DNA of 64,000 nt from Chloroflexi bacterium HGW-Chloroflexi-10. GTDB taxonomy: Bacteria; Chloroflexota; Anaerolineae; Anaerolineales; Anaerolineaceae. Positions 1 through 64,000 of the stretch are shown here, one piece after another. The translations under genes were made by a program, and so were the position numbers. Below the pieces are notes generated by a model. It searched no databases. It worked only from the letters and a program-made list of their open reading frames with translations, and was not told the DNA's origin. The DNA is taken from NCBI GenBank assembly GCA_002840755.1, contig PHBZ01000007.1, forward strand, positions 1-64,000, read 5' to 3'. Each line of letters starts with the position of its first letter. Positions within the stretch are counted from its first letter, which is position 1.

Positions 1-67
1 GATGAACCCGATGTTCGTCTCGCTGGTAATCACGGATGGTATTAACTGTCTCGTTGTTTGTATACAT
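1..67 (-). CDS. N-terminal fragment of an unidentified protein
   Basis: An ATG at 67 on the minus strand opens a frame that stays open to the window edge (22 codons, beginning MYTNNETVNTIRDYQRDEHR). It lies directly behind a strong promoter. The visible part is too short to identify. The IRDYQR stretch and the GTTC/GAAC boxes upstream would suit a LexA-like winged-helix regulator, but this is only a guess. Confidence 0.45.
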   Translation of the reverse strand, partial: MYTNNETVNTIRDYQRDEHRVH

Positions 68-123
68 GTTCTAAATATACGAAAAAACTACATTTTGTCA
101 AGGTTTGTAGAAATATTGTTCTA
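60..123 (-). promoter_or_regulatory. Sigma70-type promoter with two TGTTCTA boxes
   Basis: On the minus strand a TTGACA -35 (96-101) and a TATATT -10 (74-79) are separated by 16 bp. The -10 is only 6 bp from the ATG at 67, so the mRNA is probably leaderless. Two related boxes, GTATACATGTTCTA (60-73) and TAGAAATATTGTTCTA (108-123), share TGTTCTA. One overlaps the -10 and start, the other lies upstream of the -35. They look like repressor sites; the GAAC/GTTC halves recall SOS boxes. Confidence 0.55.
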
Positions 124-141
124 AAGTAGTCGAATGGCACT

Positions 142-190
142 AGGTGCTAAAGCACCTCAAAAACCCACCTATCTACCGGGGCTAAAGCCC
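142..190. repeat. Pair of REP-like hairpins around a CTAAAG core
   Basis: AGGTGCTAAAGCACCT (142-157) and GGGCTAAAGCCC (179-190) are short perfect hairpins with the same TAAA loop. A related motif (GGGGGCTAAAACG, then an ACCGGTT hairpin) occurs at 22337-22367. This suggests a dispersed intergenic repeat family. The rest of 191-410 holds nothing I recognise. Confidence 0.5.
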
Positions 191-416
191 TATAGCTTGC
201 GGCGGGTTTAATTCGGTCATTCAATTACATTAGCGCAATCTTCAGAAGAACCCGTCTCAAAAACCACGAGTGTTACATATAGTGATTGATGTATTTGAAC
301 AATGCCAACTCATTTTGTTTTGTAAAAAAATTATTAAACGTATTTCATTAAACCTGATCTAGACAACAACCACGGAATATATTTCGTGAACCGATACAAA
401 ATAGCAAAAATTTTTT

Positions 417-746
417 GTAAAGCCTGAAGAATACTGAAATACTCGCCGTAAAGGAACGGAAGCACCTTTTTGTGGTACTTTTTTCGACCACAAGAATCCC
501 GGGACCTACTTTTGAGTGAGCTGTGATTTACCATTATTTTCATCGGATACCAATTTTGATTCAGGCACAAGCTGGCCGTCTTTCTTTTAACCGGTTTCTG
601 AGGCGCATATCGAAACCTACACTGATCTCAGCTAAGGTATGCTGCGCCCGTTGTGATGTACACCTCGGGCATGTATTTAACGATGGTCCCAAACCAACTG
701 GCTTGCGGTATTGTTTCGATTCCGAATCGTTGAAATTCGTAGCAGA
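417..746 (+). pseudogene. msrB: Decayed msrB (peptide methionine-R-sulfoxide reductase)
   Basis: MsrB-like sequence can be followed across two frames. In the first, VKPEEY is interrupted by TGA at 435, then RRKGTEAPF and FFDHKNPGTYF lead to a TGA at 513, in the place of the first Cys of the first zinc Cxx[21 protein letters not shown] follows. At 582-590 a short insertion shifts the frame. The second frame continues as FNRF, loses a central stretch, then gives [19 protein letters not shown] and [13 protein letters not shown], including the catalytic Cys of the RYC motif. Two nonsense codons, a frameshift and a deletion make it non-functional as MsrB. The remaining open part could still yield a peptide of about 99 residues, but that is unlikely to fold. 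Confidence 0.85.
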
Positions 747-755
747 AAAAAAAGG

Positions 756-761
756 TATAAT
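756..761 (+). promoter_or_regulatory. -10 box for the small membrane protein gene
   Basis: A perfect TATAAT lies 51 bp before the ATG at 813. A TTGAAA 20 bp upstream (730-735) is too far for an ideal -35, so the -35 is uncertain. Confidence 0.45.
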
Positions 762-812
762 ACCCTCTCACGCATCACTCATTTTCCAAAAGCATACAAT
801 GGGAGGAAGAAC

Positions 813-1007
813 ATGTGGTTAAAACGATTAAAGCCGTACTGGTATAACCTGGTGATTGGCACGGTCATGTTGGTCATGTTTATCAACGAATACCAGCGTG
901 GGTCATTAAACACCATCGCTTGGATTATTTACCCACTGTTAATCATCACAAACGTGGGCGTTATTATTTATATCCTGGTTGGGAAAACGAAAACCGATTC
1001 TAAGTAA
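813..1007 (+). CDS. Small two-helix membrane protein
   Basis: This is a 64-residue protein with a basic N-terminus ([12 protein letters not shown]), a first hydrophobic helix at about residues 12-23, a short polar turn with NEYQRGS, and a second helix at about residues 34-56. It ends in a charged tail. The start at 813 is set by a GGGAGG ribosome site at 801-806; an upstream in-frame extension to 711 overlaps the msrB relic and lacks such a site. No family was recognised. Both ends would probably face the cytoplasm. It stands alone downstream of the msrB pseudogene, with a TATAAT box 51 bp upstream. Confidence 0.65.
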
Positions 1008-1105
1008 AACCAACGTATACTCATAAACAAGCACCTCTTAAGAGTCCTTGTTTAACCGAGTACATTCAACATTCCGAAAAAATTACCCACAGTCCAATAG
1101 TGTTG

Positions 1106-1639
1106 CTACTTAAATTCGAAACCTCCTACGAGACGAATACACAACTCTGAAATTGGGATATTCAAACCAGTTGTGGAATCCGTTGGATCAGTACATTTCA
1201 GTGAATATGCCCAGCCATTGTGTTCCATCCAGATTTCTCTACATTGCACGTAAGGTTCACCTCGGAACTCCCGGTGCACATATTCAATGGCTATTTGATT
1301 GTTCATTTCAATAGGTTCCTGGGAAATGAACTGATATTTTGTGTATTTTTCACTTGTTCGCGACACATATTCTTCAAAAACCTTATTAAGATCACTGTCC
1401 ACGGGGATCTTTTGGCGAAAAACCTGAAAATACAAATGACCTTTTTGAGAAAAGATAAGGATTTCGGAATCATTGTTTGGATTGCCATCAAATGGTTCGT
1501 ACTGCTTCGTTTTGAATCCAAATGGAGCTGAAAACGTAAATTCATCTCCTTGATAGGTGCATGAACAGATAGAGAAAAGTAATAGTATGACCACAGGAAA
1601 AATTTTTCGAAGGGATTGCCCAAATCGCAGTGGCAGCAC
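1106..1639 (-). CDS. Putative lipoprotein of unknown function
   Basis: The start is chosen as GTG at 1639 because a strong AAGGAGG site lies 5 bp upstream; an ATG at 1663 would place that site inside the gene. The 177-residue product starts with a basic stretch and a hydrophobic helix ending in FSICSC, which fits a lipobox and a lipidated Cys. The mature part (about 150 residues) has mixed charge and several aromatic residues. It looks like a small beta-rich domain, ending in a VGGFEF tail. I do not recognise the family. It is monocistronic: the nearest genes are on the other strand or are relics. Confidence 0.65.
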   Translation of the reverse strand: MLPLRFGQSLRKIFPVVILLLFSICSCTYQGDEFTFSAPFGFKTKQYEPFDGNPNNDSEILIFSQKGHLYFQVFRQKIPVDSDLNKVFEEYVSRTSEKYTKYQFISQEPIEMNNQIAIEYVHREFRGEPYVQCREIWMEHNGWAYSLKCTDPTDSTTGLNIPISELCIRLVGGFEFK

Positions 1640-1717
1640 AATTTCCTCCTTAGAGAATCTCATTCCTTATTGTTAAAAATGGATTAAGCCATTGATTTGC
1701 CGCAAATTAACTTCAGT

Positions 1718-1790
1718 GTTTATATCAATTATATAAACGATGTGTAATTAATCAATCCCACACATCCACAATCTGGTACCTGCAGGTACC
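1718..1790. promoter_or_regulatory. Two palindromes upstream of the lipoprotein gene
   Basis: GTTTATAT-CAATT-ATATAAAC (1718-1738) is an inverted repeat with perfect 8-bp arms, about 80 bp before the GTG at 1639. GGTACCTGCAGGTACC (1775-1790) is a perfect 16-bp palindrome. The first could be an operator; the second has no assigned role. Confidence 0.4.
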
Positions 1791-2209
1791 CTGGCTGCAG
1801 ATAAACAAACCTGGCTGCCTGCACCAAAGAATTTTCTGTTGCTGGTGAAAGCCCTCCGGAAGATATTCCGCGGTATGTTCCGCCATGCTTTACAAAAGAC
1901 AGCCTTTTTCACTCAAATACCACCCAGGGTCTGGCAATAGGATTGGGTTGTGCAAAGCAAACCTATTGGCAATGGGAGCACCGCTTTGAAATATCTGGCT
2001 CCCTATGTTCTCCGGGTAGCCATCAGCAACCGTCATCTGGTCAGCATTACGATACACATAGGCGGGTAAGAGTGGGATGAGTTGTGTTGTTATGCCGCCT
2101 TCCCTAAGGTTTGGCCAAGTTTTTTCCATGACCAAGCACGCCGCCCTACGGGCGGCAGTCCTGCCCTCAAGCCAATCCACGCTCTGCCCGCTAGCACGTA
2201 ACTCAAGCC
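1791..2209. other. Intergenic stretch without a convincing gene
   Basis: A minus-strand frame (1890-2180, GTG start) encodes 96 residues with no recognisable domain and no clear ribosome site. A GCCGCCCTACGGGCGGC hairpin lies inside it. I treat it as non-coding debris between the lipoprotein gene and the GGDEF relic. Confidence 0.4.
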
Positions 2210-2373
2210 TTTAGATTGACAATCTCAATTCCACTGCGTGGACCAAGTCGTATGTACGGGAATAAATACCTGTCAACGACGTCGCCAATAAAAATGATTT
2301 GATCGATTTGATAGACAAGTCGCTCTACCGAGCCAAAGAGCCCGGCCGAAAATTGAACTTATGTCAGCTTTAA
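2210..2373 (+). pseudogene. C-terminal relic of a GGDEF diguanylate cyclase
   Basis: A first frame (from 2210) reads FRLTISI, matching the strand that opens the last part of GGDEF domains. After a frameshift a second frame (2272-2373) reads NDLIDLIDKSLYRAKEPGRK and stops, matching the terminal helix (DxALYxAKxxGRN). The signature GG[DE]EF part and everything upstream are missing. Only the last 50 or so residues survive, so this is a decayed fragment. An intact GGDEF gene exists at the other end of the window (63216-64000). Confidence 0.7.
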
Positions 2374-2421
2374 ACTAAAACCAGATTGGTCATGATCCGT
2401 TCCAAATATCTTCGGCTTCGT

Positions 2422-3489
2422 TCATCCAAACGGTGATCCAAAGTCTTCGATTGCATCTGCAATAATGGGTAAAGTCGTGCGCCAGATATCCAATGGCACA
2501 TTCTCTGAGATCTGAATCTGTAACCGTCCAGTATGTCCAGCAGTAGCCAGAATATCATCTGCTACCTGTCGTACCTCAGATTGGGATTGAAGATGGATGG
2601 AAGAGGGGAAATTGAGCTGCAGGATTTTTTCCGGCCACATAGTTACCGCGTCTGCTACACTTGTGTCACAATCCGGTGTTGGTGTAAATGAATCTAAGCC
2701 ACCAACTTTGGAATTTGCAATATCCTTCCACAAAGGTTTCAGAAAGCCATCCATATGGATAAATAACTTCGCACCACGTTCTTCGAGCATTCCTGCCAAT
2801 TCATCATACAGACTGACACAATATTTCCTGAAACGAGCTGGACCGATGGCCGGGGCAGTGATGTTGTCTGGTATATTGATGAAAGGAGCTGGCGAGCGAT
2901 ATGCAATTTCGAATTGTTGACGTTCGCGTTTCATCATTAAGTCAATGGTGTGGTCCACATGATCTGGAAAATCGGCCAGATGCATGGATAAGCCTTCCAA
3001 TCCTATCCATTCTACCCAGAGCTGTTGCCACGGGGTTCTCTCGCATTCCACCTTCGGAAAACCATCATCTCCTAAGTCAGCCACATCCCGATAATACTGG
3101 TCATAATTTTCCAATATCACACAATCCTCCAAATATGACCAGAAAATTTCATAATCCTGCTTGGTTTTGATGAAATGTTTGCTGGGAGTGGAGCTATCAA
3201 ACGCAGGTTCATACACGCGTACCTCTTCCAGACTGCCTTTTGGAGTGTGAAGATATGTACGTTTATATTTGGTCTCATTTTTCAGAAAAATCTGGCTTTC
3301 AAATTTGCAATTGGGGTGCTCAACCCGATAAATTGGACAAAAACGGATGATACCGATCCTGCCATGACCCATATGTTGCAGCACTTCTTTTGGTGGCACC
3401 AGAATTTCATAAATTGCAAATGGGACACGATCGTGTTCGTTTCCTTGAATAACCGCCAACATACGTTCACGCATGGTCATCGTTTTCAT
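2422..3489 (-). CDS. Uroporphyrinogen decarboxylase-fold protein (URO-D/MtaA-like)
   Basis: The 355-residue product begins MKTMTMRERMLAVIQGNEHD and continues RVPF, the usual opening of URO-D superfamily methyltransferases, where an N-terminal helix is followed by the DRVP loop. Later features fit the TIM barrel: an aromatic central part, GPARFRKYCVSLYDELAGM and a LFIHMDG segment, then a C-terminal GRLQIQISENVP. The family includes HemE and corrinoid-linked methyltransferases (MtaA, CmuA); the long insertions here favour the latter group over HemE. The ATG at 3489 has GGAG 6 bp upstream; a longer frame to 3621 has no such site. No corrinoid protein or heme gene lies nearby, so the substrate is open. 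Its upstream flank 3490-3790 holds no gene. Confidence 0.75.
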   Translation of the reverse strand: MKTMTMRERMLAVIQGNEHDRVPFAIYEILVPPKEVLQHMGHGRIGIIRFCPIYRVEHPNCKFESQIFLKNETKYKRTYLHTPKGSLEEVRVYEPAFDSSTPSKHFIKTKQDYEIFWSYLEDCVILENYDQYYRDVADLGDDGFPKVECERTPWQQLWVEWIGLEGLSMHLADFPDHVDHTIDLMMKRERQQFEIAYRSPAPFINIPDNITAPAIGPARFRKYCVSLYDELAGMLEERGAKLFIHMDGFLKPLWKDIANSKVGGLDSFTPTPDCDTSVADAVTMWPEKILQLNFPSSIHLQSQSEVRQVADDILATAGHTGRLQIQISENVPLDIWRTTLPIIADAIEDFGSPFG

Positions 3490-3790
3490 ATACATCTCCA
3501 ATATCCAGGTTTTTAGTAGTAACTGAATCCCCGTTAAAATAATCCTCATTTTTTCAATCGGCGAAGTAATTTGGAAGAATATAACACCTGAATACCGTCC
3601 CAAAAAATAAATCGCCTCCATTTACCTACATCCGATTGGAAATATTCTCTATAGTATAGCATTTTCGGCACCCCATCGCCATAAATTTTTACGAACAATA
3701 CTTGCGAATCGGAATATTGGGAATGATAAAGCAACCTTTTTAACGACTTTGAAATTGATATCTCTTAACATTTGGGTTATTTTATAGCTG

Positions 3791-4105
3791 TTATTGATTG
3801 TCAAATCTGGATACAGATTCAGGTTCTTTCACCGAAATATCATATTCGTTAACATGTGGATCTCCTTGCAGAGGTTTGTGCCGTTCCAGTTTATTGATTC
3901 CAATAAAGTGACCATAGAGCATCGTTTTGAAGTGGTTCATTATGATTTTGTTGGTTGATTCATTATCAAATATTAGATTGGTGCCTATCTGTTCAAATAA
4001 TTCGTTGTTCTTTGCGCTTTCGTGAAGAAGAAATAAGCCTGCATTTGACGTCAGATTCCTGGGTGAAAAATCAATTTTATTGATCAAAAATAAATCCTTA
4101 TTCAC
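3791..4105 (-). pseudogene. Truncated IS1380-type transposase (N-terminal part)
   Basis: The 104-residue frame resembles the start of IS1380-family (DDE) transposases: an early NLTSNAGLFLL segment, a middle part rich in His and Leu, GHFIGINKLERHKPLQGDP in place of the usual LxGGDRVEDLDRLxxDP region, and a closing EPESVSRF in place of the usual P[ES]TISRF motif. Members are usually about 430-460 residues, so only the first quarter is present and the catalytic DDE core is missing. No terminal inverted repeats were identified. It is a relic marking an old insertion between the URO-D gene and the VWA gene. Confidence 0.65.
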
Positions 4106-4161
4106 ACTATTGTTTTATCACCTCCAATTTTTACATGCACGGCAGATGAAAATTAGTTGAT

Positions 4162-4310
4162 TCAACCACTTTTTCCATCACCCAATGGGTTAGCCAAAAT
4201 CGTACGTTTTGTCGTTTTTTTGATTAACTTTCGTGGAATGCGGGAAATATTTAAACCCAGGTTTTTCAGAAAGAGATATTGTGTACGGTAACCATAGAAA
4301 TGACAAATCT
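4162..4310 (-). pseudogene. Possible C-terminal transposase fragment
   Basis: A minus-strand frame reads CHFYGYRTQYLFLKN then ISRIPRKLIKK and a short tail before a stop at 4162. The basic, hydrophobic pattern is like the C-terminal end of IS4/IS1380-type transposases. It lies upstream of the N-terminal fragment at 3791-4105, so two damaged copies or a rearranged one could be present. Identification is tentative. Confidence 0.3.
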
Positions 4311-4321
4311 GATGAGTTGGG

Positions 4322-5557
4322 TTATTTGTCGCGTCCCTGTTTGCGCAAATATTGCTGTTGGTGGCTATCTTTGCGGGTCGACTCATCCATACCATGGCGC
4401 AGGTGATCAGACAACTTATTGTATTCTGATGCAACATCCTGAGGAATATATGGTGCTGCCATTAGTACACTGCGTTCCATCAGTTTGCTGGCCTTTTCCT
4501 TTTCACCGGCTCGCTCCAGTTTGAGCGCTTCAGTCGCCCGATCGGCAATTTCTACCATGCTGTAACGCTGCATCACTTCCATGCGCACAGGTGCGGCTTC
4601 CGCCTGCGATTGAGGGGCATAAACCAGAATTGCTTCGCAGTCTTCGATAAATTGTTCCTCTTTTTCACCCTGCCCCATTGCATGTGCGGTAAAGGCCAAT
4701 TGCTGCCGATCTCCCGCTAGTGGGGTTAACAGCTTTACATAGACTTCACGACGCGCACCGGCTGCCAGATCACCCAGCCAGATATGCATCCGGTCGCCGT
4801 CTTTGTCCACCCGCCAACTGCCCAACACCTGGGAAGATACACCTTCGGCAATCTCCAGCAGGATTTTCACATTGCGGGCAGTAATAGCAGCTAGTTCATT
4901 AAATTCTTTTTCAAAAATCTGTGGAATACTCTGCGGTTTGTCGATGTAATAGAAGCGTCCGCCGCCCTGGTTGGCCATATGCTCCAACAGATGCTCGTTG
5001 AAGCCCTGTCCCACCCCAAATGTAGAGGTGCCTACACCTCGCACCAGCAGTTGGCCGGCATGCATGCCTAATTCTTCCAGGTCAGTGATACCATGGTTGG
5101 CCAATCCATCGGTTAGCAGAAGCACCCGGTTTAAACCACCTTCTTGAGCTACCGCCGCTACTTCCTGGCAGCCTTTAAGCCAGCCGCCGCTGAGATTCGT
5201 CATATCTCCGCTGGTCAGGCTCTGGATGCCTGCCTTGAGTGAAGTACGTGCCGCCGGGGTGACCAGCATACTGGGTGAAACCAGCGTTACCTGCGTATCA
5301 TAGGCAACAATCGTAACGCGATCAATCGCCTGCAGTAAATCAAGCACATGTTCTGCAGCCTGTTTCACATACCCCAGCTTTTCACCGCTCATAGAACCGC
5401 TGCGGTCAATCACCAACGCCAGGTTAAGCGGTGGGCGGTTTTTGGAAGCAGCAGCGGCCGGCGGCGTAACCACCAGTTCCAGGATGCGCTGTGAAGGCAC
5501 TTCACGCGCAATCATATCAGCATCAAAATGCATTTCAAACGAAAATTTTTCCACCAT
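4322..5557 (-). CDS. VWA-domain protein
   Basis: The 411-residue product has a von Willebrand factor A domain at about residues 45-215. The MIDAS metal site is complete: DRSGSMS (DxSxS), the Thr in GDMTNLSGG, and the Asp of LLTDGLANHG. A beta-rich domain follows (about 220-330, with RREVYVKLL), and then a charged helical C-terminal tail. There is no signal peptide, so it is probably cytoplasmic. The ATG at 5557 has GGAGG 5 bp upstream; an upstream in-frame extension lacks support. It follows a MerR-type regulator gene by 85 bp on the same strand and is probably co-transcribed with it. VWA proteins of this kind often work with a partner (for example a MoxR ATPase), but none is encoded nearby. 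Confidence 0.85.
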   Translation of the reverse strand: MVEKFSFEMHFDADMIAREVPSQRILELVVTPPAAAASKNRPPLNLALVIDRSGSMSGEKLGYVKQAAEHVLDLLQAIDRVTIVAYDTQVTLVSPSMLVTPAARTSLKAGIQSLTSGDMTNLSGGWLKGCQEVAAVAQEGGLNRVLLLTDGLANHGITDLEELGMHAGQLLVRGVGTSTFGVGQGFNEHLLEHMANQGGGRFYYIDKPQSIPQIFEKEFNELAAITARNVKILLEIAEGVSSQVLGSWRVDKDGDRMHIWLGDLAAGARREVYVKLLTPLAGDRQQLAFTAHAMGQGEKEEQFIEDCEAILVYAPQSQAEAAPVRMEVMQRYSMVEIADRATEALKLERAGEKEKASKLMERSVLMAAPYIPQDVASEYNKLSDHLRHGMDESTRKDSHQQQYLRKQGRDK

Positions 5558-5642
5558 TGCTACCTCCAAATTTGAGCAAAACGTGAGTTGAATAGTAGGC
5601 AACCCAACCCGGGATGCCCATTCCATCCGATTTGGATAGATG

Positions 5643-6230
5643 TTATTTCTTCAGTTCATTGCGGACCAAGCGCTGCCTGAGTTCCTCCATCCAGCGTAAA
5701 AGCTGCGGCCCATAACGCTGGTAGGCCTGTTCACTAACGTTAATTTCTACCCCATCGGTAATTATAATACGCTGCCACTGGCTCACTTCCGCCACTTGTG
5801 GCGACGGGGAAAGGTCTTCCCCTTTCATCCTGTCTGTTTCCAGCCTGCGCATCGCTGCTCGCGGAGCGGCTGCCGGCATAACAGGTTTGCTTTTGAGGTA
5901 CGGCTGAGATTTCTCGGCCAGCACATCTGATATATACATTAACGCATCATTCCCGGTATTGCGTACACCTTCGTAACGGGTCAAAAAATCCTCAATCTCC
6001 AACTCAGACTGTGTGTCCAGCATTGTGCGGATTTCCCGGATCGGTAAAAAGACATCCTTAAGCCGCTTAATCAACCGGATGCGATTGAGATAGTCCTCAT
6101 CATAGACGGAATAACGTCCGCGTGTCTCCGGCGCTGGTAGCAAACCTTCACTGATGTAATAGCGGATAGTGCGAACGGTCACCTCGGCCCTTTCTGCTAA
6201 CTCACCAATCTGATACTCTTCTGAAGTCAT
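5643..6230 (-). CDS. MerR-family transcriptional regulator
   Basis: The 195-residue protein starts with the MerR winged helix-turn-helix: QIGELAERAEVTVRTIRYYI then EGLLPAPETRGRYSVYDEDY. A dimerisation helix follows (LKDVFLPIREIRTML). The C-terminal half (about 100-195) is not a known metal- or drug-binding module; it has a proline-rich linker and a final helix with WMEELRQRL. No cysteine cluster for metal sensing is visible. A palindrome sits exactly between the -35 and -10 of its own promoter, the place where MerR proteins bind, so autoregulation and control of the downstream VWA gene are likely. Confidence 0.9.
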   Translation of the reverse strand: MTSEEYQIGELAERAEVTVRTIRYYISEGLLPAPETRGRYSVYDEDYLNRIRLIKRLKDVFLPIREIRTMLDTQSELEIEDFLTRYEGVRNTGNDALMYISDVLAEKSQPYLKSKPVMPAAAPRAAMRRLETDRMKGEDLSPSPQVAEVSQWQRIIITDGVEINVSEQAYQRYGPQLLRWMEELRQRLVRNELKK

Positions 6231-6259
6231 TTTTACCTCAATCTCATAGTGTTATGATT

Positions 6260-6288
6260 ATAATAGCAGTATTACGTAATAATGTCAA
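6260..6288 (-). promoter_or_regulatory. MerR promoter with operator in the spacer
   Basis: On the minus strand a perfect TTGACA (6283-6288) and TATTAT (6260-6265) are 17 bp apart. The perfect 12-bp palindrome TATTACGTAATA (6270-6281) fills the spacer. MerR regulators bind in exactly this position, so this is a good operator candidate for the regulator at 5643-6230. Confidence 0.75.
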
Positions 6289-6345
6289 GTTGAAATAGTT
6301 AAATAGCTGGAACAAAAAATAACGCTCAAACTGCTCAAACCTGGC

Positions 6346-6351
6346 TATAAT
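6346..6351 (+). promoter_or_regulatory. -10 box giving a leaderless transcript
   Basis: TATAAT ends 6 bp before the ATG at 6358, so transcription should start at or next to the first codon. No ribosome site is present in between. Confidence 0.55.
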
Positions 6352-6357
6352 CGAGAA

Positions 6358-6990
6358 ATGAGAATTACCGAACAAGCCACTGGACACGATCTCGTACAGC
6401 TAATCCCCAATGGAGCCGCTTACCTGCACAAGCTTCAAGAATTGCTCTCCCCACGGCGATTGCAGCACTCACTCGAGGTGCTGGTAGCCATGGAACCGTT
6501 GATTCCCATTTACATGCTCAACCCAAATCAGGCGCGCACGGCTGCCTTGCTCCACGATGTGGTCAAGGATTTTCCGGATGAGGAACTCGGGCAAATGGCT
6601 GCCCAGGCTGGGATAAGGTTCAAACACCCAGTGGAAACGCTGGGCCTTTACTTGCACGGACCGGTAGGCGCATGGTTTATCGAAGAGAAACTGGACATTC
6701 ACGATCCACTGATTAAAGCCGCGATCCATACCCATTCTTATATGCGTGATCACACTGAATTCCACACCCCACTGAACTGGAGCCTGCGCTTCGCCGATCT
6801 GCTGGCTGAAGGCCGTGACTGGTACGAGTTCAAAGACCGCATCCTTCCGTTGGTAAATACCGGTAACTGGCAAACCGCCGCCGCGATGACTATGGGCTGG
6901 GTAATTGAACTCTTTCAACAGGTTGGTAACCCGATTCATCCGGAGTGGTATGTATTTCTTGATGAATCTCGCCGGCTCACCATCTCGTAA
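6358..6990 (+). CDS. yqeK: HD-domain hydrolase, YqeK-like
   Basis: The 210-residue protein has the HD pattern of YqeK: RLQHSLEVLVAM near residue 38, the HD pair in AALLHDVVKDF, then His residues in the KHPVETL and HG segments, and IHTHSYM near residue 128. FADLLAEGRDW replaces the usual ADKIExGR motif near the end. YqeK proteins hydrolyse diadenosine tetraphosphate symmetrically to two ADP, using a di-metal centre. Usual length is about 190-210 residues. In many genomes yqeK sits with nadD and rsfS; here it stands between a regulator and a glycosyltransferase gene, so a different nucleotide substrate is possible. Confidence 0.75.
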   Translation: MRITEQATGHDLVQLIPNGAAYLHKLQELLSPRRLQHSLEVLVAMEPLIPIYMLNPNQARTAALLHDVVKDFPDEELGQMAAQAGIRFKHPVETLGLYLHGPVGAWFIEEKLDIHDPLIKAAIHTHSYMRDHTEFHTPLNWSLRFADLLAEGRDWYEFKDRILPLVNTGNWQTAAAMTMGWVIELFQQVGNPIHPEWYVFLDESRRLTIS

Positions 6991-7042
6991 GACCAGTAAA
7001 TTAATCTACCACCTATTCATTATCAAATTTCTTAATCCTTGC

Positions 7043-7048
7043 TAAAAT
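7043..7048 (+). promoter_or_regulatory. -10 box for the glycosyltransferase gene
   Basis: TAAAAT ends 8 bp before the ATG at 7057. No Shine-Dalgarno sequence lies in the gap. This again suggests a leaderless mRNA. Confidence 0.4.
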
Positions 7049-7056
7049 AAGAACGC

Positions 7057-8598
7057 ATGAAAAAACATATTCCCTGGCTGGCCATCCTGATCTTCCTCCT
7101 CGCCATTACAGCACGCCTTTTGCCTGGTGCGCGTACGATTGATGATTCATTCATCACTTTCCGTTATGCACGTAACCTTCTATCCAGTGCTGGCTTTGCC
7201 TATAACCCCGGTGAAGCCGTAATGGGTACCACCACCCCATTGTATACTCTGCTTATGGCCGCACTCGGTGCAGCTACTGGCGGCGTGGATGCAGCGTTCC
7301 CGCAGCTTGCACTGGGGGTGAATGCCTTGGCAGACGGGATCACAGCACTTTTGCTCTGGCATATTGGAAAACGCCATTTTAACCAACCGCTTGCCGGGTT
7401 AAGCGCGGCATTGGTCTGGGCGGTTGCGCCGCACAGCGTCACCTTTGCCATCGGCGGTTTGGAAACCAGTATCTACGTCCTGCTGCTGACCGGCTGTGTA
7501 ACGTTTTACCTGGAGAGAAAGGTCACCCCGGCGGCTTTTCTGGCCGGTCTGTCTATGTTAACCAGGCCAGATGCACTCATCCTGATCGGCCCGTTGGCGT
7601 TGGATCACCTGGTCCGCGTCATCCGCAAACAGGAACCCCTCACCCTGCGGCAAATCCTGGCTCTCGGGCTGCTGCCGCTGGTCTGGTACGGATATGCTAC
7701 CTGGCAGTTCGGTTCACCCATCCCCCACTCGGTCCAGGCAAAAATGGGCGCTTATATCCTGGAACCCACCGCCGCATTGGTGCGTCTCTTGCAGCATTAC
7801 ACTACCCCATTTATGCAGCACACCTGGTTCGGGGCCGCTATAGGAGTGGGTCTGGGTCTGGTTTTATATCCATTTTTATTCTTTGTGGGTGCGCTAGCCG
7901 CATTCCGAGCCAATCCACGCAGTCTGCCCTGGATAGCTTATCCCTGGTTATATTTTCTGGTGTTCGCCGTTGCCAACCCACTCATTTTCCGCTGGTATCT
8001 CACACCGCCCATGCCTGCCTATTTTCTGCTGGTCCTGACCGGTGCAGCCGTTTTTCTGCAGCAGTTATTACCCAGACTGCGCCTGCCGCAGCATTCAGCG
8101 CAGGGTGTTCTGGCAGTTTTCGTCGTCCTGATGCCAGTAGCTACCTCCCTCAGTGCCTGGAGCCTGCGTCCCGATCACGGACCCCAACGCCCTGCTCCAG
8201 AAATGGCCTGGTTTAAATTAGAACTGCTCTACCGCCAGGCAGCCGAAATTGTTTCACCCTACCTGGATACCACGACCACCCTGGCCGCCGGTGATGTCGG
8301 TGTGCTGGGTTTCTACACACCGGGTCTCATCCTGGATACAGTCGGCCTCAACTCGCCGGTGGCGTTGGAATACTATCCGCTGGATCAGCAATACTACGTG
8401 ATCAATTACGCTATCTCCCCCGACCTGATCATCGATCAGCAGCCGGACGCCCTAATCATGCTGGAAGTCTATGGCCGCCTGGGCTTGCTGCAAGACCCTC
8501 GTTTCCTGGATCAATATAGCCTACTCCAAAAAATTCCAACCGATATCTACGAAAGCGACGGAATGCTGGTGTTTCTCAGGAACACCAATTTGGATTAA
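7057..8598 (+). CDS. Polytopic membrane glycosyltransferase (GT-C fold)
   Basis: The 513-residue protein has about ten to twelve hydrophobic segments starting at residue 5. The first external loop has TIDDSFITFRYARNLLSSAG, followed by a YNPGE motif and a TTTPLYTLL segment. The DD pair in this loop is the usual catalytic/metal site of GT-C enzymes that take sugars from polyprenyl-phosphate carriers (ArnT, AftB, PMT types). A soluble C-terminal part of about 120 residues (AAGDVGVLGFYTPG, then DTVGLNSP) probably faces outside. It would add a sugar to a surface glycan, lipid or protein. It is monocistronic and converges on the sortase gene. Confidence 0.8.
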   Translation: MKKHIPWLAILIFLLAITARLLPGARTIDDSFITFRYARNLLSSAGFAYNPGEAVMGTTTPLYTLLMAALGAATGGVDAAFPQLALGVNALADGITALLLWHIGKRHFNQPLAGLSAALVWAVAPHSVTFAIGGLETSIYVLLLTGCVTFYLERKVTPAAFLAGLSMLTRPDALILIGPLALDHLVRVIRKQEPLTLRQILALGLLPLVWYGYATWQFGSPIPHSVQAKMGAYILEPTAALVRLLQHYTTPFMQHTWFGAAIGVGLGLVLYPFLFFVGALAAFRANPRSLPWIAYPWLYFLVFAVANPLIFRWYLTPPMPAYFLLVLTGAAVFLQQLLPRLRLPQHSAQGVLAVFVVLMPVATSLSAWSLRPDHGPQRPAPEMAWFKLELLYRQAAEIVSPYLDTTTTLAAGDVGVLGFYTPGLILDTVGLNSPVALEYYPLDQQYYVINYAISPDLIIDQQPDALIMLEVYGRLGLLQDPRFLDQYSLLQKIPTDIYESDGMLVFLRNTNLD

Positions 8599-8604
8599 TT
8601 GGGT

Positions 8605-9477
8605 TTATTCCACAGGACTGGCAGCTATGATCAAACGGTGGGTGTTGGAATAGCTTGGCCAACAGGTCACGATGGTTAAACGCTCATCCGCTGAAGGCAT
8701 AATCCAGCGGGCATTTTCCAGACGGGTTTCTACCGAAGCGTCTCGTTCCGGAACGATAATGACATTGGTAACAATATAACTGTAGCTTTTAAAATCATCC
8801 CCATAAACGGAAATCAGGTCCCCTACAACCAGTTTGTCCAAATCTTTAAATACTTCGCCATATACATTATGATGTCCATTGAAAACCATATTCCCAATTT
8901 GACCCAAACCAGCCGAATCGGAATGCCAGCCAACGGCATATTCATCTGGTGCGTTCCATTGAATGTAGTTAACATTTTCCACAGCTATATCTTTATGGGC
9001 AGCTTCGATGATCGGTGCATCCAGATCTATCGCCGGAATAATCATATTGCGCGGTACCACCAAAACCACTTCCATAATGGTTTCAGGATTCTCAGCTTCG
9101 TCTTGAATTTGTTCAATCCGAACCGGCAAAAAACCATCAGCTTCGTTTGTGCTCTGTGTGGCTATTGCAGTTGGAGTGCTCAATACGCTTACCAATGCGT
9201 TTTCAGATACCGGGTTGATAATCTCATTGGCTTTTTCCTGCCTAGTTAGAAGGTTGCTGGTTTCCGATTGAATCGAGGCCAATTGTTGGTGTTGAAATGC
9301 CTGGAAATTTTCTATGGAAATAATTCGCAAATCAAAAAGGGTATTATAAAAAGCAATGATGAGCAGCACAGATCCAAAAACAATCAACGCATTTTGAAAA
9401 AATGTGTTCAAAAGATTTTGTTCTTTCACCTGGACACTGTTAACAGTGTCCAGGCTCTGGTTGAGTATGTTATTCAA
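8605..9477 (-). CDS. Sortase-family transpeptidase
   Basis: The protein is about 290 residues. A hydrophobic N-terminal anchor (residues about 29-46) is followed by a linker of about 90 residues and the sortase barrel (about 140-290). The catalytic set is visible: His in [17 protein letters not shown], Cys in LTIVTCWP, and Arg in NTHRLIIAA. The TCWP form is like class D/E-type enzymes. The gene overlaps the stop of the upstream surface protein by 8 bp, so the two are translationally coupled. The annotated start is a TTG at 9477; a GTG at codon 17, directly behind a 26-bp palindrome, is an alternative. The overlapping neighbour, with its C-terminal LIPVTG signal, is the obvious substrate. Confidence 0.88.
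9429..9454. promoter_or_regulatory. Perfect 26-bp palindrome at the start of the sortase gene
   Basis: Arms of 13 bp (CCTGGACACTGTT and its complement) meet at GTTAAC without a loop base mismatch. It lies inside codons 8-16 of the sortase frame and just before a possible GTG start. As mRNA it would fold into a strong hairpin that could lower sortase synthesis relative to its substrate, or it could be a protein site. Confidence 0.6.
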
Positions 9478-10525
9478 AGCGGCGTCTAATCCCTTGCAAA
9501 ATCAATCCCAATCCAACAAATCCTACACCCAGATTGAGCATTATTTCTCGTAAGACCCTACTGGTAGAAACTGGGGTAAAATCACCCCCGGTAACCGGGA
9601 TAAGCATAGCTTGTTGACCACTTGAGCCTGGAACAGCCAGAGTCGATATTAGTGTTGGACTAGTATTAGGCTCCTCGGGGATGGGTGTCTCTCCTGTAAC
9701 CGGAATAATTGGTGTAAATTCTGGACCACCCGGAGTGGGTGATTCAACCGGTATTTCCGTAGTCGGTGTAACTGGTTCTGGTGTTTCTGGTGCAGATGTG
9801 GGCGCATTCGGGGTCGGAGTTACCGGTGAGGGTATTGGATTTTGGGGTGTCGGTTCCTCTGGAATCGGCGTCACGGGTGTAGGTGTCGGTTCCCCTGGAA
9901 TTGGCGTCACGGGTGTGGAAGTCGGTACCTCTGGAATTGGCGTCACAGGTGTGGAAGTCGGTACCTCTGGAATCGGTGTCACGGGTGTAGGTGTCGGTTC
10001 CCCTGGAATCGGTGTCACGGGTGTAGCGGTCGGTTCCCCTGGAATCGGCGTCACGGGTGTAGCGGTCGGTTCTCCTGGAATCGGTGTCACGGGTGTAGCG
10101 GTCGGTTCCCCTGGAATCGGCGTCACGAGTGTAGGGATCGGTTCTTCCGGTGTCGGTATCACTGGTGTTGTTTCTTCCGGGGTCGGTGTTACCGGTGTAG
10201 AGGTTGGTTCGTCAGGAATCGGTGTCACCGGCGTAGTAGTTGGTTCTTCCGGGATTGGCGTTACCGGTGTAGAGGTCGGTTTGTCAGGAATCGGCGTCAC
10301 TGGTGAAGCTGTCGGGTCCTGAGGCGTAGGAGGTTTCTTTGTGGGGGAATCCTTATCGAGGCTTACAGAAGTTTGGCTTATGCTGGCGTTTTCCTGGCTC
10401 ATTGTGCGTGCCGCTACAGGAAAACTCACTACAGAAAGCAATAAAGCCGTTATGATGCTAGATACACCCAAAACATAACTTGCTTTGGTTAAGAAATGTA
10501 GAGTCGGACGCAAATTTTTAAACAT
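9470..10525 (-). CDS. Thr/Pro-repeat surface protein with LIPVTG sorting-like signal
   Basis: The 351-residue protein has an N-terminal signal peptide (hydrophobic at about 17-37, cut near PVAARTMS). A long region (about 60-260) of 12-residue repeats of the type [12 protein letters not shown] follows, a stalk likely to be extended and glycosylated. The C-terminus reads LIPVTGGDF, a 15-residue polar spacer, a hydrophobic helix ([16 protein letters not shown]) and IRRRFE. This matches the LPxTG-motif, helix, positive-tail order of sortase substrates, with LIPVTG in place of LPxTG. A second IPVTG occurs about 55 residues earlier. There is no folded domain, so it could be a wall-spanning stalk or adhesin. 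AAGGAG lies 8 bp before the ATG. The sortase gene overlaps its end. Confidence 0.85.
9850..10320 (-). repeat. 36-bp tandem coding repeats
   Basis: About thirteen units of 36 bp (12 codons, [12 protein letters not shown] type) are arranged head to tail. Units in the middle (about 9985-10135) are almost identical at the DNA level, those at the ends more divergent. This fits recent unequal recombination and predicts length differences between strains. Confidence 0.85.
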
Positions 10526-10700
10526 AATAAATTCTCCTTGATAAATAATCAGTCTGAGACCAATTCGATATCCATATCTGAAAGTATGTACCGTACACTG
10601 GTTCTTCAGGAATCGTCACTGGTTCTTTCCAATCAACATTTTTTCTTGTCTGGCTTCTACTGTCTGCGCTGAGTCCATTGGAGCTTCTATTGGTCCATCA

Positions 10701-10982
10701 CTAACTGGATAGATGTAATTCATCAATTCTTACTTCCATGTCCTTGTCTTCAACTTCATTTACTTTGACAATTCCCAACAATTCCTCAAACATGGAATGA
10801 TAATTGACCATAGCCTGCCTGAGCTCTTCGGTTGAAGTCTTTTTTACTTGGTTCTTCAATGTGATAATATAAGCGTTATGGTAATTTGGAACAAAATTCG
10901 GATACATGACGGATAATTCCGCTGCCCGTTGCTCGAAATCCGATACTGCGAATCCACGAACGACCATTACTTCTGTAATCAA
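10701..10982 (-). CDS. Small hypothetical protein in the sortase locus
   Basis: The frame gives 93 residues from a TTG at 10982, or 88 from an internal ATG. It is rich in charged residues and probably helical (DFEQRAAELSVMYPNF, then QAMVNYHSMFEELLG). The open frame continues upstream to a TAA near 11018 without a good start, and no ribosome site is clear, so the N-terminus may be damaged. I do not recognise the family. It lies between the structured leader and the surface protein gene on the same strand and would be co-transcribed. The 175 bp to the next gene contain a stretch that reads [10 protein letters not shown], like the neighbour's repeats, perhaps a relic of a second stalk protein. 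Confidence 0.45.
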   Translation of the reverse strand: MITEVMVVRGFAVSDFEQRAAELSVMYPNFVPNYHNAYIITLKNQVKKTSTEELRQAMVNYHSMFEELLGIVKVNEVEDKDMEVRIDELHLSS

Positions 10983-11113
10983 CGGGCTGAAAGCGTCCGA
11001 TTTGAATCGATCAAATTACCACTCCATCTCTTCCAAACAACTTGCTTTAAGAGCAAATAAATCTTGTGTGATATCTACTATACCGTTATTGACCTTCACG
11101 AGGTATCAGTAAG

Positions 11114-11236
11114 AGGCTGATTTGTATGTAAGCCATTGATAAGATTATTTGTCAGTGTTTGGACTACATCCAAAAAATTCTAACAATACAAAGCTTCAAT
11201 TTTTCTCTTTATCACCGGTTATATACAAATCAGCCT
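11114..11236. repeat. Small element bounded by 18-bp inverted repeats
   Basis: AGGCTGATTTGTATGTAA (11114-11131) and its inverse at 11219-11236 match at 17 of 18 positions. They enclose about 87 bp of AT-rich DNA in the leader of the sortase operon. It could be a miniature mobile element or an invertible segment. Confidence 0.5.
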
Positions 11237-11337
11237 ACGGTGATTGTCTAAACGATTGTTGTTGCTGCTGTTTTAGCCTGTGACGGGTTAGCAATATCTG
11301 AAAAAAGTAATAATACAAATTTCTCCTAAAAATAAAA

Positions 11338-11363
11338 AAACCGGCTTAATTGTTAGCCGGTTT
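11338..11363 (-). terminator. Intrinsic terminator behind the tandem RNA element
   Basis: On the minus strand AAACCGGCT pairs with AGCCGGTTT across an 8-nt loop and runs into a T-rich tract (11331-11340). The ascending arm shares AAACC with the predicted pseudoknot strand of the RNA element at 11357-11427, so the two folds exclude each other in part. Confidence 0.75.
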
Positions 11364-11427
11364 CGCTACTAGGCTCTGCGAGTGCCTTCCCTTACGGGAA
11401 AAGCGACCATATCAGCACTCGTTTCAC
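11357..11427 (-). ncRNA. Structured leader RNA, copy A (riboswitch-like)
   Basis: Minus-strand RNA: stem CGAGUGC/GCACUCG (11415-11421 with 11379-11385) encloses GGUCGCU and a small UUCCC-GUAA-GGGAA hairpin. Downstream, AGUAGCGAAACC follows; AGCGAAACC (11367-11359) can pair back to GGUCGCU (11408-11402), giving a pseudoknot. Copy B at 11462-11556 has the same layout with compensatory base changes in the stem. The element is followed at once by an intrinsic terminator that competes for AAACC. This is the arrangement of a riboswitch or attenuator. It matches no class I can name with confidence. Confidence 0.6.
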
Positions 11428-11461
11428 TGCCTCTATAAGATATTAAACTGTTAAAGTGCAA

Positions 11462-11556
11462 CGGCCGATTGAATCAATCGGCCGGTTTCGCTACTTAGCT
11501 CTACGAGCACTCCTCCTTTTCAGGAAGAAGCGACCAAATCGTGCTCGTGTCAATGC
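11462..11556 (-). ncRNA. Structured leader RNA, copy B
   Basis: Same fold as copy A: stem CGAGCAC/GUGCUCG (11541-11547 with 11504-11510), GGUCGCU at 11535-11529, inner UCUUCC/GGAGGA hairpin, and AGUAGCGAAACC. Against copy A the main stem shows two compensated changes (U-A to C-G and G-C to A-U). It ends in a strong CGGCCGATTGA/TCAATCGGCCG hairpin (11462-11484) that has no good T-tract. A promoter lies directly upstream (11584-11612), so B is transcribed first and then A. Confidence 0.6.
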
Positions 11557-11583
11557 ATCCAATCAATGTATTTAACTTCTATT

Positions 11584-11612
11584 ATTATTACATATAATAT
11601 CCAATTTGTCAA
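11584..11612 (-). promoter_or_regulatory. Promoter of the structured leader / sortase operon
   Basis: On the minus strand TTGACA (11607-11612) is followed after 16-17 bp by TAATAA/AATAAT (11584-11590). Transcription would start near 11577 and pass through RNA copies B and A towards the surface protein and sortase genes. Confidence 0.65.
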
Positions 11613-11829
11613 CCAAAGACTTACCAAATTATAACCAATTTACAAACCAATTTATATCACCATCATATCTTTGGAAGGAAATAGGAAATGTATGTTGTCC
11701 TTAATGGGTTACAGATAAAAAAGGAATCCGGAATACTTAAATAATAAGAATTTCTTTTGAAGCAACGCTAATAAAATCCCCATAATAGAAAGCAGTGATT
11801 CCTATTAACTATTTCCTAATTCCGAATCT

Positions 11830-12123
11830 CTATTTTCCCGCCAACAACGCGATCACCAAAATCATCGTCAGTGAAATGGAGGCGCAAAACAACGGCAACA
11901 CCACCCAGTATCCAAACACCTGCAATGGATCATGTTTCTCCTGTTTTGTCGGAAAATGATGCACCATCTGCACATCCTTCACATACAGGTTTGCTAATGC
12001 ATCATGAACACGATTTTCATCTTCTCGTCGATTCTGATCCATGTTTGCTCCAATGAGGTACAAAATTCCAAAAAATAGCGGTATTCCTAAAACCCAAAAA
12101 ACAATTGTCAGTACTATATTCAC
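11830..12123 (-). CDS. Small two-helix membrane protein
   Basis: A GTG at 12123 opens a 97-residue frame. Helix one covers about residues 3-25 (TIVFWVLGIPLFFGILYLIG), then a charged segment with NRREDENRVHDALANLY, and helix two covers about residues 70-94. The hairpin with a polar domain of about 40 residues between the helices could hold that part in the cytoplasm or outside. A G-rich stretch before the start may act as a ribosome site. No family was recognised and no operon partner lies next to it. Confidence 0.55.
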   Translation of the reverse strand: MNIVLTIVFWVLGIPLFFGILYLIGANMDQNRREDENRVHDALANLYVKDVQMVHHFPTKQEKHDPLQVFGYWVVLPLFCASISLTMILVIALLAGK

Positions 12124-12261
12124 GGTCTGCCACCCCCCCGGGCATTAATTTCTCTAATACAATAAGAATATCATACAACTTTTTAATAGCCTGTGCTTAA
12201 ACTTTAAGTTTGAGTTTCTGGTTGCAAATTCATATTTGTAAGATATAGTTTGCATAGGTAT

Positions 12262-12303
12262 ATATAGGGTGCACCTTACAAAATTGTAAGGTGCACCCTA
12301 TAT
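12262..12303. repeat. Near-perfect 20-bp inverted repeat
   Basis: Arms of 20 bp (left begins ATATAGGGTGCACCTTAC) flank a 2-nt loop. There is no T-tract on either side, so it is not a standard terminator. It lies between the ends of two genes, within 12124-12451, which holds nothing else. A MITE-like element or a bidirectional stop is possible. Confidence 0.6.
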
Positions 12304-12451
12304 CTGGTAATTATTTCTACAAAATATCCAGCAGTGGGGGTTAAGGTGTTCTTCGGCCTACTGGGATCGTTTTCTTAAGAATCACTATTTTTCGTAAATT
12401 TTTTAAAAAGGCACTTTAAAGCTGTATTTGTATGCCAACAGCGTGCTTTAA

Positions 12452-13489
12452 TTAGTGAGTCTCAGTTACCTTGTGAATTGAGCGCGGAGCTTCGGTATCA
12501 AAACCACGGGCGCTGGTAAGCTGGTAGGCAAACAACTGCGCCGGGATAATCGCCACAATCGGTGAAAGCCACTCGGGCAAATCCACAGGTAGCGCAATCG
12601 GTGTATTTGCCAGGTGCAGCGCTTCAGCCTGGTTGGAGATGACCACCAGTTCGGCCTGGTGATCCTTACGCAGCGATTGGAGCACCTCCCATAAATTGGC
12701 GTATACCTTCCCCTGTGGAGCCACTACCAGTACCGGGAAATTGCGTTCGAGCATGGCAATCGGGCCGTGCAAGAAATCGGCAGAGGAATAAGGTTCGGCA
12801 ACCGTGTATGTCAGTTCCTTAAGTTTGAGTGACCATTCAAATGCTGTTGCGTAGTTAAACCCACGCCCTAACACCACACACTGACGCATATACGTGTAGC
12901 GTTGTACCATGGCAGCCATTGCTTCCTGCTTTTCCAACACCTGCGCTGCCCACTGCGGTACCCGCGCCAATGCCTCCCAACGCATTTCATCACGGCTGAG
13001 GGCTGCCGAGAGCATCGCCACCGCCATTAATTCGGCTGTGTAGGTTTTGGTGGCTGCAACGGCTTTTTCTTCGCCCGTCTGAATATCAATCAACGCATCG
13101 GCAGCCTGGGCCAGCGGCGAATCAGGTTCGTTGGTGATCGCAAGGGTCATGCTACCTTGTTTGCGCCCTTCTTCCAGCACCGAAACAATATCCGGTGACT
13201 GCCCGGATTGTGAAATCCCCACCACAAGGGCATCCTTGAGGCTTGGCGGCTGTTCGTAAAAGGTGAACAGTGAAGGCGCAGCCAACGCTAACGGTAGTTG
13301 ATTAAAAGCGCCCCACAGGTAATTGGCATAGCGCCCGGCATTATCGGAAGTGCCGCGCGCTGCCAGGAAGACGTAACGTGGATTGTGTTCACGAATTTGG
13401 GTGGCTATTTTCTCAATGCCCGCACGCTGGTTTTCCAGCAAGTTCTGTAAAACCAGGGGTTGTTGGTTAATTTCGTTGATCAGGCTCAT
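12452..13489 (-). CDS. SIS-domain sugar isomerase, probable glucosamine-6-phosphate deaminase
   Basis: The 345-residue protein has two SIS domains, as in the isomerase half of GlmS. Sugar-phosphate contacts are visible: AARGTSDNAGRYANYL, then ISQSGQSPDIVSVLE and TNEPDSPLAQAAD in the first domain, and AATKTYTAELMAVAML leading to the second. There is no glutaminase domain, so it cannot make GlcN6P from glutamine. The role inferred from the operon is conversion of GlcN6P to Fru6P and ammonia (NagB-II type). It starts 9 bp behind nagA with AGGAG before its ATG. No hexose-type NagB is present, which supports this call. It is the last gene of the operon. Confidence 0.85.
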   Translation of the reverse strand: MSLINEINQQPLVLQNLLENQRAGIEKIATQIREHNPRYVFLAARGTSDNAGRYANYLWGAFNQLPLALAAPSLFTFYEQPPSLKDALVVGISQSGQSPDIVSVLEEGRKQGSMTLAITNEPDSPLAQAADALIDIQTGEEKAVAATKTYTAELMAVAMLSAALSRDEMRWEALARVPQWAAQVLEKQEAMAAMVQRYTYMRQCVVLGRGFNYATAFEWSLKLKELTYTVAEPYSSADFLHGPIAMLERNFPVLVVAPQGKVYANLWEVLQSLRKDHQAELVVISNQAEALHLANTPIALPVDLPEWLSPIVAIIPAQLFAYQLTSARGFDTEAPRSIHKVTETH

Positions 13490-13498
13490 ACTTCTCTC

Positions 13499-14668
13499 CT
13501 ATGCTATTGTATTTTCGTCCCAGTTAAACTTCGCCCAGGGAGCGCTATAAACCAGCTCACCACCTACCATGGTGGCTGCCAGTCTGTTTTCTTCATCCAG
13601 CAGCAGCATATCCGCCGGGGACCCCGGCTGCACCCTTCCCACCGTTTCCAGCCGCAACATTTGGGCCGGATTGCGTGTAAAGCAGGTCAACGCAGATGCG
13701 AAGGAACAACGCGCGTACTGTTGTAAATTGTAGACCGCATCCAGCGGCTTGAGGATACTGCCCGCCAAAGTGCCATCCGCTAAACGGGCACTCTTTTCAT
13801 CCACCCGTACGTGCGCTCCGGCCAGGACGTATTCACCGCCGGGCACGCCCAAGGCGGCCATGGCGTCGGTTACCAGCACCAGTCTATCGGGTGCTTTCAT
13901 GCGCCAGGTCAGGCGAACCATCTCGGGAGCGACGTGGATACCATCTACAATCAAACCGGTAAACAAATGCTTCTCATCCAGCAGCGCACCGGCCAGGCCT
14001 GGCTCGCGGTGACCCAGCGGAGGCATGGCATTGAAGAGATGGGTGCCACAGAGGATGCCGGCAGCAAACCCGGCGCGTGCTTCCACCAGACTCGCCTGAG
14101 AATGCCCAGCACTGACCACCACCCCGCGTGCGCTGAGGGCTTCAATTAATTGAACGGCATCTGGAAGTTCCGGTGCCAAAGTTACCAGGCGAACGCCGTG
14201 CTGCGGGTCCCAATTTTGAATGTCGCTGATTGTCGGCGTGCGCAAATATTTGGGATTATGTGCGCCTTTTTTCTGGGGGTTAAGAAACGGTCCCTCCAGA
14301 TGCAGGCCAGGGATGCGCGCCCCTGTGTATCCTACAGGCGGGCCGGTCATCCAGGTATCCATCGCCAGGTGCACGGTCTCCAGCGGGCTGGTGATGACGG
14401 TTGGCAGAAAGGTGGTTATGCCCAGTTCCGGCAGCCGTGCGCCCACCCGCCATATCGCCGTGGGATCATCTGTAAAGTCCTCGCCAAAGGCGCCATTAAT
14501 CTGCACCTCTACCAGCCCGGGTACCAACCGGTAACCCGGCACGAGTAAGCGTTTAGCACCAGCCACTTCCCCCAGAGTACTCACCCGACCATTTTCCACC
14601 GCCAGCAGCGTCTTGCCATTGAACAGCTCCGGCGAATAAATCTCCTTACTTTCTATTGTAAAATTCAT
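13499..14668 (-). CDS. nagA: N-acetylglucosamine-6-phosphate deacetylase NagA
   Basis: The 389-residue amidohydrolase removes acetate from GlcNAc-6-phosphate. Motifs are in order: VPGLVEVQINGAFGEDF (with Gln-Asn in place of the HxH of two-metal enzymes, as in E. coli NagA), GLHLEGPFLNPQKKGAH with the metal Glu, SAGHSQAS, GTHLFNAM with the metal His, DGIHV, and LVTDAMAALG with the catalytic Asp. The length is normal for the family (about 380). The single-metal pattern is thus expected. It acts in the cytoplasm between the kinase and the SIS isomerase of this operon. A gap of 100 bp separates it from the hexosaminidase gene. Confidence 0.93.
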   Translation of the reverse strand: MNFTIESKEIYSPELFNGKTLLAVENGRVSTLGEVAGAKRLLVPGYRLVPGLVEVQINGAFGEDFTDDPTAIWRVGARLPELGITTFLPTVITSPLETVHLAMDTWMTGPPVGYTGARIPGLHLEGPFLNPQKKGAHNPKYLRTPTISDIQNWDPQHGVRLVTLAPELPDAVQLIEALSARGVVVSAGHSQASLVEARAGFAAGILCGTHLFNAMPPLGHREPGLAGALLDEKHLFTGLIVDGIHVAPEMVRLTWRMKAPDRLVLVTDAMAALGVPGGEYVLAGAHVRVDEKSARLADGTLAGSILKPLDAVYNLQQYARCSFASALTCFTRNPAQMLRLETVGRVQPGSPADMLLLDEENRLAATMVGGELVYSAPWAKFNWDENTIA

Positions 14669-14768
14669 AACTCTATTATTCCACGAAAATCAATATCCGG
14701 CACAACCAAAAAACTCCGTATCCTTAAAATTATTTTTTTCGCCATGTGTTAATACTTGTTCCTTGTAG

Positions 14769-16382
14769 TTATATCTTTACCGGCAGCTTACCCAGCGTGG
14801 GGATCTCACCCAGCAGAACGCGTGCCAGCGCTTGCATAGACGGCGGCAGCACTGAATACGTGCACAGATAGGTGCCCACCTGCGGGAAAACCGCCAAGTC
14901 GTATGGCATACGCAGCGCGGCAACGATTAACGGTTTTTGCAGAGCAGCCAGAGCATTCATCAATTCACCCTGGCCGGGTTGGTCGTAGGCATTGATCGTC
15001 CCCAGAATCACCAGGTCGGCCTGGCGGGCACGCTCCACCAGCGCGGCAATCTCCGCGGATTCCGGCTGGCTATCATAACGCAGTTCCTCAACACCCGGCA
15101 GTCGCTCTGCCCACCAGTTTTTCAGGCTGGGCGATTCGTAAGAGGATGTGTCCGCTGGCGTCAGGTCTCGCGGGTTGGGCATCAACACCAACACCCGTTG
15201 GTGAGAAGCTACTCGCAGCGGCAACAGCCTTTGTTCATCCCGCACCAATGTGATCGAACGTTCGGCTATTTCCTGCGCCACAGCGCGGTGCTCTTTACAA
15301 TTCACCACAGCCAGTTCCGGCTGCACAAAATATGTGTTCACCCAGGTTTTCAACGCCGCAACCCGCCCTAAAGCTGCCTGAACTGTTTCTACTGTCAAAA
15401 TTTCCCGGTTGTAAGCCTGCTGCAATCCATGGTAAACCCGTTCGCGGTCCTGCGCGTCACTCATCGTCAGCAGCAGATCGGCACCGGCCTGCAATGCGGC
15501 TACCGCCTCCATCCCCAGGGCTTCCCCCTGACAGATGGCATGCATATCCAGCGCATCGGTGACGATCACACCCCGGAAACCCATCTCTTCGCGCAGCAAT
15601 TGGGTCAATACCCGCCTGGACAGGGTTGCCGGCAGATCCACGCGCCCGGTTAACGCCGGCAGAGCCAGGTGACATGTCATCACCAGTTGAACGCCAGCAT
15701 CCAACACCTGCTGAAAGGGCGGCAGTTCCACGGCATGTAAACGCTCCAGGCTGTGTGGCACCTGCGGCACGCCGTGATGCGAATCACTGGCCGTATCGCC
15801 ATGCCCGGGGAAATGCTTGACGGTAGCGGCTACCCCCACCGATTGTATCCCGCGCGTCAACGCCGCGGCCAATGTCCCCACTTTCTCCGGATCCTCGCCA
15901 AAAGAACGCGTCCCAATGACCGGGTTACGCGGATTAATATTGACATCGGCGCAAGGCGCATAATTCACGTTCACACCCACCGCCGCCAATTCGCGCCCCA
16001 ACACCTGCCCGGCACGGAACGCCAGCTCAAGGTCATTCACTGCACCCAATGCCAGGTTACCCGGTAGTTGGGTCGTACCAGGTGCTACTGCCATCAACTG
16101 CCCGCCTTCCTGATCGGCGGCCAGGAGAAGCGGCGCGATACCCTGTTCAGCGGCTGCCGTCTGCATAGCCGTGGTCAGCGAGCGCAGTTGCTCCGGGCTC
16201 TCCACATTAAACGGACGGAACAGGCTGAACCCCGCTGGACAGTAGTTCTCGATAAGCCCGCGTAGGGCTTCGTTAAAGTACTTACATTCCGCTGCCAATA
16301 GCATGCACTGACCCATTTGCACGGAAAGGTCTTTTTTGACAAATGCATTTTTCGCTAAAGTGTGCTTAATGTGTCCATCCAT
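14769..16382 (-). CDS. GH3 beta-N-acetylhexosaminidase (NagZ-like)
   Basis: The protein is 537 residues when started at the ATG at 16382, 14 bp after the permease stop; a longer frame would run into the permease gene. The GH3 barrel shows LLLAADQEGGQLMAV, GVNVNYAPCADVNINPRNPV, the KHFPGHGDTASDSH loop carrying the Asp-His catalytic pair specific to NagZ-type enzymes, and VTDALDMHAI with the nucleophile Asp. A C-terminal GH3 domain (about 370-537) follows, so it is longer than minimal NagZ (about 340). No signal peptide is present, so it probably cleaves imported disaccharides (chitobiose or GlcNAc-anhMurNAc) in the cytoplasm. The ABC transporter genes precede it directly. Confidence 0.88.
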   Translation of the reverse strand: MDGHIKHTLAKNAFVKKDLSVQMGQCMLLAAECKYFNEALRGLIENYCPAGFSLFRPFNVESPEQLRSLTTAMQTAAAEQGIAPLLLAADQEGGQLMAVAPGTTQLPGNLALGAVNDLELAFRAGQVLGRELAAVGVNVNYAPCADVNINPRNPVIGTRSFGEDPEKVGTLAAALTRGIQSVGVAATVKHFPGHGDTASDSHHGVPQVPHSLERLHAVELPPFQQVLDAGVQLVMTCHLALPALTGRVDLPATLSRRVLTQLLREEMGFRGVIVTDALDMHAICQGEALGMEAVAALQAGADLLLTMSDAQDRERVYHGLQQAYNREILTVETVQAALGRVAALKTWVNTYFVQPELAVVNCKEHRAVAQEIAERSITLVRDEQRLLPLRVASHQRVLVLMPNPRDLTPADTSSYESPSLKNWWAERLPGVEELRYDSQPESAEIAALVERARQADLVILGTINAYDQPGQGELMNALAALQKPLIVAALRMPYDLAVFPQVGTYLCTYSVLPPSMQALARVLLGEIPTLGKLPVKI

Positions 16383-16395
16383 CCGCTTTATGATC

Positions 16396-17259
16396 CTATT
16401 CCTTAACGGCTCCGGCCAGCATGCCGCGCACAAAGAATCGTTGTAATCCAAAGAACACAACCAGCGGAGCCAACATGGAGATGAAAGCTCCGGCTGTAAG
16501 CAGATACCAGGCTTCGCCACGTGTACCGATCAGATCGGTCAATCGGGCAGTGATCACTGCCAATTCGGCCCGTGTGCCCAAAAACACAAGGGCAACCAGT
16601 AGATCATTCCATATCCACAGGAACTCAAACACCGCAAAGGATGCTATCGCTGGCAGGGATAAACGCAGCACCAGGCCGGAAAATATCTGGTAATGGGTTG
16701 CACCATCTATCGTGGCGGCTTCAATCAAATCCCGCGGAATTTGAGAAATAAAGTTATACAGTAAATAAACCGCCATCGGAATGGCAAACCCAGTATGTGC
16801 CAGCCATATTCCCATAAATGTCCCTGTCCATCCCAGTTGGTTATACATGCGCAAAACAGGAATAAGCGCCATTTGAATCGGCATGACAATCAATCCAACC
16901 ACAATGGCGAAGAGTATCTCGCGTCCGGGGAATTTAATCCAGGCGAAGGCATAGGCAGCAATCGCCGAAATCATGATCGGCAGCAAAGTGGATGGAATTG
17001 TCACAATCAGGCTGTTCAAGAAAGAATTGGCCAATCCGCCGCTGGTAAGCACTTCTGCATAATTTTCCAAAGTCCACTGCGAAAATTCAAGCGGGGTTTC
17101 AAAAGCCTTCCACCAGCCGCTCAATGCAATTTGATCCGGCAATCGGAACGAGCTGACAAAAACCCCGAAGGATGGCAGAGTCCATAATAAGCACAAGGCT
17201 ATGACCACAATCTGCACCAGGCCAGAGGAAAGAATTTTCTGGAATTTATAGGATTTCAA
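16396..17259 (-). CDS. Sugar ABC transporter permease (MalG type)
   Basis: The 287-residue protein has six predicted membrane helices. The cytoplasmic loop with EAATIDGATHYQIFSGLVL is the EAA motif that docks on the ATPase. The family (COG0395) pairs with a MalF-type partner, here the gene just upstream, separated by 2 bp. It ends in the usual short cytoplasmic tail. It takes part in uptake of an amino sugar or its oligosaccharide. No ATPase gene is present in the operon, so a shared MsmK/UgpC-type ATPase encoded elsewhere must serve it. Confidence 0.92.
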   Translation of the reverse strand: MKSYKFQKILSSGLVQIVVIALCLLWTLPSFGVFVSSFRLPDQIALSGWWKAFETPLEFSQWTLENYAEVLTSGGLANSFLNSLIVTIPSTLLPIMISAIAAYAFAWIKFPGREILFAIVVGLIVMPIQMALIPVLRMYNQLGWTGTFMGIWLAHTGFAIPMAVYLLYNFISQIPRDLIEAATIDGATHYQIFSGLVLRLSLPAIASFAVFEFLWIWNDLLVALVFLGTRAELAVITARLTDLIGTRGEAWYLLTAGAFISMLAPLVVFFGLQRFFVRGMLAGAVKE

Positions 17260-17261
17260 GG

Positions 17262-18362
17262 CTAGCTCCTTTGCTGGCGCAGGTTGCGAATGTTAATATA
17301 TACTGCCGGCATTACCGCCAGGAATAAAATGACTGCCAATGCGGTTCCATGACCAAAATTGCGGAAGGTAAACATTTCAATGTACATGCGGTTGGCAATC
17401 ACTTCGGTATCATAATTACCACGCGTCATCACATAGACAATATCGAAGATTTTCAAAACCATGATCAGGGTGGTTGTGGCTATGGCAATAATCGTTCCGC
17501 GGATATAGGGAATGGTAATGTGGAAGAAAATCTGAAATTCATTGGCCCCGTCAATCCGAGAGGCTTCCATCAGTTCGCCGGGTACATTTTTGACCGCTGC
17601 CGAGAGCACCACCATACAAAAACCGGTTTGCAGCCAGACCATGATCGCGATTAACATAAACGTATTTAGTGGTGCAATTGTCATAAAAGCCAGTGGTTTG
17701 AAACCGAGCGCCTGAACCAGAGCGTTGATTACCCCATACTGCTCTGCGCAAGCCGGCTTGTAGGCATACATAAAGCGCCAGATCACCGCAGCACCGGCAG
17801 ATGAGATCGCTACCGGTAGAAATATGAAGGATTTTGCCAGAGATTCATACTTTACCCGGTCCACCAAAACCGCAAAAACCAGACCCAGAGCAACACAGAA
17901 AAATGTGACAGTGACCAGCCAGTAAGCATTATTACGGAAGGCTACCAAAATCCCTGGGTCGGAGAATATATACTGATAATTTGCCAGTCCTATAAAGCTT
18001 TCTGAACGTGCATCCAGAAAACTGAGAACAATAGTATTGATGATTGGATAGATCAAATAAACGCATAACAATAAAATAGCCGGGCCAATAAAAATAAAGG
18101 GCTGCAATGTGTTGCGAATTTTCCGGTTGGGGATCATTCCGATCAATCCCTCAACGAAGGTAAACATAAGCCAGACGCCGCCAACCCCAGCGAGCAGCCC
18201 AACAAAAACAATAACCGTTTTGGGGGTACTTTTTGCCTGTATAAAATCAAAAGAAAATTTCAAAAGAAACGCCAGGATGACGATAGCAGCCAGATACATA
18301 CTGGAGCGCACCACCCCTACCCACCAGGGTTCACGACTATGGGGTTTCACTGGGACTGCCAT
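17262..18362 (-). CDS. Sugar ABC transporter permease (MalF type)
   Basis: The 366-residue protein has an N-terminal extension with two helices before the six-helix core. The EAA-type loop reads LMEASRIDGANEFQIFFHIT near residue 270. It pairs with the MalG-type permease encoded 2 bp downstream. The extra N-terminal helices are longer than in most COG1175 members (about 300 residues). A 12-bp inverted repeat (18392-18426) lies between this gene and the binding protein gene, a usual place for differential mRNA stability. Confidence 0.92.
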   Translation of the reverse strand: MAVPVKPHSREPWWVGVVRSSMYLAAIVILAFLLKFSFDFIQAKSTPKTVIVFVGLLAGVGGVWLMFTFVEGLIGMIPNRKIRNTLQPFIFIGPAILLLCVYLIYPIINTIVLSFLDARSESFIGLANYQYIFSDPGILVAFRNNAYWLVTVTFFCVALGLVFAVLVDRVKYESLAKSFIFLPVAISSAGAAVIWRFMYAYKPACAEQYGVINALVQALGFKPLAFMTIAPLNTFMLIAIMVWLQTGFCMVVLSAAVKNVPGELMEASRIDGANEFQIFFHITIPYIRGTIIAIATTTLIMVLKIFDIVYVMTRGNYDTEVIANRMYIEMFTFRNFGHGTALAVILFLAVMPAVYINIRNLRQQRS

Positions 18363-18391
18363 ATTTTTCTCCCATCACATCTATTCTTTCA

Positions 18392-18426
18392 GAAAGGCAG
18401 GGCTGGTGAAACCCGCCCTGCCTTTC
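18392..18426 (-). promoter_or_regulatory. Intra-operon hairpin behind the binding-protein gene
   Basis: GAAAGGCAGGGC (18392-18403) and GCCCTGCCTTTC (18415-18426) form a perfect 12-bp stem with an 11-nt loop. It follows the stop of the solute-binding protein gene. Such hairpins commonly protect the upstream mRNA or reduce read-through, giving more binding protein than permease. Confidence 0.65.
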
Positions 18427-18451
18427 ACTTACCTAACGCCTGGTTATTTCT

Positions 18452-19885
18452 TTATTTCGGCCAGGAGGCTTCAATTTCATCGAGAACGGTCTGGGAGTCT
18501 TTCCCATTGGTCCATTCAATCATTCCAGTCCAGAATGATCCGGAACCAACTTCAGCGGGCATCATATCGGATGCATCGAAGCGGAAGATGGTGGCATTCT
18601 GCAGAATCTCTGCCTGTGAGCGGTCCAGGGCATTTCCGTACCAATCCAGGGGTACATTCTTGTTGGCAGAAATGAATCCACTGGTCATTGCCCAGATTTT
18701 GCCGCCTTCAGGTGAAGACAGGTATTGAACTAAAGCACGTACTTCGGGGCGGTCATTGAACTGAACGATCTGATCCCCAGCGCCCAGGATCGGTTTACCA
18801 ATTTTCTCGTCCATGGCAGGGAAGTAGAAGAAATTAGAGGCTGCGCGCTGTGTTTCCGGAATGAAGCTCAGATACCAGCCAGCCTGGCGGTGCATGAAGC
18901 ATTTTGAATCCAATTTTTGGTCTTCGCCGGTTCCGGTGGTTTCGAACATCGGGTTCTGTGTTGCTCCTACCCAAGTATTGAGGATGTAATCCTTGCCACC
19001 ATAGGCGATAGCATCATTCTTCCAGATTTTGCCCATTTCTTCAAGTGAATCTACGATTTCGGGAGCATTGAACGGAATCTCGTGATTAACCCATTGGTCG
19101 TAAACTTCGGGGCCGTATTTGCGTAAGACAATTTCTTCCAGCCAATCCGTGGCAACCCAACCGGTTACTCCGGAATGTTCAATGGAAATACACCACGGGG
19201 CTTTACCATCGGCGATAATCTGGTCTTGTAAAGCAACCATTTCTTCCCAGGAGGTCGGAACTGCATAACCGGCAGCTTCAAATTCGGCTGGCATATACCA
19301 TACCAATGACTTGGTGCTGGCACGATAATAAATACCATAGAGCTTGCCGTCGAATGTACCCAGGTCGATCCAATCCTGAATATAATCTTCTTTAACCTGG
19401 TCCATATCCAGCACAGAGCTCAGGTCCACCAGTTTGCCTTGTTCGGCATACAGTTTGGTGGTGGCAGGTTGAGCAACTACGGCCAAATCAGGGGCATTGC
19501 CGGCTTCAACTCGAACGGTCAACAGGGTGTTGAAATCTGCGGTACCTTCATGTTCAACATTGATGCCGGTAGAAGCGATGAATGGTTCCATTGCGGCACG
19601 GAATTTGATATCATCTTCTGCTGTGTAGGGTCCCATGATGGTAACAGTAGTTCCGGCATACTTTCCGGCTTTGGCATCAGTCAGCTCAGCGTTGGGGCCA
19701 GCAGGCACAACCGGTGCTTCTGTCGGCTCAACCACTGGAGCAGCAGTCGGTTCGACTACCGCTACTTCGGTAGCCGGTGCTTCAACAACCGGTTCATCGA
19801 CGGTGGCAATCGGGGTGGCAGCCGGGGCGCAGGCACTCAGCAAAAAGCTGAATATAAATAGTACTACGAGCAACTTCTTTAACAT
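18452..19885 (-). CDS. Extracellular sugar-binding lipoprotein of the ABC transporter
   Basis: The 477-residue protein has a lipoprotein signal (hydrophobic stretch, then LLSACAPAAT with the lipidated Cys at 19). A Thr/Pro/Val-rich linker follows to residue 65. The rest is a family 1 solute-binding fold, with an early NAPDLAVVAQP, the alpha-glycoside-type DKLYGIYYRAS region and W-rich loops. It is membrane-anchored outside the cell and delivers substrate to the two permeases. The linker is typical of secreted proteins in this window. AAGGAG before ATG marks the start. Confidence 0.92.
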   Translation of the reverse strand: MLKKLLVVLFIFSFLLSACAPAATPIATVDEPVVEAPATEVAVVEPTAAPVVEPTEAPVVPAGPNAELTDAKAGKYAGTTVTIMGPYTAEDDIKFRAAMEPFIASTGINVEHEGTADFNTLLTVRVEAGNAPDLAVVAQPATTKLYAEQGKLVDLSSVLDMDQVKEDYIQDWIDLGTFDGKLYGIYYRASTKSLVWYMPAEFEAAGYAVPTSWEEMVALQDQIIADGKAPWCISIEHSGVTGWVATDWLEEIVLRKYGPEVYDQWVNHEIPFNAPEIVDSLEEMGKIWKNDAIAYGGKDYILNTWVGATQNPMFETTGTGEDQKLDSKCFMHRQAGWYLSFIPETQRAASNFFYFPAMDEKIGKPILGAGDQIVQFNDRPEVRALVQYLSSPEGGKIWAMTSGFISANKNVPLDWYGNALDRSQAEILQNATIFRFDASDMMPAEVGSGSFWTGMIEWTNGKDSQTVLDEIEASWPK

Positions 19886-19992
19886 GGCATTACTCTCCTT
19901 CTTGAATTTTGTTTGGATATTCTGGGAACAAGGAATTTCCTTTAAACGTACGGGGATCGAGCGGTTTTCTCTTCTTACGATTGGGATACCTC

Positions 19993-21000
19993 CTACACGT
20001 GAACCTGAGCCGGACTGGCAACCATCCGCCGGCCCAATACCACCGCCCCCCAGCCAGAAGGCTTTATATCGGGCGGTAAAAGTACAATTTTTTCGGCCGC
20101 CAGCATCCGCCGGGCCAAAGGCGACTGCGCACGCAGCCGTTCCAACTCCTGCTGGATCGGGTTAAGGAAGGCCTCACCCTGTGAGGCCACTCCACCGCCC
20201 AGCACCACTTTTTCCACATCATATCCCATCACCAGCCATTGAATGGCACGGCTGAGATGGAAGGCGCTCTGTTGAATGATATGCTGCGCCACTGCATCCC
20301 CTTCACGATAAGCCTGGTAAACCACCGCCCCATCCAGTACGGCAAATTGATCCATCGTCGAAAGCGTCCCGTTCTGGCGCGCCTGTAAGGCAAACGCAGC
20401 CAGCGCCGGGCCAGCCGAAAACGTCTCCAGGCAGCCGGGCAAGCCGCAGTTGCAATGGGGACCGTCCGCGTCCAGGCTGACATGCCCAATCTCTCCGGCC
20501 ATGCCATTCGCGCCACGGTACAAACGCCCGTCCAGAATTAAACCGGCAGAAATGCCGGTGCCAATGCTCAGGTAAGCCAAGCTGTGCAGGCTTTCCCGTT
20601 CCTGAAAGTAATCATATACACCCAGAGCGGCGGTACGCACATCGTTCTCCACCACCACCGGAACACCAAAACGCTGTTCCAGCACGGCTGCCAGCGAAAA
20701 AGACTGCAAGTTCAGGTTGACAGCCATTTCCACCACGCCGCCGCGCACCAAACCGGGGATGCCAATGCCTATGGCGCTCACCTGCTGCATCGCTGCGCCG
20801 GCACTGCGCAAGACCTGCTCGACTGCCGCGCAGATGCTGGCGACAGTACCCGGATTGCTGCTCAGATCGGTTGGCAAAATCACCTGTCCGCGAATGACAG
20901 CCTGTTCATCAGCTGCCAGCGCGGCAATCTTGGTGCCGCCGACATCCAGACCGAGCACCCAACCCTTGCGAACAGTGTCGTTAAAAGCTGCATTCAGCAT
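19993..21000 (-). CDS. ROK-family sugar kinase (probable GlcNAc kinase)
   Basis: The 335-residue protein has the phosphate-binding LGLDVGGTKIAALA motif at the N-terminus, IGIGIPGLV, VENDVRTAALG with the catalytic Asp, and the ROK zinc motif CNCGLPGCLE preceded by EIGHVSLD. The Glu-His there supports GlcNAc or glucose binding. In this operon its best role is GlcNAc + ATP to GlcNAc-6-phosphate, feeding NagA. Glucokinase activity cannot be excluded. Its ATG shares one base with the stop of the repressor gene (TGATG), so translation is coupled. Confidence 0.88.
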   Translation of the reverse strand: MLNAAFNDTVRKGWVLGLDVGGTKIAALAADEQAVIRGQVILPTDLSSNPGTVASICAAVEQVLRSAGAAMQQVSAIGIGIPGLVRGGVVEMAVNLNLQSFSLAAVLEQRFGVPVVVENDVRTAALGVYDYFQERESLHSLAYLSIGTGISAGLILDGRLYRGANGMAGEIGHVSLDADGPHCNCGLPGCLETFSAGPALAAFALQARQNGTLSTMDQFAVLDGAVVYQAYREGDAVAQHIIQQSAFHLSRAIQWLVMGYDVEKVVLGGGVASQGEAFLNPIQQELERLRAQSPLARRMLAAEKIVLLPPDIKPSGWGAVVLGRRMVASPAQVHV

Positions 21001-22181
21001 CAGGGCAGCTCCAATTCCTGTGAAAGCACCAGCGCTGAAGCCCCCAGCAGCACATGATCGGCGCCCAGGCTGGAGAGGCGCAAGGTGGTATTTTCCACCA
21101 TATCCGAAAGCACCCGCCGGCGTGCCTGTTGGCGCACCAGATCCAGAAATGGTTCACCCAGTTCGGTTATCTCACCGGAGAGGATCACCTGCTGCATATC
21201 CAGCACCCCGATCAGGTTGGCAATTGCCACACCCAGGGCACGCGCAGCCGCGCTAACCAGTTCGGTCACTTGAGGAACACCGGCCAAAAAAGCCTGGTGG
21301 ACATCTTCCAGATTCAGTTTTGCGTTTGGGTTGGCCTGTGGCAAAACCCCGGGGTGTTGTTCTACCAGGTTGGCAGCGCGCTGTAAGATGGCGCGAGTGC
21401 CGGCTTCTGTCTCCAAACAACCGTAGTTGCCGCAGGTACACAACAAGCCGTTATCCCCCACCACGAGGTGCCCAATTTCACCAGCAGCAAAGCCATCTCC
21501 ATAGAAGATTTTGCCGCCCAGCACAATTCCGGAGCCAATTCCCTCACCGGCCTTTACCACCACCAGGTTGGGCACGTCGCGCAGCTCGCCGTAAGAATAT
21601 TCCGCCAGCGCGGCGACATGGCTGTCGTTGGCCACATGCACCGGCAAATGATAGCGTTCACTCAGAATCTTCTTTAAAGGAAGGTCGTTCCAATCCAGGT
21701 TGACCGCCCGGCGCACGACACCTTCACGCGTATCGATCAGACCGGGGGTGCCAATGCCAATCCCCAATATGGGCTGGCTTGTTTTTTCGACTAAATTGTC
21801 CAACTGGGCGAAGACCTGCTGTAAAGCTGCCTCGCCGCGATAATGTTCGCGTCCGCCGTTGGTGCGTTCCAGAATTTCGCCACGCAGGTTAACCAAAGCG
21901 CCGCGAAAACCACGCCGGGAGAGATCCATACACAGGATCACGCGCGCATCCTTTTCAATCGCCACCAGCATTGGGCGTTTACCGCCCAATGATTCACCTA
22001 CACCCACCTCATGTACCAAACCTTCCTCAATCAGCGCCCCAACGATATCCGAAACCGTCGTGCGTGTCAGCCGGGTGATGCGGGCAACCTCCGCGCGCGA
22101 AACGGCTGTCTGCTGGAAGATGGTCTTGAGTACCAGGGTGATATTGTGATTTTTGGTGAATTGTCGGGTGGCTTTTTTCAT
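21000..22181 (-). CDS. ROK-family transcriptional repressor (NagC/XylR type)
   Basis: The 393-residue protein starts with a winged helix (KKATRQFTKNHNITLVLKTI, then SRAEVARITRLTRTTVSDIV). A ROK sugar-binding domain follows with GIGIGTPGLID, VANDSHVAALAEY, EIGHLVVGDNGLLC and the zinc site CTCGNYGCLE. The ATG at 22181 has GGAA 7 bp upstream and gives the usual N-terminus; a frame to 22235 adds residues lacking support. It is the first gene of the nag operon and would repress it until an amino sugar or its phosphate binds. An inverted repeat in its promoter is the likely site. Confidence 0.9.
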   Translation of the reverse strand: MKKATRQFTKNHNITLVLKTIFQQTAVSRAEVARITRLTRTTVSDIVGALIEEGLVHEVGVGESLGGKRPMLVAIEKDARVILCMDLSRRGFRGALVNLRGEILERTNGGREHYRGEAALQQVFAQLDNLVEKTSQPILGIGIGTPGLIDTREGVVRRAVNLDWNDLPLKKILSERYHLPVHVANDSHVAALAEYSYGELRDVPNLVVVKAGEGIGSGIVLGGKIFYGDGFAAGEIGHLVVGDNGLLCTCGNYGCLETEAGTRAILQRAANLVEQHPGVLPQANPNAKLNLEDVHQAFLAGVPQVTELVSAAARALGVAIANLIGVLDMQQVILSGEITELGEPFLDLVRQQARRRVLSDMVENTTLRLSSLGADHVLLGASALVLSQELELP

Positions 22182-22224
22182 GGGATAGTTCCGAATACTT
22201 TGTAAGTTTATTGTACTAACATAG

Positions 22225-22253
22225 AGTTTAACCAAATGTTAATCGTTTGTCAA
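22225..22253 (-). promoter_or_regulatory. nag operon promoter with operator candidate
   Basis: On the minus strand TTGACA (22248-22253) and TAAACT (22225-22230) are 17 bp apart. TTAACCAAATGTTAA (22228-22242), an inverted repeat with 5-bp arms, overlaps the -10 and spacer, the right place for the ROK repressor to block RNA polymerase. Confidence 0.65.
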
Positions 22254-22336
22254 TAGGGAAATTTGGAGGGGTGAGTTACCATTCGGCCCCCTCCCAGCCT
22301 CCACTGAGGGGACAGGCGAGCCATATATTAAACACC

Positions 22337-22367
22337 GGGGGCTAAAACGACACCGGTTAAAACCGGT
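22337..22367. repeat. REP-like hairpin element
   Basis: GGGGGCTAAAACGACACC is followed by the hairpin ACCGGTTAAAACCGGT (22352-22367). The GGGGCTAAA start resembles GGGCTAAAGCCC at 179-190. The rest of 22254-22521 contains only this and the GGAAT-type repeat described below. Confidence 0.45.
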
Positions 22368-22462
22368 TTTTAAATCAATTCCCCAATTTGTGAACCCGCA
22401 TTTTTGCCGATTTTTGGCACAATGCAAAAGTGGATCCGGATAATCACCAGACCCACTTTTAT

Positions 22463-22507
22463 CATGTATTTCCTAATTCCAAATTCCTATTTCCTGATCT
22501 CTACCTC
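22463..22507. repeat. Degenerate CCTAATTCC / GGAATTAGG repeat tract
   Basis: Short near-repeats (ATTTCCTAATTCCAAATTCC, then TATTTCCTGATCTC) lie directly behind the stop of the LysM gene. Similar tracts lie at 11797-11835, 24535-24565, 24797-24832, 59115-59200 and 61015-61050, mostly within 60 bp of the 3' end of a gene. Confidence 0.5.
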
Positions 22508-22521
22508 AATACTGTTCATCC

Positions 22522-23874
22522 CTACGGGATATTGATGCGTTGGCCGGTAAAAATCAGATTGATATTGGTGATCTGCGTGTTGGCAGCGGTCAATGCGTTG
22601 AGGGTAATGTTGAATTTCTTGGCAATCGCACCGAGTGACTCACCTTTGTTGACGATGTAGACCGTCTTACCATCGGAAAGTTTGATCGTCGCACCCGGGA
22701 GGTAGATCACCTGGCCCACGGAAATATTGTTCTTGTCGGTGATCTCCGGGTTAGCGCGCATCAGAACCGCAACGGTTGTGCCAGCACCTTTGGCAATGCT
22801 ATACAGCGTGTCACCTTTCTTCACGGTGTAGCTGGTTGTGCCGGTCACCGGGATGCTGGGCGAGCCGGGGATGCTGACGGTTAGCGTGAAGGATTGAACC
22901 TGGTTGGCGGTTTTCAGTACCAGGATGTAATCCTGTGTGCTGGGAAGTGTACCGCTAAAGGAAGCTCCCTCGCCCATCGGGCTCTTGAGCACAGTACCAT
23001 CCACGCCGTACAGCGTCAGTTGGATCTTGTCATTCGGGGTGGTCGTCACCGTCAGGGTCTGGTCCTTGGAGGCACGGACGATGAAGTATTGGTTCAGGTT
23101 AGCGGGAATCGTGCCGGTCAGAGTAGCCGAGGTGCTGCCTGCGGCAAAGCTAACGCGCAACGGGATATCCACACTCAGGCCGTAATCCAGCGCACTGCTG
23201 CCAGAAGCCAGCACCAGGATGTAATCCTGTGTTTTGGGTAAGACACCGCGATACCCGGTGTTACTACCGGCAGCGCTTAGGGTAGTACCGTCCGCTCCCA
23301 AAATTGCCAGTGTACCACCAGCAGGGGCAGTCAAAGTCACTTCCAGGGTCTGGTTAGCAGCGGCATTCAACAGGTAATAATGCTTGCTGTTGGCCTCCAA
23401 CTTACCCGCAACAGTGGCAGCCGTTCCGCCAGCGGCAAAGCTGATACGGGCGGGGATATTCAACACCTGGCCGGCTGAGATTGTGCTGCCAACGGTTGGG
23501 TTGGCTTCACGCAGTTCAGCAACGGTGACAGCGAAGCGCTGACCGATACTGAAGAGCGTATCACCGGCCTGCACCGTGTACATACTCGGCTTAGTGGCGC
23601 CGGTCACCGGGATGCCAACAACAGGGATCTTGATCACCTGACCGGGGTAAATCTTGCTTGGGGTGGTAATGGTCGGGTTGGCTTTGAGCAAATCGGCGTA
23701 GGTTACGCCGCAGGTTCTGGCGATCTTCGTCAGATAATCACCTTTCTGAACCGTATACGAGTCCCCACAAGTGGATTGAGCCGACACGGCGGAAGTGAAT
23801 CCCAGGCTGGCCAGGATCACTGCTCCGGCAAGTAAAAGTATCATCATTTTTTTGAAAGAAAATAAGGCGTTCAT
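22522..23874 (-). CDS. Secreted LysM protein with two beta-domain repeats
   Basis: The 450-residue protein has a signal peptide (cleavage near SAVSAQ). LysM modules lie at about residues 38-83 and 97-141 (YTVQKGDYLTKIA, YTVQAGDTLFSIG), and again at about 340-385 and 400-450 (YTVKKGDTLYSIA, YIVNKGESLGAIA). Between them are two repeats of about 90 residues (ISFAAGGTAATVAGKLEAN and the similar VSFAAGSTSATLTGTIPAN), which look like PPC-type beta-sandwich domains. IPVTG occurs twice in linkers next to LysM modules. LysM binds GlcNAc-containing polymers, peptidoglycan or chitin. It stands beside the GlcNAc operon, which fits a role at the cell surface. AAGGAG marks the start. Confidence 0.9.
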   Translation of the reverse strand: MNALFSFKKMMILLLAGAVILASLGFTSAVSAQSTCGDSYTVQKGDYLTKIARTCGVTYADLLKANPTITTPSKIYPGQVIKIPVVGIPVTGATKPSMYTVQAGDTLFSIGQRFAVTVAELREANPTVGSTISAGQVLNIPARISFAAGGTAATVAGKLEANSKHYYLLNAAANQTLEVTLTAPAGGTLAILGADGTTLSAAGSNTGYRGVLPKTQDYILVLASGSSALDYGLSVDIPLRVSFAAGSTSATLTGTIPANLNQYFIVRASKDQTLTVTTTPNDKIQLTLYGVDGTVLKSPMGEGASFSGTLPSTQDYILVLKTANQVQSFTLTVSIPGSPSIPVTGTTSYTVKKGDTLYSIAKGAGTTVAVLMRANPEITDKNNISVGQVIYLPGATIKLSDGKTVYIVNKGESLGAIAKKFNITLNALTAANTQITNINLIFTGQRINIP

Positions 23875-24254
23875 CTTTAGTCTCCTTATAGAATAAGACG
23901 ATGTTTCTCTGAAATTTGTTCCAATTGGAGACTATGCCGGGTGATTTTCCCTTGAAGCGGTGGGTGCAGCGGATTGGAATGCTAATTTGAAGCGGTTTAA
24001 CACGGGATTTCCATCAAGAATCTGCCTCCCGGTGCAGGTTTATCAGCTGGCCGATGCACGTAGAGTTTTTATCATTTCCCAAATTATGGGATATTTGTGA
24101 TAATAAGTGGGGGATGAGACGCAATAATTAAGAGTATACTGATAAAAAGTGGGTATTCAATTGTTAAAGTGCTGCGTTTATTCAGGTGCCGTTATGCCTT
24201 AAAGTATTCGTTTTAATCGTCTCCTTACCCTCGCTTTGGATCGGGACTACGCCC

Positions 24255-24374
24255 TCACAAAAAGACGTTCAGGATAACGTCGCTACGACTCCTTCCTTCA
24301 CAAAAAGACGTTCAGGACAATGTCGCTGCGCTCGGAGCGCTTTGCGTCGGCTTTGCGTCGGAGCGCTTTGCGTA
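24255..24374. repeat. Nested direct repeats
   Basis: TCACAAAAAGACGTTCAGGA occurs at 24255-24274 and 24298-24317, 43 bp apart. Just after, GGAGCGCTTTGCGTCGG recurs with a short unit CTTTGCGTCGG in between (24335-24374). The stretch 23875-24970 has no convincing gene; it holds these repeats, the AGGCAGG hairpin and a terminator. Confidence 0.6.
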
Positions 24375-24672
24375 TTCGTGCTAAAAATTCCAATCGGAAC
24401 GAATGTCTTTTCGGAAAATGTCCCCCACCCATGGTGGCGCCCCGGCTGGAAAGAGCAGATATGCTGATTCCCTGGCGGTATTCGTTTTGGAACGAATGGG
24501 GGACGAATGGGGAAGGGAATAAAGCAGGAATGCTAAAGCAGGAACCAGGAATTCGGAATTAGGGAAAAAAAGTGATGAGGGATGAGAGTTGGTGATGCGG
24601 GTCATTCGTTCTCCTTTGACAGAACACATGTTCTGCGCCATGAATTGATTATGACGAATATTCCCGGGATTG

Positions 24673-24738
24673 ACAACCTGCCTAAACAGGCAGGTTGTTT
24701 AGACAAATATTGCACAAAAAGGCAGGTTGTGTAGACAA
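24673..24738. repeat. AGGCAGGTTGT hairpin and duplicate
   Basis: ACAACCTGCCT (24673-24683) and AGGCAGGTTGT (24688-24698) form an 11-bp hairpin with a 4-nt loop. AGGCAGGTTGTGTAGACA recurs at 24720 as a direct copy of AGGCAGGTTGTTTAGACA. It is a small local duplication of unknown role. Confidence 0.5.
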
Positions 24739-24913
24739 GATACAAGAAAGGGAAGGGGAAAGAACAGTGAGGAGTGGTGAGTAATGAGGCAGCGAACAGA
24801 AAATAGGAATTTGGAATCAGGAAGTACCAGGATAAAGGTGGGGGTAATTAAGGGCGAAAAAAGAGAAATCCACAATGAGTCTCTTTTCGGATGACTCGAT
24901 CTGCTATTAAAAT

Positions 24914-24945
24914 AAAGCTCAAAAAGCATATGCTTTTTGAGCTTT
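24914..24945 (-). terminator. Palindromic terminator behind the serine hydrolase gene
   Basis: A perfect 32-bp palindrome with arms AAAGCTCAAAAAGCAT sits 25 bp after the stop of the minus-strand gene. The arms end in A/T runs on both sides, so it could stop transcription in both directions. Confidence 0.75.
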
Positions 24946-24970
24946 GTTGTTTATTTGCCGAATCGCCGGT

Positions 24971-26137
24971 TTATGGAATACGATATACCGTTGAGAGGAT
25001 TTGAATCATGGTTTTGACGCTTGCTACCGTGGCGTCTGATGACCCAAAACTGGAAACGTAGAGCATATCGGTTGATTGATCATAAAACAATTGGGTTCCG
25101 AGCACGCCCATATGTCCGGTCATCCTGGGGAGGAATCCCAGAGCGGGGAAAAATTTTTCGAATTGCATTTGCATGAAACCGTTGCCATAGGCAATTCCGG
25201 ACATAAATTCATAATCGAATTTATGCAGCGACTGCAATGTTTCCTGGGTGATGATTTTATTCTGATATAAAGCGCGGATATAGAGCGCCAGATCATCTAC
25301 AGTGGAAACCACACCGCCGCCGGCCCAGTCGATACTGACACTTTGTAATTGGCTGATTTCGTGCCCGTTGACCCATGCTTCGGCGATTGGTCGCTTACCA
25401 TTCGCGGGTTCGGAATAGAACAGCAAATAGGTATCCTTCATCTCCAATGGGTCGAAGATGACCTGGTGCAGATTTTCATGGAAAGGCTTGCCGGAGACGG
25501 ATTCGATGATTAATCCTAACAGGATGTAGCCGGTGTCGGAATAATGATAGCCATGCCCGGGAGCGAAAAATGCCGATTGATGCTCACGTGTAAACTGGAC
25601 CAATGCCTGCGGGGTGAAGAAAGTATCCGGAGATTGATAAAGAGACTCCATCAGACCGTTGTCTTCCAAGGCAAAATAATCCGCCACGCCGCTGGTATGT
25701 GAAAGTAAGTGTTGAATGGTCACCTGATCTTTGTAATCGACGCCTTCCACTACAAAGAGATTTTCCAGCATGGCACCATCCAGATATACATGTATGGGAT
25801 CATTAAGTTGGATTTTACCTTCATCGACCAGGCGACCGATGAGTGTGGCGGTAAACAATTTGCCAACACTGGCTACATGAAAGGGCTGGTCGGTTTGAAT
25901 GGACGCGCCATTTGTTTTTCCGGCGGCATATTTCAGCAGGAAATCCTTTTGGGGCGCATCAATATAGATCAAAGCTGAATATACAGAATTCTTTTCATTC
26001 AAATTATTGTCAACCATGCCCTTTATCTGTGAAATGGCCTGGTCTTTGGTGACCGGTCGGGAGTTTAACCAGAAGAGTACGGCGATGATGATGACAAGCA
26101 GCAGAAATAAAATTCCAATAATTTTTAAGATCTTCAT
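24971..26137 (-). CDS. Serine beta-lactamase-like hydrolase (class C / PBP4* family)
   Basis: The 388-residue protein has one N-terminal membrane helix (about residues 4-24) and an extracytoplasmic beta-lactamase fold. The SxxK motif is FHVASVGKLFTATLIG, with the nucleophile Ser; the YxN-type motif is YHYSDTGYILLG; a late GHMGVLG stands where KTG is expected. This set is usual for esterase- or peptidase-like members of the family and does not point to antibiotic resistance. The ATG at 26137 has AAGGAG 7 bp upstream. It is transcribed away from a PadR regulator gene, which probably controls it. Confidence 0.85.
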   Translation of the reverse strand: MKILKIIGILFLLLVIIIAVLFWLNSRPVTKDQAISQIKGMVDNNLNEKNSVYSALIYIDAPQKDFLLKYAAGKTNGASIQTDQPFHVASVGKLFTATLIGRLVDEGKIQLNDPIHVYLDGAMLENLFVVEGVDYKDQVTIQHLLSHTSGVADYFALEDNGLMESLYQSPDTFFTPQALVQFTREHQSAFFAPGHGYHYSDTGYILLGLIIESVSGKPFHENLHQVIFDPLEMKDTYLLFYSEPANGKRPIAEAWVNGHEISQLQSVSIDWAGGGVVSTVDDLALYIRALYQNKIITQETLQSLHKFDYEFMSGIAYGNGFMQMQFEKFFPALGFLPRMTGHMGVLGTQLFYDQSTDMLYVSSFGSSDATVASVKTMIQILSTVYRIP

Positions 26138-26211
26138 ATTCGTTCTCCTTAGGAATATCACTTATAATAATATAACGAATAGTAATATCAAAAGTTGCAA
26201 TTGTCAATGAT

Positions 26212-26234
26212 TAATATATCTAAAAGAGATATTA
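26212..26234. promoter_or_regulatory. Operator candidate between serine hydrolase and PadR genes
   Basis: TAATATATC (26212-26220) and GAGATATTA (26226-26234) form an inverted repeat matching at 8 of 9 positions around TAAAA. It lies in the 128-bp divergent promoter region, 32 bp before the PadR start, and could be the PadR site. Confidence 0.5.
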
Positions 26235-26265
26235 CTGTTAAATGTGTGATTACAGGAGAAGTCTC

Positions 26266-26799
26266 ATGGAAATCGTCGTACTGGGTTTGCTCATGATTCA
26301 GGATTTAACGGTTTATCAGCTAAACCAGGCTTTTAAATCCGGCATCGCGTTGATTTACAGCGCCAGTTATGGCAGTTTATTAAACGCGATCAAGAAGTTG
26401 TTAGCGTCCAATGAAATCACTTTTATTGAAATGGTTGAGAATGGCCGAAATAAGAAGATTTACCATATCACGGAAGAAGGCAGGGCGCATTTTACTCAAT
26501 GGATGCATGCTGATATTGACGAAAACAAGACGGAAACGATGGCCTTATGCAAGGTGTTTTTTCTGGGGTTGGTGGATGCGGATAATGAGAAACGGAAAAT
26601 TCTTGAAAACATTGTTTCTGCAATCACTGCAATTGAAGAAAAATTAGGTCAGCTTTCCCAGAGGTTATCTCAATTGCAATTAACTGATGAAGAAATGAAA
26701 ATATATGGGTACCAATTTAAAACGCTGGATTATGGGATGCGATCGCATCAGGTTGCCAGAGAATGGGCGCAGGAATTGTTGGGTGAATTGCCGGAGTAA
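26266..26799 (+). CDS. PadR-family transcriptional regulator
   Basis: The 177-residue protein begins MEIVVLGLLMIQDLTVYQLN, the PadR winged-helix start. A recognition region with YSASYGSLLNAIKKLLASNE and the wing with NGRNKKIYHITEEGRAHF follow. The C-terminal half is a helical dimerisation domain (VSAITAIEEKLGQLSQRLSQ). The ATG at 26266 has AGGAG 7 bp upstream, so the longer frame to 26242 is rejected. PadR proteins bind near their own promoters and respond to small phenolic or lipophilic ligands. The divergent serine hydrolase gene is the likely target. Confidence 0.9.
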   Translation: MEIVVLGLLMIQDLTVYQLNQAFKSGIALIYSASYGSLLNAIKKLLASNEITFIEMVENGRNKKIYHITEEGRAHFTQWMHADIDENKTETMALCKVFFLGLVDADNEKRKILENIVSAITAIEEKLGQLSQRLSQLQLTDEEMKIYGYQFKTLDYGMRSHQVAREWAQELLGELPE

Positions 26800-26813
26800 G
26801 GGGTAAATTTGAG

Positions 26814-26935
26814 GCCGGCGCATTCCACCCCGGCGAATGTCCGACTTTGGAGATTTCTGGCAGAGAGCGGGTGGGTCTGGTTTAGGGCGAAAATTGATGA
26901 TACCCTGTACAGACCACCCCACCCTTGTCTCTTAG
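26814..26935. repeat. Dispersed structured repeat, copy 1
   Basis: Shares CCGGCGCAT, CAGAGAGCGGGTG (26861-26873), GTCTGGTTTA and CACCC-TTGTCT (26920-26932) with copy 2 at 30506-30612. CAGAGAGCGGGTG pairs with the CACCCTTGTCTCT end, and GGGTGGGTCTG pairs with CAGACCACCC, giving a long hairpin. It follows the stop of the PadR gene. Confidence 0.65.
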
Positions 26936-27046
26936 AAAGACAGGTGCTATTCGTTATTGGTTGAAGCAGGTGTTTCTGCGAAATGAAACCTGGACTAGGA
27001 TTGGTTAAGGTCTTGGTGTCGCTGTTCTTGCAAATAATACGTTTTT

Positions 27047-28099
27047 TTACTCGATGCTGTATTCATATATTGTGTAAAACGACTTAAAATTCCTGATTTC
27101 TTCTCCAATAATTCTAAGCGTTGAATTGTCTGTCCAGGATTCAGGTTTTAGTATTACTTCATCCATATTCAATAGGGTTAACGTTTGATTGGTCAGGGCA
27201 TCCCATATATATATTGATGATGATATTACTTTTTCAGTATCACAACTTGCCAAAGAATAAGCAAGGTATTTCCCATCTGGCGACCAACTCAATCTTTCTA
27301 ATTGCTCGCTTATCTCTATTTTTGTAGTATTTCCAGTTTGTAGGTCCGTAATCATTAAACCATCAAATGTAATCGCATAACGCCGGCCAGTTGGCGAAAA
27401 CTCTATTTCATAGCCGGGAAAAGAAGCTGTGGATGGAATCAGGGTTGTCCATGAGCCTGTTGAAAGGTCAAGGCGAAAAAGACCGTAATCGCCAAAATCT
27501 CCAGAATCTCCGGAAGGAAAGCAATAATTACCACCTCCGGAATACCCTAGCTCTATTGCAAAAAATAGAAAATTCCCTTCCGGGCTCCAGAATTTTGGAC
27601 TTAATAATCCCATAATATCGAGACTTTCCATATTGAATACATCTTTGAAATCTATAACCCATTTTGATCCGTCTTTACTTTGTACAATCAATGTTTGATT
27701 TCTTTTGTAACCGCAACTTGCGGCGAACCAATTCCCATCAGGAGAGACAACACTTGAATAAAAATTCATTTCTTCACAAGCTGCAGGAAATTGGGCTATT
27801 TGGGTTGTTTTCTCTTTCCTCGATTGTTGGTCCGCCTCTCGTTCTGCTGTTTGTATTGCTATGGCTGTAGCGCGCCATGCTGGCTGGGTGGACTCTACCA
27901 TTGGATTTGGTGTAAAGCTTGCCAAAGAAGTTTGGGTTGATATTGGAATAATTGCAAATACAGGTTCTTGTGTTTCAGTATAAGTTAATGCTACTGTTGG
28001 GTCCATCGAAATTCGGTTATCACAAGCTGATTGTAAGAGAGTAGAAAAAGCACCTACAAATAACATTATGAATGAATATATCGCTTTGGTTTTCATCAT
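27047..28099 (-). CDS. Beta-propeller (TolB-like) lipoprotein
   Basis: The 350-residue protein has a lipoprotein signal ending in LLQSAC (lipid Cys at 26). A Thr/Pro-rich stretch with possible coiled residues follows to about 105. The rest shows propeller blades with VSPDGNWFAASC, FWSPEGNFLFFA, FSPTGRRYAITFDG and WSPDGKYLAYSLAS, as in TolB/WD40-like (PD40) domains. It is anchored outside and probably binds a ligand or a partner. No partner lies next to it. GGGA precedes two consecutive ATG codons, so the start may be 28099 or 28096. It does not belong to an operon. Confidence 0.85.
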   Translation of the reverse strand: MMKTKAIYSFIMLFVGAFSTLLQSACDNRISMDPTVALTYTETQEPVFAIIPISTQTSLASFTPNPMVESTQPAWRATAIAIQTAEREADQQSRKEKTTQIAQFPAACEEMNFYSSVVSPDGNWFAASCGYKRNQTLIVQSKDGSKWVIDFKDVFNMESLDIMGLLSPKFWSPEGNFLFFAIELGYSGGGNYCFPSGDSGDFGDYGLFRLDLSTGSWTTLIPSTASFPGYEIEFSPTGRRYAITFDGLMITDLQTGNTTKIEISEQLERLSWSPDGKYLAYSLASCDTEKVISSSIYIWDALTNQTLTLLNMDEVILKPESWTDNSTLRIIGEEIRNFKSFYTIYEYSIE

Positions 28100-28140
28100 T
28101 GATTCCCTTTGTTTGTGAAAATGATTTTGTATTTGCCAAC

Positions 28141-28327
28141 GCCTAACGGTTTGCGATGTTGTCCCCGTAGGGAATACAAGCGCTGGGGTAGGCGTGGATT
28201 CAGCTCACCTGCACAGTGCAGCACACACGAAGCATAGTCCCCAGCGCCCAGTACACCACGTCAAGATGGCGGACCATCATTTTTCCCAAAAAGGGTACGA
28301 AGGTTTATTGAAAACGCTTTGTTGGCT
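28141..28327 (-). repeat. attC-like imperfect hairpin behind the nucleotidyltransferase gene
   Basis: GCCTAAC at 28141-28147 (GTTAGGC on the minus strand) and GTTGGCTGGC at 28321-28330 mark the outer ends. Nested inside, GCGCTGGGG (28180-28188) pairs with CCCCAGCGC (28239-28247). The order outer GTTAGGC box, imperfect inner arms, length near 190 bp, and position directly after a minus-strand stop codon resemble an integron gene-cassette recombination site. One outer box does not fit the consensus well, and no integrase is in the window. Confidence 0.35.
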
Positions 28328-28331
28328 GGCT

Positions 28332-29102
28332 TTATTCAACATGCTCACATAACTTTAAAATAGATTGTTTCATTGCAGGGTTGATTTCAAAATTCCTGTC
28401 TAAATATGATAATGCCGCAAGAGCTGATTCACGATTGCGCTGATAACCCTGTAGAAATTCAGGCAATAACCTGTCCATTGCAGGAATCCGTTTCTCATAG
28501 CGCCGCTCAATATTGAAATCATCTGCGGCGATTGGTCCGACTTTTTCGATTTTCTCTGATAGTTCCAGGATGCGATCAACCGCGTAACTTTGTATGAAAC
28601 GCATGGCTGATAATTTTTCGCCTCGCTGATCCCGTTTTAAACCAATATATAAATTTGTGAGCGCTTCACCAATAAGCCACTCTGTCGAAGGCTGTTGTTT
28701 TAGCTTGATTGGGCGTTTTGGAATGCCGATCTCGTCCGAGATGCCTTTTGCTTTCCAAACAACCCTGCCGGGAGAAAAGACCGCTGCTCCCAGCTCATCT
28801 TCATCAAACACTGCAAACTCGCAAAACACACCATCTTCATATAGTAGTTTATAGCCATCCGGGGTGTTCGCAAAGTAATATGCCACTGGCGCGATATTGG
28901 CCAACCAACCCAGATCTTCCAGATATTGGGGTTTACTGCCTGCTTTAACGATAACAAAGAAATCAAGATCGGAAAACTGATCCAAGCGGTTCAGCTCAAT
29001 CCCAACCGAACCCAATCCAATCAGAGCCAATGCACCCGGTTTCTTTGATAGTGCATTGCCGATTTCATCCAATCTGTTTAATAGTTTTTCAGATTTATGC
29101 AT
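28332..29102 (-). CDS. Nucleotidyltransferase-fold protein
   Basis: The 256-residue protein has the nucleotidyltransferase signature ALIGLGSVGIELNRLDQFSD followed by LDFFVIV: GS, then DxD about 12 residues later, which binds metal and NTP. A helical C-terminal domain (about 130-256) contains the conserved RFIQSYAVDRILEL segment, as in aminoglycoside-type transferases and related stand-alone enzymes. The substrate cannot be told; a small molecule or RNA are both possible. The ATG at 29102 is favoured over a TTG at 29117. An attC-like hairpin follows its stop, so it may be a captured cassette. A promoter -10 (TATACT) lies about 130 bp upstream. Confidence 0.75.
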   Translation of the reverse strand: MHKSEKLLNRLDEIGNALSKKPGALALIGLGSVGIELNRLDQFSDLDFFVIVKAGSKPQYLEDLGWLANIAPVAYYFANTPDGYKLLYEDGVFCEFAVFDEDELGAAVFSPGRVVWKAKGISDEIGIPKRPIKLKQQPSTEWLIGEALTNLYIGLKRDQRGEKLSAMRFIQSYAVDRILELSEKIEKVGPIAADDFNIERRYEKRIPAMDRLLPEFLQGYQRNRESALAALSYLDRNFEINPAMKQSILKLCEHVE

Positions 29103-29228
29103 ACTTATCCAGCTCAACCAGCCAATTATTGTGATACGTTGCCATTCTGCCCAGTGTATTCACCTTAAATCGGGCTGGTATGATGTTCGATCTGTGGGGC
29201 TGCGCACCCTGAAATAAAATAATTTATG

Positions 29229-29406
29229 AGAGTAGTATAGACTAGATGAAAAAATTGCGCAATCGAGGGGCGGGGTCGATGACAAGCATCTTTACAGGAT
29301 AGCATTATTGTAGCAAAATTTTTTTAGAGAAACAAAACAGCAACCGGTTATGGAATATTGCCTTTCCGGTATCAATCCCCCATTTCAAAAAATGCTATAC
29401 TACTCT
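29229..29406. promoter_or_regulatory. Mirror-image -10 boxes of two divergent genes
   Basis: AGAGTAGTATAG (29229-29240) and its inverse CTATACTACTCT (29395-29406) each contain TATACT, one reading left towards 28332-29102 and one right towards 29503-30465. The identical 12-bp surroundings suggest a shared binding site. Nothing else is evident in 29103-29502. Confidence 0.45.
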
Positions 29407-29502
29407 TATCGATCCGGATCATTCGGGGTGGGTGCTCAGGTTGTGTTATCGGTTTATAACGCATCTTGCACATCAGGAATACAGACACATGATTTCAAGA
29501 CG

Positions 29503-30465
29503 ATGAAAACGTTTCAAGATTATCTCCCCGCAAGGTCACGCTGTGGCGTGCTGCCCACGGCTGCACTCCTACTCAGCCTGGTCATCGCTGGCTCAGCATG
29601 CAACTCCACAACAATCCCTGAACCGCCAACCAGCCTTGAACCGGGCCGGGTCACCCATGGGGAGGATCATTACGGAACATTCTTCACCTATGTGCCCACC
29701 ACCGCCCCACAGCAGCCGGAAATCCTGGTGTTAGTGCATGGCACACCCGCGGAGGATCAAACCGAAGCGGAAGATGCCGAGTATTATGTGACCAATTGGG
29801 TTGATTTTGCCGAAACACAAGGTTTTATCCTCATCGTGCCCGTCTTTAACCAAGAGAATTTCAGCAGCCGCCTGGGCGACCATGCTTTGAGCGGTTATCG
29901 CGGCTTATTCGGGCGCGAAATCAACGCGGATGAATGGCTGCTGCGCCTGGTAAAAGCCTATCAGCAGACATTGGGCTTGGCGGATGAACCCTTTTATTTG
30001 TATGGGCATTCGGCCGGCGGGCAATTCATCGGGCGCTTCCTGGTGACTCACCCTGAGGCGGTTAAGAAAGCTGTTATTTCTTCCGCAGCCACTTACCCAC
30101 AGCCGACCACTACAGTAGCCTGGCCGTTTGGGATGGGCGAATTGCATACGGAGATTGAGTGGGATGCGGATACCGTCCGACAGGTGGATATCGTGCCCGA
30201 TAAACAGAAATGGCTGGCAGCCACACAGGTTCCGCTCACCGTGATCGTCGGGTTGAATGACACCGCGGAATTGTCTGCAGTGTTGATCCCCGGGCAGAAT
30301 GGACGCAATCGCTTCACTATCGCGCGGAATTGGATCGATGCTATGGCTGCATTTGCCGCAGAAAACGGATTGGAGAGTCATTTCAAACTGGAGATCATCC
30401 CCGGCAAGGGTCACAGTATGAGCGGCCTTATATCGTACAGTCAAGGGGCTTTGATCTCGGAGTGA
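29503..30465 (+). CDS. Alpha/beta-hydrolase lipoprotein (esterase-like)
   Basis: The start is taken at the ATG 29503 because it gives a lipoprotein signal (LLLSLVIAGSAC, lipid Cys near 33); an upstream frame from 29350 would bury it. The 320-residue product has an oxyanion segment LVLVHGTPAED, the nucleophile elbow LYGHSAGGQFIGRFL (GxSxG), a possible acid in IVGLNDTAE and the catalytic His in PGKGHSMSG. The pattern is like PHB-depolymerase-type esterases. It is anchored outside the membrane and may act on polymers or esters. A dispersed structured repeat follows its stop codon. Confidence 0.85.
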   Translation: MKTFQDYLPARSRCGVLPTAALLLSLVIAGSACNSTTIPEPPTSLEPGRVTHGEDHYGTFFTYVPTTAPQQPEILVLVHGTPAEDQTEAEDAEYYVTNWVDFAETQGFILIVPVFNQENFSSRLGDHALSGYRGLFGREINADEWLLRLVKAYQQTLGLADEPFYLYGHSAGGQFIGRFLVTHPEAVKKAVISSAATYPQPTTTVAWPFGMGELHTEIEWDADTVRQVDIVPDKQKWLAATQVPLTVIVGLNDTAELSAVLIPGQNGRNRFTIARNWIDAMAAFAAENGLESHFKLEIIPGKGHSMSGLISYSQGALISE

Positions 30466-30505
30466 TTTTCAGCAACGCCCACTGAAATTAGCGGTGTTTT
30501 GTAGC

Positions 30506-30612
30506 ACCGGCGCATGCCGCAAGGGACCAGGAGTATCTGACAGAGAGCGGGTGTGTCTGGTTTACGACAAAAAATGAGGTTGCCCGAAATGGCAACCCAC
30601 CCTTGTCTGTTT
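30506..30612. repeat. Dispersed structured repeat, copy 2
   Basis: CCGGCGCAT, CAGAGAGCGGGTG (30541-30553), GTCTGGTTTA and CACCCTTGTCTGT (30598-30610) match copy 1 at 26814-26935. An inner GGTTGCC/GGCAACC hairpin (30578-30584 with 30591-30597) replaces the inner part of copy 1. The outer stem is kept. Confidence 0.65.
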
Positions 30613-30692
30613 TCCCAAGAGCGGATCAACTCCTTAGGTATGCGGGCTAATGCCGAATAAAATTGTAATCTTCATTATGCCGGGTGTATGAT

Positions 30693-31646
30693 CTAATCAT
30701 GGTCCAAGACCTTTTCCCACGGTTCAGAGACGTCATGGTCCGCGCCCATCACCGAAAAATACAACGCATTGGCCGCCTGAGAGTACCCGCCCACAAAAGC
30801 CACTTTACAGCCCATCGCTTTCAATCGATGCAGGCCTTCAATCATCACGGCTTTACCCAATCCCTTACGCTGGTGCGCCGGCACAGTCGCCACCGGCTCA
30901 AAATAAGCCGTGCGGGAGAAATCGTCGAACCAGATCGTACAAAAAGCCGTGATCGAACCGTCATCCGCCACAGCGACTAAATCCAGGTCCCGCCGGTAAA
31001 GCGGCGCGCTCTGGATGTGATGGTACCATTCCGGGTGGTCCCGATTATCCCGCGCCACGGCAATATCATCCTGGTGAAAACCCAATCCGGAGGCATAGCA
31101 GCGTTCCAGAAATTCTAACCCGGCACCCAAAGAGCGGATCGTATACCCGGGAATCTGCGGCAGTTCCGGCAGCGCCTCATCCAGGCTGCGGCGGTGCTGT
31201 GTTTCGACATATTCTCCGTCTTCTACGCGGCAAAAGCCCCGGCTGGATAAAACGGTATGCGCGTCACTGTCCTTTGAATCCGCGTAGAACCACAGCTTGC
31301 GGCGGCCGTCCTTTGCTGTGGTTTGCATGCGCTCCTCCGCCGCCTGGATGACCTCCTGCAATAGTGCGTTTGTGGCAAAATCCGGATGGATGTTGGGATG
31401 TACCAAACCCGCAGCTTCCGCAGTCAGCACGGCGGCAATTTCGCCATACTCGGTTTCCCAGAAGATGATTTGCTCTTCAACGGGTAATTTTTCCAGATCG
31501 GCATTAACGAACCAGTACCAGTAATCCAGGCGCGCTACGTGCCAGCTCCATTCCCGCCGCTGGTTTTGCAGCATCACCTCCCGTAAAAAGGTACGGATAC
31601 GCCAGTAATCTTCTTCACTTTGGTAATTTCTTTGGATGAGTTTCAT
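30693..31646 (-). CDS. Tandem GNAT-family acetyltransferase
   Basis: The 317-residue protein has two GNAT folds. The second (about 165-317) contains the acetyl-CoA loop VPAHQRKGLGKAVMIEGLHR (Q/RxxGxG/A). The first domain (about 1-145) has the fold pattern (AAVLTAEAAGLVHPNIHPDF) but no clear pyrophosphate loop, so it probably binds substrate or is inactive. The target could be an amine on an antibiotic, a polyamine or a protein. AAAGGAAAA precedes the ATG. It is monocistronic and overlaps nothing. Confidence 0.85.
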   Translation of the reverse strand: MKLIQRNYQSEEDYWRIRTFLREVMLQNQRREWSWHVARLDYWYWFVNADLEKLPVEEQIIFWETEYGEIAAVLTAEAAGLVHPNIHPDFATNALLQEVIQAAEERMQTTAKDGRRKLWFYADSKDSDAHTVLSSRGFCRVEDGEYVETQHRRSLDEALPELPQIPGYTIRSLGAGLEFLERCYASGLGFHQDDIAVARDNRDHPEWYHHIQSAPLYRRDLDLVAVADDGSITAFCTIWFDDFSRTAYFEPVATVPAHQRKGLGKAVMIEGLHRLKAMGCKVAFVGGYSQAANALYFSVMGADHDVSEPWEKVLDHD

Positions 31647-32535
31647 GAGATTTTCCTTTAACTATTCCTGATACCCGGGTCAAAATAAACAGATCATCGC
31701 ATTGGAAAGAATGATCATAAGGGTGTTAACGGTTGAAATCCAATCGAAAGGACTGCTCATCTTCATTATAAAGAAGCAGACTGGTTTAACCTATCGGCCA
31801 ACGGTTCATATTTGTACTCTCCCCCCGGCCAGTAAGGTTACCCTATACCGCTGTTTACCAACACCCATTTTTCCGACAGAGGGCCATTCCACGATTTCAC
31901 GGATACCAATGCCATCAACCCAGGCGGGTATGGGATGCGGATAATTCCGAGTTAAGTTTGTTTGCGCTGGCAGGTGATGTTTTAATGCTAACCGCCGGCC
32001 CACATACCTGGCCCTGTCCTCCCGCTTTTATCTACATCAAAAACTGCCCGCCAATTTCGACTTACAGGTCAAAATTGTTTTCAGCCCGCCAGATCTAGAA
32101 ATATCTACGGTGTAAGTAGTGGGTATGGCGAGCGCCTGGTATTGGGTAACACTAGTTTTCCGCCGGATTGGATTATTATCGCCCGGTATATAACGGATTA
32201 AGGCAGCCTGATTGGCACCCTCGCCGCCTGACAGGGTTATAAACGGGATACGGTCCATTTGAGATTGGAACGCGACCAACAGATTTTCCGCAGCGCCTAC
32301 AGAGAATATGACAAACGCTGGACCTGGCTCAATGTCGATACTGAGCAAGAATGGTCCGAGGATACGCCCCTGGAAATTGCCTTCTTTGTTTACTTCATAA
32401 CCCAAGACCCGATAACGGCCAAATTCGCTGATTGGAGAATCATCTCAAAATAAAATAACCGGTCTTGCCTTTTGTAAACGGATCAGGAAAACATTCCAGG
32501 GGAATTAACATTCCTAACAACCTTCCAGTAATGGG
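31647..32535. other. Non-coding or decayed stretch
   Basis: Two minus-strand open frames are present (31806-32003, ending VTLLAGGRVQI; 32037-32405, beginning MGYEVNKEGNFQGRILGPF). They lie in the same direction and might be parts of one broken gene for a beta-rich domain, but neither has a ribosome site and no family is recognised. No other structure is visible. Confidence 0.4.
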
Positions 32536-33006
32536 CTAATCCTGGCCTTCCGCAGGTTCCTTTTTCTCTTCCCCAGTTTTGACGGATTTAACGGCCGCTT
32601 CGATTGCCGCTTTTGTGATATCGGTACCCATCGCAAACAATTTTTCGATAACCTGCTGCAAACCACCGGCGGGCAACTCTTCCTTTTTGAGCTCTACTTT
32701 ACCGTCCTTAGCGATAATAATCAGCCAGCCCAGCGGAATGTCCCTGTCTGAGCGGATTTCCGGTTTGTCTCCGGTTAAATCAAGAACCATGCCGCCGCGA
32801 ATTCTTTCAATAATAGACATTACAAAATGCGCGGCCGCAAAGACGCTCCCGACGATGACCGCAATTAATACCGGGTCTACCAAAACCCTGAGATTTTTAT
32901 CCGGAACGGCCTGTACCAACCCATATTTTGAAATCTCGGTGGATACATAGTCTCTGGTAATTTCATCATCGTAATGAACCAAAATCACTAATTCCTGGCT
33001 TTTCAT
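32536..33006 (-). CDS. Conserved-looking membrane-anchored protein of unknown function
   Basis: The 156-residue protein has an N-terminal domain of about 50 residues (ELVILVHYDDEITRDYVSTE), one membrane helix (DPVLIAVIVGSVFAAAHFVM, about 52-71) and a cytoplasmic-like C-terminal part with LDLTGDKPEIR and WLIIIAKDGKVELKKEELP. It ends in a charged tail. The ATG at 33006 has AAGGAG upstream; a frame to 33042 begins within that site. I do not recognise the family. It stands alone between decayed DNA and a divergently placed CorC-type gene. Confidence 0.65.
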   Translation of the reverse strand: MKSQELVILVHYDDEITRDYVSTEISKYGLVQAVPDKNLRVLVDPVLIAVIVGSVFAAAHFVMSIIERIRGGMVLDLTGDKPEIRSDRDIPLGWLIIIAKDGKVELKKEELPAGGLQQVIEKLFAMGTDITKAAIEAAVKSVKTGEEKKEPAEGQD

Positions 33007-33403
33007 TTTACCTTTTCTCCTTTTATAAGCATCGTTCAGCACGGTTATTCACGATTAAGCTGTTAATTTACCTCCTTCATATTTACCGCGATTAAAATAC
33101 TTTTACCCGCACTCCTTACCTACCTGAGAATTTTCCTGTTGTTGAAATAAGCCAGGATTGCCAACTATTTATCTCACGGCAGGCGATACCAAAGCATTTG
33201 TCGGGTGGTCCACCCTGATAGCGAATAATTGACAAATTAAGTATACATTATCACATTGCGCCGGTAATGGATTTGTATAAGATTTATCCGGTTCGAAGAA
33301 GAATACAGCATTTTTCAGGTAAAATAGAGCTGCAACGAATGAATATTGCGGGAATTTTACAGCCTGCTTGCAATGGTTGGCTAAGAGCAGAAGAAGAGGA
33401 AAC
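33007..33403. other. AT-rich intergenic region
   Basis: No gene or clear repeat is visible. A TTGACA at about 33229 could be part of a promoter for the CorC-type gene, but no -10 at good spacing was found. A minus-strand open frame through this region mirrors the CorC-type gene and is not considered real. Confidence 0.4.
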
Positions 33404-34693
33404 ATGCTTTTTGAGATCATTATCATTTTATTACTGATCCTGACCAATGGTGTATTTGCCATGTCGGAGTTGGCGGTTGTTTCTGCGCGGAAAAATCGAT
33501 TGCAGTTTAAGGCTGAAAACGGAAATGCCGGCGCAGCAAGCGCATTGCAGCTTGCCGAAAACCCGAACCGATTTTTATCCACTGTCCAGATTGGCATTAC
33601 GCTGATTGGCATCCTGAATGGGGCCTTTGGTGGGGCGACCATAGCCGAAAAGATTGGCGTGGAACTCAATAAAGTGCCGCTGTTGGCACCGTACAGTGGA
33701 GGCATTGGTGTTGGCATCGTTGTATTAGTGATCACCTATCTCTCCCTGGTATTGGGGGAACTGGTACCAAAACGCCTGGCGCTGAACAGCGCCGAGCAAA
33801 TCGCGATCGCGGTCGCGCCGTTGATGCAATTTATTTCCAAAATTACAACCCCCTTTGTTTCCTTTCTGAGCGGGTCCACCAATTTTATTGTGCGATTGCT
33901 GGGGGTGCGTCCTTCTAACGAGCCCGAAGTGACCGAGGCTGATCTGAGAAGTATGCTTGATCAGGGAACGGAAATCGGGGTTTTTGAAGAATCTGAACAG
34001 GATATGGTTGTGCGTATTTTCCGGCTTAGCGACCGCGCGATCAGTTCGCTGATAACGCCGCGGGTGGATATCATCTTCCTGGATATCAACGCCAGCCACG
34101 AAGAAATTCACAGCAAGATCGCCAGGAATCCATTTTCCCGTTTTCCTGTTTTTCAGGGCACCCAGGACAATGTGATTGGAATTGTTCGTGCGCGCGATTT
34201 GCTGCTGCAGCGGGTGGAAGGGTCGACTTATGACATTCACAAAGTGCTTCAACAGCCTTTGTTTGTCCCTGAGCCCTCCGGTGTGCTGAAAGTGCTGGAA
34301 CAGTTTAAACTGAGCGGCGCCGAAATAGCGGTGGTGATAGACGAATACGGCGGTGTTTTAGGCATGGTGAGCATGAATGATATTCTCGTCGCCATTGTTG
34401 GGGATATGGCTACGCCTGAAGGGGTTAATATCGGTGAGGCGATGCGACGAGAAGACGGCTCCTGGCTATTTGATGGAATGATCCAGATTGATGAATTAAA
34501 GGATCACCTGGATATTGATGAACTGCCGTACGAAGACGAAGGAAGTTACGAGACATTAAGCGGGTTTATGATGTCACAGTTGGGCAGAGTACCGGCAACC
34601 GGGGATTATTTTGAGTGGGATCATTTGAGATTTGAAATTGTGGATATGGATGGACGCCGGGTGGATAAGGTACTGGTATCCCCCACCAACTGA
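33404..34693 (+). CDS. CNNM/CorC-family membrane protein with CBS domains
   Basis: The 429-residue protein has an N-terminal DUF21 membrane domain with about four helices (SELAVVSARKNRLQ near residue 18, STVQIGITLIGILNGAFGG near 60, VLGELVPKRLAL near 108). Two CBS domains follow (about 205-330, with LITPRVDIIFLD at the start), then a C-terminal CorC/HlyC domain (about 345-429) with a late SYETLSGFM segment. Members mediate Mg2+ or Co2+ extrusion or transport and bind ATP in the CBS pair. AGAGGAAAC precedes the ATG at 33404; an upstream frame from 33368 is less supported. The length is standard for the family. Confidence 0.9.
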   Translation: MLFEIIIILLLILTNGVFAMSELAVVSARKNRLQFKAENGNAGAASALQLAENPNRFLSTVQIGITLIGILNGAFGGATIAEKIGVELNKVPLLAPYSGGIGVGIVVLVITYLSLVLGELVPKRLALNSAEQIAIAVAPLMQFISKITTPFVSFLSGSTNFIVRLLGVRPSNEPEVTEADLRSMLDQGTEIGVFEESEQDMVVRIFRLSDRAISSLITPRVDIIFLDINASHEEIHSKIARNPFSRFPVFQGTQDNVIGIVRARDLLLQRVEGSTYDIHKVLQQPLFVPEPSGVLKVLEQFKLSGAEIAVVIDEYGGVLGMVSMNDILVAIVGDMATPEGVNIGEAMRREDGSWLFDGMIQIDELKDHLDIDELPYEDEGSYETLSGFMMSQLGRVPATGDYFEWDHLRFEIVDMDGRRVDKVLVSPTN

Positions 34694-34755
34694 GTTTTGA
34701 TGCAGGATGAGCCTTCTGCCTTCAATGCCAATTTTCATTAAAAATGCTGGCAAGC

Positions 34756-34962
34756 TTACAATTCTTTGATATGGTTTTGCAGCAGGCCTAATTCCAGACA
34801 AATATTTACAATCTGAGGGTCAAAATGTGTGCCTTCCAGGGAGCGAATATGGACAAGCGTTTTTTCTTCGGACCATGCAGCGCGGTATGGACGAGAGGAA
34901 TAATTGCAGCGTAACTGTTCTTCTTCAATTCCCATTTCCTCTATCCTCCGGTATAATTGCAT
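34756..34962 (-). pseudogene. C-terminal relic of an HD-GYP protein
   Basis: The 68-residue frame contains RPYRAAWSEEKTLVHIR, then GTHFDPQIVNICLELG, which match the end of HD-GYP domains (RPYRxAxSxExAxxxI and GxHFDPxxV). The HD and GYP motifs, about 100 residues upstream in intact proteins, are missing, and the promoter of a plus-strand gene overlaps the start of the frame. This is a remnant of a c-di-GMP phosphodiesterase gene. Confidence 0.75.
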
Positions 34963-35001
34963 CTATAACCGATTCCAAACCAAGGGAGGAAATCATCGAA
35001 C

Positions 35002-36033
35002 ATGAAAAAATACACCGTCTTACTCAGTCTGTTCTGCACTCTCTCCATCCTATTGTCTGCCTGCGGGTTGATCCCGACACCGGCGCCAACGGTTACCCCC
35101 ACACCACTGCCAACCAACACGCCCACCGTCACGCAGACCTTTACCCCAAGCCCAACGGCCACCGCTACCTCCACACCCCAGCCCAGCCGCACACCGCGAC
35201 CAAGCGCGAGTCCAACTTCCCATCTGAATGATTTGCACTACAATCAGGCTGGCGGGTATTCTTTCTACCCCCCCAAGAGTTACATTGTTTTTATGGAAGG
35301 TGAACAATCCTTTGTTGCCAGCCCGTCCGGATTGATGATGTTCATTTTCGATGGATCCGCCAGTAATCCTGAGCACATCAAACAAAAGGCGTTAGCGACC
35401 TATTGTATTGGCAGCCTGTTTTATGATGAAGATGGCAGCAGCCTGGGGCAATACAAAAAAGGAGTTGGACAGAAAATCATCATTGACAATATCGAAGGCG
35501 CATCCTATTCAATCACCGGGACGATTGATAAAAAAAATGTTCAGGGAATGGCTGTTGTTGTTATGCCCGATAAAGACAGTTATCTTTGCGGATTGGGTTT
35601 TGCTTTTACCGATAAACAAGCGGACCTCTGGGAAAATTATGGTGAACGTATCTTCGGCGAGATTGTGGAATCACTCACCTTTGGCGATGGGGAAAATGCC
35701 GGCACCGCAACCTCCTGCGTGATATCCGTTGATGAAACCTACGGCTATAGTAAAGACAATCCCATCCGCGTTGGCGGTGATGCCTTCGATGGGCCGGCCC
35801 GAGAACGCGCCTACCTGGATAATCTTTTAGGATCCGACGGCACAAGCATCACCTATGAACGTACCGGCTCCATTGATCATGCCGGAACCATTCTGGACAT
35901 TTTTGTTATCCGGGGGTTGGAGGAAGAGATCACCCTGTACATTGACGAGTACTCTTTTGAGGAGCCCAAAGCCCCCGCCGGATTCATCTGCAAATCCGCT
36001 TTTCCATTGCCATCCAATGAATTGACCGGGTAA
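35002..36033 (+). CDS. Lipoprotein with Thr/Pro linker, unknown function
   Basis: The 343-residue protein has a lipoprotein signal (LSILLSACG, lipid Cys near 21), a Thr/Pro-rich linker to about residue 72, and two folded parts. The first (about 75-235) has YSFYPPKSYIVFM and IIIDNIEGASYSITG; the second (about 240-343) has DNPIRVGGDAFDGPARERAY, an internal repeat-like segment and a final KAPAGFICKSAF. A short segment VGGDAFDGPARE recalls domains that bind small ligands, but I could not name it. A -10 TATAAT (34952-34957) and GGGAGG before the ATG are visible. It is followed 30 bp later by a methyltransferase gene. Confidence 0.75.
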   Translation: MKKYTVLLSLFCTLSILLSACGLIPTPAPTVTPTPLPTNTPTVTQTFTPSPTATATSTPQPSRTPRPSASPTSHLNDLHYNQAGGYSFYPPKSYIVFMEGEQSFVASPSGLMMFIFDGSASNPEHIKQKALATYCIGSLFYDEDGSSLGQYKKGVGQKIIIDNIEGASYSITGTIDKKNVQGMAVVVMPDKDSYLCGLGFAFTDKQADLWENYGERIFGEIVESLTFGDGENAGTATSCVISVDETYGYSKDNPIRVGGDAFDGPARERAYLDNLLGSDGTSITYERTGSIDHAGTILDIFVIRGLEEEITLYIDEYSFEEPKAPAGFICKSAFPLPSNELTG

Positions 36034-36062
36034 AATGAATAAAAATCGATGAGGTGATGCCA

Positions 36063-36707
36063 ATGACAACTCCCAACCCAACCGACCAGCGTGAAAATCT
36101 GCGCACATGTTATGATAAATACGCCCAGGAGCGTGATTCCGGTTCCATCCAGGATTGGAAAGCGCAGGAACGCGCCGGCTTTCTAGTAATTTTGCAGCAG
36201 GAGCACAAACATACCTTGCTGGAGATTGGCGCCGGCCCGGGGCGGGATAGTCTCTTCTTTCTGGAGCAAGGACTGAAACCGGTGTGCATCGATTTATCAG
36301 CAGCCATGGTGGAACTATGCCAGCAAAAGGGCTTACCCGCGCAGGTGATGGATATGCTCTATCTGCAATTCCCGGATGCTTCTTTTGACGCGGTCTACGC
36401 CATGAACAGCCTGCTACACCTCCCCAAGGTAGAATTTCCACTGGTACTACAGGAGATCTCCCGCGTTCTCCAACCGGGTGGGCTGTTTTACCTGGGAATC
36501 TATGGCGGCTACGAACATGAAGGCATCTGGGACCAGGATGCTTACCAACCGCAGCGTTTTTTCTCGTTCTTCAGCGATGAACACCTGGAAGAAGAAGTGA
36601 AGACCGTATTTGAGATACTTTCCTTCAAGCACATAACCGTGGAAGCCGGCAACCACCTGGGCTTCCAATCGCTGACCCTACGAAAGCACGCAGACACCCC
36701 ACAATAA
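36063..36707 (+). CDS. Class I SAM-dependent methyltransferase
   Basis: The 214-residue protein has the Rossmann motifs of Methyltransf_11-type enzymes: LLEIGAGPGRDSLFF (motif I), VCIDLSAAMVELC (motif II), FDAVYAMNSLLHLPK (motif IV) and EISRVLQPGGLFYLGIY (post-motif). An N-terminal cap (YDKYAQERDSGSI) fits these small-molecule methyltransferases. The acceptor is unknown. GAGGTG lies 6 bp before the ATG at 36063, so that start is chosen over GTG/ATG codons just upstream. It is 30 bp behind the lipoprotein gene and may share its mRNA. Confidence 0.88.
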   Translation: MTTPNPTDQRENLRTCYDKYAQERDSGSIQDWKAQERAGFLVILQQEHKHTLLEIGAGPGRDSLFFLEQGLKPVCIDLSAAMVELCQQKGLPAQVMDMLYLQFPDASFDAVYAMNSLLHLPKVEFPLVLQEISRVLQPGGLFYLGIYGGYEHEGIWDQDAYQPQRFFSFFSDEHLEEEVKTVFEILSFKHITVEAGNHLGFQSLTLRKHADTPQ

Positions 36708-36749
36708 AAAAAAGCCGGATTTGAAAAACCATCTCTGGCTGAAATTTTA

Positions 36750-37247
36750 TCAGGGTCTGATCATTAAGGAGTCTAAATCCTCATCCAGCGATTGCAAATC
36801 TTCTTCATGCTCGACTTCCTGTTCCAAGATGGTGAGTACGATATTATAGGTTACCGGGTCTTTATCTCTGACTAATTGGAGCAGCTTCTGATAGACATCA
36901 ATCGCACACTGCTCGCCTTTGATATTCTGCGCCAATATCTCTTTTACGAAGGGATTCGTGGGAGCTTCGTAACCACAATGTGTGTGGTTTAACCACTCTT
37001 CGGGGCTGAGCAGCGGTGTACCGCCGAGTTGAATGATGCGCAAGGCGAGCATATCCGCGTGCGCCAGTTCCTCATTCGCGTGCAGCAACAATTCCGAGGC
37101 AACCGCATCTTTCATCGGGCCTTTTACAATCTTGGCGCCCAGCCAATATTGATAGTACGCCAACCACTCATCCGCGAAAGCCTGGTTGAGCAGACCCAAT
37201 AATTCATCCACATCCATTCCAACAATCTGACGACCTTTCGTACCCAT
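36750..37247 (-). CDS. Ferritin-like di-iron protein (bacterioferritin/Dps-like)
   Basis: The 165-residue protein is a four-helix bundle with ligands in the order expected: EWLAYYQYWL (helix 1 Glu), ANEELAHADML (ExxH, helix 2), KGEQCAIDVYQKLL (helix 3 Glu) and LEQEVEHEEDLQSL (ExxH, helix 4). This set fits the ferritin-like superfamily related to archaeal Dps-like proteins. It would oxidise and store iron or remove peroxide. A start at 37247 has AAGGAG 6 bp upstream; the longer frame is rejected. No heme-ligand Met of true bacterioferritin is evident. A short inverted AT-rich stretch follows the stop. Confidence 0.85.
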   Translation of the reverse strand: MGTKGRQIVGMDVDELLGLLNQAFADEWLAYYQYWLGAKIVKGPMKDAVASELLLHANEELAHADMLALRIIQLGGTPLLSPEEWLNHTHCGYEAPTNPFVKEILAQNIKGEQCAIDVYQKLLQLVRDKDPVTYNIVLTILEQEVEHEEDLQSLDEDLDSLMIRP

Positions 37248-37374
37248 TTCACACTCCTTTTTATAATGTATACTAATTATACAAAATAATTGTACATCCA
37301 CCCTCAATGTACCACATCCTACCTCCCCCCAAACCACGTATTATTGAGATTATAGGATTGGAGGACTAATTCGG

Positions 37375-38394
37375 ATGAATATCACGAGTTTTTACAGTAC
37401 GGTGCGTCTGAAATATGATCCTCTTCCGCCCCTGCTGACGGCGGAAAACCTGGCATTGCGCTATTTTGTCCGACGCGACGTGTTGGGTGAGGAGGTTGGC
37501 CCTGTGAATGTCCTTTGGGGTTTGCCGCCAGCCTTACGCCTTCTCAAAAAGCAGCAGGAAGACGGTACCTGGCCTCCAACCGGCGAGAAAAAGCACCCGG
37601 CGGTCAACTACCGGTTGATCGAGACCTGGCGCCAGTTCCGCTGCCTTGTGGAACAGTACGGCTTCACTCGTGAGCATCCCAAATGCGCGCAGACCGCCGA
37701 ATACTTCTTTTCCTGCCAGACCCCCGCCGGAGATATCCGCGGATTCCTTGCCAACCAGTACGCCACCTACTACACCGGTGCCATTTTCGCTCTCCTCATC
37801 CAGGCTGGTTACGCAAAGGACGAACGCACCCAACGCGGTTTGCAGTGGCTGCTGGACATGCGCCAGGACGACCAGGGCTGGACCATCCCGATCCTCACCC
37901 ACAAACTGGATGGGGCCACCACCTACCGCCTTACCAGTGAATACGCTGAACCGCTGGAACCGATCCGCTCTAAACCCTTCTCTCACCACTGGACCGGAAT
38001 GGTCTTGCGCGCCTTTGCTGCACATGCGGATTACCGCCAAACACCGGCCATCCTGGAAGCTGCCGGTCTGCTCAAATCACGCTTCTTTCAACCGGATAGC
38101 TACACTTCCTACCAATCCGCAGAGCATTGGCTGCACTTTGACTATCCCTTCTGGTGGACAAACCTGGTTACTGCATTGGATTCCCTGTCCCGTATCGGTC
38201 TTTCCAGTCAGGATGCGCAAATCCAACATGCGCTGCAATGGCTGATTGACCACCAGGAAGAATCCGGCTTATGGAAAACTTCCTATCTCAAAAAACATGC
38301 TGTCGAAAAGGACACCCCTAAAGCGCGCGAAACCAGGCTCTGGGTCAGCCTGGCCATATGCAGGATATTCAAGCGCTTTGTCGATCAAGATTGA
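37375..38394 (+). CDS. Alpha/alpha-toroid protein (terpene cyclase/prenyltransferase-like)
   Basis: The 339-residue protein shows repeated helical pairs with QDG(TS)W-like turns (KKQQEDGTWPP near 60, MRQDDQGWTIP near 165, HQEESGLWKTS near 305). These are the squalene-cyclase/prenyltransferase fold repeats. The DxDD catalytic motif of cyclases is not visible and the length is below that of complete cyclases (about 600), so a cyclase function is unlikely; it may bind a lipid or act as a scaffold. GGAGG lies before the ATG. It stands opposite the ferritin-like gene and is monocistronic. Confidence 0.65.
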   Translation: MNITSFYSTVRLKYDPLPPLLTAENLALRYFVRRDVLGEEVGPVNVLWGLPPALRLLKKQQEDGTWPPTGEKKHPAVNYRLIETWRQFRCLVEQYGFTREHPKCAQTAEYFFSCQTPAGDIRGFLANQYATYYTGAIFALLIQAGYAKDERTQRGLQWLLDMRQDDQGWTIPILTHKLDGATTYRLTSEYAEPLEPIRSKPFSHHWTGMVLRAFAAHADYRQTPAILEAAGLLKSRFFQPDSYTSYQSAEHWLHFDYPFWWTNLVTALDSLSRIGLSSQDAQIQHALQWLIDHQEESGLWKTSYLKKHAVEKDTPKARETRLWVSLAICRIFKRFVDQD

Positions 38395-38701
38395 ATTTTT
38401 ACCTCAGCTAAACCAATTTATTTCTAAAAATCATCCATGCTTAACAAAAAGCAGTTGTTTTTTGTAATCCAGTGTGGCAAAGCAATACAAAAATTCTAAA
38501 AAGGGTTTTTATCGAGTAGAATGACATTTATATCTGATTTTTAATTTCAAGCAGATTATACAGTTTTTTTGGAGAAAATCAGATAAAAATTTATTGTATT
38601 AAATTCTTATTTACAACAACGGATTGGGTCCGAGCTGTGAGGACAGCGTGATCCAATGCCAGATTATCAGGTTTATACGATTGACAGAATTAACAAAACC
38701 T
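38395..38701. other. AT-rich intergenic region
   Basis: No gene, repeat or strong terminator was seen. A few T-runs near 38450-38600 could serve as weak transcription stops. Confidence 0.4.
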
Positions 38702-39775
38702 ATGAACAATAATACAACTCACAATAATTTCCACAGTTTTTGGCAAAAGGTGATCCACTTTACCCTACCCTATCTCACTGGTTTGTATGCCGGTGGATTG
38801 TTAGGCTGGGCTGCATTGAACACCTTATACCCTGACCGCCGGTGGTGGCTATATCTGATCAATTCGTTCGCAATCTACCTGTTTCTGCCCCTATTGGTTT
38901 TGCCTTTCTATGCTATTTCCCGCAGAAGTTTTAAAGTCTGGGCCAGTCTGGTGGTGGTTTTCGGCCTATGGGTGTATTATTTTGGCGGCACCTTCCTGCC
39001 CAAACAGGTTTTTGCCAGCGACCAGACAGAAGGTTCCTCCATTCGGGTGATGACTTACAATGTGCTTGCCAGTAATAGACAATATGACGAAATCATTAAT
39101 GCCCTGCGCAAATCGGATGTGGACCTGATCGCCATTCAGGAATTAAACCCAGAACTCGCCCAATACCTTAAGAGTGAACTCGAAGAATACCCCTACCAGA
39201 TTCTTCAGCCAAAATGGAGCGCGGCAGGCATTGGGATCATCAGCCGGTATCCCATCCAAAAAGCAGCTGCGCCTAGCAGCGATCGTTTTTGGAGGAATGA
39301 CGCCTTGATTGTCGAACTAACGCTTGATAATACCACCTTTACGGTGATCAATTTTCATACCATATCCCCTGGATCAATCAGTAACACAGACTACCTAAAA
39401 AAATCCGCTAGCGAGCGAGAAAAGCAATCGCGTATGATAGCCGAGTATGTCCGGAATACCAGTCAACCAATCATCGCATTGGGTGACCTGAACTCGTCTG
39501 GTCAAAGTTTGGCTTACCGGATTGTGAATGCAGCTTTAACGGATGCATGGCGTACCAGCGGCTGGGGTATCGGGCATACCTTTCCAGGTGGCAGCACTCC
39601 CGGCAATTCACGGCCATCTTTCGGCGGGGTTTCAGTGCCACCCTGGCTGACGCGCATCGACTATATCTTCTACTCAGATGATTGGCAAGCCAACCGCGCC
39701 TGGCTGGCTCCCTGGGACGGTTATTCCGATCACCGCCCCGTAGCAGCACAATTGACCTTGAAAACAGCTCCATAA
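38702..39775 (+). CDS. Membrane-anchored endonuclease/exonuclease/phosphatase-family enzyme
   Basis: The 357-residue protein has three hydrophobic helices (about residues 20-105) and an EEP domain facing outside (about 125-357). Key residues are visible: VMTYNVLASN (Asn), DLIAIQELNPE (catalytic Glu), the GDLNSS motif (Asp/Asn), RIDYIFYSDDW (Asp) and YSDHRPVAAQ (Asp-His). The fold is shared by nucleases, sphingomyelinases and inositol phosphatases; the substrate is unknown. The start at 38702 is chosen because it gives a normal N-terminus; the longer frame adds unlikely residues. The DinB gene follows 71 bp later. Confidence 0.85.
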   Translation: MNNNTTHNNFHSFWQKVIHFTLPYLTGLYAGGLLGWAALNTLYPDRRWWLYLINSFAIYLFLPLLVLPFYAISRRSFKVWASLVVVFGLWVYYFGGTFLPKQVFASDQTEGSSIRVMTYNVLASNRQYDEIINALRKSDVDLIAIQELNPELAQYLKSELEEYPYQILQPKWSAAGIGIISRYPIQKAAAPSSDRFWRNDALIVELTLDNTTFTVINFHTISPGSISNTDYLKKSASEREKQSRMIAEYVRNTSQPIIALGDLNSSGQSLAYRIVNAALTDAWRTSGWGIGHTFPGGSTPGNSRPSFGGVSVPPWLTRIDYIFYSDDWQANRAWLAPWDGYSDHRPVAAQLTLKTAP

Positions 39776-39846
39776 CCCCCCAATGTTATACTATAATAGA
39801 AAAATACCCGTCATGCGCGAATACACCTGAAGACAGGAGACTAAGC

Positions 39847-40362
39847 ATGGACACGACTGCAAAAGAGATTCTCTGGCGCCAATTTGGGGGCGCACTCGAT
39901 ATGTTCACCAACGCCGTGCTCAACTGCCCGGAGGATTTGTGGCTGGCACGCTTGTGGGAAGAGGATTACAACCCGGCATTGGCTGAGTTCTGGTATATCG
40001 GTTACCACACCCTTTTCTGGTTGGATCTGTACCTTAGCGGTACAGTGGAAGGCTTTACACCGCCGGCGCCTTTCTCCCTGGAAGAGCTGGACCCGAAAGG
40101 CATCGTCCCCAGCCCGCCATACACCAAAGAGCAACTGTTGGCCTATATAGAGCATGGCCGCCGGAAATGCCAGACTATCACCATGCAATTAACCGATGAG
40201 CAAATTATCCGCGAGTGCCACTTTCCCTGGGAAACTGTCAGTTATGGCGAGGTGCTGCTTCACAATATGCGCCACGTTCAGGAGCACGGCGCCCAGTTGA
40301 ACATGTTTCTCGGCCAGCAAAAAGGGATCAAGGCGCGCTGGGTGGCCAAAACAAAAGAATAG
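39847..40362 (+). CDS. DinB-fold protein
   Basis: The 171-residue protein is a four-helix bundle. Metal ligands are visible in the usual places: His in WYIGYHTLFWLDLYL and the pair in LLHNMRHVQEHGAQLNM near residue 145. DinB/YfiT-like proteins bind a divalent metal and include thiol- or mycothiol-dependent transferases; most are uncharacterised. AGGAG lies before the ATG and a TATAAT box lies at 39792-39797. A frame that would extend to 39682 overlaps the EEP gene and is rejected. It forms its own transcript. Confidence 0.82.
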   Translation: MDTTAKEILWRQFGGALDMFTNAVLNCPEDLWLARLWEEDYNPALAEFWYIGYHTLFWLDLYLSGTVEGFTPPAPFSLEELDPKGIVPSPPYTKEQLLAYIEHGRRKCQTITMQLTDEQIIRECHFPWETVSYGEVLLHNMRHVQEHGAQLNMFLGQQKGIKARWVAKTKE

Positions 40363-40548
40363 TCAACTGCCAACCAACGGCAAATCCCGTCTATAGGCCG
40401 CTGCCGAAACAAATTCAAAGATGATGGGCGGTGCATGGGACGTACTGGAAAGCAATGAACCTTGTAAACTCGTTTGTCTTACTCAAAGGCAATTAGATAT
40501 TATTGTAATGATTAAAAAGAGTAAGGTTTATGACTTAAGGTGGATAAC

Positions 40549-40725
40549 TTGAATAATCAAAAACTTTCAGATTCAAAATCAAATATTATTGTATTATTAT
40601 TAGCTGCAATCTTTATTGGCGGAGTCGGCTTATATACGGAAAACAATGGTTTCGCTTTGGCCGGAGGAATACTTCTGGTCGTTACTATAATAATGGGCAT
40701 CACTCAAAACCGGAAAATAAAATAA
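40549..40725 (+). CDS. Small two-helix membrane protein
   Basis: A TTG at 40549 has AGGTGG 5 bp upstream and gives 58 residues; a GTG at 40540 lies within that site and is less likely. Two hydrophobic segments (about 13-28 and 33-51) are joined by YTENNG. The end is basic (QNRKIK). No family was recognised. The following 250 bp (40726-40979) show nothing notable. Confidence 0.5.
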   Translation: MNNQKLSDSKSNIIVLLLAAIFIGGVGLYTENNGFALAGGILLVVTIIMGITQNRKIK

Positions 40726-40979
40726 TGCCAGAGGCGATTCTGTGACCTAATGCAAAACCTGTCTAATCATTTTTGAGCTTGATCAATACGCACACTAAAG
40801 CTACTACTTTCACTAGAAACATATCTTAAAATTTGGATGACACTACACTGGGAGGTTCAGAAAAAGTATTCTCGGGAAGAATGAGTAGCGAAGTATTCAA
40901 AAGAGATTAAAAATTTCAATATACTCATATCTATATTTTCTTAAGAAAACCCGTAAAAGTTTTTAATAGGTGGATTCTG

Positions 40980-41837
40980 ATGACATACGAAACCATAATA
41001 TCAGTTCAGGACCTTATCCCTAATCTGTTTCATCCGGATTGGTGTGTGATCGATTGCCGCACTGTTCTTGAAGAACCCGGTTTGGGGTTTGAATTCTATT
41101 GCCAGAGCCATATTCCCGGTGCGCTGTATGCAGACTTAGAGCGGGATTTGTGCGGCCAGCCCAACCCAGGTAAAACAAGCCGGCACCCTTTTCCGGATCC
41201 GGATATCTTTGCTCAAAAACTCTCCGCATGGGGTGTTGATAAAAACGTCCAGGTGGTGGTTTATGACGACGCGGATGGTGGTTACGCTGTACGGCTTTGG
41301 CGTATGTTAGGTTGGATGGGACATCGGGCGGTTGCACTGCTGGATGGCGGATTGAACATCTGGGAAAAAAAAGGACTGGCATTGGAAACGGGAGAAAACA
41401 AACGACCCAAGTGTAATTTTATAGCAGACTTGAACCCTCATTTGTTGATTTCGAGTCCTGAAGTATCGCAAATCATGGATGATCCGGCTTTTTTGCTGTT
41501 GGATGCTCGTTCTTCCCAGAGTTATAGCGGGGAGAAAGATCCCAACTCACCAACCTGTGGTCATATTCCTGGTGCGATCCATTTTCAATATACTCAGAAT
41601 CTGGATCGGGAAGGTCTGTTGCTGCCCATCCCAACCCTGATCCAACGTTATAAAGATCTGCTGAATGGCAAACAGGCTGTCGTTTACTGCACATCCGGCG
41701 TTACGGCTTCCTTAAATGTGTTAGCTATCCAGCATGCAGGTTTGGATACAGCACGCTTATTTGCCGGCTCGTGGGATGAATGGATCAGTGACTCTACCCG
41801 ACCGGTTGAAAAATCTTATTCCAATTTTGGTGATTAG
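40980..41837 (+). CDS. Two-domain rhodanese (thiosulfate/3-mercaptopyruvate sulfurtransferase)
   Basis: The 285-residue protein has two rhodanese domains. The N-terminal one (about 1-130) is catalytically inactive: VIDCRTVLEE and SHIPGALYADLERDL are kept, VVYDDADGGYAVRLW has Asp in place of the loop Cys. The C-terminal one (about 150-285) has VVYCTSGVTASLNVLAIQHA with the active Cys. The loop CTSGVTA is nearer to mercaptopyruvate (CGTGVT) than to thiosulfate enzymes (CRKGVT). It moves sulfane sulfur to cyanide, thiols or other acceptors. Its end overlaps the end of the ptsI gene by 4 bp on the other strand. Confidence 0.88.
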   Translation: MTYETIISVQDLIPNLFHPDWCVIDCRTVLEEPGLGFEFYCQSHIPGALYADLERDLCGQPNPGKTSRHPFPDPDIFAQKLSAWGVDKNVQVVVYDDADGGYAVRLWRMLGWMGHRAVALLDGGLNIWEKKGLALETGENKRPKCNFIADLNPHLLISSPEVSQIMDDPAFLLLDARSSQSYSGEKDPNSPTCGHIPGAIHFQYTQNLDREGLLLPIPTLIQRYKDLLNGKQAVVYCTSGVTASLNVLAIQHAGLDTARLFAGSWDEWISDSTRPVEKSYSNFGD

Positions 41838-43573
41838 ACCGCAATCAAACGGTTCAGTTCTGATTGCAGGTATTCGCGTACTGCATCCGCAGAATGGCAG
41901 GTAAGTGTATTTCTGGCAACCGGTTGGCAATCAACACTGTTTAATTTGCGGATAATGCGCTTTATAGCTGGTACAGCCGCTGCCGACATACTAAACTCGT
42001 CAAGGCCGATTCCAAGCAGGAAAGGTACCGCCAACGGTTCTCCGGCCAATTCGCCACACATTCCCACCCATTTTCCATGTTCATGCGCAATACGCACTGT
42101 ACGCTCAATTAAGCTCAATACTGCCGGGTGAAACGGACTGGCCAGGTTGGCTACCCGCGCATTCATGCGGTCAGCAGCCAGAGTATATTGGGTCAGATCA
42201 TTGGTGCCGATACTATAAAAATCCACATAAGGGGCAAAGTGCTCCACCGTCAAAGCTGCGGATGGAACCTCCACCATCATGCCAAATTGATAGGTGCGCG
42301 TGCAATCAGGATATTGTTGCCTGAGTTTTGCATACGCCTCATCCAACAACACTCTGGCTTGCAGTACCTCTTCCACCTGTGAAACCATCGGCAACATAAT
42401 ACGCAAATCGGCATCATCCCTGGCAGCCAGCATTAAGGCTAATAATTGGTCACTCAAAATTTCAGGTTTTTCGCTAATCATGCGGATTCCACGCCAACCT
42501 AAAAACGGGTTGGGTTCCTGGTTGATCCCTAAATAATCAATCTGCTTATCCCCGCCAATATCCACTGTTCGAACCACAACCGGTTTTCCGATCATTGTGT
42601 CAAATATCTGACGGTAAATATTTACCTGTTCATCCAATGTTGGCAGAGATTTACGGTTAAGGTAGACAAATTCTGTACGAAACAACCCCACACCTTCTGC
42701 CCCCATTTCGATAGATTGCCTGGCATCTGCCAACCCGCCTATATTTGCAACAACCTCAACCTGTTTCCCGTCAAAGGTGACGGCCGGCTCAAATGCAGTA
42801 GAAAGATCAGCAAAGCGCTGTCCGGCTGCCACCTGTGATAATTTCAGAAAGGCTGCCTGGTCTTCTGCATCCGGATTCACAGTAACCCTTCCGGAATCAG
42901 CATCCACCAGCGCCAGGTCACCTACCTGAATCTCAAGAATGGCATCACCCAGGCCAACCACTGCTGGAATTCTCAGAGCCTTTGCCAGAATCGCCGTATG
43001 CGATGTGGGGCCACCTTCAGCGGTACAAAACGCCAGGACCATGGAATGATCCATTAAAGCTGTCTGGGAGGGTGCAAGGTCACGAGCAATTACAATAGAA
43101 GGAGTCATCAGCACGTTAGCAGGTGCCTGAATCCCCAAGAGGTGCGCCAGAACTCGCCGACCTACATCACGGACATCAGCTGCTCGGGCACTCAGCAACG
43201 GATCAGGCAGGTCAGCCAGCATATCAGCAAAAACCTCTACACTTTCAAACCATGCTTTCTCAGGATTAATACCTTCCTGAATGGATGCCTGGGTCATCTC
43301 ATGCAAAGCAGCATCATCAACCATCATCTCATGTGCATCAAAAATAGCTGCTTGTTCTTTACCAGCCTCCTGCAAAACACGGGCACGCATACTGCGAATT
43401 TCTTTTTTCGAATCTTCTATTGCAGAAAGAACACGTTCCCAGGCGATTTCCGGATCTTTACACTGATATGGCTCAGGTAAAGTCAGGTTACTTTCCTGAA
43501 AAAGAAATAACGGTCCCTGAGCAAAACCAGGAGCGGCTGCTATCCCCTTATAAGTTTCCTTTGCATTGAACAT
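41834..43573 (-). CDS. ptsI: Phosphoenolpyruvate-protein phosphotransferase (PTS Enzyme I)
   Basis: The 579-residue protein has all Enzyme I features. The N-terminal part starts with KGIAAAPGFAQGPLF; the phosphorylated His lies in EGGPTSHTAILAKALRIPAV. The PEP barrel has EFVYLNRKSLPT, DIGGDKQI, GWRGIRMI, MVEVPSA and the catalytic Cys in GKWVGMCGELAGEPLAVPFL, followed by GIGLDEFSM. It takes phosphate from PEP and passes it to HPr, encoded 16 bp upstream. The usual chromosomal ptsHI is separate; here they lie at the end of the catabolic operon, so this is a dedicated pair. AAGGATGG precedes the ATG. Confidence 0.95.
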   Translation of the reverse strand: MFNAKETYKGIAAAPGFAQGPLFLFQESNLTLPEPYQCKDPEIAWERVLSAIEDSKKEIRSMRARVLQEAGKEQAAIFDAHEMMVDDAALHEMTQASIQEGINPEKAWFESVEVFADMLADLPDPLLSARAADVRDVGRRVLAHLLGIQAPANVLMTPSIVIARDLAPSQTALMDHSMVLAFCTAEGGPTSHTAILAKALRIPAVVGLGDAILEIQVGDLALVDADSGRVTVNPDAEDQAAFLKLSQVAAGQRFADLSTAFEPAVTFDGKQVEVVANIGGLADARQSIEMGAEGVGLFRTEFVYLNRKSLPTLDEQVNIYRQIFDTMIGKPVVVRTVDIGGDKQIDYLGINQEPNPFLGWRGIRMISEKPEILSDQLLALMLAARDDADLRIMLPMVSQVEEVLQARVLLDEAYAKLRQQYPDCTRTYQFGMMVEVPSAALTVEHFAPYVDFYSIGTNDLTQYTLAADRMNARVANLASPFHPAVLSLIERTVRIAHEHGKWVGMCGELAGEPLAVPFLLGIGLDEFSMSAAAVPAIKRIIRKLNSVDCQPVARNTLTCHSADAVREYLQSELNRLIAV

Positions 43574-43589
43574 ATACTTTAACCATCCT

Positions 43590-43865
43590 TTAATTGCCCG
43601 GAAAATCCTGTGAAATCAAATCCCGCAGTGCTTGAATGGCTTCGACTTCATCCTCACCAGTCGCATTAATTTCCACTTCATGGCCAGATTCAACCCCTAG
43701 CGTCAGCACCAACAAAATACTCTTGGCATTCACCACTTTCGAATTTGTTGTCACATTACGAATTTTTAAATCAGATTTGTATTTAGCAGTCGTAGAACAA
43801 AACAAATGCGCCGGTCGGGCATGTAATCCTTCGGCGGCCTGAATTGCTATTGTCAGAGTTTGCAT
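43590..43865 (-). CDS. ptsH: Phosphocarrier protein HPr
   Basis: The 91-residue protein has AAEGLHARPAHLF, with the active His at 15, and the regulatory-site stretch NAKSILLVLTLGV, with Ser 48 in the position of Ser46. KIRNVTTNSKVVNAKS fits the usual HPr fold. It receives phosphate from the Enzyme I encoded just downstream and gives it to the EIIA of this operon. The Ser site suggests that HPr kinase could act on it, but no such gene is in the window. It follows the HAD gene by 1 bp. Confidence 0.93.
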   Translation of the reverse strand: MQTLTIAIQAAEGLHARPAHLFCSTTAKYKSDLKIRNVTTNSKVVNAKSILLVLTLGVESGHEVEINATGEDEVEAIQALRDLISQDFPGN

Positions 43866-43866
43866 A

Positions 43867-44664
43867 TTAATTATTACCTTTCATAAATTGATGCAGAGCA
43901 TGCAAATGGTCAACCACAATATCCGGCTTAAAAGGAGATTCGGCCAGATCCTCAATTTTTGTTTCGCCAGATAATACCAGTACAGTCGCAATGCCTGTTT
44001 GCCCCAGTGCGATATCGGTATATAGCCGATCACCTACCATGCCCAGATCCTGAATGGAATATCCAGTCTTGCGCATAACTGCTTCAATGATCGGCGTGTT
44101 GGGTTTCCCGATAATAATATCGGCATCCCGTCCGGTTGAGGCAGAAATTAATGCCATCATCGCTCCAATATCCGGCATAAACCCGGTTTCAGTGGGGCAA
44201 TTGATATCAGGATGGGTAGCAAGGTAGGGTAACCCAGCCCGCACAAAATCACAGAATTTCCACAACTTTGCATAGGTCAGAGTGGTATCAAACCCCAAAA
44301 CTATATAATCCGGGTCTTCCTCAACCAGCTGAAAACCGAAACTCCGCAGTTCTTCTTCCAGCGAAGGTGTTCCGACAACATAGAGACTGGCTCCCGGTTT
44401 TTTATCATTAAGATAAATACCCGTCGCCTCTCCGGAGGTAAAAATCTGGTTTGCTGTGGCCGGAATTCCCAAGTGGTTCAGCTTTTTTACATAATCCACG
44501 CGGGACCGGGAAGAATTATTCGTCAAGAAATAGTAAGGGATATCCTGAGATGTCAGGTACGCCAGGAATTCTTTTGCCCCTGGCAATAACTGATCACCAA
44601 GATAGACAGTACCATCCATATCAAACAGGAAACAACGGATATTGCGAAGTCGCTCAATATTCAT
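43867..44664 (-). CDS. HAD-family phosphatase (NagD/AraL type)
   Basis: The 265-residue protein has motif I FLFDMDGTVYLG (nucleophile Asp), motif II YFLTNNSSRS, a cap of C2a type, motif III near KPNTPIIEAV and motif IV GMVGDRLYTDIALG. The NagD subfamily dephosphorylates sugar phosphates and nucleotides. In this operon it probably removes phosphate from a sugar-phosphate intermediate or repairs a side product. Its ATG overlaps the aldolase stop by 4 bp (ATGA type), so it is coupled to it. Confidence 0.88.
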   Translation of the reverse strand: MNIERLRNIRCFLFDMDGTVYLGDQLLPGAKEFLAYLTSQDIPYYFLTNNSSRSRVDYVKKLNHLGIPATANQIFTSGEATGIYLNDKKPGASLYVVGTPSLEEELRSFGFQLVEEDPDYIVLGFDTTLTYAKLWKFCDFVRAGLPYLATHPDINCPTETGFMPDIGAMMALISASTGRDADIIIGKPNTPIIEAVMRKTGYSIQDLGMVGDRLYTDIALGQTGIATVLVLSGETKIEDLAESPFKPDIVVDHLHALHQFMKGNN

Positions 44665-45530
44665 TTAATGTTCTCCGAACCCTTATTGATACTGCCGGAA
44701 TAGCTGAGATATTCACCCAGCTTTTTCTGGACAGCTTTTGCCTGCGCCAACGAGACAGGCACCGGATTCGATGTCTGGCGGGTTAGTTCTACCAGAGATT
44801 CGCCCAATATCGCCCGGATGATTTCAGTATAAATATTGATTTTTCGAATACCAAAGTGGATACACCGAGAGAGATGCTGATCTGAGAGACCGGAAGAACC
44901 ATGTAATACCAATGGCACAGAGACAATTTGGTTTATCGTTTCCAGGCGGGCATAGTCTAATTTTGGATCACCCTTGTAAGGACCATGTACAGTACCAATC
45001 GCTACTGCCAGTGCATCAATATCAGTATCCTGAACAAAACGGAAAGCTTCTTGGGGGTCAGTCATAAACCCATTGAATTGGTCTGTGGTGATGTAATCGG
45101 TATCGCTGGAAACGTGTCCCAGTTCTGCCTCCACTGAAACACCGGCAGCGTGTGCTATCTCCACTGTTTTTAGTGTTCGCTCCAGATTAACCGCATACGG
45201 TTCAATCGAAGCATCGATCATCACCGAAGTGAATCCCAGGTCAACCGCTTCAGCGATATCCTCAAGATTAGTTGCATGATCCAGGTGGAACACAATAGGC
45301 ACGGAATAACTTTCGGCCTCATCACGCACCACCCTAACGAAATGCGCATAACTGCGTAAATCACGAATCGGTTTGAATGATGTTGAATAACTCAAAATAA
45401 GCGGTGCTTGTACTGCTTCGGCCGTTTCCATTAAGATACGGGCAATATAAAGTGTTGGAAAGTCTGGTGCAATTACTGCGTAACCGCCTTGCTCTGCTTG
45501 AGCGAGAACTTCGGAAAGTGTTTTTAACAT
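44661..45530 (-). CDS. Class II aldolase (fructose/tagatose-bisphosphate aldolase type)
   Basis: The 289-residue protein has the zinc His pair of class II aldolases in PIVFHLDHATNLEDIAEAVD and LGFTSVMIDAS, then VEAELGHVSSD and AVAIGTVHGPYKGDP with the third His, and LVLHGSSGLSDQHL with the fourth. NIYTEI follows where GKVNI normally lies. It cleaves a ketose phosphate (or bisphosphate) into DHAP and an aldehyde. In this operon the ketose would come from the isomerases and kinase nearby. The ATG at 45530 is preferred; a longer frame would overlap the isomerase gene. Confidence 0.88.
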   Translation of the reverse strand: MLKTLSEVLAQAEQGGYAVIAPDFPTLYIARILMETAEAVQAPLILSYSTSFKPIRDLRSYAHFVRVVRDEAESYSVPIVFHLDHATNLEDIAEAVDLGFTSVMIDASIEPYAVNLERTLKTVEIAHAAGVSVEAELGHVSSDTDYITTDQFNGFMTDPQEAFRFVQDTDIDALAVAIGTVHGPYKGDPKLDYARLETINQIVSVPLVLHGSSGLSDQHLSRCIHFGIRKINIYTEIIRAILGESLVELTRQTSNPVPVSLAQAKAVQKKLGEYLSYSGSINKGSENIK

Positions 45531-45535
45531 ACGGT

Positions 45536-46960
45536 TTACCTTACATAAGGAGTATATTGTTCTTTTGAAATTGCTGAAATTCCCAACCAGGCGCAAAGTT
45601 CCAACCCACTATCGGCTATAGAACCATAGGCAAATGGATAATGGTGTTGAAACCCGGATACCATCAGAGTCTGAATCAATTCCGGAACCGAAACGGATTG
45701 TTGATTCAATCGTAAAGACTTCATCCAACCCCGACTCCCAGTATAACTGGGTTTCGCAGGATCCATTTGACCGTCGATAATCAACATACGTTCGAAATCT
45801 GTTGTAAAGCCGAGCACAGTTGCCAAACCCGGTTTAAGCACCAGATCATTATGCAAGCCAATTGGTTCTCTGCCAGGTTGGTCAAACAACCATAAAGATT
45901 CGAGTCTCGCACCACGGTGATCCGCCAGAGCAGGTGAAGTAGGTCCACAATGCCAGAACAAGACCGACTCATCATTCGGATCCACCGTAACCAGATCCAT
46001 CAAGGTAATAACATCCGCATTCGTTAATCCGCGCAAGGCTAACATACTAACTGCACTGGGAATATCACCTTCACAAGCAGCAATCAATCCCTGTGTATTC
46101 AAATAACCCATCATTGTGCAAACCGCCAGATGGTTTTCCGATTGAAACCGTGGCCAACAACTGATAGCCAAAGCTTGGAGATTATATTTATCGGCAAGAT
46201 CATACATGGCAACGGTCGTGCTGCCCGTTTTTTGCAAGGCACCTTCCAGGCCGGTATCAAATTCGGCAGCAGAAGAACGAATTTCACTGGCAATGGAAGA
46301 AGCAGCATCCACAGAAACCTGTTGTGAGCGCTGCAAAGCCTCTTCAAATGCAATATTCACTACTGAAATACCCAATCGTTCCTTCAGTTTTTGTTCATCA
46401 ATGATCAGGTTGTCAAATCCAGGCGCGACACCACCTACCAAACCAACGCGCGCCCCACGCAGGTTAATCAATGCCCGCAGTGCCTGGACAGTGATTCTTA
46501 GCCGCTCATCGAACAAAGCTTGTCCGGGGTTACCAAAAAACCACTTAACCGGTTTGCGATATCCGGTTAGATTTGTCCGAAGAATGCTATTATACAAGTT
46601 GGCTGCGGTAAAGCTGTTTAAGGGTAAACCACCACCAGGGCCTGGTGCACCCTCCGGAACTGCCCATATCCCTAACAACGCGGAAAGTTCGGCAAAAGGA
46701 TAAATAAAATCTCCGCCAGCAAATGAGGATGCTTGAAGTATGACAAAATCTGCACCCCAATCATCTAATTTTTTGGCTGCTTCAGCTGCCTGAACTGCTG
46801 AATAAATACCATCACTTACAGCAAAAAAATCAAAATCATACGCTATAGCCAATTCTTCCAATGCAGCCTGGTGAGACAGGTAATTTTCTTCCTTATTACC
46901 CCGAAAAGGAGTGCACATCACTCCAGCCAGACCAATTTTTGGTTTTTTTAAAGGTTTCAC
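45536..46960 (-). CDS. FucI/AraA-like sugar isomerase
   Basis: The protein is about 474 residues. The GTG at 46960 has GGAGG 4 bp upstream; a TTG one codon earlier is too close. The fold is that of L-fucose/L-arabinose isomerases: an N-terminal Rossmann part (KIGLAGVMCTPF), a middle region with EIRSSAAEFD, and the C-terminal domain with ALAISCWPRFQSENHLAVC, CEGDIPSAVSMLAL and a late HCG segment. The conserved Glu of ACEGD (metal) is visible. It would convert an aldose to a ketose. Its exact sugar is unknown; it does not match a common AraA or FucI pattern closely, so a new substrate is possible. Confidence 0.8.
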   Translation of the reverse strand: MKPLKKPKIGLAGVMCTPFRGNKEENYLSHQAALEELAIAYDFDFFAVSDGIYSAVQAAEAAKKLDDWGADFVILQASSFAGGDFIYPFAELSALLGIWAVPEGAPGPGGGLPLNSFTAANLYNSILRTNLTGYRKPVKWFFGNPGQALFDERLRITVQALRALINLRGARVGLVGGVAPGFDNLIIDEQKLKERLGISVVNIAFEEALQRSQQVSVDAASSIASEIRSSAAEFDTGLEGALQKTGSTTVAMYDLADKYNLQALAISCWPRFQSENHLAVCTMMGYLNTQGLIAACEGDIPSAVSMLALRGLTNADVITLMDLVTVDPNDESVLFWHCGPTSPALADHRGARLESLWLFDQPGREPIGLHNDLVLKPGLATVLGFTTDFERMLIIDGQMDPAKPSYTGSRGWMKSLRLNQQSVSVPELIQTLMVSGFQHHYPFAYGSIADSGLELCAWLGISAISKEQYTPYVR

Positions 46961-46973
46961 CAATCCTCCAACT

Positions 46974-48641
46974 TTAATTCATAGGCATATGGAAACAAGG
47001 TGCAACGGCAGGTACATTCCACAAGGCTTCCAATTCATCGTCCACGACACAAAGTGAAAGCGAAAAACCACCCATTTCCTGGGTTGTAAAAAGTGAATCG
47101 ACGACACTGCCTGCAATCTGGTACCCTTTTGCTAATAAGGCATGATAAGTACGTCGAAAAAGAATATGCAACTCCATACGTGAAGTACCACCAGCACCGT
47201 TAATAAACACCAATAATTTTTTTTCTTTGAAGCCCTGGATATCCACAACCAGACGTCCAAGCAGCAAATCGACAAGGTCATCGGCAGGCATTGCCACGCC
47301 CCGGTAAACCCCAATTTCACCATGAACACCAGTACCCACCTCAATATATCCAACTGGAAGGCTAAACAAAGGTTGTCCGGTTGCAGGATGATTGGGAGAA
47401 CTGACTGCCACAGATAAGGTGGCTGTGCGTTCATTCGTTTTTTGCATTACACGCACAACTTCCTCGAGCGGTAAACCGGCTTCGGCAGCTGCACCACCGG
47501 TCTTCAATGCAAACAATAATCCGCCTAATCCACGACGTTCACTTAATTTGGTGCGTGGTGCGGTTGCCAGATCATCCCCAAGATAAACAGGAGCAACCCG
47601 GATCCCTTCCTGTGCGGCTCGGCGCAATGCCAGGCGCGCATTTAAAACATCCCCACTGTGATTCGATATCAATAAAACGACCCCACAACCGTGGTCGGCT
47701 GCGCGAATCGCCTCAGCAATCCGAATACCTGACGCGCAAGTAAAGATAGGACCATAGACATCCGCATCCAATAAACCTGGGCCAATCAATCCGCCCATCG
47801 AAGGAGTATGGCCGCCGCCATGTCCAATAGCCAGACCAACTTTGTTGGAGTCTTTGGAAGTGGCTCTAATGAGGATTCCTTCAGGGGTAAGTGCGACCAA
47901 TTGTGGATAAGCCAAAGCCAGGCCTTCATTATCTTCCCGTACCATTGATTCCGGTGTATTGATTAGCTTGCCGGACGGAATAGAAAATTCTTCGTGGCTT
48001 GCATCTACTGGTTCTGCAAATTTACCAGAGAGTGCATCCGCAAGAGTCTGCACGATAAGCGCTGCCGAAGTGGCACCTGCATCCTGGTATCCGCGTGAGC
48101 GATCACCCGAAAAATGCGCACGTCCGTGAACAGCAGTCATGGAGGTCGTTGCTTTCGCCCCCACCATAGCTGCCGTTGCTGCTGCCTGCACTGCGGAAAA
48201 CATAGTTTCACCAGAAGTATTCTTTAAGGCTTCGGCTGCTGGTAACAGCGCATCCAATAAAGTCTTTTCACCAGGTGCAGCCCCACCTACTTCCATTACC
48301 GCATGCATGCCACCGTAAAACCAGTCACTAAATTCGCTTAAGCCAACCTGGTCTTTACCGGTCCAAACAACTGCAGCTTCCCCAAAGAAAGCAGCCAGCA
48401 ATGGACCAATTGCACCACCTGCGTTCTCAGCCATAGCCTCGGCAGCGAGATCAAACACCTTACTCAAGGAGGAAGATTCGCTTAACGCCGCAATTTCGGC
48501 GGCCTGGAAGGCGCGTAAAGCAGTAAAGCCGTGGTCACCATCACCAACCGCAGAATCGAGAGCATTTAATTGATCCCGATTGGTATTAAAATTAGCGCGC
48601 AAAAGGGAAAAAAATTGGTGTGCAATCTTTAAATCAAACAT
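46974..48641 (-). CDS. DhaL-DhaK fusion kinase (dihydroxyacetone kinase family, reversed order)
   Basis: The 555-residue protein has an N-terminal DhaL domain (about 1-210) with LDSAVGDGDHGFTALRAF, where three Asp bind Mg-nucleotide, and NAGGAIGPLL, and a C-terminal DhaK domain (about 225-555) with LAIGHGGGHTPSMGGLIGPG (substrate His) and VGTGVHGEIGVYRG (His that forms the hemiaminal in DhaK). Known fused ATP-dependent DHA kinases carry DhaK first, so this order is reversed. It would phosphorylate a short ketose (dihydroxyacetone, erythrulose, apulose-like). No DhaM is present, so ATP is the likely donor. ATG 48641 has AGGAA 7 bp upstream and overlaps the epimerase gene by 8 bp. Confidence 0.88.
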   Translation of the reverse strand: MFDLKIAHQFFSLLRANFNTNRDQLNALDSAVGDGDHGFTALRAFQAAEIAALSESSSLSKVFDLAAEAMAENAGGAIGPLLAAFFGEAAVVWTGKDQVGLSEFSDWFYGGMHAVMEVGGAAPGEKTLLDALLPAAEALKNTSGETMFSAVQAAATAAMVGAKATTSMTAVHGRAHFSGDRSRGYQDAGATSAALIVQTLADALSGKFAEPVDASHEEFSIPSGKLINTPESMVREDNEGLALAYPQLVALTPEGILIRATSKDSNKVGLAIGHGGGHTPSMGGLIGPGLLDADVYGPIFTCASGIRIAEAIRAADHGCGVVLLISNHSGDVLNARLALRRAAQEGIRVAPVYLGDDLATAPRTKLSERRGLGGLLFALKTGGAAAEAGLPLEEVVRVMQKTNERTATLSVAVSSPNHPATGQPLFSLPVGYIEVGTGVHGEIGVYRGVAMPADDLVDLLLGRLVVDIQGFKEKKLLVFINGAGGTSRMELHILFRRTYHALLAKGYQIAGSVVDSLFTTQEMGGFSLSLCVVDDELEALWNVPAVAPCFHMPMN

Positions 48642-49479
48642 CAGCAAATTCCTTCTTTAAGAATTGGCATGTTTGAAAAGCATTCTCATCGAGATCATCT
48701 GCTAATGAACGCCAGATAAACAATCCCTTGCCCACTTCACCTGCGGGATTCACAAAAATTTCCGCAACAATAAAGCCGTCATAATTAATCTTCTTCAGGC
48801 TTTGGGAGACTTCTTTCCAGGGAATATGACCCTGTCCGGGACTTTTTCGATTATTCTCAACCACATGCAAATGTCCCAATTGATTTCCAGTTTTTTGAAT
48901 AGCTTTTGCTATATCATCTTCTTCAATATTCATGTGAAAAGTATCCAAATGCAATTTCAGGTTAGGATTGTCAATTTCAGCTAATAAAGCCAATCCCTGG
49001 TCAACCGTGTTTAATAAATATCCTTCAAAACGGTTGACAACTTCGAGACAAACGCTAACCCCAAAATCACCTGCCATCTTACCTACTTCTTGTAATGAGT
49101 TAATGCATTGTTTTCGGTGTAATCCCCAATTATCCTCCGGAAAGACACCCCAGGGAGCGTAGGTTAACCCACCTAATACAGGACTGCCCAATTTGGCCGC
49201 GCCGAGCAGGCATTCCTGAAGGTGTTTCAGACCAGCTTTTCGGATTTCTGCAACAGGGCTAGTAATATCCGTGTTTTGATTTAAACCTGTACCGCAGCTC
49301 GCCGTCATCCCATAACTATCCAAAACACTCCGCAAGTTTGGATAATCCAACGCTGCAGGTGCTAATAATGGAAACTCAGCAATATTGAAACCTGCTCTGA
49401 AAGCCCGGGAAATCAGCGGATAAAGATCATCCGACCAATTTTCCTGCCAATATGATAAATGAATTCCTAAACGATACAT
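48634..49479 (-). CDS. Xylose-isomerase-like TIM-barrel sugar epimerase/isomerase
   Basis: The 281-residue protein has the AP-endonuclease-2/xylose-isomerase TIM barrel. Metal ligands are visible: SVCLEVVNRFEGYLLNT (Glu), LHLDTFHMNIEE (Asp-His), GHLHVVENNRKSPGQGH (His) and FIVAEIF (Glu). It resembles D-tagatose/D-psicose 3-epimerases and hydroxypyruvate isomerases. With the neighbours it probably interconverts ketoses or an aldose-ketose pair. AGGGAAACAAGA precedes the ATG. Confidence 0.85.
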   Translation of the reverse strand: MYRLGIHLSYWQENWSDDLYPLISRAFRAGFNIAEFPLLAPAALDYPNLRSVLDSYGMTASCGTGLNQNTDITSPVAEIRKAGLKHLQECLLGAAKLGSPVLGGLTYAPWGVFPEDNWGLHRKQCINSLQEVGKMAGDFGVSVCLEVVNRFEGYLLNTVDQGLALLAEIDNPNLKLHLDTFHMNIEEDDIAKAIQKTGNQLGHLHVVENNRKSPGQGHIPWKEVSQSLKKINYDGFIVAEIFVNPAGEVGKGLFIWRSLADDLDENAFQTCQFLKKEFADV

Positions 49480-49533
49480 TCTTGTTTCCCTATCATATCA
49501 TTCGTAACAAAATTGCAATTTCCAAAATAATGT

Positions 49534-49567
49534 GGGTGCTCCTTCTCAGGGGAAGGAAGGAGCACCC
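49534..49567 (-). promoter_or_regulatory. Intra-operon hairpin between EIIC and epimerase genes
   Basis: GGGTGCTCCTTC (49534-49545) and GAAGGAGCACCC (49556-49567) form a perfect 12-bp stem with a 10-nt loop, 12 bp after the EIIC stop. The T-tract after it is poor, so read-through is expected. It could lower expression of the intracellular enzymes relative to the transporter. Confidence 0.65.
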
Positions 49568-49578
49568 GTTAGAAAATA

Positions 49579-50859
49579 TTAGAAACCTAGTAGTCGGGAA
49601 ATGCCACCGACCACGATAGCAATCACGGAAAAGTCATTTCCACCAAAGAGGTTGACGAAACCGGCTGCTGAATTCATCACAAAGGGTAAGGCTGCAGCCT
49701 GCAACACGATCAACAAAACACCACCTAATGCTGCATAAACCAGAGCACCACGGCGTCCCCCGGTTGCATTGGCAAGTATAACTCCAGGTCCAACATCAAA
49801 AAATGCAGCTGTTACCAGGGGCAGTAATACATATTGGAATCCAGCCAATCCAAAGATTACCAGGGTGATCAACGAGAACACCATAGCTATGGGGAAGCCA
49901 ATTGCCAGAGAATTCTGTCCGTAGGGGAAAATCATCGGGCAGTCGAGAGCCGGGACAGCATTGGGCACTATTTTTTGCGCAAGACCATGGAAGGCCGGAA
50001 TAATTTCGGCCAACATCATGCGGACGCCTGTCAACAGGACGGTCAAACCAGCGGCAAAGAGCAATGCCTGGAAAAATGCCCAGAAGTACCACAAAACTGT
50101 ATTGCTGCCAGTGAAAGTGGCGGCTGCAAAGGATGTACCAGAGATCCACCCCATTACCAAATAGAGAATGAACATCACTGCGGCAGTTGAAATGGTCATT
50201 GATTTGAGGAAAGACCAACGTTCCGGAACTTTGACTTCTTCCAGGGATTTTGAACCTTTTCCAACCAGTTTACCAACCAGAGCACCCAAAAAGGCATGAA
50301 TGGTAGTAGTATGACCAATGGTGAAATCCCGTGAGCCAGTAAGTGCAAAAACGAACTTTGAAATGAGTGCGGGCAGGATGGTAGAGATTAAGCCAAGGAC
50401 GATACTACCAACAACAACCAGAGCAACACCAGATATCTTCCCGGCATCTGCTAGGGCAGCTGTAACCATAAATGCGTTCCAGAAAAGAATGTGACCGGTA
50501 AGGAAGACATACTTTAAAGGAGTAAACCGCGCTAAGGCCAGGTTAACAAGAAAACCGAAAACCATAACAAGAACGATTTCAACGCCAAATTGGCCTAAGA
50601 AACCAACCCAGTCGGCTGCAACAGCCTGACCCTGAGAGGCATATACTTTGCCAAAAAGGGTTGCCAATGGGTTCATCGCATTGACGAGCAAATCCACACC
50701 GGCGAATAAAACAATCACGCCAACCATGGTTTTCACAGTGCCAGAAATGGTCTCGCTCATAGTTTTACGCTGTAGAAGAAGACCTACAAGCGCAACAATT
50801 CCCAAGATGAAGGTTGGAAGGAGTCGGGGAACAATTGAAAAAATCAAATCAGGGGTCAT
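49579..50859 (-). CDS. PTS EIIC, ascorbate (UlaA/SgaT) family
   Basis: The 426-residue membrane protein has about ten helices. Features of UlaA are visible: the LLLQRKTMSETISGTVKTMV start, the FTIGHTTTIHAFLGALVG segment, the cytoplasmic GVRMMLAEIIPAFHGLAQKI loop, and a PALDCPMIFPYGQNSLAIGF loop. UlaA-type EIIC carries L-ascorbate in E. coli, but family members also move other sugars. The ATG at 50859 has AGGAG 8 bp upstream. It forms one transporter with the EIIA and EIIB encoded upstream; the GH42 gene lies between. Confidence 0.9.
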   Translation of the reverse strand: MTPDLIFSIVPRLLPTFILGIVALVGLLLQRKTMSETISGTVKTMVGVIVLFAGVDLLVNAMNPLATLFGKVYASQGQAVAADWVGFLGQFGVEIVLVMVFGFLVNLALARFTPLKYVFLTGHILFWNAFMVTAALADAGKISGVALVVVGSIVLGLISTILPALISKFVFALTGSRDFTIGHTTTIHAFLGALVGKLVGKGSKSLEEVKVPERWSFLKSMTISTAAVMFILYLVMGWISGTSFAAATFTGSNTVLWYFWAFFQALLFAAGLTVLLTGVRMMLAEIIPAFHGLAQKIVPNAVPALDCPMIFPYGQNSLAIGFPIAMVFSLITLVIFGLAGFQYVLLPLVTAAFFDVGPGVILANATGGRRGALVYAALGGVLLIVLQAAALPFVMNSAAGFVNLFGGNDFSVIAIVVGGISRLLGF

Positions 50860-50919
50860 TTTGTTTTCTCCTATCAAAAATGGTCAGGATTTTAAGAATT
50901 TATTCAGATCAAATCAAAC

Positions 50920-53079
50920 TTACAGCCAGCACACTTCGATTACCTTCACCTCCTTGGCTTTAAAATTGAGTGCGATTTGCAGAGACTCTGCTTGCGTCAC
51001 CCAATCCAAAGCAGTTTTTTCAGGATAGACTTGCCGTACGATCAACGGCTGGTGATTATTCGATGGCAAATGGAGCGCCGCCTCTAAATCTTTTTGGTAA
51101 TAATTACTGAACATAACCACTGTTTTGCCCTGCCCCTGCAAAACATGGGTATCAATACCACCAGCACGCCCCACAGAACATTCAAGGTGTATCCGCGGTA
51201 ATAATTTCTGGTCAATACCAAGGTTTTCCAATACAGCTGCCAGCAAACCAGGCTTATGATCCTGCCCACCACCATCCACCTGGGTAGCAATATAAACAGC
51301 CAGTCCTTTGCCATAATTGGCAACTGTGATAGCAGGCAAACCATCATCAAATTTTGCCAATACTTTCGTAGTGGATGCTGGTTTCAAAATGTCCCGGTTG
51401 AGATGACCGGCAAAAACTTTATCTCCCATTAAAATAGTATGCTTATCGAGAGTACTGGCTGTGACTGAATCCAGACCAAATACCTGATCCAGACCAGCAC
51501 CAGGCAATTTGTGATAATACCAACCACCTTCGTTCAGGGTTGCAACCCGTGCAAACGCGATCAGAATTCCACCTTGAAAAACGTACTCAGCCAAGGCGTG
51601 GCTTTCGGTTTCATTCATCAAGCCAACTAATGGTAAACACAGGATATTATATGGTTGTAAATAGGCACTATTCAACTGGTCCTTGGAAATAAAATCTACG
51701 CCAAAATTTGCTTCCCATAAATCCCGGTAAACACCCCGTTGGGCAGAGAACAAAGTTTCTTCCTGGTTAACACCACGAAAAAAAATAGCATTAGATTTCG
51801 ACTCATAAATAGCCGCCATAGAAGAAACCACATTGGCCTTCAAGAAAAATTCCGTGTTCTCCTGAATGAAATGCCCCAATTCTCTTGCAACATCATAACG
51901 CCTGGTTGGCTGTCCATCCAGATCTACTAATGCCCCCCAATGTAAAGGCTGGTAATCCCATTCGCGCCACGGCATAAAAAGGATTAATTTGGCATCATGG
52001 CCAAGACTTTCGATTACATTATTAGCAACATCCTGTTCATTGGTGTCGTGTTCCGGGCCAAGCACCCATCCACCGATCGGGCCGCTTTCAACTTCATGCA
52101 ACCAGAACGCACGACCCTGTGATTTTGCCACACTACGGCCGTGATCCAAAAAAATTGAGTTATGTTCTGGGCGGGAACTTAACTTGTTTCCTGTGCCCGG
52201 ATAAAGGTCATATCCGATATGATCCACTTGGGAAGCAATTTTCCACTGGTCCAATCCCATGAAAGTACCAAAACGATCCAAACCTTTAAAATTAAAGGTG
52301 TTGATAGAGGTTGGATGAGAAGAATCAACCTGGCGGATGATTCCATGCTGCCATCCGGAAAATCTGACAAAAGAATCCTGGCAAAACAACCGCCAGTCAA
52401 TCCAACGAGTCACTCCAGACCACGATGCTGGCAAACTTTCCGGAGCGCGAATTTCTTCCCATGAGCTGTAAACAAAATTAGTCGTGCTCCAGGACCATGC
52501 AAATGTCAGTGCCTCCAGACTTTGATATTTTTCTTTCAGCCATTCTCTGAAGGACTTTTGACAATATTCACAATAACAATACAAACCCAATTCCGTAGAC
52601 TCTCGGGCAGGCATAAAAGGATAACCTATTTCATTCGAAATTTGCCAGCCAAAATGAGTGGGAAATTGGACTACAAATTCTGCGATTCGTTTTAGATACG
52701 ATTCAGCTGCGCTACGGTAATCAGGATTGTTAACACAAGCCCAATGATAAGATGCGCCGAGCGGATAACGTTCTCCTCTGCTGGAAAGGATTGAAACTTC
52801 CGGATGCCGGGAAGCCAGCCAGAGCGGCGGTGAAGCGGCTCCAGTGCTGAGTAATACTTGGATCCCATAATCCTGCGCAATAATATAAAAGCGCTGAAGG
52901 ACATCGATTTTCAATTGACCTTCAACCGGTTCAATCCGGTCCCAAGATCCATGAACATCACCAATGCGGACAAGATTTATTCCAGCATCCTGCATACGCT
53001 GCAATTCTGCAGCCCATTCGTTTTCAGCAAATATTAATGGAGAATACGAGACTCCGTAGGGAAATTGAGCCTGAATCAT
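50920..53079 (-). CDS. GH42 beta-galactosidase-like glycosidase
   Basis: The 719-residue protein has the GH42 layout: a TIM barrel (about 1-390) with FPYGVSYSPLIFAENEW, WQISNEIGYPF (acid/base Glu in the NE pair) and FWLHEVESGPIGG (nucleophile Glu); a trimerisation-like domain (about 395-600); and a beta-sandwich end. The metal Cys cluster is present (CYCEYCQKSF). No signal peptide is seen, so it acts in the cytoplasm on an imported substrate, probably a beta-galactoside or beta-arabinoside. Its place between EIIB and EIIC genes is odd. It should handle the sugar after PTS import, so it may act on a phosphorylated glycoside, or on a sugar brought in by another system. Confidence 0.88.
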   Translation of the reverse strand: MIQAQFPYGVSYSPLIFAENEWAAELQRMQDAGINLVRIGDVHGSWDRIEPVEGQLKIDVLQRFYIIAQDYGIQVLLSTGAASPPLWLASRHPEVSILSSRGERYPLGASYHWACVNNPDYRSAAESYLKRIAEFVVQFPTHFGWQISNEIGYPFMPARESTELGLYCYCEYCQKSFREWLKEKYQSLEALTFAWSWSTTNFVYSSWEEIRAPESLPASWSGVTRWIDWRLFCQDSFVRFSGWQHGIIRQVDSSHPTSINTFNFKGLDRFGTFMGLDQWKIASQVDHIGYDLYPGTGNKLSSRPEHNSIFLDHGRSVAKSQGRAFWLHEVESGPIGGWVLGPEHDTNEQDVANNVIESLGHDAKLILFMPWREWDYQPLHWGALVDLDGQPTRRYDVARELGHFIQENTEFFLKANVVSSMAAIYESKSNAIFFRGVNQEETLFSAQRGVYRDLWEANFGVDFISKDQLNSAYLQPYNILCLPLVGLMNETESHALAEYVFQGGILIAFARVATLNEGGWYYHKLPGAGLDQVFGLDSVTASTLDKHTILMGDKVFAGHLNRDILKPASTTKVLAKFDDGLPAITVANYGKGLAVYIATQVDGGGQDHKPGLLAAVLENLGIDQKLLPRIHLECSVGRAGGIDTHVLQGQGKTVVMFSNYYQKDLEAALHLPSNNHQPLIVRQVYPEKTALDWVTQAESLQIALNFKAKEVKVIEVCWL

Positions 53080-53087
53080 ATTTCGCC

Positions 53088-53378
53088 TTAATCCTCAGAT
53101 AACTGACGAATAATCTCAAGCCCTTTTGTGCGAACTTCATCTTTGCTTAGGAAATTGGAGATAACGATAACAGGTTGTTTGATATTGGCAAACAAATGAA
53201 CCAGCGGTTGGGATGTAAAAACAATATCAAAGCGCTCACCTCTGGATGTTGCCTCATCAGAGCAAAACGTCTCAGCTTTTATACCAGCTTCTTTTAAAAC
53301 CCCATCCAGAGTCAATTTCAATACCATACTGGAACCCAAACCAAAACCACATACCACCATTATCTTTAATTGTTTCAT
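53088..53378 (-). CDS. PTS EIIB, ascorbate/galactitol type
   Basis: The 96-residue protein has the P-loop-like active site of PTS IIB domains: KIMVVCGFGLGSSMVLKLTL, with the phosphorylated Cys at about residue 10. DIVFTSQPLVHLF and a closing helix follow. It receives phosphate from EIIA and transfers it to the sugar carried by EIIC. GGAGG lies 5 bp before the ATG at 53378; the frame to 53396 would overlap the EIIA gene. It lies 1 bp behind EIIA and 8 bp before the GH42 gene. Confidence 0.92.
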   Translation of the reverse strand: MKQLKIMVVCGFGLGSSMVLKLTLDGVLKEAGIKAETFCSDEATSRGERFDIVFTSQPLVHLFANIKQPVIVISNFLSKDEVRTKGLEIIRQLSED

Positions 53379-53379
53379 A

Positions 53380-53832
53380 TTATCCTCCAACACCATTTTG
53401 AAAAGCTGCCATTAAAGAAGATACATCATCCGCTTCCTTGAGGAAAATCTGGTTCGACTCTTCACTCAGGAAAATTGCGAGATCCTGTAACATCTGAATG
53501 TGCCCGTGTTTGTCAACCCCCCCGAAACCAATGATCAGGCAAACCGGGTCATTGTCCACAGAACCGAACTCAACTGGCTCTGCCAGGGTTACAATACTCA
53601 AGCCGGCTTTTAACATACCATCCTCCGGTCGGGCATGCGCCAGAGCAATTCCCGGAGCAAGCACCATATATGGACCCAATCGCTCCACCGCTGCAATCAT
53701 TGCCTCTACATAACGCGCCTCACAAATTCCTGCATCGACAAGAAGATCTCCACTGGCCTGAACTGCTTCACGCCAATTCTTTACATGAATTTGAAGTCTT
53801 ATAAGGTTTGGTGAAATAAAATCACTCAGCAT
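53380..53832 (-). CDS. PTS EIIA (fructose/ascorbate type, EIIA-2 domain)
   Basis: The 150-residue protein has the EIIA-2 fold; the active His lies in LAPGIALAHARPEDGM. A preceding RLGPYMVLAP and a late LQDLAIFLSEES fit the family. It passes phosphate from HPr to EIIB. AAGGAGG lies 9 bp before ATG 53832; a longer frame to 53949 would bury the end of the SorC gene. It overlaps that gene by 11 bp, so translation is coupled. Confidence 0.92.
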   Translation of the reverse strand: MLSDFISPNLIRLQIHVKNWREAVQASGDLLVDAGICEARYVEAMIAAVERLGPYMVLAPGIALAHARPEDGMLKAGLSIVTLAEPVEFGSVDNDPVCLIIGFGGVDKHGHIQMLQDLAIFLSEESNQIFLKEADDVSSLMAAFQNGVGG

Positions 53833-54811
53833 GGATATTTTCCTCCTTAAGTAATTCAATTGCTGTTTTTCTATCAGTAACGAGAACATTGAAATACTTT
53901 CCGCGAAGCCCACCAATAATCGGCCTGATTTTCTCCATGCCACCCGCAATCAAAACACTCCAATTAATTTTGCACAGGTCTTTTAAATCAAGACCTATCA
54001 AACAATCATCCATACGGTATGACACCAGCTCTCCGTGGATATTAAAATAATGCCCCAAAGCATCACCCACAGCTCCATTCTCGCGTAATGTTTCCAGCTC
54101 TTGTTCAGATAAATGACCATGGATGTAGAGAAGTGCAGTCTTATCCACTGGACCAACGGATTGCAGGACAATATCACATTGCCGGGCACGTTGCAGTGCA
54201 GTTGTCACCGAAGGTTCGGCATATAGCACTTGTTTTAACGCCGGATTGGAAACAAACATAGGTGCATAAAACATCTCAGCGTTTCCGCCAGCCAATTCCG
54301 CCAGTTTTGATATTACGTTATACGAGGTTATACCACCTGAAAAATCTGAAGCGGCACCTACCACTTCAGTAAATGTACAATTGACCTGCCGTTCGAGCTG
54401 AAAAACCTGCGGCAAATGCGAAATTGTGCGCCCAAGGCCTAATCCAATGCGCATACCCGGTTCCAACCTTGATCCTAACCACCCAATTGCACCACGCGCC
54501 AGGGTCAGGTATAGCTCCTGCCCCTCGTCCGCATCCTGCACAATACAAGCGTCACGAAGACCATATTTCATCACCAGTTGATCTTCCAACAAATAATAAT
54601 CTGTTTCCGGTGTATGGATACAAATTTCAACAATTCCTGCATCTCGAGCCTGTCGAAGCACCCGATTGATTTTTACGCGGGAATATCCGAGCATTTCGCC
54701 AATTTCATTCTGTGTCAGGTTGTTTTCATAGTAAAGCAATGCCACCCGCACACATAGGCGATACTCATCATCAGTTAGATTTCCATTCATTTTAGGAGGG
54801 AATTGTTGCAT
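53822..54811 (-). CDS. SorC-family transcriptional regulator
   Basis: The 329-residue protein has an N-terminal helix-turn-helix (LTQNEIGEMLGYSRVKINRV) and a SorC/DeoR-type effector domain (about 60-329) with LGLGRTISHLPQVF, EVVGAASDFSGGITSYN and VLIAGGMEKIRPI. Members bind sugar phosphates and regulate the adjacent sugar operon. Its start at 54811 has AAGGTG upstream; the later Met has no ribosome site. It is the first gene of the PTS operon, and an operator candidate lies in its leader. Confidence 0.9.
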   Translation of the reverse strand: MQQFPPKMNGNLTDDEYRLCVRVALLYYENNLTQNEIGEMLGYSRVKINRVLRQARDAGIVEICIHTPETDYYLLEDQLVMKYGLRDACIVQDADEGQELYLTLARGAIGWLGSRLEPGMRIGLGLGRTISHLPQVFQLERQVNCTFTEVVGAASDFSGGITSYNVISKLAELAGGNAEMFYAPMFVSNPALKQVLYAEPSVTTALQRARQCDIVLQSVGPVDKTALLYIHGHLSEQELETLRENGAVGDALGHYFNIHGELVSYRMDDCLIGLDLKDLCKINWSVLIAGGMEKIRPIIGGLRGKYFNVLVTDRKTAIELLKEENIHAE

Positions 54812-54829
54812 TCAAGCACCTTGTACATG

Positions 54830-54881
54830 TGTTCATGACGTGAACATAATTTCAGTATAACTTAAATTTATTATTTTTCAA
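54830..54881 (-). promoter_or_regulatory. Promoter and operator of the PTS operon
   Basis: On the minus strand TTGAAA (54876-54881) and TATACT (54854-54859) are 16 bp apart. Just after the transcription start TGTTCA-TGACG-TGAACA (54830-54846) is a perfect inverted repeat, a likely SorC site. It is the only clear promoter for the 13-kb operon. Confidence 0.7.
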
Positions 54882-55038
54882 TAGTGAGTTTTAAAAAATA
54901 ATAAATTTTAAGATAAATAAATTGGTAAAAAAAAATTAATGGATGGGCTGCCTTGCATTGTCTGGTTTTCCCCCGGTATAATGCTTTAGAAATGATTAAA
55001 AAAAGTATTTGACTTAATTGGAAAAGGAGAAACATAAA

Positions 55039-55362
55039 ATGATCAGTCGTATCTGGCATGGATGGACAACGCCCGGCAATGCAGATATATACGAGGCAAT
55101 GTTAAAGGAAGAAATTTTTGTCGGCATTCAAGACAGGAATATTCGCGGTTTCAAGAGTATTCAATTGCTGCGAAGTGAAATGGGGCAAGAAGTGGAATTT
55201 GTAACGATCATGATCTTCGATTCGCTGGATGCAGTACGCGAATTTGCGGGAGAAGATTACGAAGCGGCGGTGGTGCCGCCAAAAGCACGCGCCGTACTCT
55301 CGCATTTTGATGAACGCTCGCGCCATTATGAAATCAGGGCAGAGAGGCAAGCACAAGCATAG
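55039..55362 (+). CDS. ABM-like small protein (antibiotic biosynthesis monooxygenase fold)
   Basis: The 107-residue protein begins ISRIWHGWTTPGNADIYEAM, and continues with SIQLLRSEMGQEVEFVTIMI and a late FAGEDYEAAVVPPKARAVL. This matches the dimeric alpha-beta fold (ABM/DUF-type) with the conserved W and H near the N-terminus. These proteins bind or oxidise small molecules; the function here is unknown. The ATG at 55039 has AAGGAG 9 bp upstream, so the frame to 55018 is rejected. It is followed 27 bp later by a YdeI-like gene and probably shares its mRNA. Confidence 0.78.
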   Translation: MISRIWHGWTTPGNADIYEAMLKEEIFVGIQDRNIRGFKSIQLLRSEMGQEVEFVTIMIFDSLDAVREFAGEDYEAAVVPPKARAVLSHFDERSRHYEIRAERQAQA

Positions 55363-55389
55363 ATTTTATCAGCCGAAAAAAGGTATGCC

Positions 55390-55938
55390 ATGCAGATAAC
55401 CGAAACTATTTATTTAAAAAATCGCGATGAATGGCGTCAATGGTTAATGGAGCATCACGCCACGGTGAAAGAAATCTGGCTGATCTATTACAACAATGCT
55501 TCGGGTAAACAAAGGATTCCGTATCTTCACGCAGTGGAAGAAGCGTTGTGTTTCGGCTGGATCGACGGTGTTCAAATGAAGATGGATGCTGAGCGTACGA
55601 TTCAGCGTTTTACACCGCGCCGCCCAAAAAGCAATTGGTCGGCATTAAACAAAGAGCGCGCCAGACGATTGATAGAAAATGGTAAGATGACTGAAGCTGG
55701 CCTGAAAGTTTTGCCTGATCTTTCTTTAGACTCCTTCATAATTGCGGAAGATATTCTGAAACTGCTGCAGGAAGACCCGCAAACCTGGGAGAACTTTTGC
55801 GGGTTTCCCGCTGACTACCAACGAATTCGCGTCGGGTATATCGAAGAATCCCGAAAACTACCCGATGAATTCCAAAAGCGGCTAACAAATTTCCTAAAGA
55901 AGACCAGTGAAAACAAAATGTATGGAATCATCGAATGA
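55390..55938 (+). CDS. YdeI/OmpD-associated family protein
   Basis: The 182-residue protein resembles the YdeI family (bacteriocin-protection proteins): an N-terminal EWRQWLMEHHATVKEIWLIY, the highly conserved AVEEALCFGWIDGVQ, then RRPKSNWSALNKERARRLI and a helical end. Function is poorly known. AAGG precedes the ATG. It lies 27 bp behind the ABM-like gene; together they look like a two-gene unit. Confidence 0.88.
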   Translation: MQITETIYLKNRDEWRQWLMEHHATVKEIWLIYYNNASGKQRIPYLHAVEEALCFGWIDGVQMKMDAERTIQRFTPRRPKSNWSALNKERARRLIENGKMTEAGLKVLPDLSLDSFIIAEDILKLLQEDPQTWENFCGFPADYQRIRVGYIEESRKLPDEFQKRLTNFLKKTSENKMYGIIE

Positions 55939-55991
55939 ATCTTTGATCCGTTAGCTACATCATCCAACTAATTGGCTGGTTATGTTGTTAT

Positions 55992-57149
55992 TTACTCATT
56001 CCGTGATTCTTTCTTTTTAAAAGTCAGCATTGCCACCCCTATAGCAGCTATAGCTGTCATCAGCGCACCTGAAAGAAAATAGTTGCGAACTCCTTCGGTA
56101 TGGAAAATCGAGGCGATAACTGCAAATACGAGTGGAGAGGCAAATTGGCCCAGGTACAGGGAACTATTAATAATCGAAAGCGCAGTGGCATTCAAAGAGG
56201 CTGGTACCAGATTCGCAGTACCCAAAAAGATGATTGGCATCAAGACTCCGATTCCCAGGCCAGCGATGAACATGGCGACTATCACCATTGGCAGGCTTTG
56301 AGAAATAAAGAGAATACCCAACCCGGACCCCAACATCACTATGCCAAACAAATTGGTAAAGCGTTTCAAAAACGACCTGAGGGAGCCAAACCACAAACCC
56401 ACCAAAAAAGCCGATACATTAAGGGCCGCAATTACCAAACCGCTCTGACTCGAATTTCCAATGCCTGTTTCCATTAAGAACAAAGCTGCCCTTGCAGGAA
56501 TTAAGTAAAATACAACCATCAGAAGAAATGTGAGGAATCCCATGGCGTACACTACCCTGGGCAATTTTTTAACATCTCCTGGTGTTTTTACTGTTAAAGG
56601 CGGCTCCGGCAAAAACCGCCAGACCAGGATACAAACCGGCAGGCTGATCAGATAAGATGCAAAAGCATAGTGCCAATCATACACAGCCAACCATCCGGAA
56701 ATTAAAGGCATGACAACCCCGCTCAGGGTAGCCATCGCAGAAGAAAGCCCCATCGTCTTCGCCCGCTCTTCACCTGTGTAAAAATCTGCAATCAAAGAAA
56801 GCGAAAGCGGAGCCACTACTCCATTCCCAATCCCCAGTAGAGCGCGGGTCACCAGTAACAATGGCAAAGAGTTTACCAAGCCACCGCCTAACCCTCCCAA
56901 AATGTAAATAACCAGCCCGACAAACAACATCTGGCGTCTTTTGAAAATCAACGCCAAAGCGCCGGAGAAAAGACTAACCGGAATCACCAACAGCGGAGGA
57001 AGGGTCAATACCAATTGAATAGCCAGGTCGCTGGCATCCGGAAACGCCAACCGTATCTGCCCCAGAGCCGGCGAAACAGCCACGCCTGAGAGGACTGAAA
57101 GAAAAGAAAGTGATAAGATAGCCGGCTTGAGGAATCGTGATGACTGCAT
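55992..57149 (-). CDS. MFS transporter
   Basis: The 385-residue protein has twelve predicted helices. The A-like loop reads GALALIFKRRQMLFVG after helix 2, and the second half starts near residue 205. YTGEERAKTMGLSSAMATLSG fits the loop after helix 4 in drug/proton antiporters (DHA1). The substrate is unknown, and it lies next to no enzyme gene that hints at one. No strong ribosome site is seen before the ATG. It is transcribed towards the YdeI-like gene; the ABC pair is upstream behind a terminator. Confidence 0.85.
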   Translation of the reverse strand: MQSSRFLKPAILSLSFLSVLSGVAVSPALGQIRLAFPDASDLAIQLVLTLPPLLVIPVSLFSGALALIFKRRQMLFVGLVIYILGGLGGGLVNSLPLLLVTRALLGIGNGVVAPLSLSLIADFYTGEERAKTMGLSSAMATLSGVVMPLISGWLAVYDWHYAFASYLISLPVCILVWRFLPEPPLTVKTPGDVKKLPRVVYAMGFLTFLLMVVFYLIPARAALFLMETGIGNSSQSGLVIAALNVSAFLVGLWFGSLRSFLKRFTNLFGIVMLGSGLGILFISQSLPMVIVAMFIAGLGIGVLMPIIFLGTANLVPASLNATALSIINSSLYLGQFASPLVFAVIASIFHTEGVRNYFLSGALMTAIAAIGVAMLTFKKKESRNE

Positions 57150-57224
57150 TTGTTAAGTATAGCTTCAATTTTGTAAAGTGTATCAAATTTCCGGCGAGAA
57201 TTTCTCAGTCGGGTTGTATTCAAA

Positions 57225-57252
57225 AAAGAGAGCACATTGCTGTGCTCTCTTT
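57225..57252 (-). terminator. Intrinsic terminator of the ABC exporter operon
   Basis: AAAGAGAGCACA (57225-57236) and TGTGCTCTCTTT (57241-57252) form a perfect 12-bp stem with a TTGC loop. On the minus strand it runs directly into a T-tract (TTTTTT). It lies 38 bp after the stop of the second ABC gene. Confidence 0.85.
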
Positions 57253-57290
57253 ACGGATGTATGTGTCGAAATTACGAAATACTCAGGAAC

Positions 57291-59099
57291 TTACCCTTTC
57301 CATTGGGCGCTTTCAACGTAGGCCAATGATTGGTGACGGAAGTAGGTATTATACAACTCAGCATAATGCCCGTTTTGCCCCATCAGGTTATCATGGCTGC
57401 CCTCTTCAATGATACTGCCCTCACGCATAACAATGATGCGATCAGCTGAGCGCACCGTGCTGAGGCGGTGCGCAATCAGGATCGAGGTGGTTTGTTTGAG
57501 AATCAGGTTGAGCGCTTGCTGGATTTGCCATTCGGTGAAAGGATCGATACTAGCGGTAGCTTCATCCAAAATGAATAACGCCGGACGTTGAACCAGAACA
57601 CGCATCAGCGAGACCAGTTGGCGCTGGCCCATCGAGAGGCGCGCACCACGTTCCCCTACTTCGGTGTACAGGCCGTTTGACAGGGTTTCCAACCATTCGC
57701 CATCCCCAATCTGATGGGCCACCTGTTCCACAGCTTTTGGATGGATCTGTGAACAGGTATAGCAGATATTCTCCAACACGGTTCCGGAGAAGAGGAAGGG
57801 CACCTGTGAAACAATTCCTAACTGACGACGATAGGACTCGAGGTTTAAGGAACGAATATCCAACCCGTCGATGAGGATTTCTCCCTGCTGATATTCATAA
57901 AAACGAGCGATCAGTTTGGCAATCGAAGATTTACCGGCGCCGGTATGCCCTACCAGGGCTACCGTTTCCCCCGGCTGAATGTGTAAATTAAAGTCACTCA
58001 ACACCGGTTCAGTGTCTTTGTAATGAAAGTTGAGATGCTTAAATGCAATTTCTCCGCGTAACGGCGGCGGAACATGATCGGCGGTCTGTACCACCACCGG
58101 ATCGGCATCGATCAGGGCAAAGACACGCTCTGCCGAAGACAAACCATTCTGAATATTGGCAGTAAATGAGGCCAGACTCATCACCGGGAACATGAACCGA
58201 TCCAGGCTTAGAATAAAGAGATACCATGAACCAGCGGTGACGATCCCCTGGGAAACGCTCAATCCACCCGCATAGACCATCAGCGCAGTGGCTACTCCGG
58301 CGATCGTGTTAAGGGTAGGAAAAACCAGGGACAAGACCAACCCGCGATTGATATTGACTTTGTACGAAGCCAAATTAGCCTTATTGAAAATTTCAAAAAT
58401 GCCCAATTCCTGGCGGAAGTTCTTGGCGACTGCAATCCCGCTGACGGTTTCCTTGATGGTTGAGTTGACATCCGCCATAGCGCGCATACCCTGGCGAGTT
58501 ACTTTACGGGCCAGGTTGCGATAGAGTAATGTCATCGTAAATATCAATGGGATCAGGGTCATCGCCAGGAGAGTCAAGCGCCAATCTATGGTAAAAAGGA
58601 TAACAGCCAAAATAATAGATTCGAGCACCTGGGAACCCACATCGGTGATTAAGCCCACCAATTCGCCGAAAGCCTGCGTATCAGAAGTAATACGCGAGGC
58701 AATTTTTCCGGAAGAGAACTCATCATAAAAAGAGAGGTCGTGGGCGGCGGCGGCGGCAAAAGCATCCTGCGCCAGTTTCATAAGCACATCGGCAATGACG
58801 CGCACTGTCAGACGGCGACGCGCCCAATTGGCAAACCAGTTGAAAACCCCCACCATGAGGATGATCGCTGCAATCAGGTAAATGGATTTCAACTCCATCT
58901 TTGTGCCAATCTGATCTAACCCACGCGAGACAACCACCGGCTGCAGGGCATCGGTACCGGAGACCAGCAGCAGCATCAGCACCACAGTGACAACCCGTAC
59001 AATATGAGGGCGAAAATAGGTAATAATACGGGCAGTCAATTGACGGTCTGTGTATTTCCGGTCGTATTTCTCTTCGTTTAATCCTGCAAAAAAGCCCAT
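57291..59099 (-). CDS. ABC exporter half-transporter, canonical-Walker-B subunit
   Basis: The 602-residue protein has a six-helix membrane domain (about 40-335) and an ATPase domain (about 355-600). Motifs: Walker A LVGHTGAGKSSIAKL, Q-loop IVSQVPFLFSG, signature LSMGQRQLVSL (altered from LSGGQ), Walker B ALFILDEATASID with the catalytic Glu, and H-loop IAHRLS. It pairs with the protein encoded upstream. The upstream protein has an Asp in place of the catalytic Glu, so the altered signature here and that Asp meet in one degenerate ATP site, as in TM287/288-type exporters. The substrate is unknown. Confidence 0.92.
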   Translation of the reverse strand: MGFFAGLNEEKYDRKYTDRQLTARIITYFRPHIVRVVTVVLMLLLVSGTDALQPVVVSRGLDQIGTKMELKSIYLIAAIILMVGVFNWFANWARRRLTVRVIADVLMKLAQDAFAAAAAHDLSFYDEFSSGKIASRITSDTQAFGELVGLITDVGSQVLESIILAVILFTIDWRLTLLAMTLIPLIFTMTLLYRNLARKVTRQGMRAMADVNSTIKETVSGIAVAKNFRQELGIFEIFNKANLASYKVNINRGLVLSLVFPTLNTIAGVATALMVYAGGLSVSQGIVTAGSWYLFILSLDRFMFPVMSLASFTANIQNGLSSAERVFALIDADPVVVQTADHVPPPLRGEIAFKHLNFHYKDTEPVLSDFNLHIQPGETVALVGHTGAGKSSIAKLIARFYEYQQGEILIDGLDIRSLNLESYRRQLGIVSQVPFLFSGTVLENICYTCSQIHPKAVEQVAHQIGDGEWLETLSNGLYTEVGERGARLSMGQRQLVSLMRVLVQRPALFILDEATASIDPFTEWQIQQALNLILKQTTSILIAHRLSTVRSADRIIVMREGSIIEEGSHDNLMGQNGHYAELYNTYFRHQSLAYVESAQWKG

Positions 59100-59190
59100 G
59101 TAATTTAGTTTCCGTTAATTGGAATTAGTTATCAGGAATTTGTTATTAGGAAGTAGGAAGCTTATTATTCCTGATCCCTGATTCCTCTCC

Positions 59191-60945
59191 CTATTCACTA
59201 AATATTCTCCGGTATGCTTCGGAGGTTTGCAACAATTCGTCGTGGGTACCGATGGCGGCAATCTGCCCGCCGCGTAACACGACAATCAAATCCGCCCAAC
59301 GGATCTGCGATAAACGATGGGTGATGATAAAAGTGGTGCGTCCCTGGGCGGCTGCGTAAATGGCGCGTTGAATCTTATCCTCGGTAGCGCTATCGATAGC
59401 ACTGGTCGAATCATCCAGCACCAGAATATGCGGATTGGTAAGGAAAGCGCGCGCCAGTGCCAGCCTTTGACGCTGACCACCGGATAGGGTCACGCCGCGT
59501 TCACCAATAACAGTCTGGTAACCCTCAGCGAAGGTTTCAATAAAATCATGCGCCTGGGCATTACGCGCCGCCTGTTCAATTTCTTCCTGGGTAGCATCCG
59601 GCTTGCCAAAAGCGATATTCTGGGCAATAGTCTGTGAAAAAAGGAAAATATCCTGCTCAATTATTGAAATTTGCCGGCGCAAGTCATCCAGGTTCCATTC
59701 ACGCACATCCAGACCATCCACCAATACCTGCCCGGCACTGATATCATAGGTGCGGTTGATCAGGCGTACCAGCGAGGTCTTCCCCGAGCCGGTCTGGCCG
59801 ACAATAGCCACGGTTTGCCCAGGTTTCACCGTGAAGTTGATTTTTTCCAGCACTGGGTCGCCTTCGTCGTAGCTGAAAGCCACATTCTTGAAAACTACCT
59901 CACCACGCATCACCGCCGAATGCCCACTGGCATTCTGATCCAGATCCGTTTCGCGGTTGATTAACTCCAGAATACGGCGTCCGCCGGCAACACCCAGGGC
60001 AATCCGAGAATAAGCGAATAGCGAGGCAAATACCGGAAAACCAAGCATAAGCAGCAGTCCGAAATAAGAGACCACATCACCTACTGAGATAAGTTCCTGG
60101 CGGTACAGCAGCAAGGCATGCAGCAACCCACCGGCCATTGCGATACCCAATAAGAGTAGAGGCAAGAAACGCGCTTCCAAATCACCCTGACGCACCGAAG
60201 CATCCCGGTAACGCACCACGTTTTTGCCAAAGCGTTCTACCTCGGCGTTCTCCTGCGCTGAGCCCTTCACGATCTCAATGCCATCCAGTGCTTCTGCCAG
60301 GCGGGTGTTCAACACACCAAAAGAAGCACGCACCTCGTCAGTGATCGGGCTGAGCGTTTTGAGGTAATGCCACAGGGCCAACCCATACAGGATGGTGAAA
60401 ACAACCGGGGTCAACAATAAGGCCGGGTGATACCTGGCCGAAAAGATCAACGGCATGATCAGAAAATTCAGCGAGCCAACCACAACATTGACACCCGGGC
60501 TGAACATATAATTTACCTCGCGCACATCATTGGTCGCGCGCGCCATGGTATCTCCCACCGGCTGCAAATTGTGAAAGGTCATGCTTTTGCCTAACAGGCT
60601 GGAGTAAAGTTCAAAGCGCACCTCACGCTCCACCTTTTGAGCCACAAATTCAAAACCATAATTACGTCCTAATTGCATAATACCGCGGATAACCTGCAAG
60701 CCAGCCATTAGCAAAGCAATCTCGCCCAAACGCCGCATGTCCGGAGAGCCTCCAAGCACCAGGTTAAAGGCATCACCAGTGAGAATGGGTAAAGTTGCCA
60801 TTAAAGCAGCATTTCCAAATGCGCCAACCAGTGCAATCAGCACTAAAGGCCATTGACGGATTGCATGCGAAAAGATCCAGCGCAACGTACCGCGCCGGTC
60901 TGTAGTGTAATGTTCCGGAATACGAAATTCAGCAAAAGCTTGCAT
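59191..60945 (-). CDS. ABC exporter half-transporter, degenerate-Walker-B subunit
   Basis: The 584-residue protein has the same plan: membrane domain (about 30-325) and ATPase domain (about 340-584). Walker A is IVGQTGSGKTSLVRL, Q-loop SIIEQDIFLFS, signature LSGGQRQRLALARAF (canonical), Walker B HILVLDDSTSAID with Asp instead of Glu, H-loop ITHRLS. Its canonical signature completes the active site of the partner. It is the first gene of the pair; the second starts 91 bp later. The gap holds a tract of GGAATTAG-type repeats. Confidence 0.92.
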   Translation of the reverse strand: MQAFAEFRIPEHYTTDRRGTLRWIFSHAIRQWPLVLIALVGAFGNAALMATLPILTGDAFNLVLGGSPDMRRLGEIALLMAGLQVIRGIMQLGRNYGFEFVAQKVEREVRFELYSSLLGKSMTFHNLQPVGDTMARATNDVREVNYMFSPGVNVVVGSLNFLIMPLIFSARYHPALLLTPVVFTILYGLALWHYLKTLSPITDEVRASFGVLNTRLAEALDGIEIVKGSAQENAEVERFGKNVVRYRDASVRQGDLEARFLPLLLLGIAMAGGLLHALLLYRQELISVGDVVSYFGLLLMLGFPVFASLFAYSRIALGVAGGRRILELINRETDLDQNASGHSAVMRGEVVFKNVAFSYDEGDPVLEKINFTVKPGQTVAIVGQTGSGKTSLVRLINRTYDISAGQVLVDGLDVREWNLDDLRRQISIIEQDIFLFSQTIAQNIAFGKPDATQEEIEQAARNAQAHDFIETFAEGYQTVIGERGVTLSGGQRQRLALARAFLTNPHILVLDDSTSAIDSATEDKIQRAIYAAAQGRTTFIITHRLSQIRWADLIVVLRGGQIAAIGTHDELLQTSEAYRRIFSE

Positions 60946-61062
60946 AATTTTCTAGTATAACGGGAAATACAGAAATTGATAATAGGACAGTTAGATAACT
61001 GTCTAATGTGATCGCGAGGAACCGGGAATCAGCTATCAGGGATTCCCAATAAACGGATCAGA

Positions 61063-62061
61063 TCACTCTTCCATTGCGCGCCAGAGATTATCGAGTGTCA
61101 TCAGTGCACCAAGGTTGCGCTGAGGCCATGCACGTTCCAGAACCAGAGGGTCATTCAGGCGGTTGGGTCCCCAGGTAAGGTGCGCTTTATCTTCCTGTAG
61201 CCCTTTATCCGGCAGATCCTGGACGGCCAGCCAGAAGTTCCAAAGCGGCAGGTCGTATTCATAGGCCAGACGAACAATCACCTGATTGATCGCATGGTCA
61301 CCTTCCAGGTTATCAGCTTTGGTAGCCAGTACCGGCACCACCCCATTAGCTATCAATTCATCCAAAATAGTACGCAGATTGGTTTCAAACTTGACTTCAT
61401 CCCAAATATCGTTGGTTCCCAGAGTTACCAGGGCAAAACTAGGCTGCATAATGCGCATCTCGCACCCCAATGGGCTTTCGGTAGATTCGCATTGCTTGCG
61501 GTCAGTCCAAAACGGAGAAAGCACCGAGGCAGCATTAAACCCGGATTTGGCTGCCAGGCTGGTACGCCCGAATGAACCCTGAAATGTATCGATTAACGCT
61601 TGTAAAGAGGCATACTCTTCCCCCAGTGTATAGGTGCCGGCGTCAAAATCGCCCAGGAACCAGGTGGGGGTCGATTCGCAGTCCCCAACCTTGATAAAAG
61701 CGTGCGGATTGTTGCCCAAGGTCTGACCTAGGGCATAAATCTCGCGTGCCGACTCGGTCAGCGTAGGGATCACCGGCCATTTCTGCCAGTCTTCGGGCGC
61801 CATTCTAACCCTGGATTCGGCGGTAAGGGTGGCTTCCGGCGTTATTGATTGCGTTGCAGTTGGAACAGACGTGCGGGTAACCTGCGCTGTTACGGTTGGC
61901 GTAAGCCGTAACACAGAGGTAGGCTGTACAATGGAGGTTGGATGTGTGGTTACAGTCGGAAGATTCTCTTCGGAATTGATGACACCCTGCGGAGCACAGG
62001 CCGCCATCATTAAACAGACAAAAACAATAGACCAGCGCATGTTTTGTTTTATTGAAGCCAC
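61063..62061 (-). CDS. SGNH-hydrolase-like lipoprotein
   Basis: The protein is about 332 residues if the GTG at 62061 is used, 325 from the ATG at 62040; neither has a clear ribosome site. A lipoprotein signal (VCLMMAACAPQ) is followed by a Thr/Pro/Val-rich linker to about residue 85. The rest looks like an SGNH/GDSL fold: VGDCESTPT in the place of the nucleophile block, SFGRTSLAAKSGFN, LVTLGTNDIWDE (the GTND block) and an HLTWGPNRL end. The usual Ser after GD is replaced by Cys, so activity is uncertain. It is anchored outside and may act on a carbohydrate ester. Confidence 0.75.
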   Translation of the reverse strand: MASIKQNMRWSIVFVCLMMAACAPQGVINSEENLPTVTTHPTSIVQPTSVLRLTPTVTAQVTRTSVPTATQSITPEATLTAESRVRMAPEDWQKWPVIPTLTESAREIYALGQTLGNNPHAFIKVGDCESTPTWFLGDFDAGTYTLGEEYASLQALIDTFQGSFGRTSLAAKSGFNAASVLSPFWTDRKQCESTESPLGCEMRIMQPSFALVTLGTNDIWDEVKFETNLRTILDELIANGVVPVLATKADNLEGDHAINQVIVRLAYEYDLPLWNFWLAVQDLPDKGLQEDKAHLTWGPNRLNDPLVLERAWPQRNLGALMTLDNLWRAMEE

Positions 62062-62265
62062 AGCAAAGCCAACCTTTACCTATATAAAGTGATTTAAAAT
62101 CTATTTCGAAACAAAACTATTACCATCTTATGGATCGAATGATTTATTTTTTTCTATGATAACACGCACTGCCCCGGGAAGGCAATTTTAATCTTTTGGC
62201 ATCTGCGCATTTCTTGAACGGAAATGCCCAGTTGGTATGGAAGCGGTCAAACGTGAGACTCCTGG

Positions 62266-62826
62266 TCAGAACATGCTTTCCGAATCAGTTTCCACGGCCA
62301 CCACCACAAAAAGACAGGTATCTTCTCCGGTAAACTGCAAACGGCTGCGTAAAAGTAAGGCATTTTCCAGGCTGTCATCCGTCCAAAGCCGGGCCGCATC
62401 AGCACCCATTAATACCTGGGGGACCTCATACTCTACACGCGTATCAACAGCATTCATCAACGTACCGACACAGGCATTTAAGACAATATTACCTATCTCA
62501 AACAGAATCGGTTCCCAACCACCCATCTGGTCAAACATGGTTTCATCCATCAGGCGCAATACAGCTTCCAATCCCACAAAGTGATTTTCCGGAAAACACA
62601 AATAACCTTTCCCGGTCCATGCGCCATAAAAAGGCAAGCAAACAACTGCGCCCAGTGGGTTTAAGTCCAGCGCCTGCCACTGCCGAAAGTCAGCAACATC
62701 CCGAATTTCCGCAAGTGGTTGAGGTAAGATCACCGAATTGAGAACATCGGTTAATGCTTCGCCAGCAAGCTGACCGGCAAGCTGCATGTGCCCATTCAAC
62801 TGTTCAATATCCATCGTATCTCTCAT
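62266..62826 (-). CDS. CheC/CheX-like protein
   Basis: The 186-residue protein has the CheC-type helix EPILFEIGNIVLNACVGTLM, which carries the conserved Glu and Asn (ExxN) of the CheY-phosphatase active site once; full CheC has two such helices. An N-terminal helix (LAGEALTDVLNSV) and a late CLFVVVAVE strand fit the family. It probably removes phosphate from, or binds, the receiver protein encoded 11 bp upstream. ATG at 62826 or 62814 are both possible. No chemoreceptor or CheA gene is in the window. Confidence 0.7.
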   Translation of the reverse strand: MRDTMDIEQLNGHMQLAGQLAGEALTDVLNSVILPQPLAEIRDVADFRQWQALDLNPLGAVVCLPFYGAWTGKGYLCFPENHFVGLEAVLRLMDETMFDQMGGWEPILFEIGNIVLNACVGTLMNAVDTRVEYEVPQVLMGADAARLWTDDSLENALLLRSRLQFTGEDTCLFVVVAVETDSESMF

Positions 62827-62837
62827 ACAATCCAGCC

Positions 62838-63191
62838 TTAGAGCAGCCCACGAATCGTTTCTATCAGAACCTGAGCATCTACCGGTTTGTTTAGAAAAGC
62901 ACTCGCTCCGGCCGCTAACAGTTCTTCCCGGGTCTGGATCTGGATATCAGCAGAAACAATAATCACCTTAACCGGCAAATGCAGGTTTTTGACCGCCTGT
63001 AAGGTATCCTGGCCACTCATGACAGGCATTAATAAGTCGAGAGTCATCAGATCGGGTAATTGAGTCCTGGCAATTTCCACTGCTTCATCACCACTTCCGG
63101 CCTCTAACACTTCACAATTCAGTTCAGCTAAGGCTTTCTTTATTTTTGAACGTGCAAACGTCGAATCATCCACGATTAAAATTTTTGCCAT
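62838..63191 (-). CDS. Single-domain response regulator (CheY-like)
   Basis: The 117-residue receiver has the acidic pair in ILIVDDSTFARSKIKKALAE, the phosphorylated Asp in LMTLDLLMPVMSGQD, Ser in VIIVSADIQ and Lys in FLNKPVDAQVL. It has no output domain. It lies between a CheC-like gene (11 bp downstream) and a GGDEF gene (24 bp upstream), so it could link a kinase outside the window to c-di-GMP synthesis or to CheC. AAGGAAATG precedes the ATG. Confidence 0.93.
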   Translation of the reverse strand: MAKILIVDDSTFARSKIKKALAELNCEVLEAGSGDEAVEIARTQLPDLMTLDLLMPVMSGQDTLQAVKNLHLPVKVIIVSADIQIQTREELLAAGASAFLNKPVDAQVLIETIRGLL

Positions 63192-63215
63192 TTGCTCTCA
63201 TTTCCTTTCCAACAT

Positions 63216-64000
63216 TTATTTAACCAATGCTTCATATAAAACTACCTGGTTTCGTCCGTTATGCTTGGCTATATATAGCGCTTCATCCGTTTTTTGAATC
63301 AATTCCAATGGTGTTTTAGCGTGCATCGGCACACCTGCTACACCCAAGGAGATGGTTACAGCCTCACATAACTGGACATCAAATACGGCAGATTGGACTC
63401 TGCTGCGCAATCTTTCCGCCACAATCATTGCATCCTGTGGTGTAGTTTCCGGTAAAATGATGATAAATTCCTCACCACCATAACGAGCAGCAAGGTCTAT
63501 CAATCGCACACCTGCTCGCAGAACATGAGCCATTTTTTTCAAGACATCATCTCCCATCAAGTGACCATAGTTGTCATTAAATTGCCTGAAATGGTCAATA
63601 TCCAGCATAATTAAACTGGTTGGATGACCGTAGCGGAGCGTGCGCTGCATTTCCTCCGCCAACCGCATGTCAAAGAAACGCCGGTTGGGCAACCCAGTTA
63701 ATCCATCCAGGTTAGCCAGCTCTACCTGCCGCGCATATACACTGGCATTGTATAATGCGATTCCGGCATGCGCTGCAAAAGCCGTTAAAGGAGCAATGTG
63801 GTCCTGATGATAAAAACCACTTTCGGCTTTATCCAAGGATAAAATACCCAGCAATTCACCCCGCATCACAATGGGAACACCAGCCCAGGAACGGACGTGC
63901 CCGGACTCTGGTAGAACCAACCAACCGGGCGCATCATGGGTATCTTCGACCAGTACTACCTGATGTGTTTCGAATATCTGCCGCAAAATCGGCATCTCTT
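63216..64000 (-). CDS. GAF-GGDEF diguanylate cyclase, N-terminally cut by the window
   Basis: The frame stays open to the edge, so the true N-terminus lies outside. The visible part begins in a GAF domain (WAGVPIVMRGELLGILSLDK, about residues 38-57) and continues into a GGDEF domain with LANLDGLTGLPNRRFFDMRL, LIMLDIDHFRQFNDNYGHLM, the active-site YGGEEFIIILPE and SLGVAGVP, ending DEALYIAKHNGRN. GGEEF is competent for c-di-GMP synthesis. RLID lies five residues before GGEEF and fits the inhibitory RxxD site. It starts the unit followed by the CheY-like and CheC-like genes. Confidence 0.93.
   Translation of the reverse strand, partial: EMPILRQIFETHQVVLVEDTHDAPGWLVLPESGHVRSWAGVPIVMRGELLGILSLDKAESGFYHQDHIAPLTAFAAHAGIALYNASVYARQVELANLDGLTGLPNRRFFDMRLAEEMQRTLRYGHPTSLIMLDIDHFRQFNDNYGHLMGDDVLKKMAHVLRAGVRLIDLAARYGGEEFIIILPETTPQDAMIVAERLRSRVQSAVFDVQLCEAVTISLGVAGVPMHAKTPLELIQKTDEALYIAKHNGRNQVVLYEALVK

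Follow-up and report, generated by a model that had tools for sequence, protein, structure and literature searches.

The class II cyclic di-GMP riboswitches of Clostridioides difficile (CD2831, CD3246 and cmrRST) are presented in PMC11477304 as ON switches; the genes that they precede encode sortase-anchored adhesins and a response-regulator system. Riboswitches of this class also occur in tandem, with 59 doublets and 9 triplets counted in one review, most of which, in Paraclostridium and its relatives, precede the gene of a surface anchor protein (PMC9481103). Going by the table in that review, c-di-GMP-II tandems belong with those that have multiple expression platforms, and they are treated there as pseudo-cooperative; the tandems for which it lists cooperativity are those for glycine and guanidine-II, and c-di-GMP-II is not listed with them (PMC9481103). 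For the class II RNA 3Q3Z, the ligand contacts given in PMC7288161 are A13, A14, U37, G39, U60, A61, C68, A69, A70, C71, C72, G73 and A74.

We analysed 64,000 nucleotides (hereafter the window) of contig PHBZ01000007.1 from Chloroflexi bacterium HGW-Chloroflexi-10, a member of the Anaerolineaceae. The Anaerolineaceae, a family of filamentous Chloroflexota, are common inhabitants of digesters and sediments. Two c-di-GMP-II-type aptamers lie in tandem here ahead of genes for a surface stalk protein and a sortase, and this tandem very probably switches transcription of the stalk–sortase operon ON at high cyclic di-GMP, where we infer the ligand, the direction and steepness of the response, and a transcriptional run-on of ~0.8 kb. 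The stalk would probably be made only at high cyclic di-GMP.

Layout of the locus

The original prediction placed a tandem structured leader behind a good promoter, with stalk and sortase genes downstream, and these elements were all recovered on the minus strand, as follows.

11584–11612, minus strand: sigma-70-type promoter-like site (TTGACA, 17 nt, AATAAT, with TG before the -10), 11 of 12 consensus positions, by consensus match alone
11471–11569, minus strand: copy B, the 5′ aptamer, of c-di-GMP-II type (RF03169 40.7 bits; RF01786 41.7 bits, E 1.7e-7; model R1 74.2 bits, with this copy in the R1 training set)
11462–11484, minus strand: 10-bp hairpin after copy B, taking up C72 and G73 (-16.9 kcal/mol, matched by none of 200 shuffles)
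11346–11443, minus strand: copy A, the 3′ aptamer, of c-di-GMP-II type (RF01786 44.3 bits, E 3.1e-8; RF03169 39.0 bits; model R1 70.6 bits, with this copy likewise in the training set)
11337–11364, minus strand: intrinsic terminator of copy A, GAAACCGGCU...AGCCGGUUUU plus U-tract (hairpin -14.6 kcal/mol, matched by none of 200 shuffles)
11323–11327, minus strand: AGGAG just past the terminator, ribosome-site-like, its role putative
11114–11238: MITE-like element with inverted ends (AGGCTGATTTGTAT...)
10704–11009: gene fragment, covering the C-terminal 102 residues of a protein that has ~200 in relatives
9470–10525, minus strand: surface stalk protein, with a hydrophobic N-terminus and an IPVTG-type sorting-like C-terminus, both by eye
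8605–9477, minus strand: sortase (PF04203, E 7e-24; closest in NCBIfam to a class E model, but under the cut-off of that model)

The promoter-like site ends ~15 nt ahead of copy B. Over the whole region there are 4 such sites, no more than chance, the mean of shuffles being 3.3; terminator-like sites number 1, against 1.0 in shuffles. The P3 stem reads CGAGCAC/GUGCUCG in copy B (11547–11541 with 11510–11504) and CGAGUGC/GCACUCG in copy A (11421–11415 with 11385–11379), with two pairs differing and both sides changed in each, which bears out the covarying stems of the prediction. The same holds for the pseudoknot proposed between GGUCGCU and AGCGAAACC, the letters of which are identical in the two copies and the pairing of which could be placed at 11533–11529 with 11492–11488 (copy B) and 11406–11402 with 11367–11363 (copy A). 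Aptamer positions A69, A70, C71, C72 and G73 correspond to 11487–11483 in copy B and 11362–11358 in copy A. Folded alone and without its pseudoknot, the copy A aptamer outdoes its shuffles only modestly (z -1.77, 8 of 200 shuffles as good); when the terminator is included in the fold the terminator form wins, as the model leads one to expect of the unbound state, and this is no proof of switching.

Assignment to a known riboswitch class

In an Rfam scan of the window, the single match over cut-off was that of copy B to RF03169 (c-di-GMP-II-GAG), at 40.7 against 40 bits. A match to a non-riboswitch family was sought in the same scan and none was found over cut-off; RefA9, mir-3047 and other matches, seen at a permissive threshold, were rejected as below cut-off, with the mir-3047 match falling on the MITE-like element's inverted repeat. 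Run over the whole genome, RF03169 gave the same 40.7 bits for copy B and 39.0 for copy A. At a permissive threshold both copies match RF01786 from its first position to its last (1–84 of 84), and when RF01786 and RF03169 are scanned together the clan match kept is RF01786 for both. The curated RF01786 cut-off of 53.5 bits, which is a curator's labelling threshold and no structural feature, is missed by copy A (44.3) and copy B (41.7) by 9–12 bits. Copies of the same bacterial class with the canonical pseudoknot pass that cut-off and align to the same model R1. In the RF01786 alignment, 4 of the 11 model pairs of P1 are non-standard in copy A. The motif had been thought only faintly like c-di-GMP-II aptamers, with the rest unfitting, and this has to be revised, as the whole RF01786 model fits both copies: judged by these matches, the window motif is of the c-di-GMP-II riboswitch type, a known kind and no new motif.

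Relatives and covariation

The motif was expected to recur in related genomes with compensated changes, and both were found. RF01786 at E <= 0.01 matched 44 of 61 sampled Anaerolineaceae genomes (hereafter the family), 4 of them over cut-off, and at E <= 0.001 it matched 43 of 298 genomes of the bacterial class; RF03169 at E <= 0.01 matched 47/298 class genomes, and model R1 at E <= 1e-4 matched 59 of 301 in the phylum. The class RF03169, class RF01786 and family RF01786 searches gave no match in any of 14 control genomes; at E <= 1 two control genomes did match, below cut-off. An exact pattern of both pseudoknot halves, run against 84,980 named genomes, returned at least 119 stretches, and among the 80 matches listed the titles name Chloroflexi/Chloroflexota, Anaerolineae, Anaerolineales, Anaerolineaceae or the genera Ornatilinea, Bellilinea, Longilinea, Leptolinea, Levilinea, Thermanaerothrix, Pelolinea and Anaerolinea. 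This genome itself has four firm places, namely the window pair and a second tandem (C3:435232-435462), along with two weak ones at C38:1143-1245 (R1 30.3 bits) and C101:186803-186932 (RF03169 23.9 bits). Elsewhere, one genome carries up to three aptamers in a row, repeatedly within a few kb (L198, L183; G011:C5, C34).

For the covariation analysis, 74 copies were chosen (at most two a genome, with the core motif, 80–113 nt), of which 70, drawn from relatives and from this genome's second tandem, were aligned with the two window copies to give 72. Under the structure given above, pairing is seen in 82.4% of cells (64.6% in shuffles) and changes on both sides in 21 of 25 pairs (18.3 in shuffles). 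The covariation score reaches 0.534, as against 0.191 in shuffles and 0.10–0.16 with slid partners. Pairing by helix is 59.0% of cells for P1, 92.6% for P2, 94.4% for P3 and 99.2% for the pseudoknot, where selection on the core motif favours the 3′ half, though 120 of the 121 family matches outside the window pair carried that motif anyway; double changes occur in 2 of the 5 pseudoknot pairs. In P1 the inner 2–3 pairs are well kept and the outer part poorly, which fits a 3′ strand shared with the terminator, yet leaves P1 weakly backed. Since Rfam models match both copies end to end and the 72 aligned copies covary, the window motif stands beyond chance.

The pseudoknot letters were followed in two model alignments, A2 (124 copies, family and window) and A3 (113 class copies, two of which, L175 and L004, come from the family). 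An exact partner stands behind NGG in 117/124 and 100/113 copies, respectively. The form of the window, UCGC/GCGA, accounts for 113 copies in A2 and 11 in A3, and ACGC/GCGU for 4 and 59; UUGC/GCAA (13), UCAC/GUGA (10), the canonical GCAC/GUGC (6) and GCGC/GCGC (1) bring the forms to six. The UCGC/GCGA letters had seemed foreign to c-di-GMP-II, yet within this bacterial class the pseudoknot has been recoded with compensation in several ways, of which they are one; as read from the alignments, the series bridges the window type and textbook class II.

The ligand pocket and the GAG label

Six of the 3Q3Z contacts were placed by alignment (U37, A69, A70, C71, C72 and G73), and these are canonical in both copies. 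The RF03169 consensus has CGG...GCGAGACCG, that is C37 with G69, and the RF01786 consensus has UGG...GCAACCG; both window copies read UGG...GCGAAACCG, the canonical U37 with A69. We read the name GAG as referring to positions 69, 70 and 73. Taking pocket letters from the columns of the model alignments, this triad is AAG in 122 of the copies in A2, ACG in 2 and GAG in 0, with U37 in 124/124, and in A3 it is AAG in 106, GAG in 4 and something else in 3. The class search gave 95 places over the RF03169 cut-off, and of these 91 have AAG and 4 have GAG. As the placed pocket letters of the window are canonical and most places over the cut-off are AAG, the Rfam GAG label should not be read as a sign of changed specificity here.

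The GAG pocket (G69) was seen in four aptamers from three genomes (L176, L177, L184), with CGG (C37) alongside in three of the four, and the pair U37-A69 may change jointly to C37-G69 in these. In L185 and L193, CGG is combined with A69. Two family aptamers (L106:601-705 and L145:4001-4110) have C at position 70 (GCGAACCCG), possibly a natural pocket variant.

Terminators and the proposed mechanism

The 5′ arm of the copy A terminator holds aptamer positions 67–73 (GAAACCGG), and so takes in the pocket and part of the pseudoknot, the shared strand on which the prediction had turned. The hairpin after copy B sits in the same place, is followed by UUGCACUUUAAC and has no U-tract, leaving copy A as the only one of the two window copies with an intact terminator. 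From its position and letters, the copy B hairpin appears to be a terminator whose U-tract is missing or decayed, and the first copy therefore probably gates weakly or not at all.

Terminators were searched for as a hairpin starting at the pocket, from A69 on, followed by a U-tract. They follow 93 of 113 single or last copies in the family (shuffled mean 2.2, maximum 4 in ten rounds) and 6 of 11 upstream tandem copies (shuffled 0.1); for the bacterial class the counts are 56/90 (shuffled 3.2) and 10/17 (0.5). The script left out six copies in which the core was not found, being the upstream family copy L096, where a terminator was seen by eye, and five others. The 5′ arm includes A69 in 89, A70–C72 in 91 and G73 in 93 of the 93 family terminators, and A69 in 35 and G73 in 54 of the 56 from the class. 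Pocket and terminator are thus mutually exclusive by construction, and an ON switch is predicted, in line with what PMC11477304 reports for class II in C. difficile; the transcriptional riboswitch originally proposed agrees with this.

By R1 the family arrays comprise 102 singles, 10 pairs and 1 triplet, where L119 is counted as a pair, as its first copy (an Rfam match) overlaps the second by one base and is absent from the R1 list. A terminator behind each aptamer is the mark of a pseudo-cooperative tandem, and this genome's other tandem (L113) has full terminators after both copies, whereas the window lacks one at copy B; the unusual trait of the window is this single intact expression platform.

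In the proposed mechanism, each aptamer would form a P1-P2-P3 fold with its pseudoknot. With c-di-GMP bound, the pocket would hold nucleotides 69–73, and the strand next to them would be tied up in the pseudoknot and P1; with no ligand, nucleotides 69–73 would go into the terminator as its 5′ arm, and transcription would stop at the U-tract of copy A, before the genes. About half or more of the tandems seen in relatives have a terminator of their own at the upstream copy, and there two gates in series would give a steeper response. Past the RNA, transcription would run ~0.8 kb to the stalk gene.

Downstream genes and the link to cyclic di-GMP

A 36-base repeat recurs about 13 times in the stalk gene, at 9849–10320 (80% matches), and the stalk protein has no match in Pfam or NCBIfam. 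The gene starts ~0.8 kb downstream of the RNA, with the gene fragment and the MITE-like element in between. The element has one full-length copy in this genome, 85% alike, at G000:C9:15627-15766, and five partial copies; near the C9 element is an 84% copy of the gene fragment with one stop, and homologues of the fragment at 47–56% occur in four other family genomes. There is no ORF of >= 80 aa behind the AGGAG for 0.3 kb, and no response regulator in the window locus within 4 kb. A regulator remnant between RNA and stalk was considered and rejected, as the 93-aa ORF there aligns to the L113 regulator over 13 residues with E 1.4 and resembles instead the end of the ~200-aa protein.

Among 113 family array ends, 89 of them with >= 3 kb of downstream sequence, a response regulator was found within 4 kb in 33 and within 400 nt in 32, a sortase in 20, and both in 16. 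The same queries at 93 class array ends gave 2 regulators and 0 sortases, which makes the regulator/sortase operon a family trait. From 110 family first ORFs, 96 remained after removing those >900 aa, those containing X and those of the window, and five short or cut ones were dropped; of the resulting 91, Pfam finds Response_reg with Trans_reg_C (OmpR-type) in 32. The rest are scattered, with at least 3 sugar transferases, 3 beta-helix, 3 DUF7507, 3 subtilase, 2 DUF11, SpaA, TSP repeats and 1 BcsB among the families listed (the first 25 of 47). An enrichment of hydrophobic N-termini was not upheld (69/110 family first ORFs against 138/285 controls), being weak and drawn from controls that overlap the cases. 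Orthology of the window locus with G351:C21 was also rejected, as the sortase match there sits before the tandem and not behind it. Outside the family, a protein that by eye resembles a response regulator follows class II aptamers with a GUGC-type pseudoknot half at L186:2013-2096 and L191:3646-3729.

The genes behind the RNA include c-di-GMP-like outputs, such as surface proteins, sugar transferases, BcsB and response regulators. GGDEF domains (E <= 1e-10) are present in 55 of the 61 family genomes, with 46 in this one, and each of the six GGDEF-free genomes belongs to the 17 that lack the RNA. The chance of this co-absence, computed by hand, is 2.2e-4 by genome and 0.017 by genus, the six genomes representing three genera of 40 and ancestry confounding the comparison. 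GGDEF is present and the RNA absent in 11 family genomes.

Alternative readings

The c-di-GMP-II-GAG class has a ligand that is possibly another signal molecule, and if the window RNA belonged to it, its ligand would perhaps be other too. The sole gathering-level Rfam match, that of copy B to RF03169, speaks for this, but C37 and G69 are missing from both copies, on which ground the variant was ruled out as a candidate, the clan match kept is RF01786, and the places over the GAG cut-off are overwhelmingly AAG, so that we regard membership as very unlikely. Still less credible is a structured repeat or protein-binding leader with no ligand at all, for although the motif is multi-copy in many genomes, the RNA class that it matches has a solved ligand complex, its pocket letters are conserved, its copies precede different kinds of gene, and the class and family searches found it in none of the 14 controls.

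The remaining readings concern how the tandem works, or whether it still does. Two aptamers might serve one expression platform, with copy B influencing copy A through cooperative or sequential folding and having no gate of its own. The copy B hairpin without a U-tract would suit this arrangement, as would relatives (the L119 triplet and the L082 pair) in which copies are packed 0–9 nt apart with no terminator between them. Against it are the full terminators of 6/11 upstream family copies (L113 included), and L096 by eye, and a decayed former terminator would explain the window with no need of cooperation; we hold it improbable for this locus. The broader idea that Anaerolineaceae have multi-aptamer c-di-GMP-II sensors, in which upstream copies (window copy B, L119, L082) cooperatively tune the folding of the last over a single platform, seems similarly doubtful. 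It is also unlikely that the element is a relict that once served a lost response regulator and no longer controls stalk and sortase: an orphan AGGAG follows the terminator, a C-terminal gene fragment and a MITE-like element have come to lie before the stalk, and there is no regulator within 4 kb, but in both aptamers the placed pocket letters are kept and the P3 stems and pseudoknots are complete, their changes being compensated, and a consensus scan of 11337–10525 found no other promoter-like or terminator-like site on the minus strand. Against the ON switch itself stand the weak P1, the RF01786 scores under cut-off, the single match over cut-off being to the GAG model, the absent regulator and the 0.8 kb between RNA and stalk. 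On balance, the tandem of c-di-GMP-II aptamers is real and probably working.

Comparison with known systems

That c-di-GMP-II riboswitches stand in tandem before surface genes is known from published work (PMC9481103), and what is new here is the lineage, the gene set and the first-copy terminator hairpin without a U-tract. A literature search returned no paper joining riboswitch, Anaerolineae and c-di-GMP, or c-di-GMP-II, Chloroflexi and riboswitch, with most subscription journals outside its scope. The interest is modest and rests on the lineage, the operon and an annotation trap: the surface stalks and sortases of Anaerolineaceae would be tied to a defined, testable signal, and the Rfam GAG model at its cut-off mostly catches canonical-pocket aptamers in this bacterial class.

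With RF01786 the window copies share the P1-P2-P3 and pseudoknot architecture (P1 less securely than the rest), the six placed pocket letters and a full-length match, and they differ from it in the pseudoknot (UCGC/GCGA, where RF01786 has GCAC/GUGC) and in a longer insert with a hairpin between the pseudoknot half and P3. The UCGC/GCGA letters are common to RF03169 and the window, and helped copy B over the RF03169 cut-off, whereas the consensus C37 and G69 of that family are missing from both copies. The Paraclostridium tandems, as the review presents them (PMC9481103), are of the same class and stand before the same kind of gene, but belong to another phylum; many of the Anaerolineaceae operons include an OmpR-type regulator and a sortase, and the first platform of the window has no U-tract. 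The C. difficile riboswitches, as described in PMC11477304, resemble the window in transcriptional ON control (predicted here) and in sortase substrates, and resemble many of its relatives in the response-regulator system; they differ in lineage, and that account of them does not mention a tandem arrangement.
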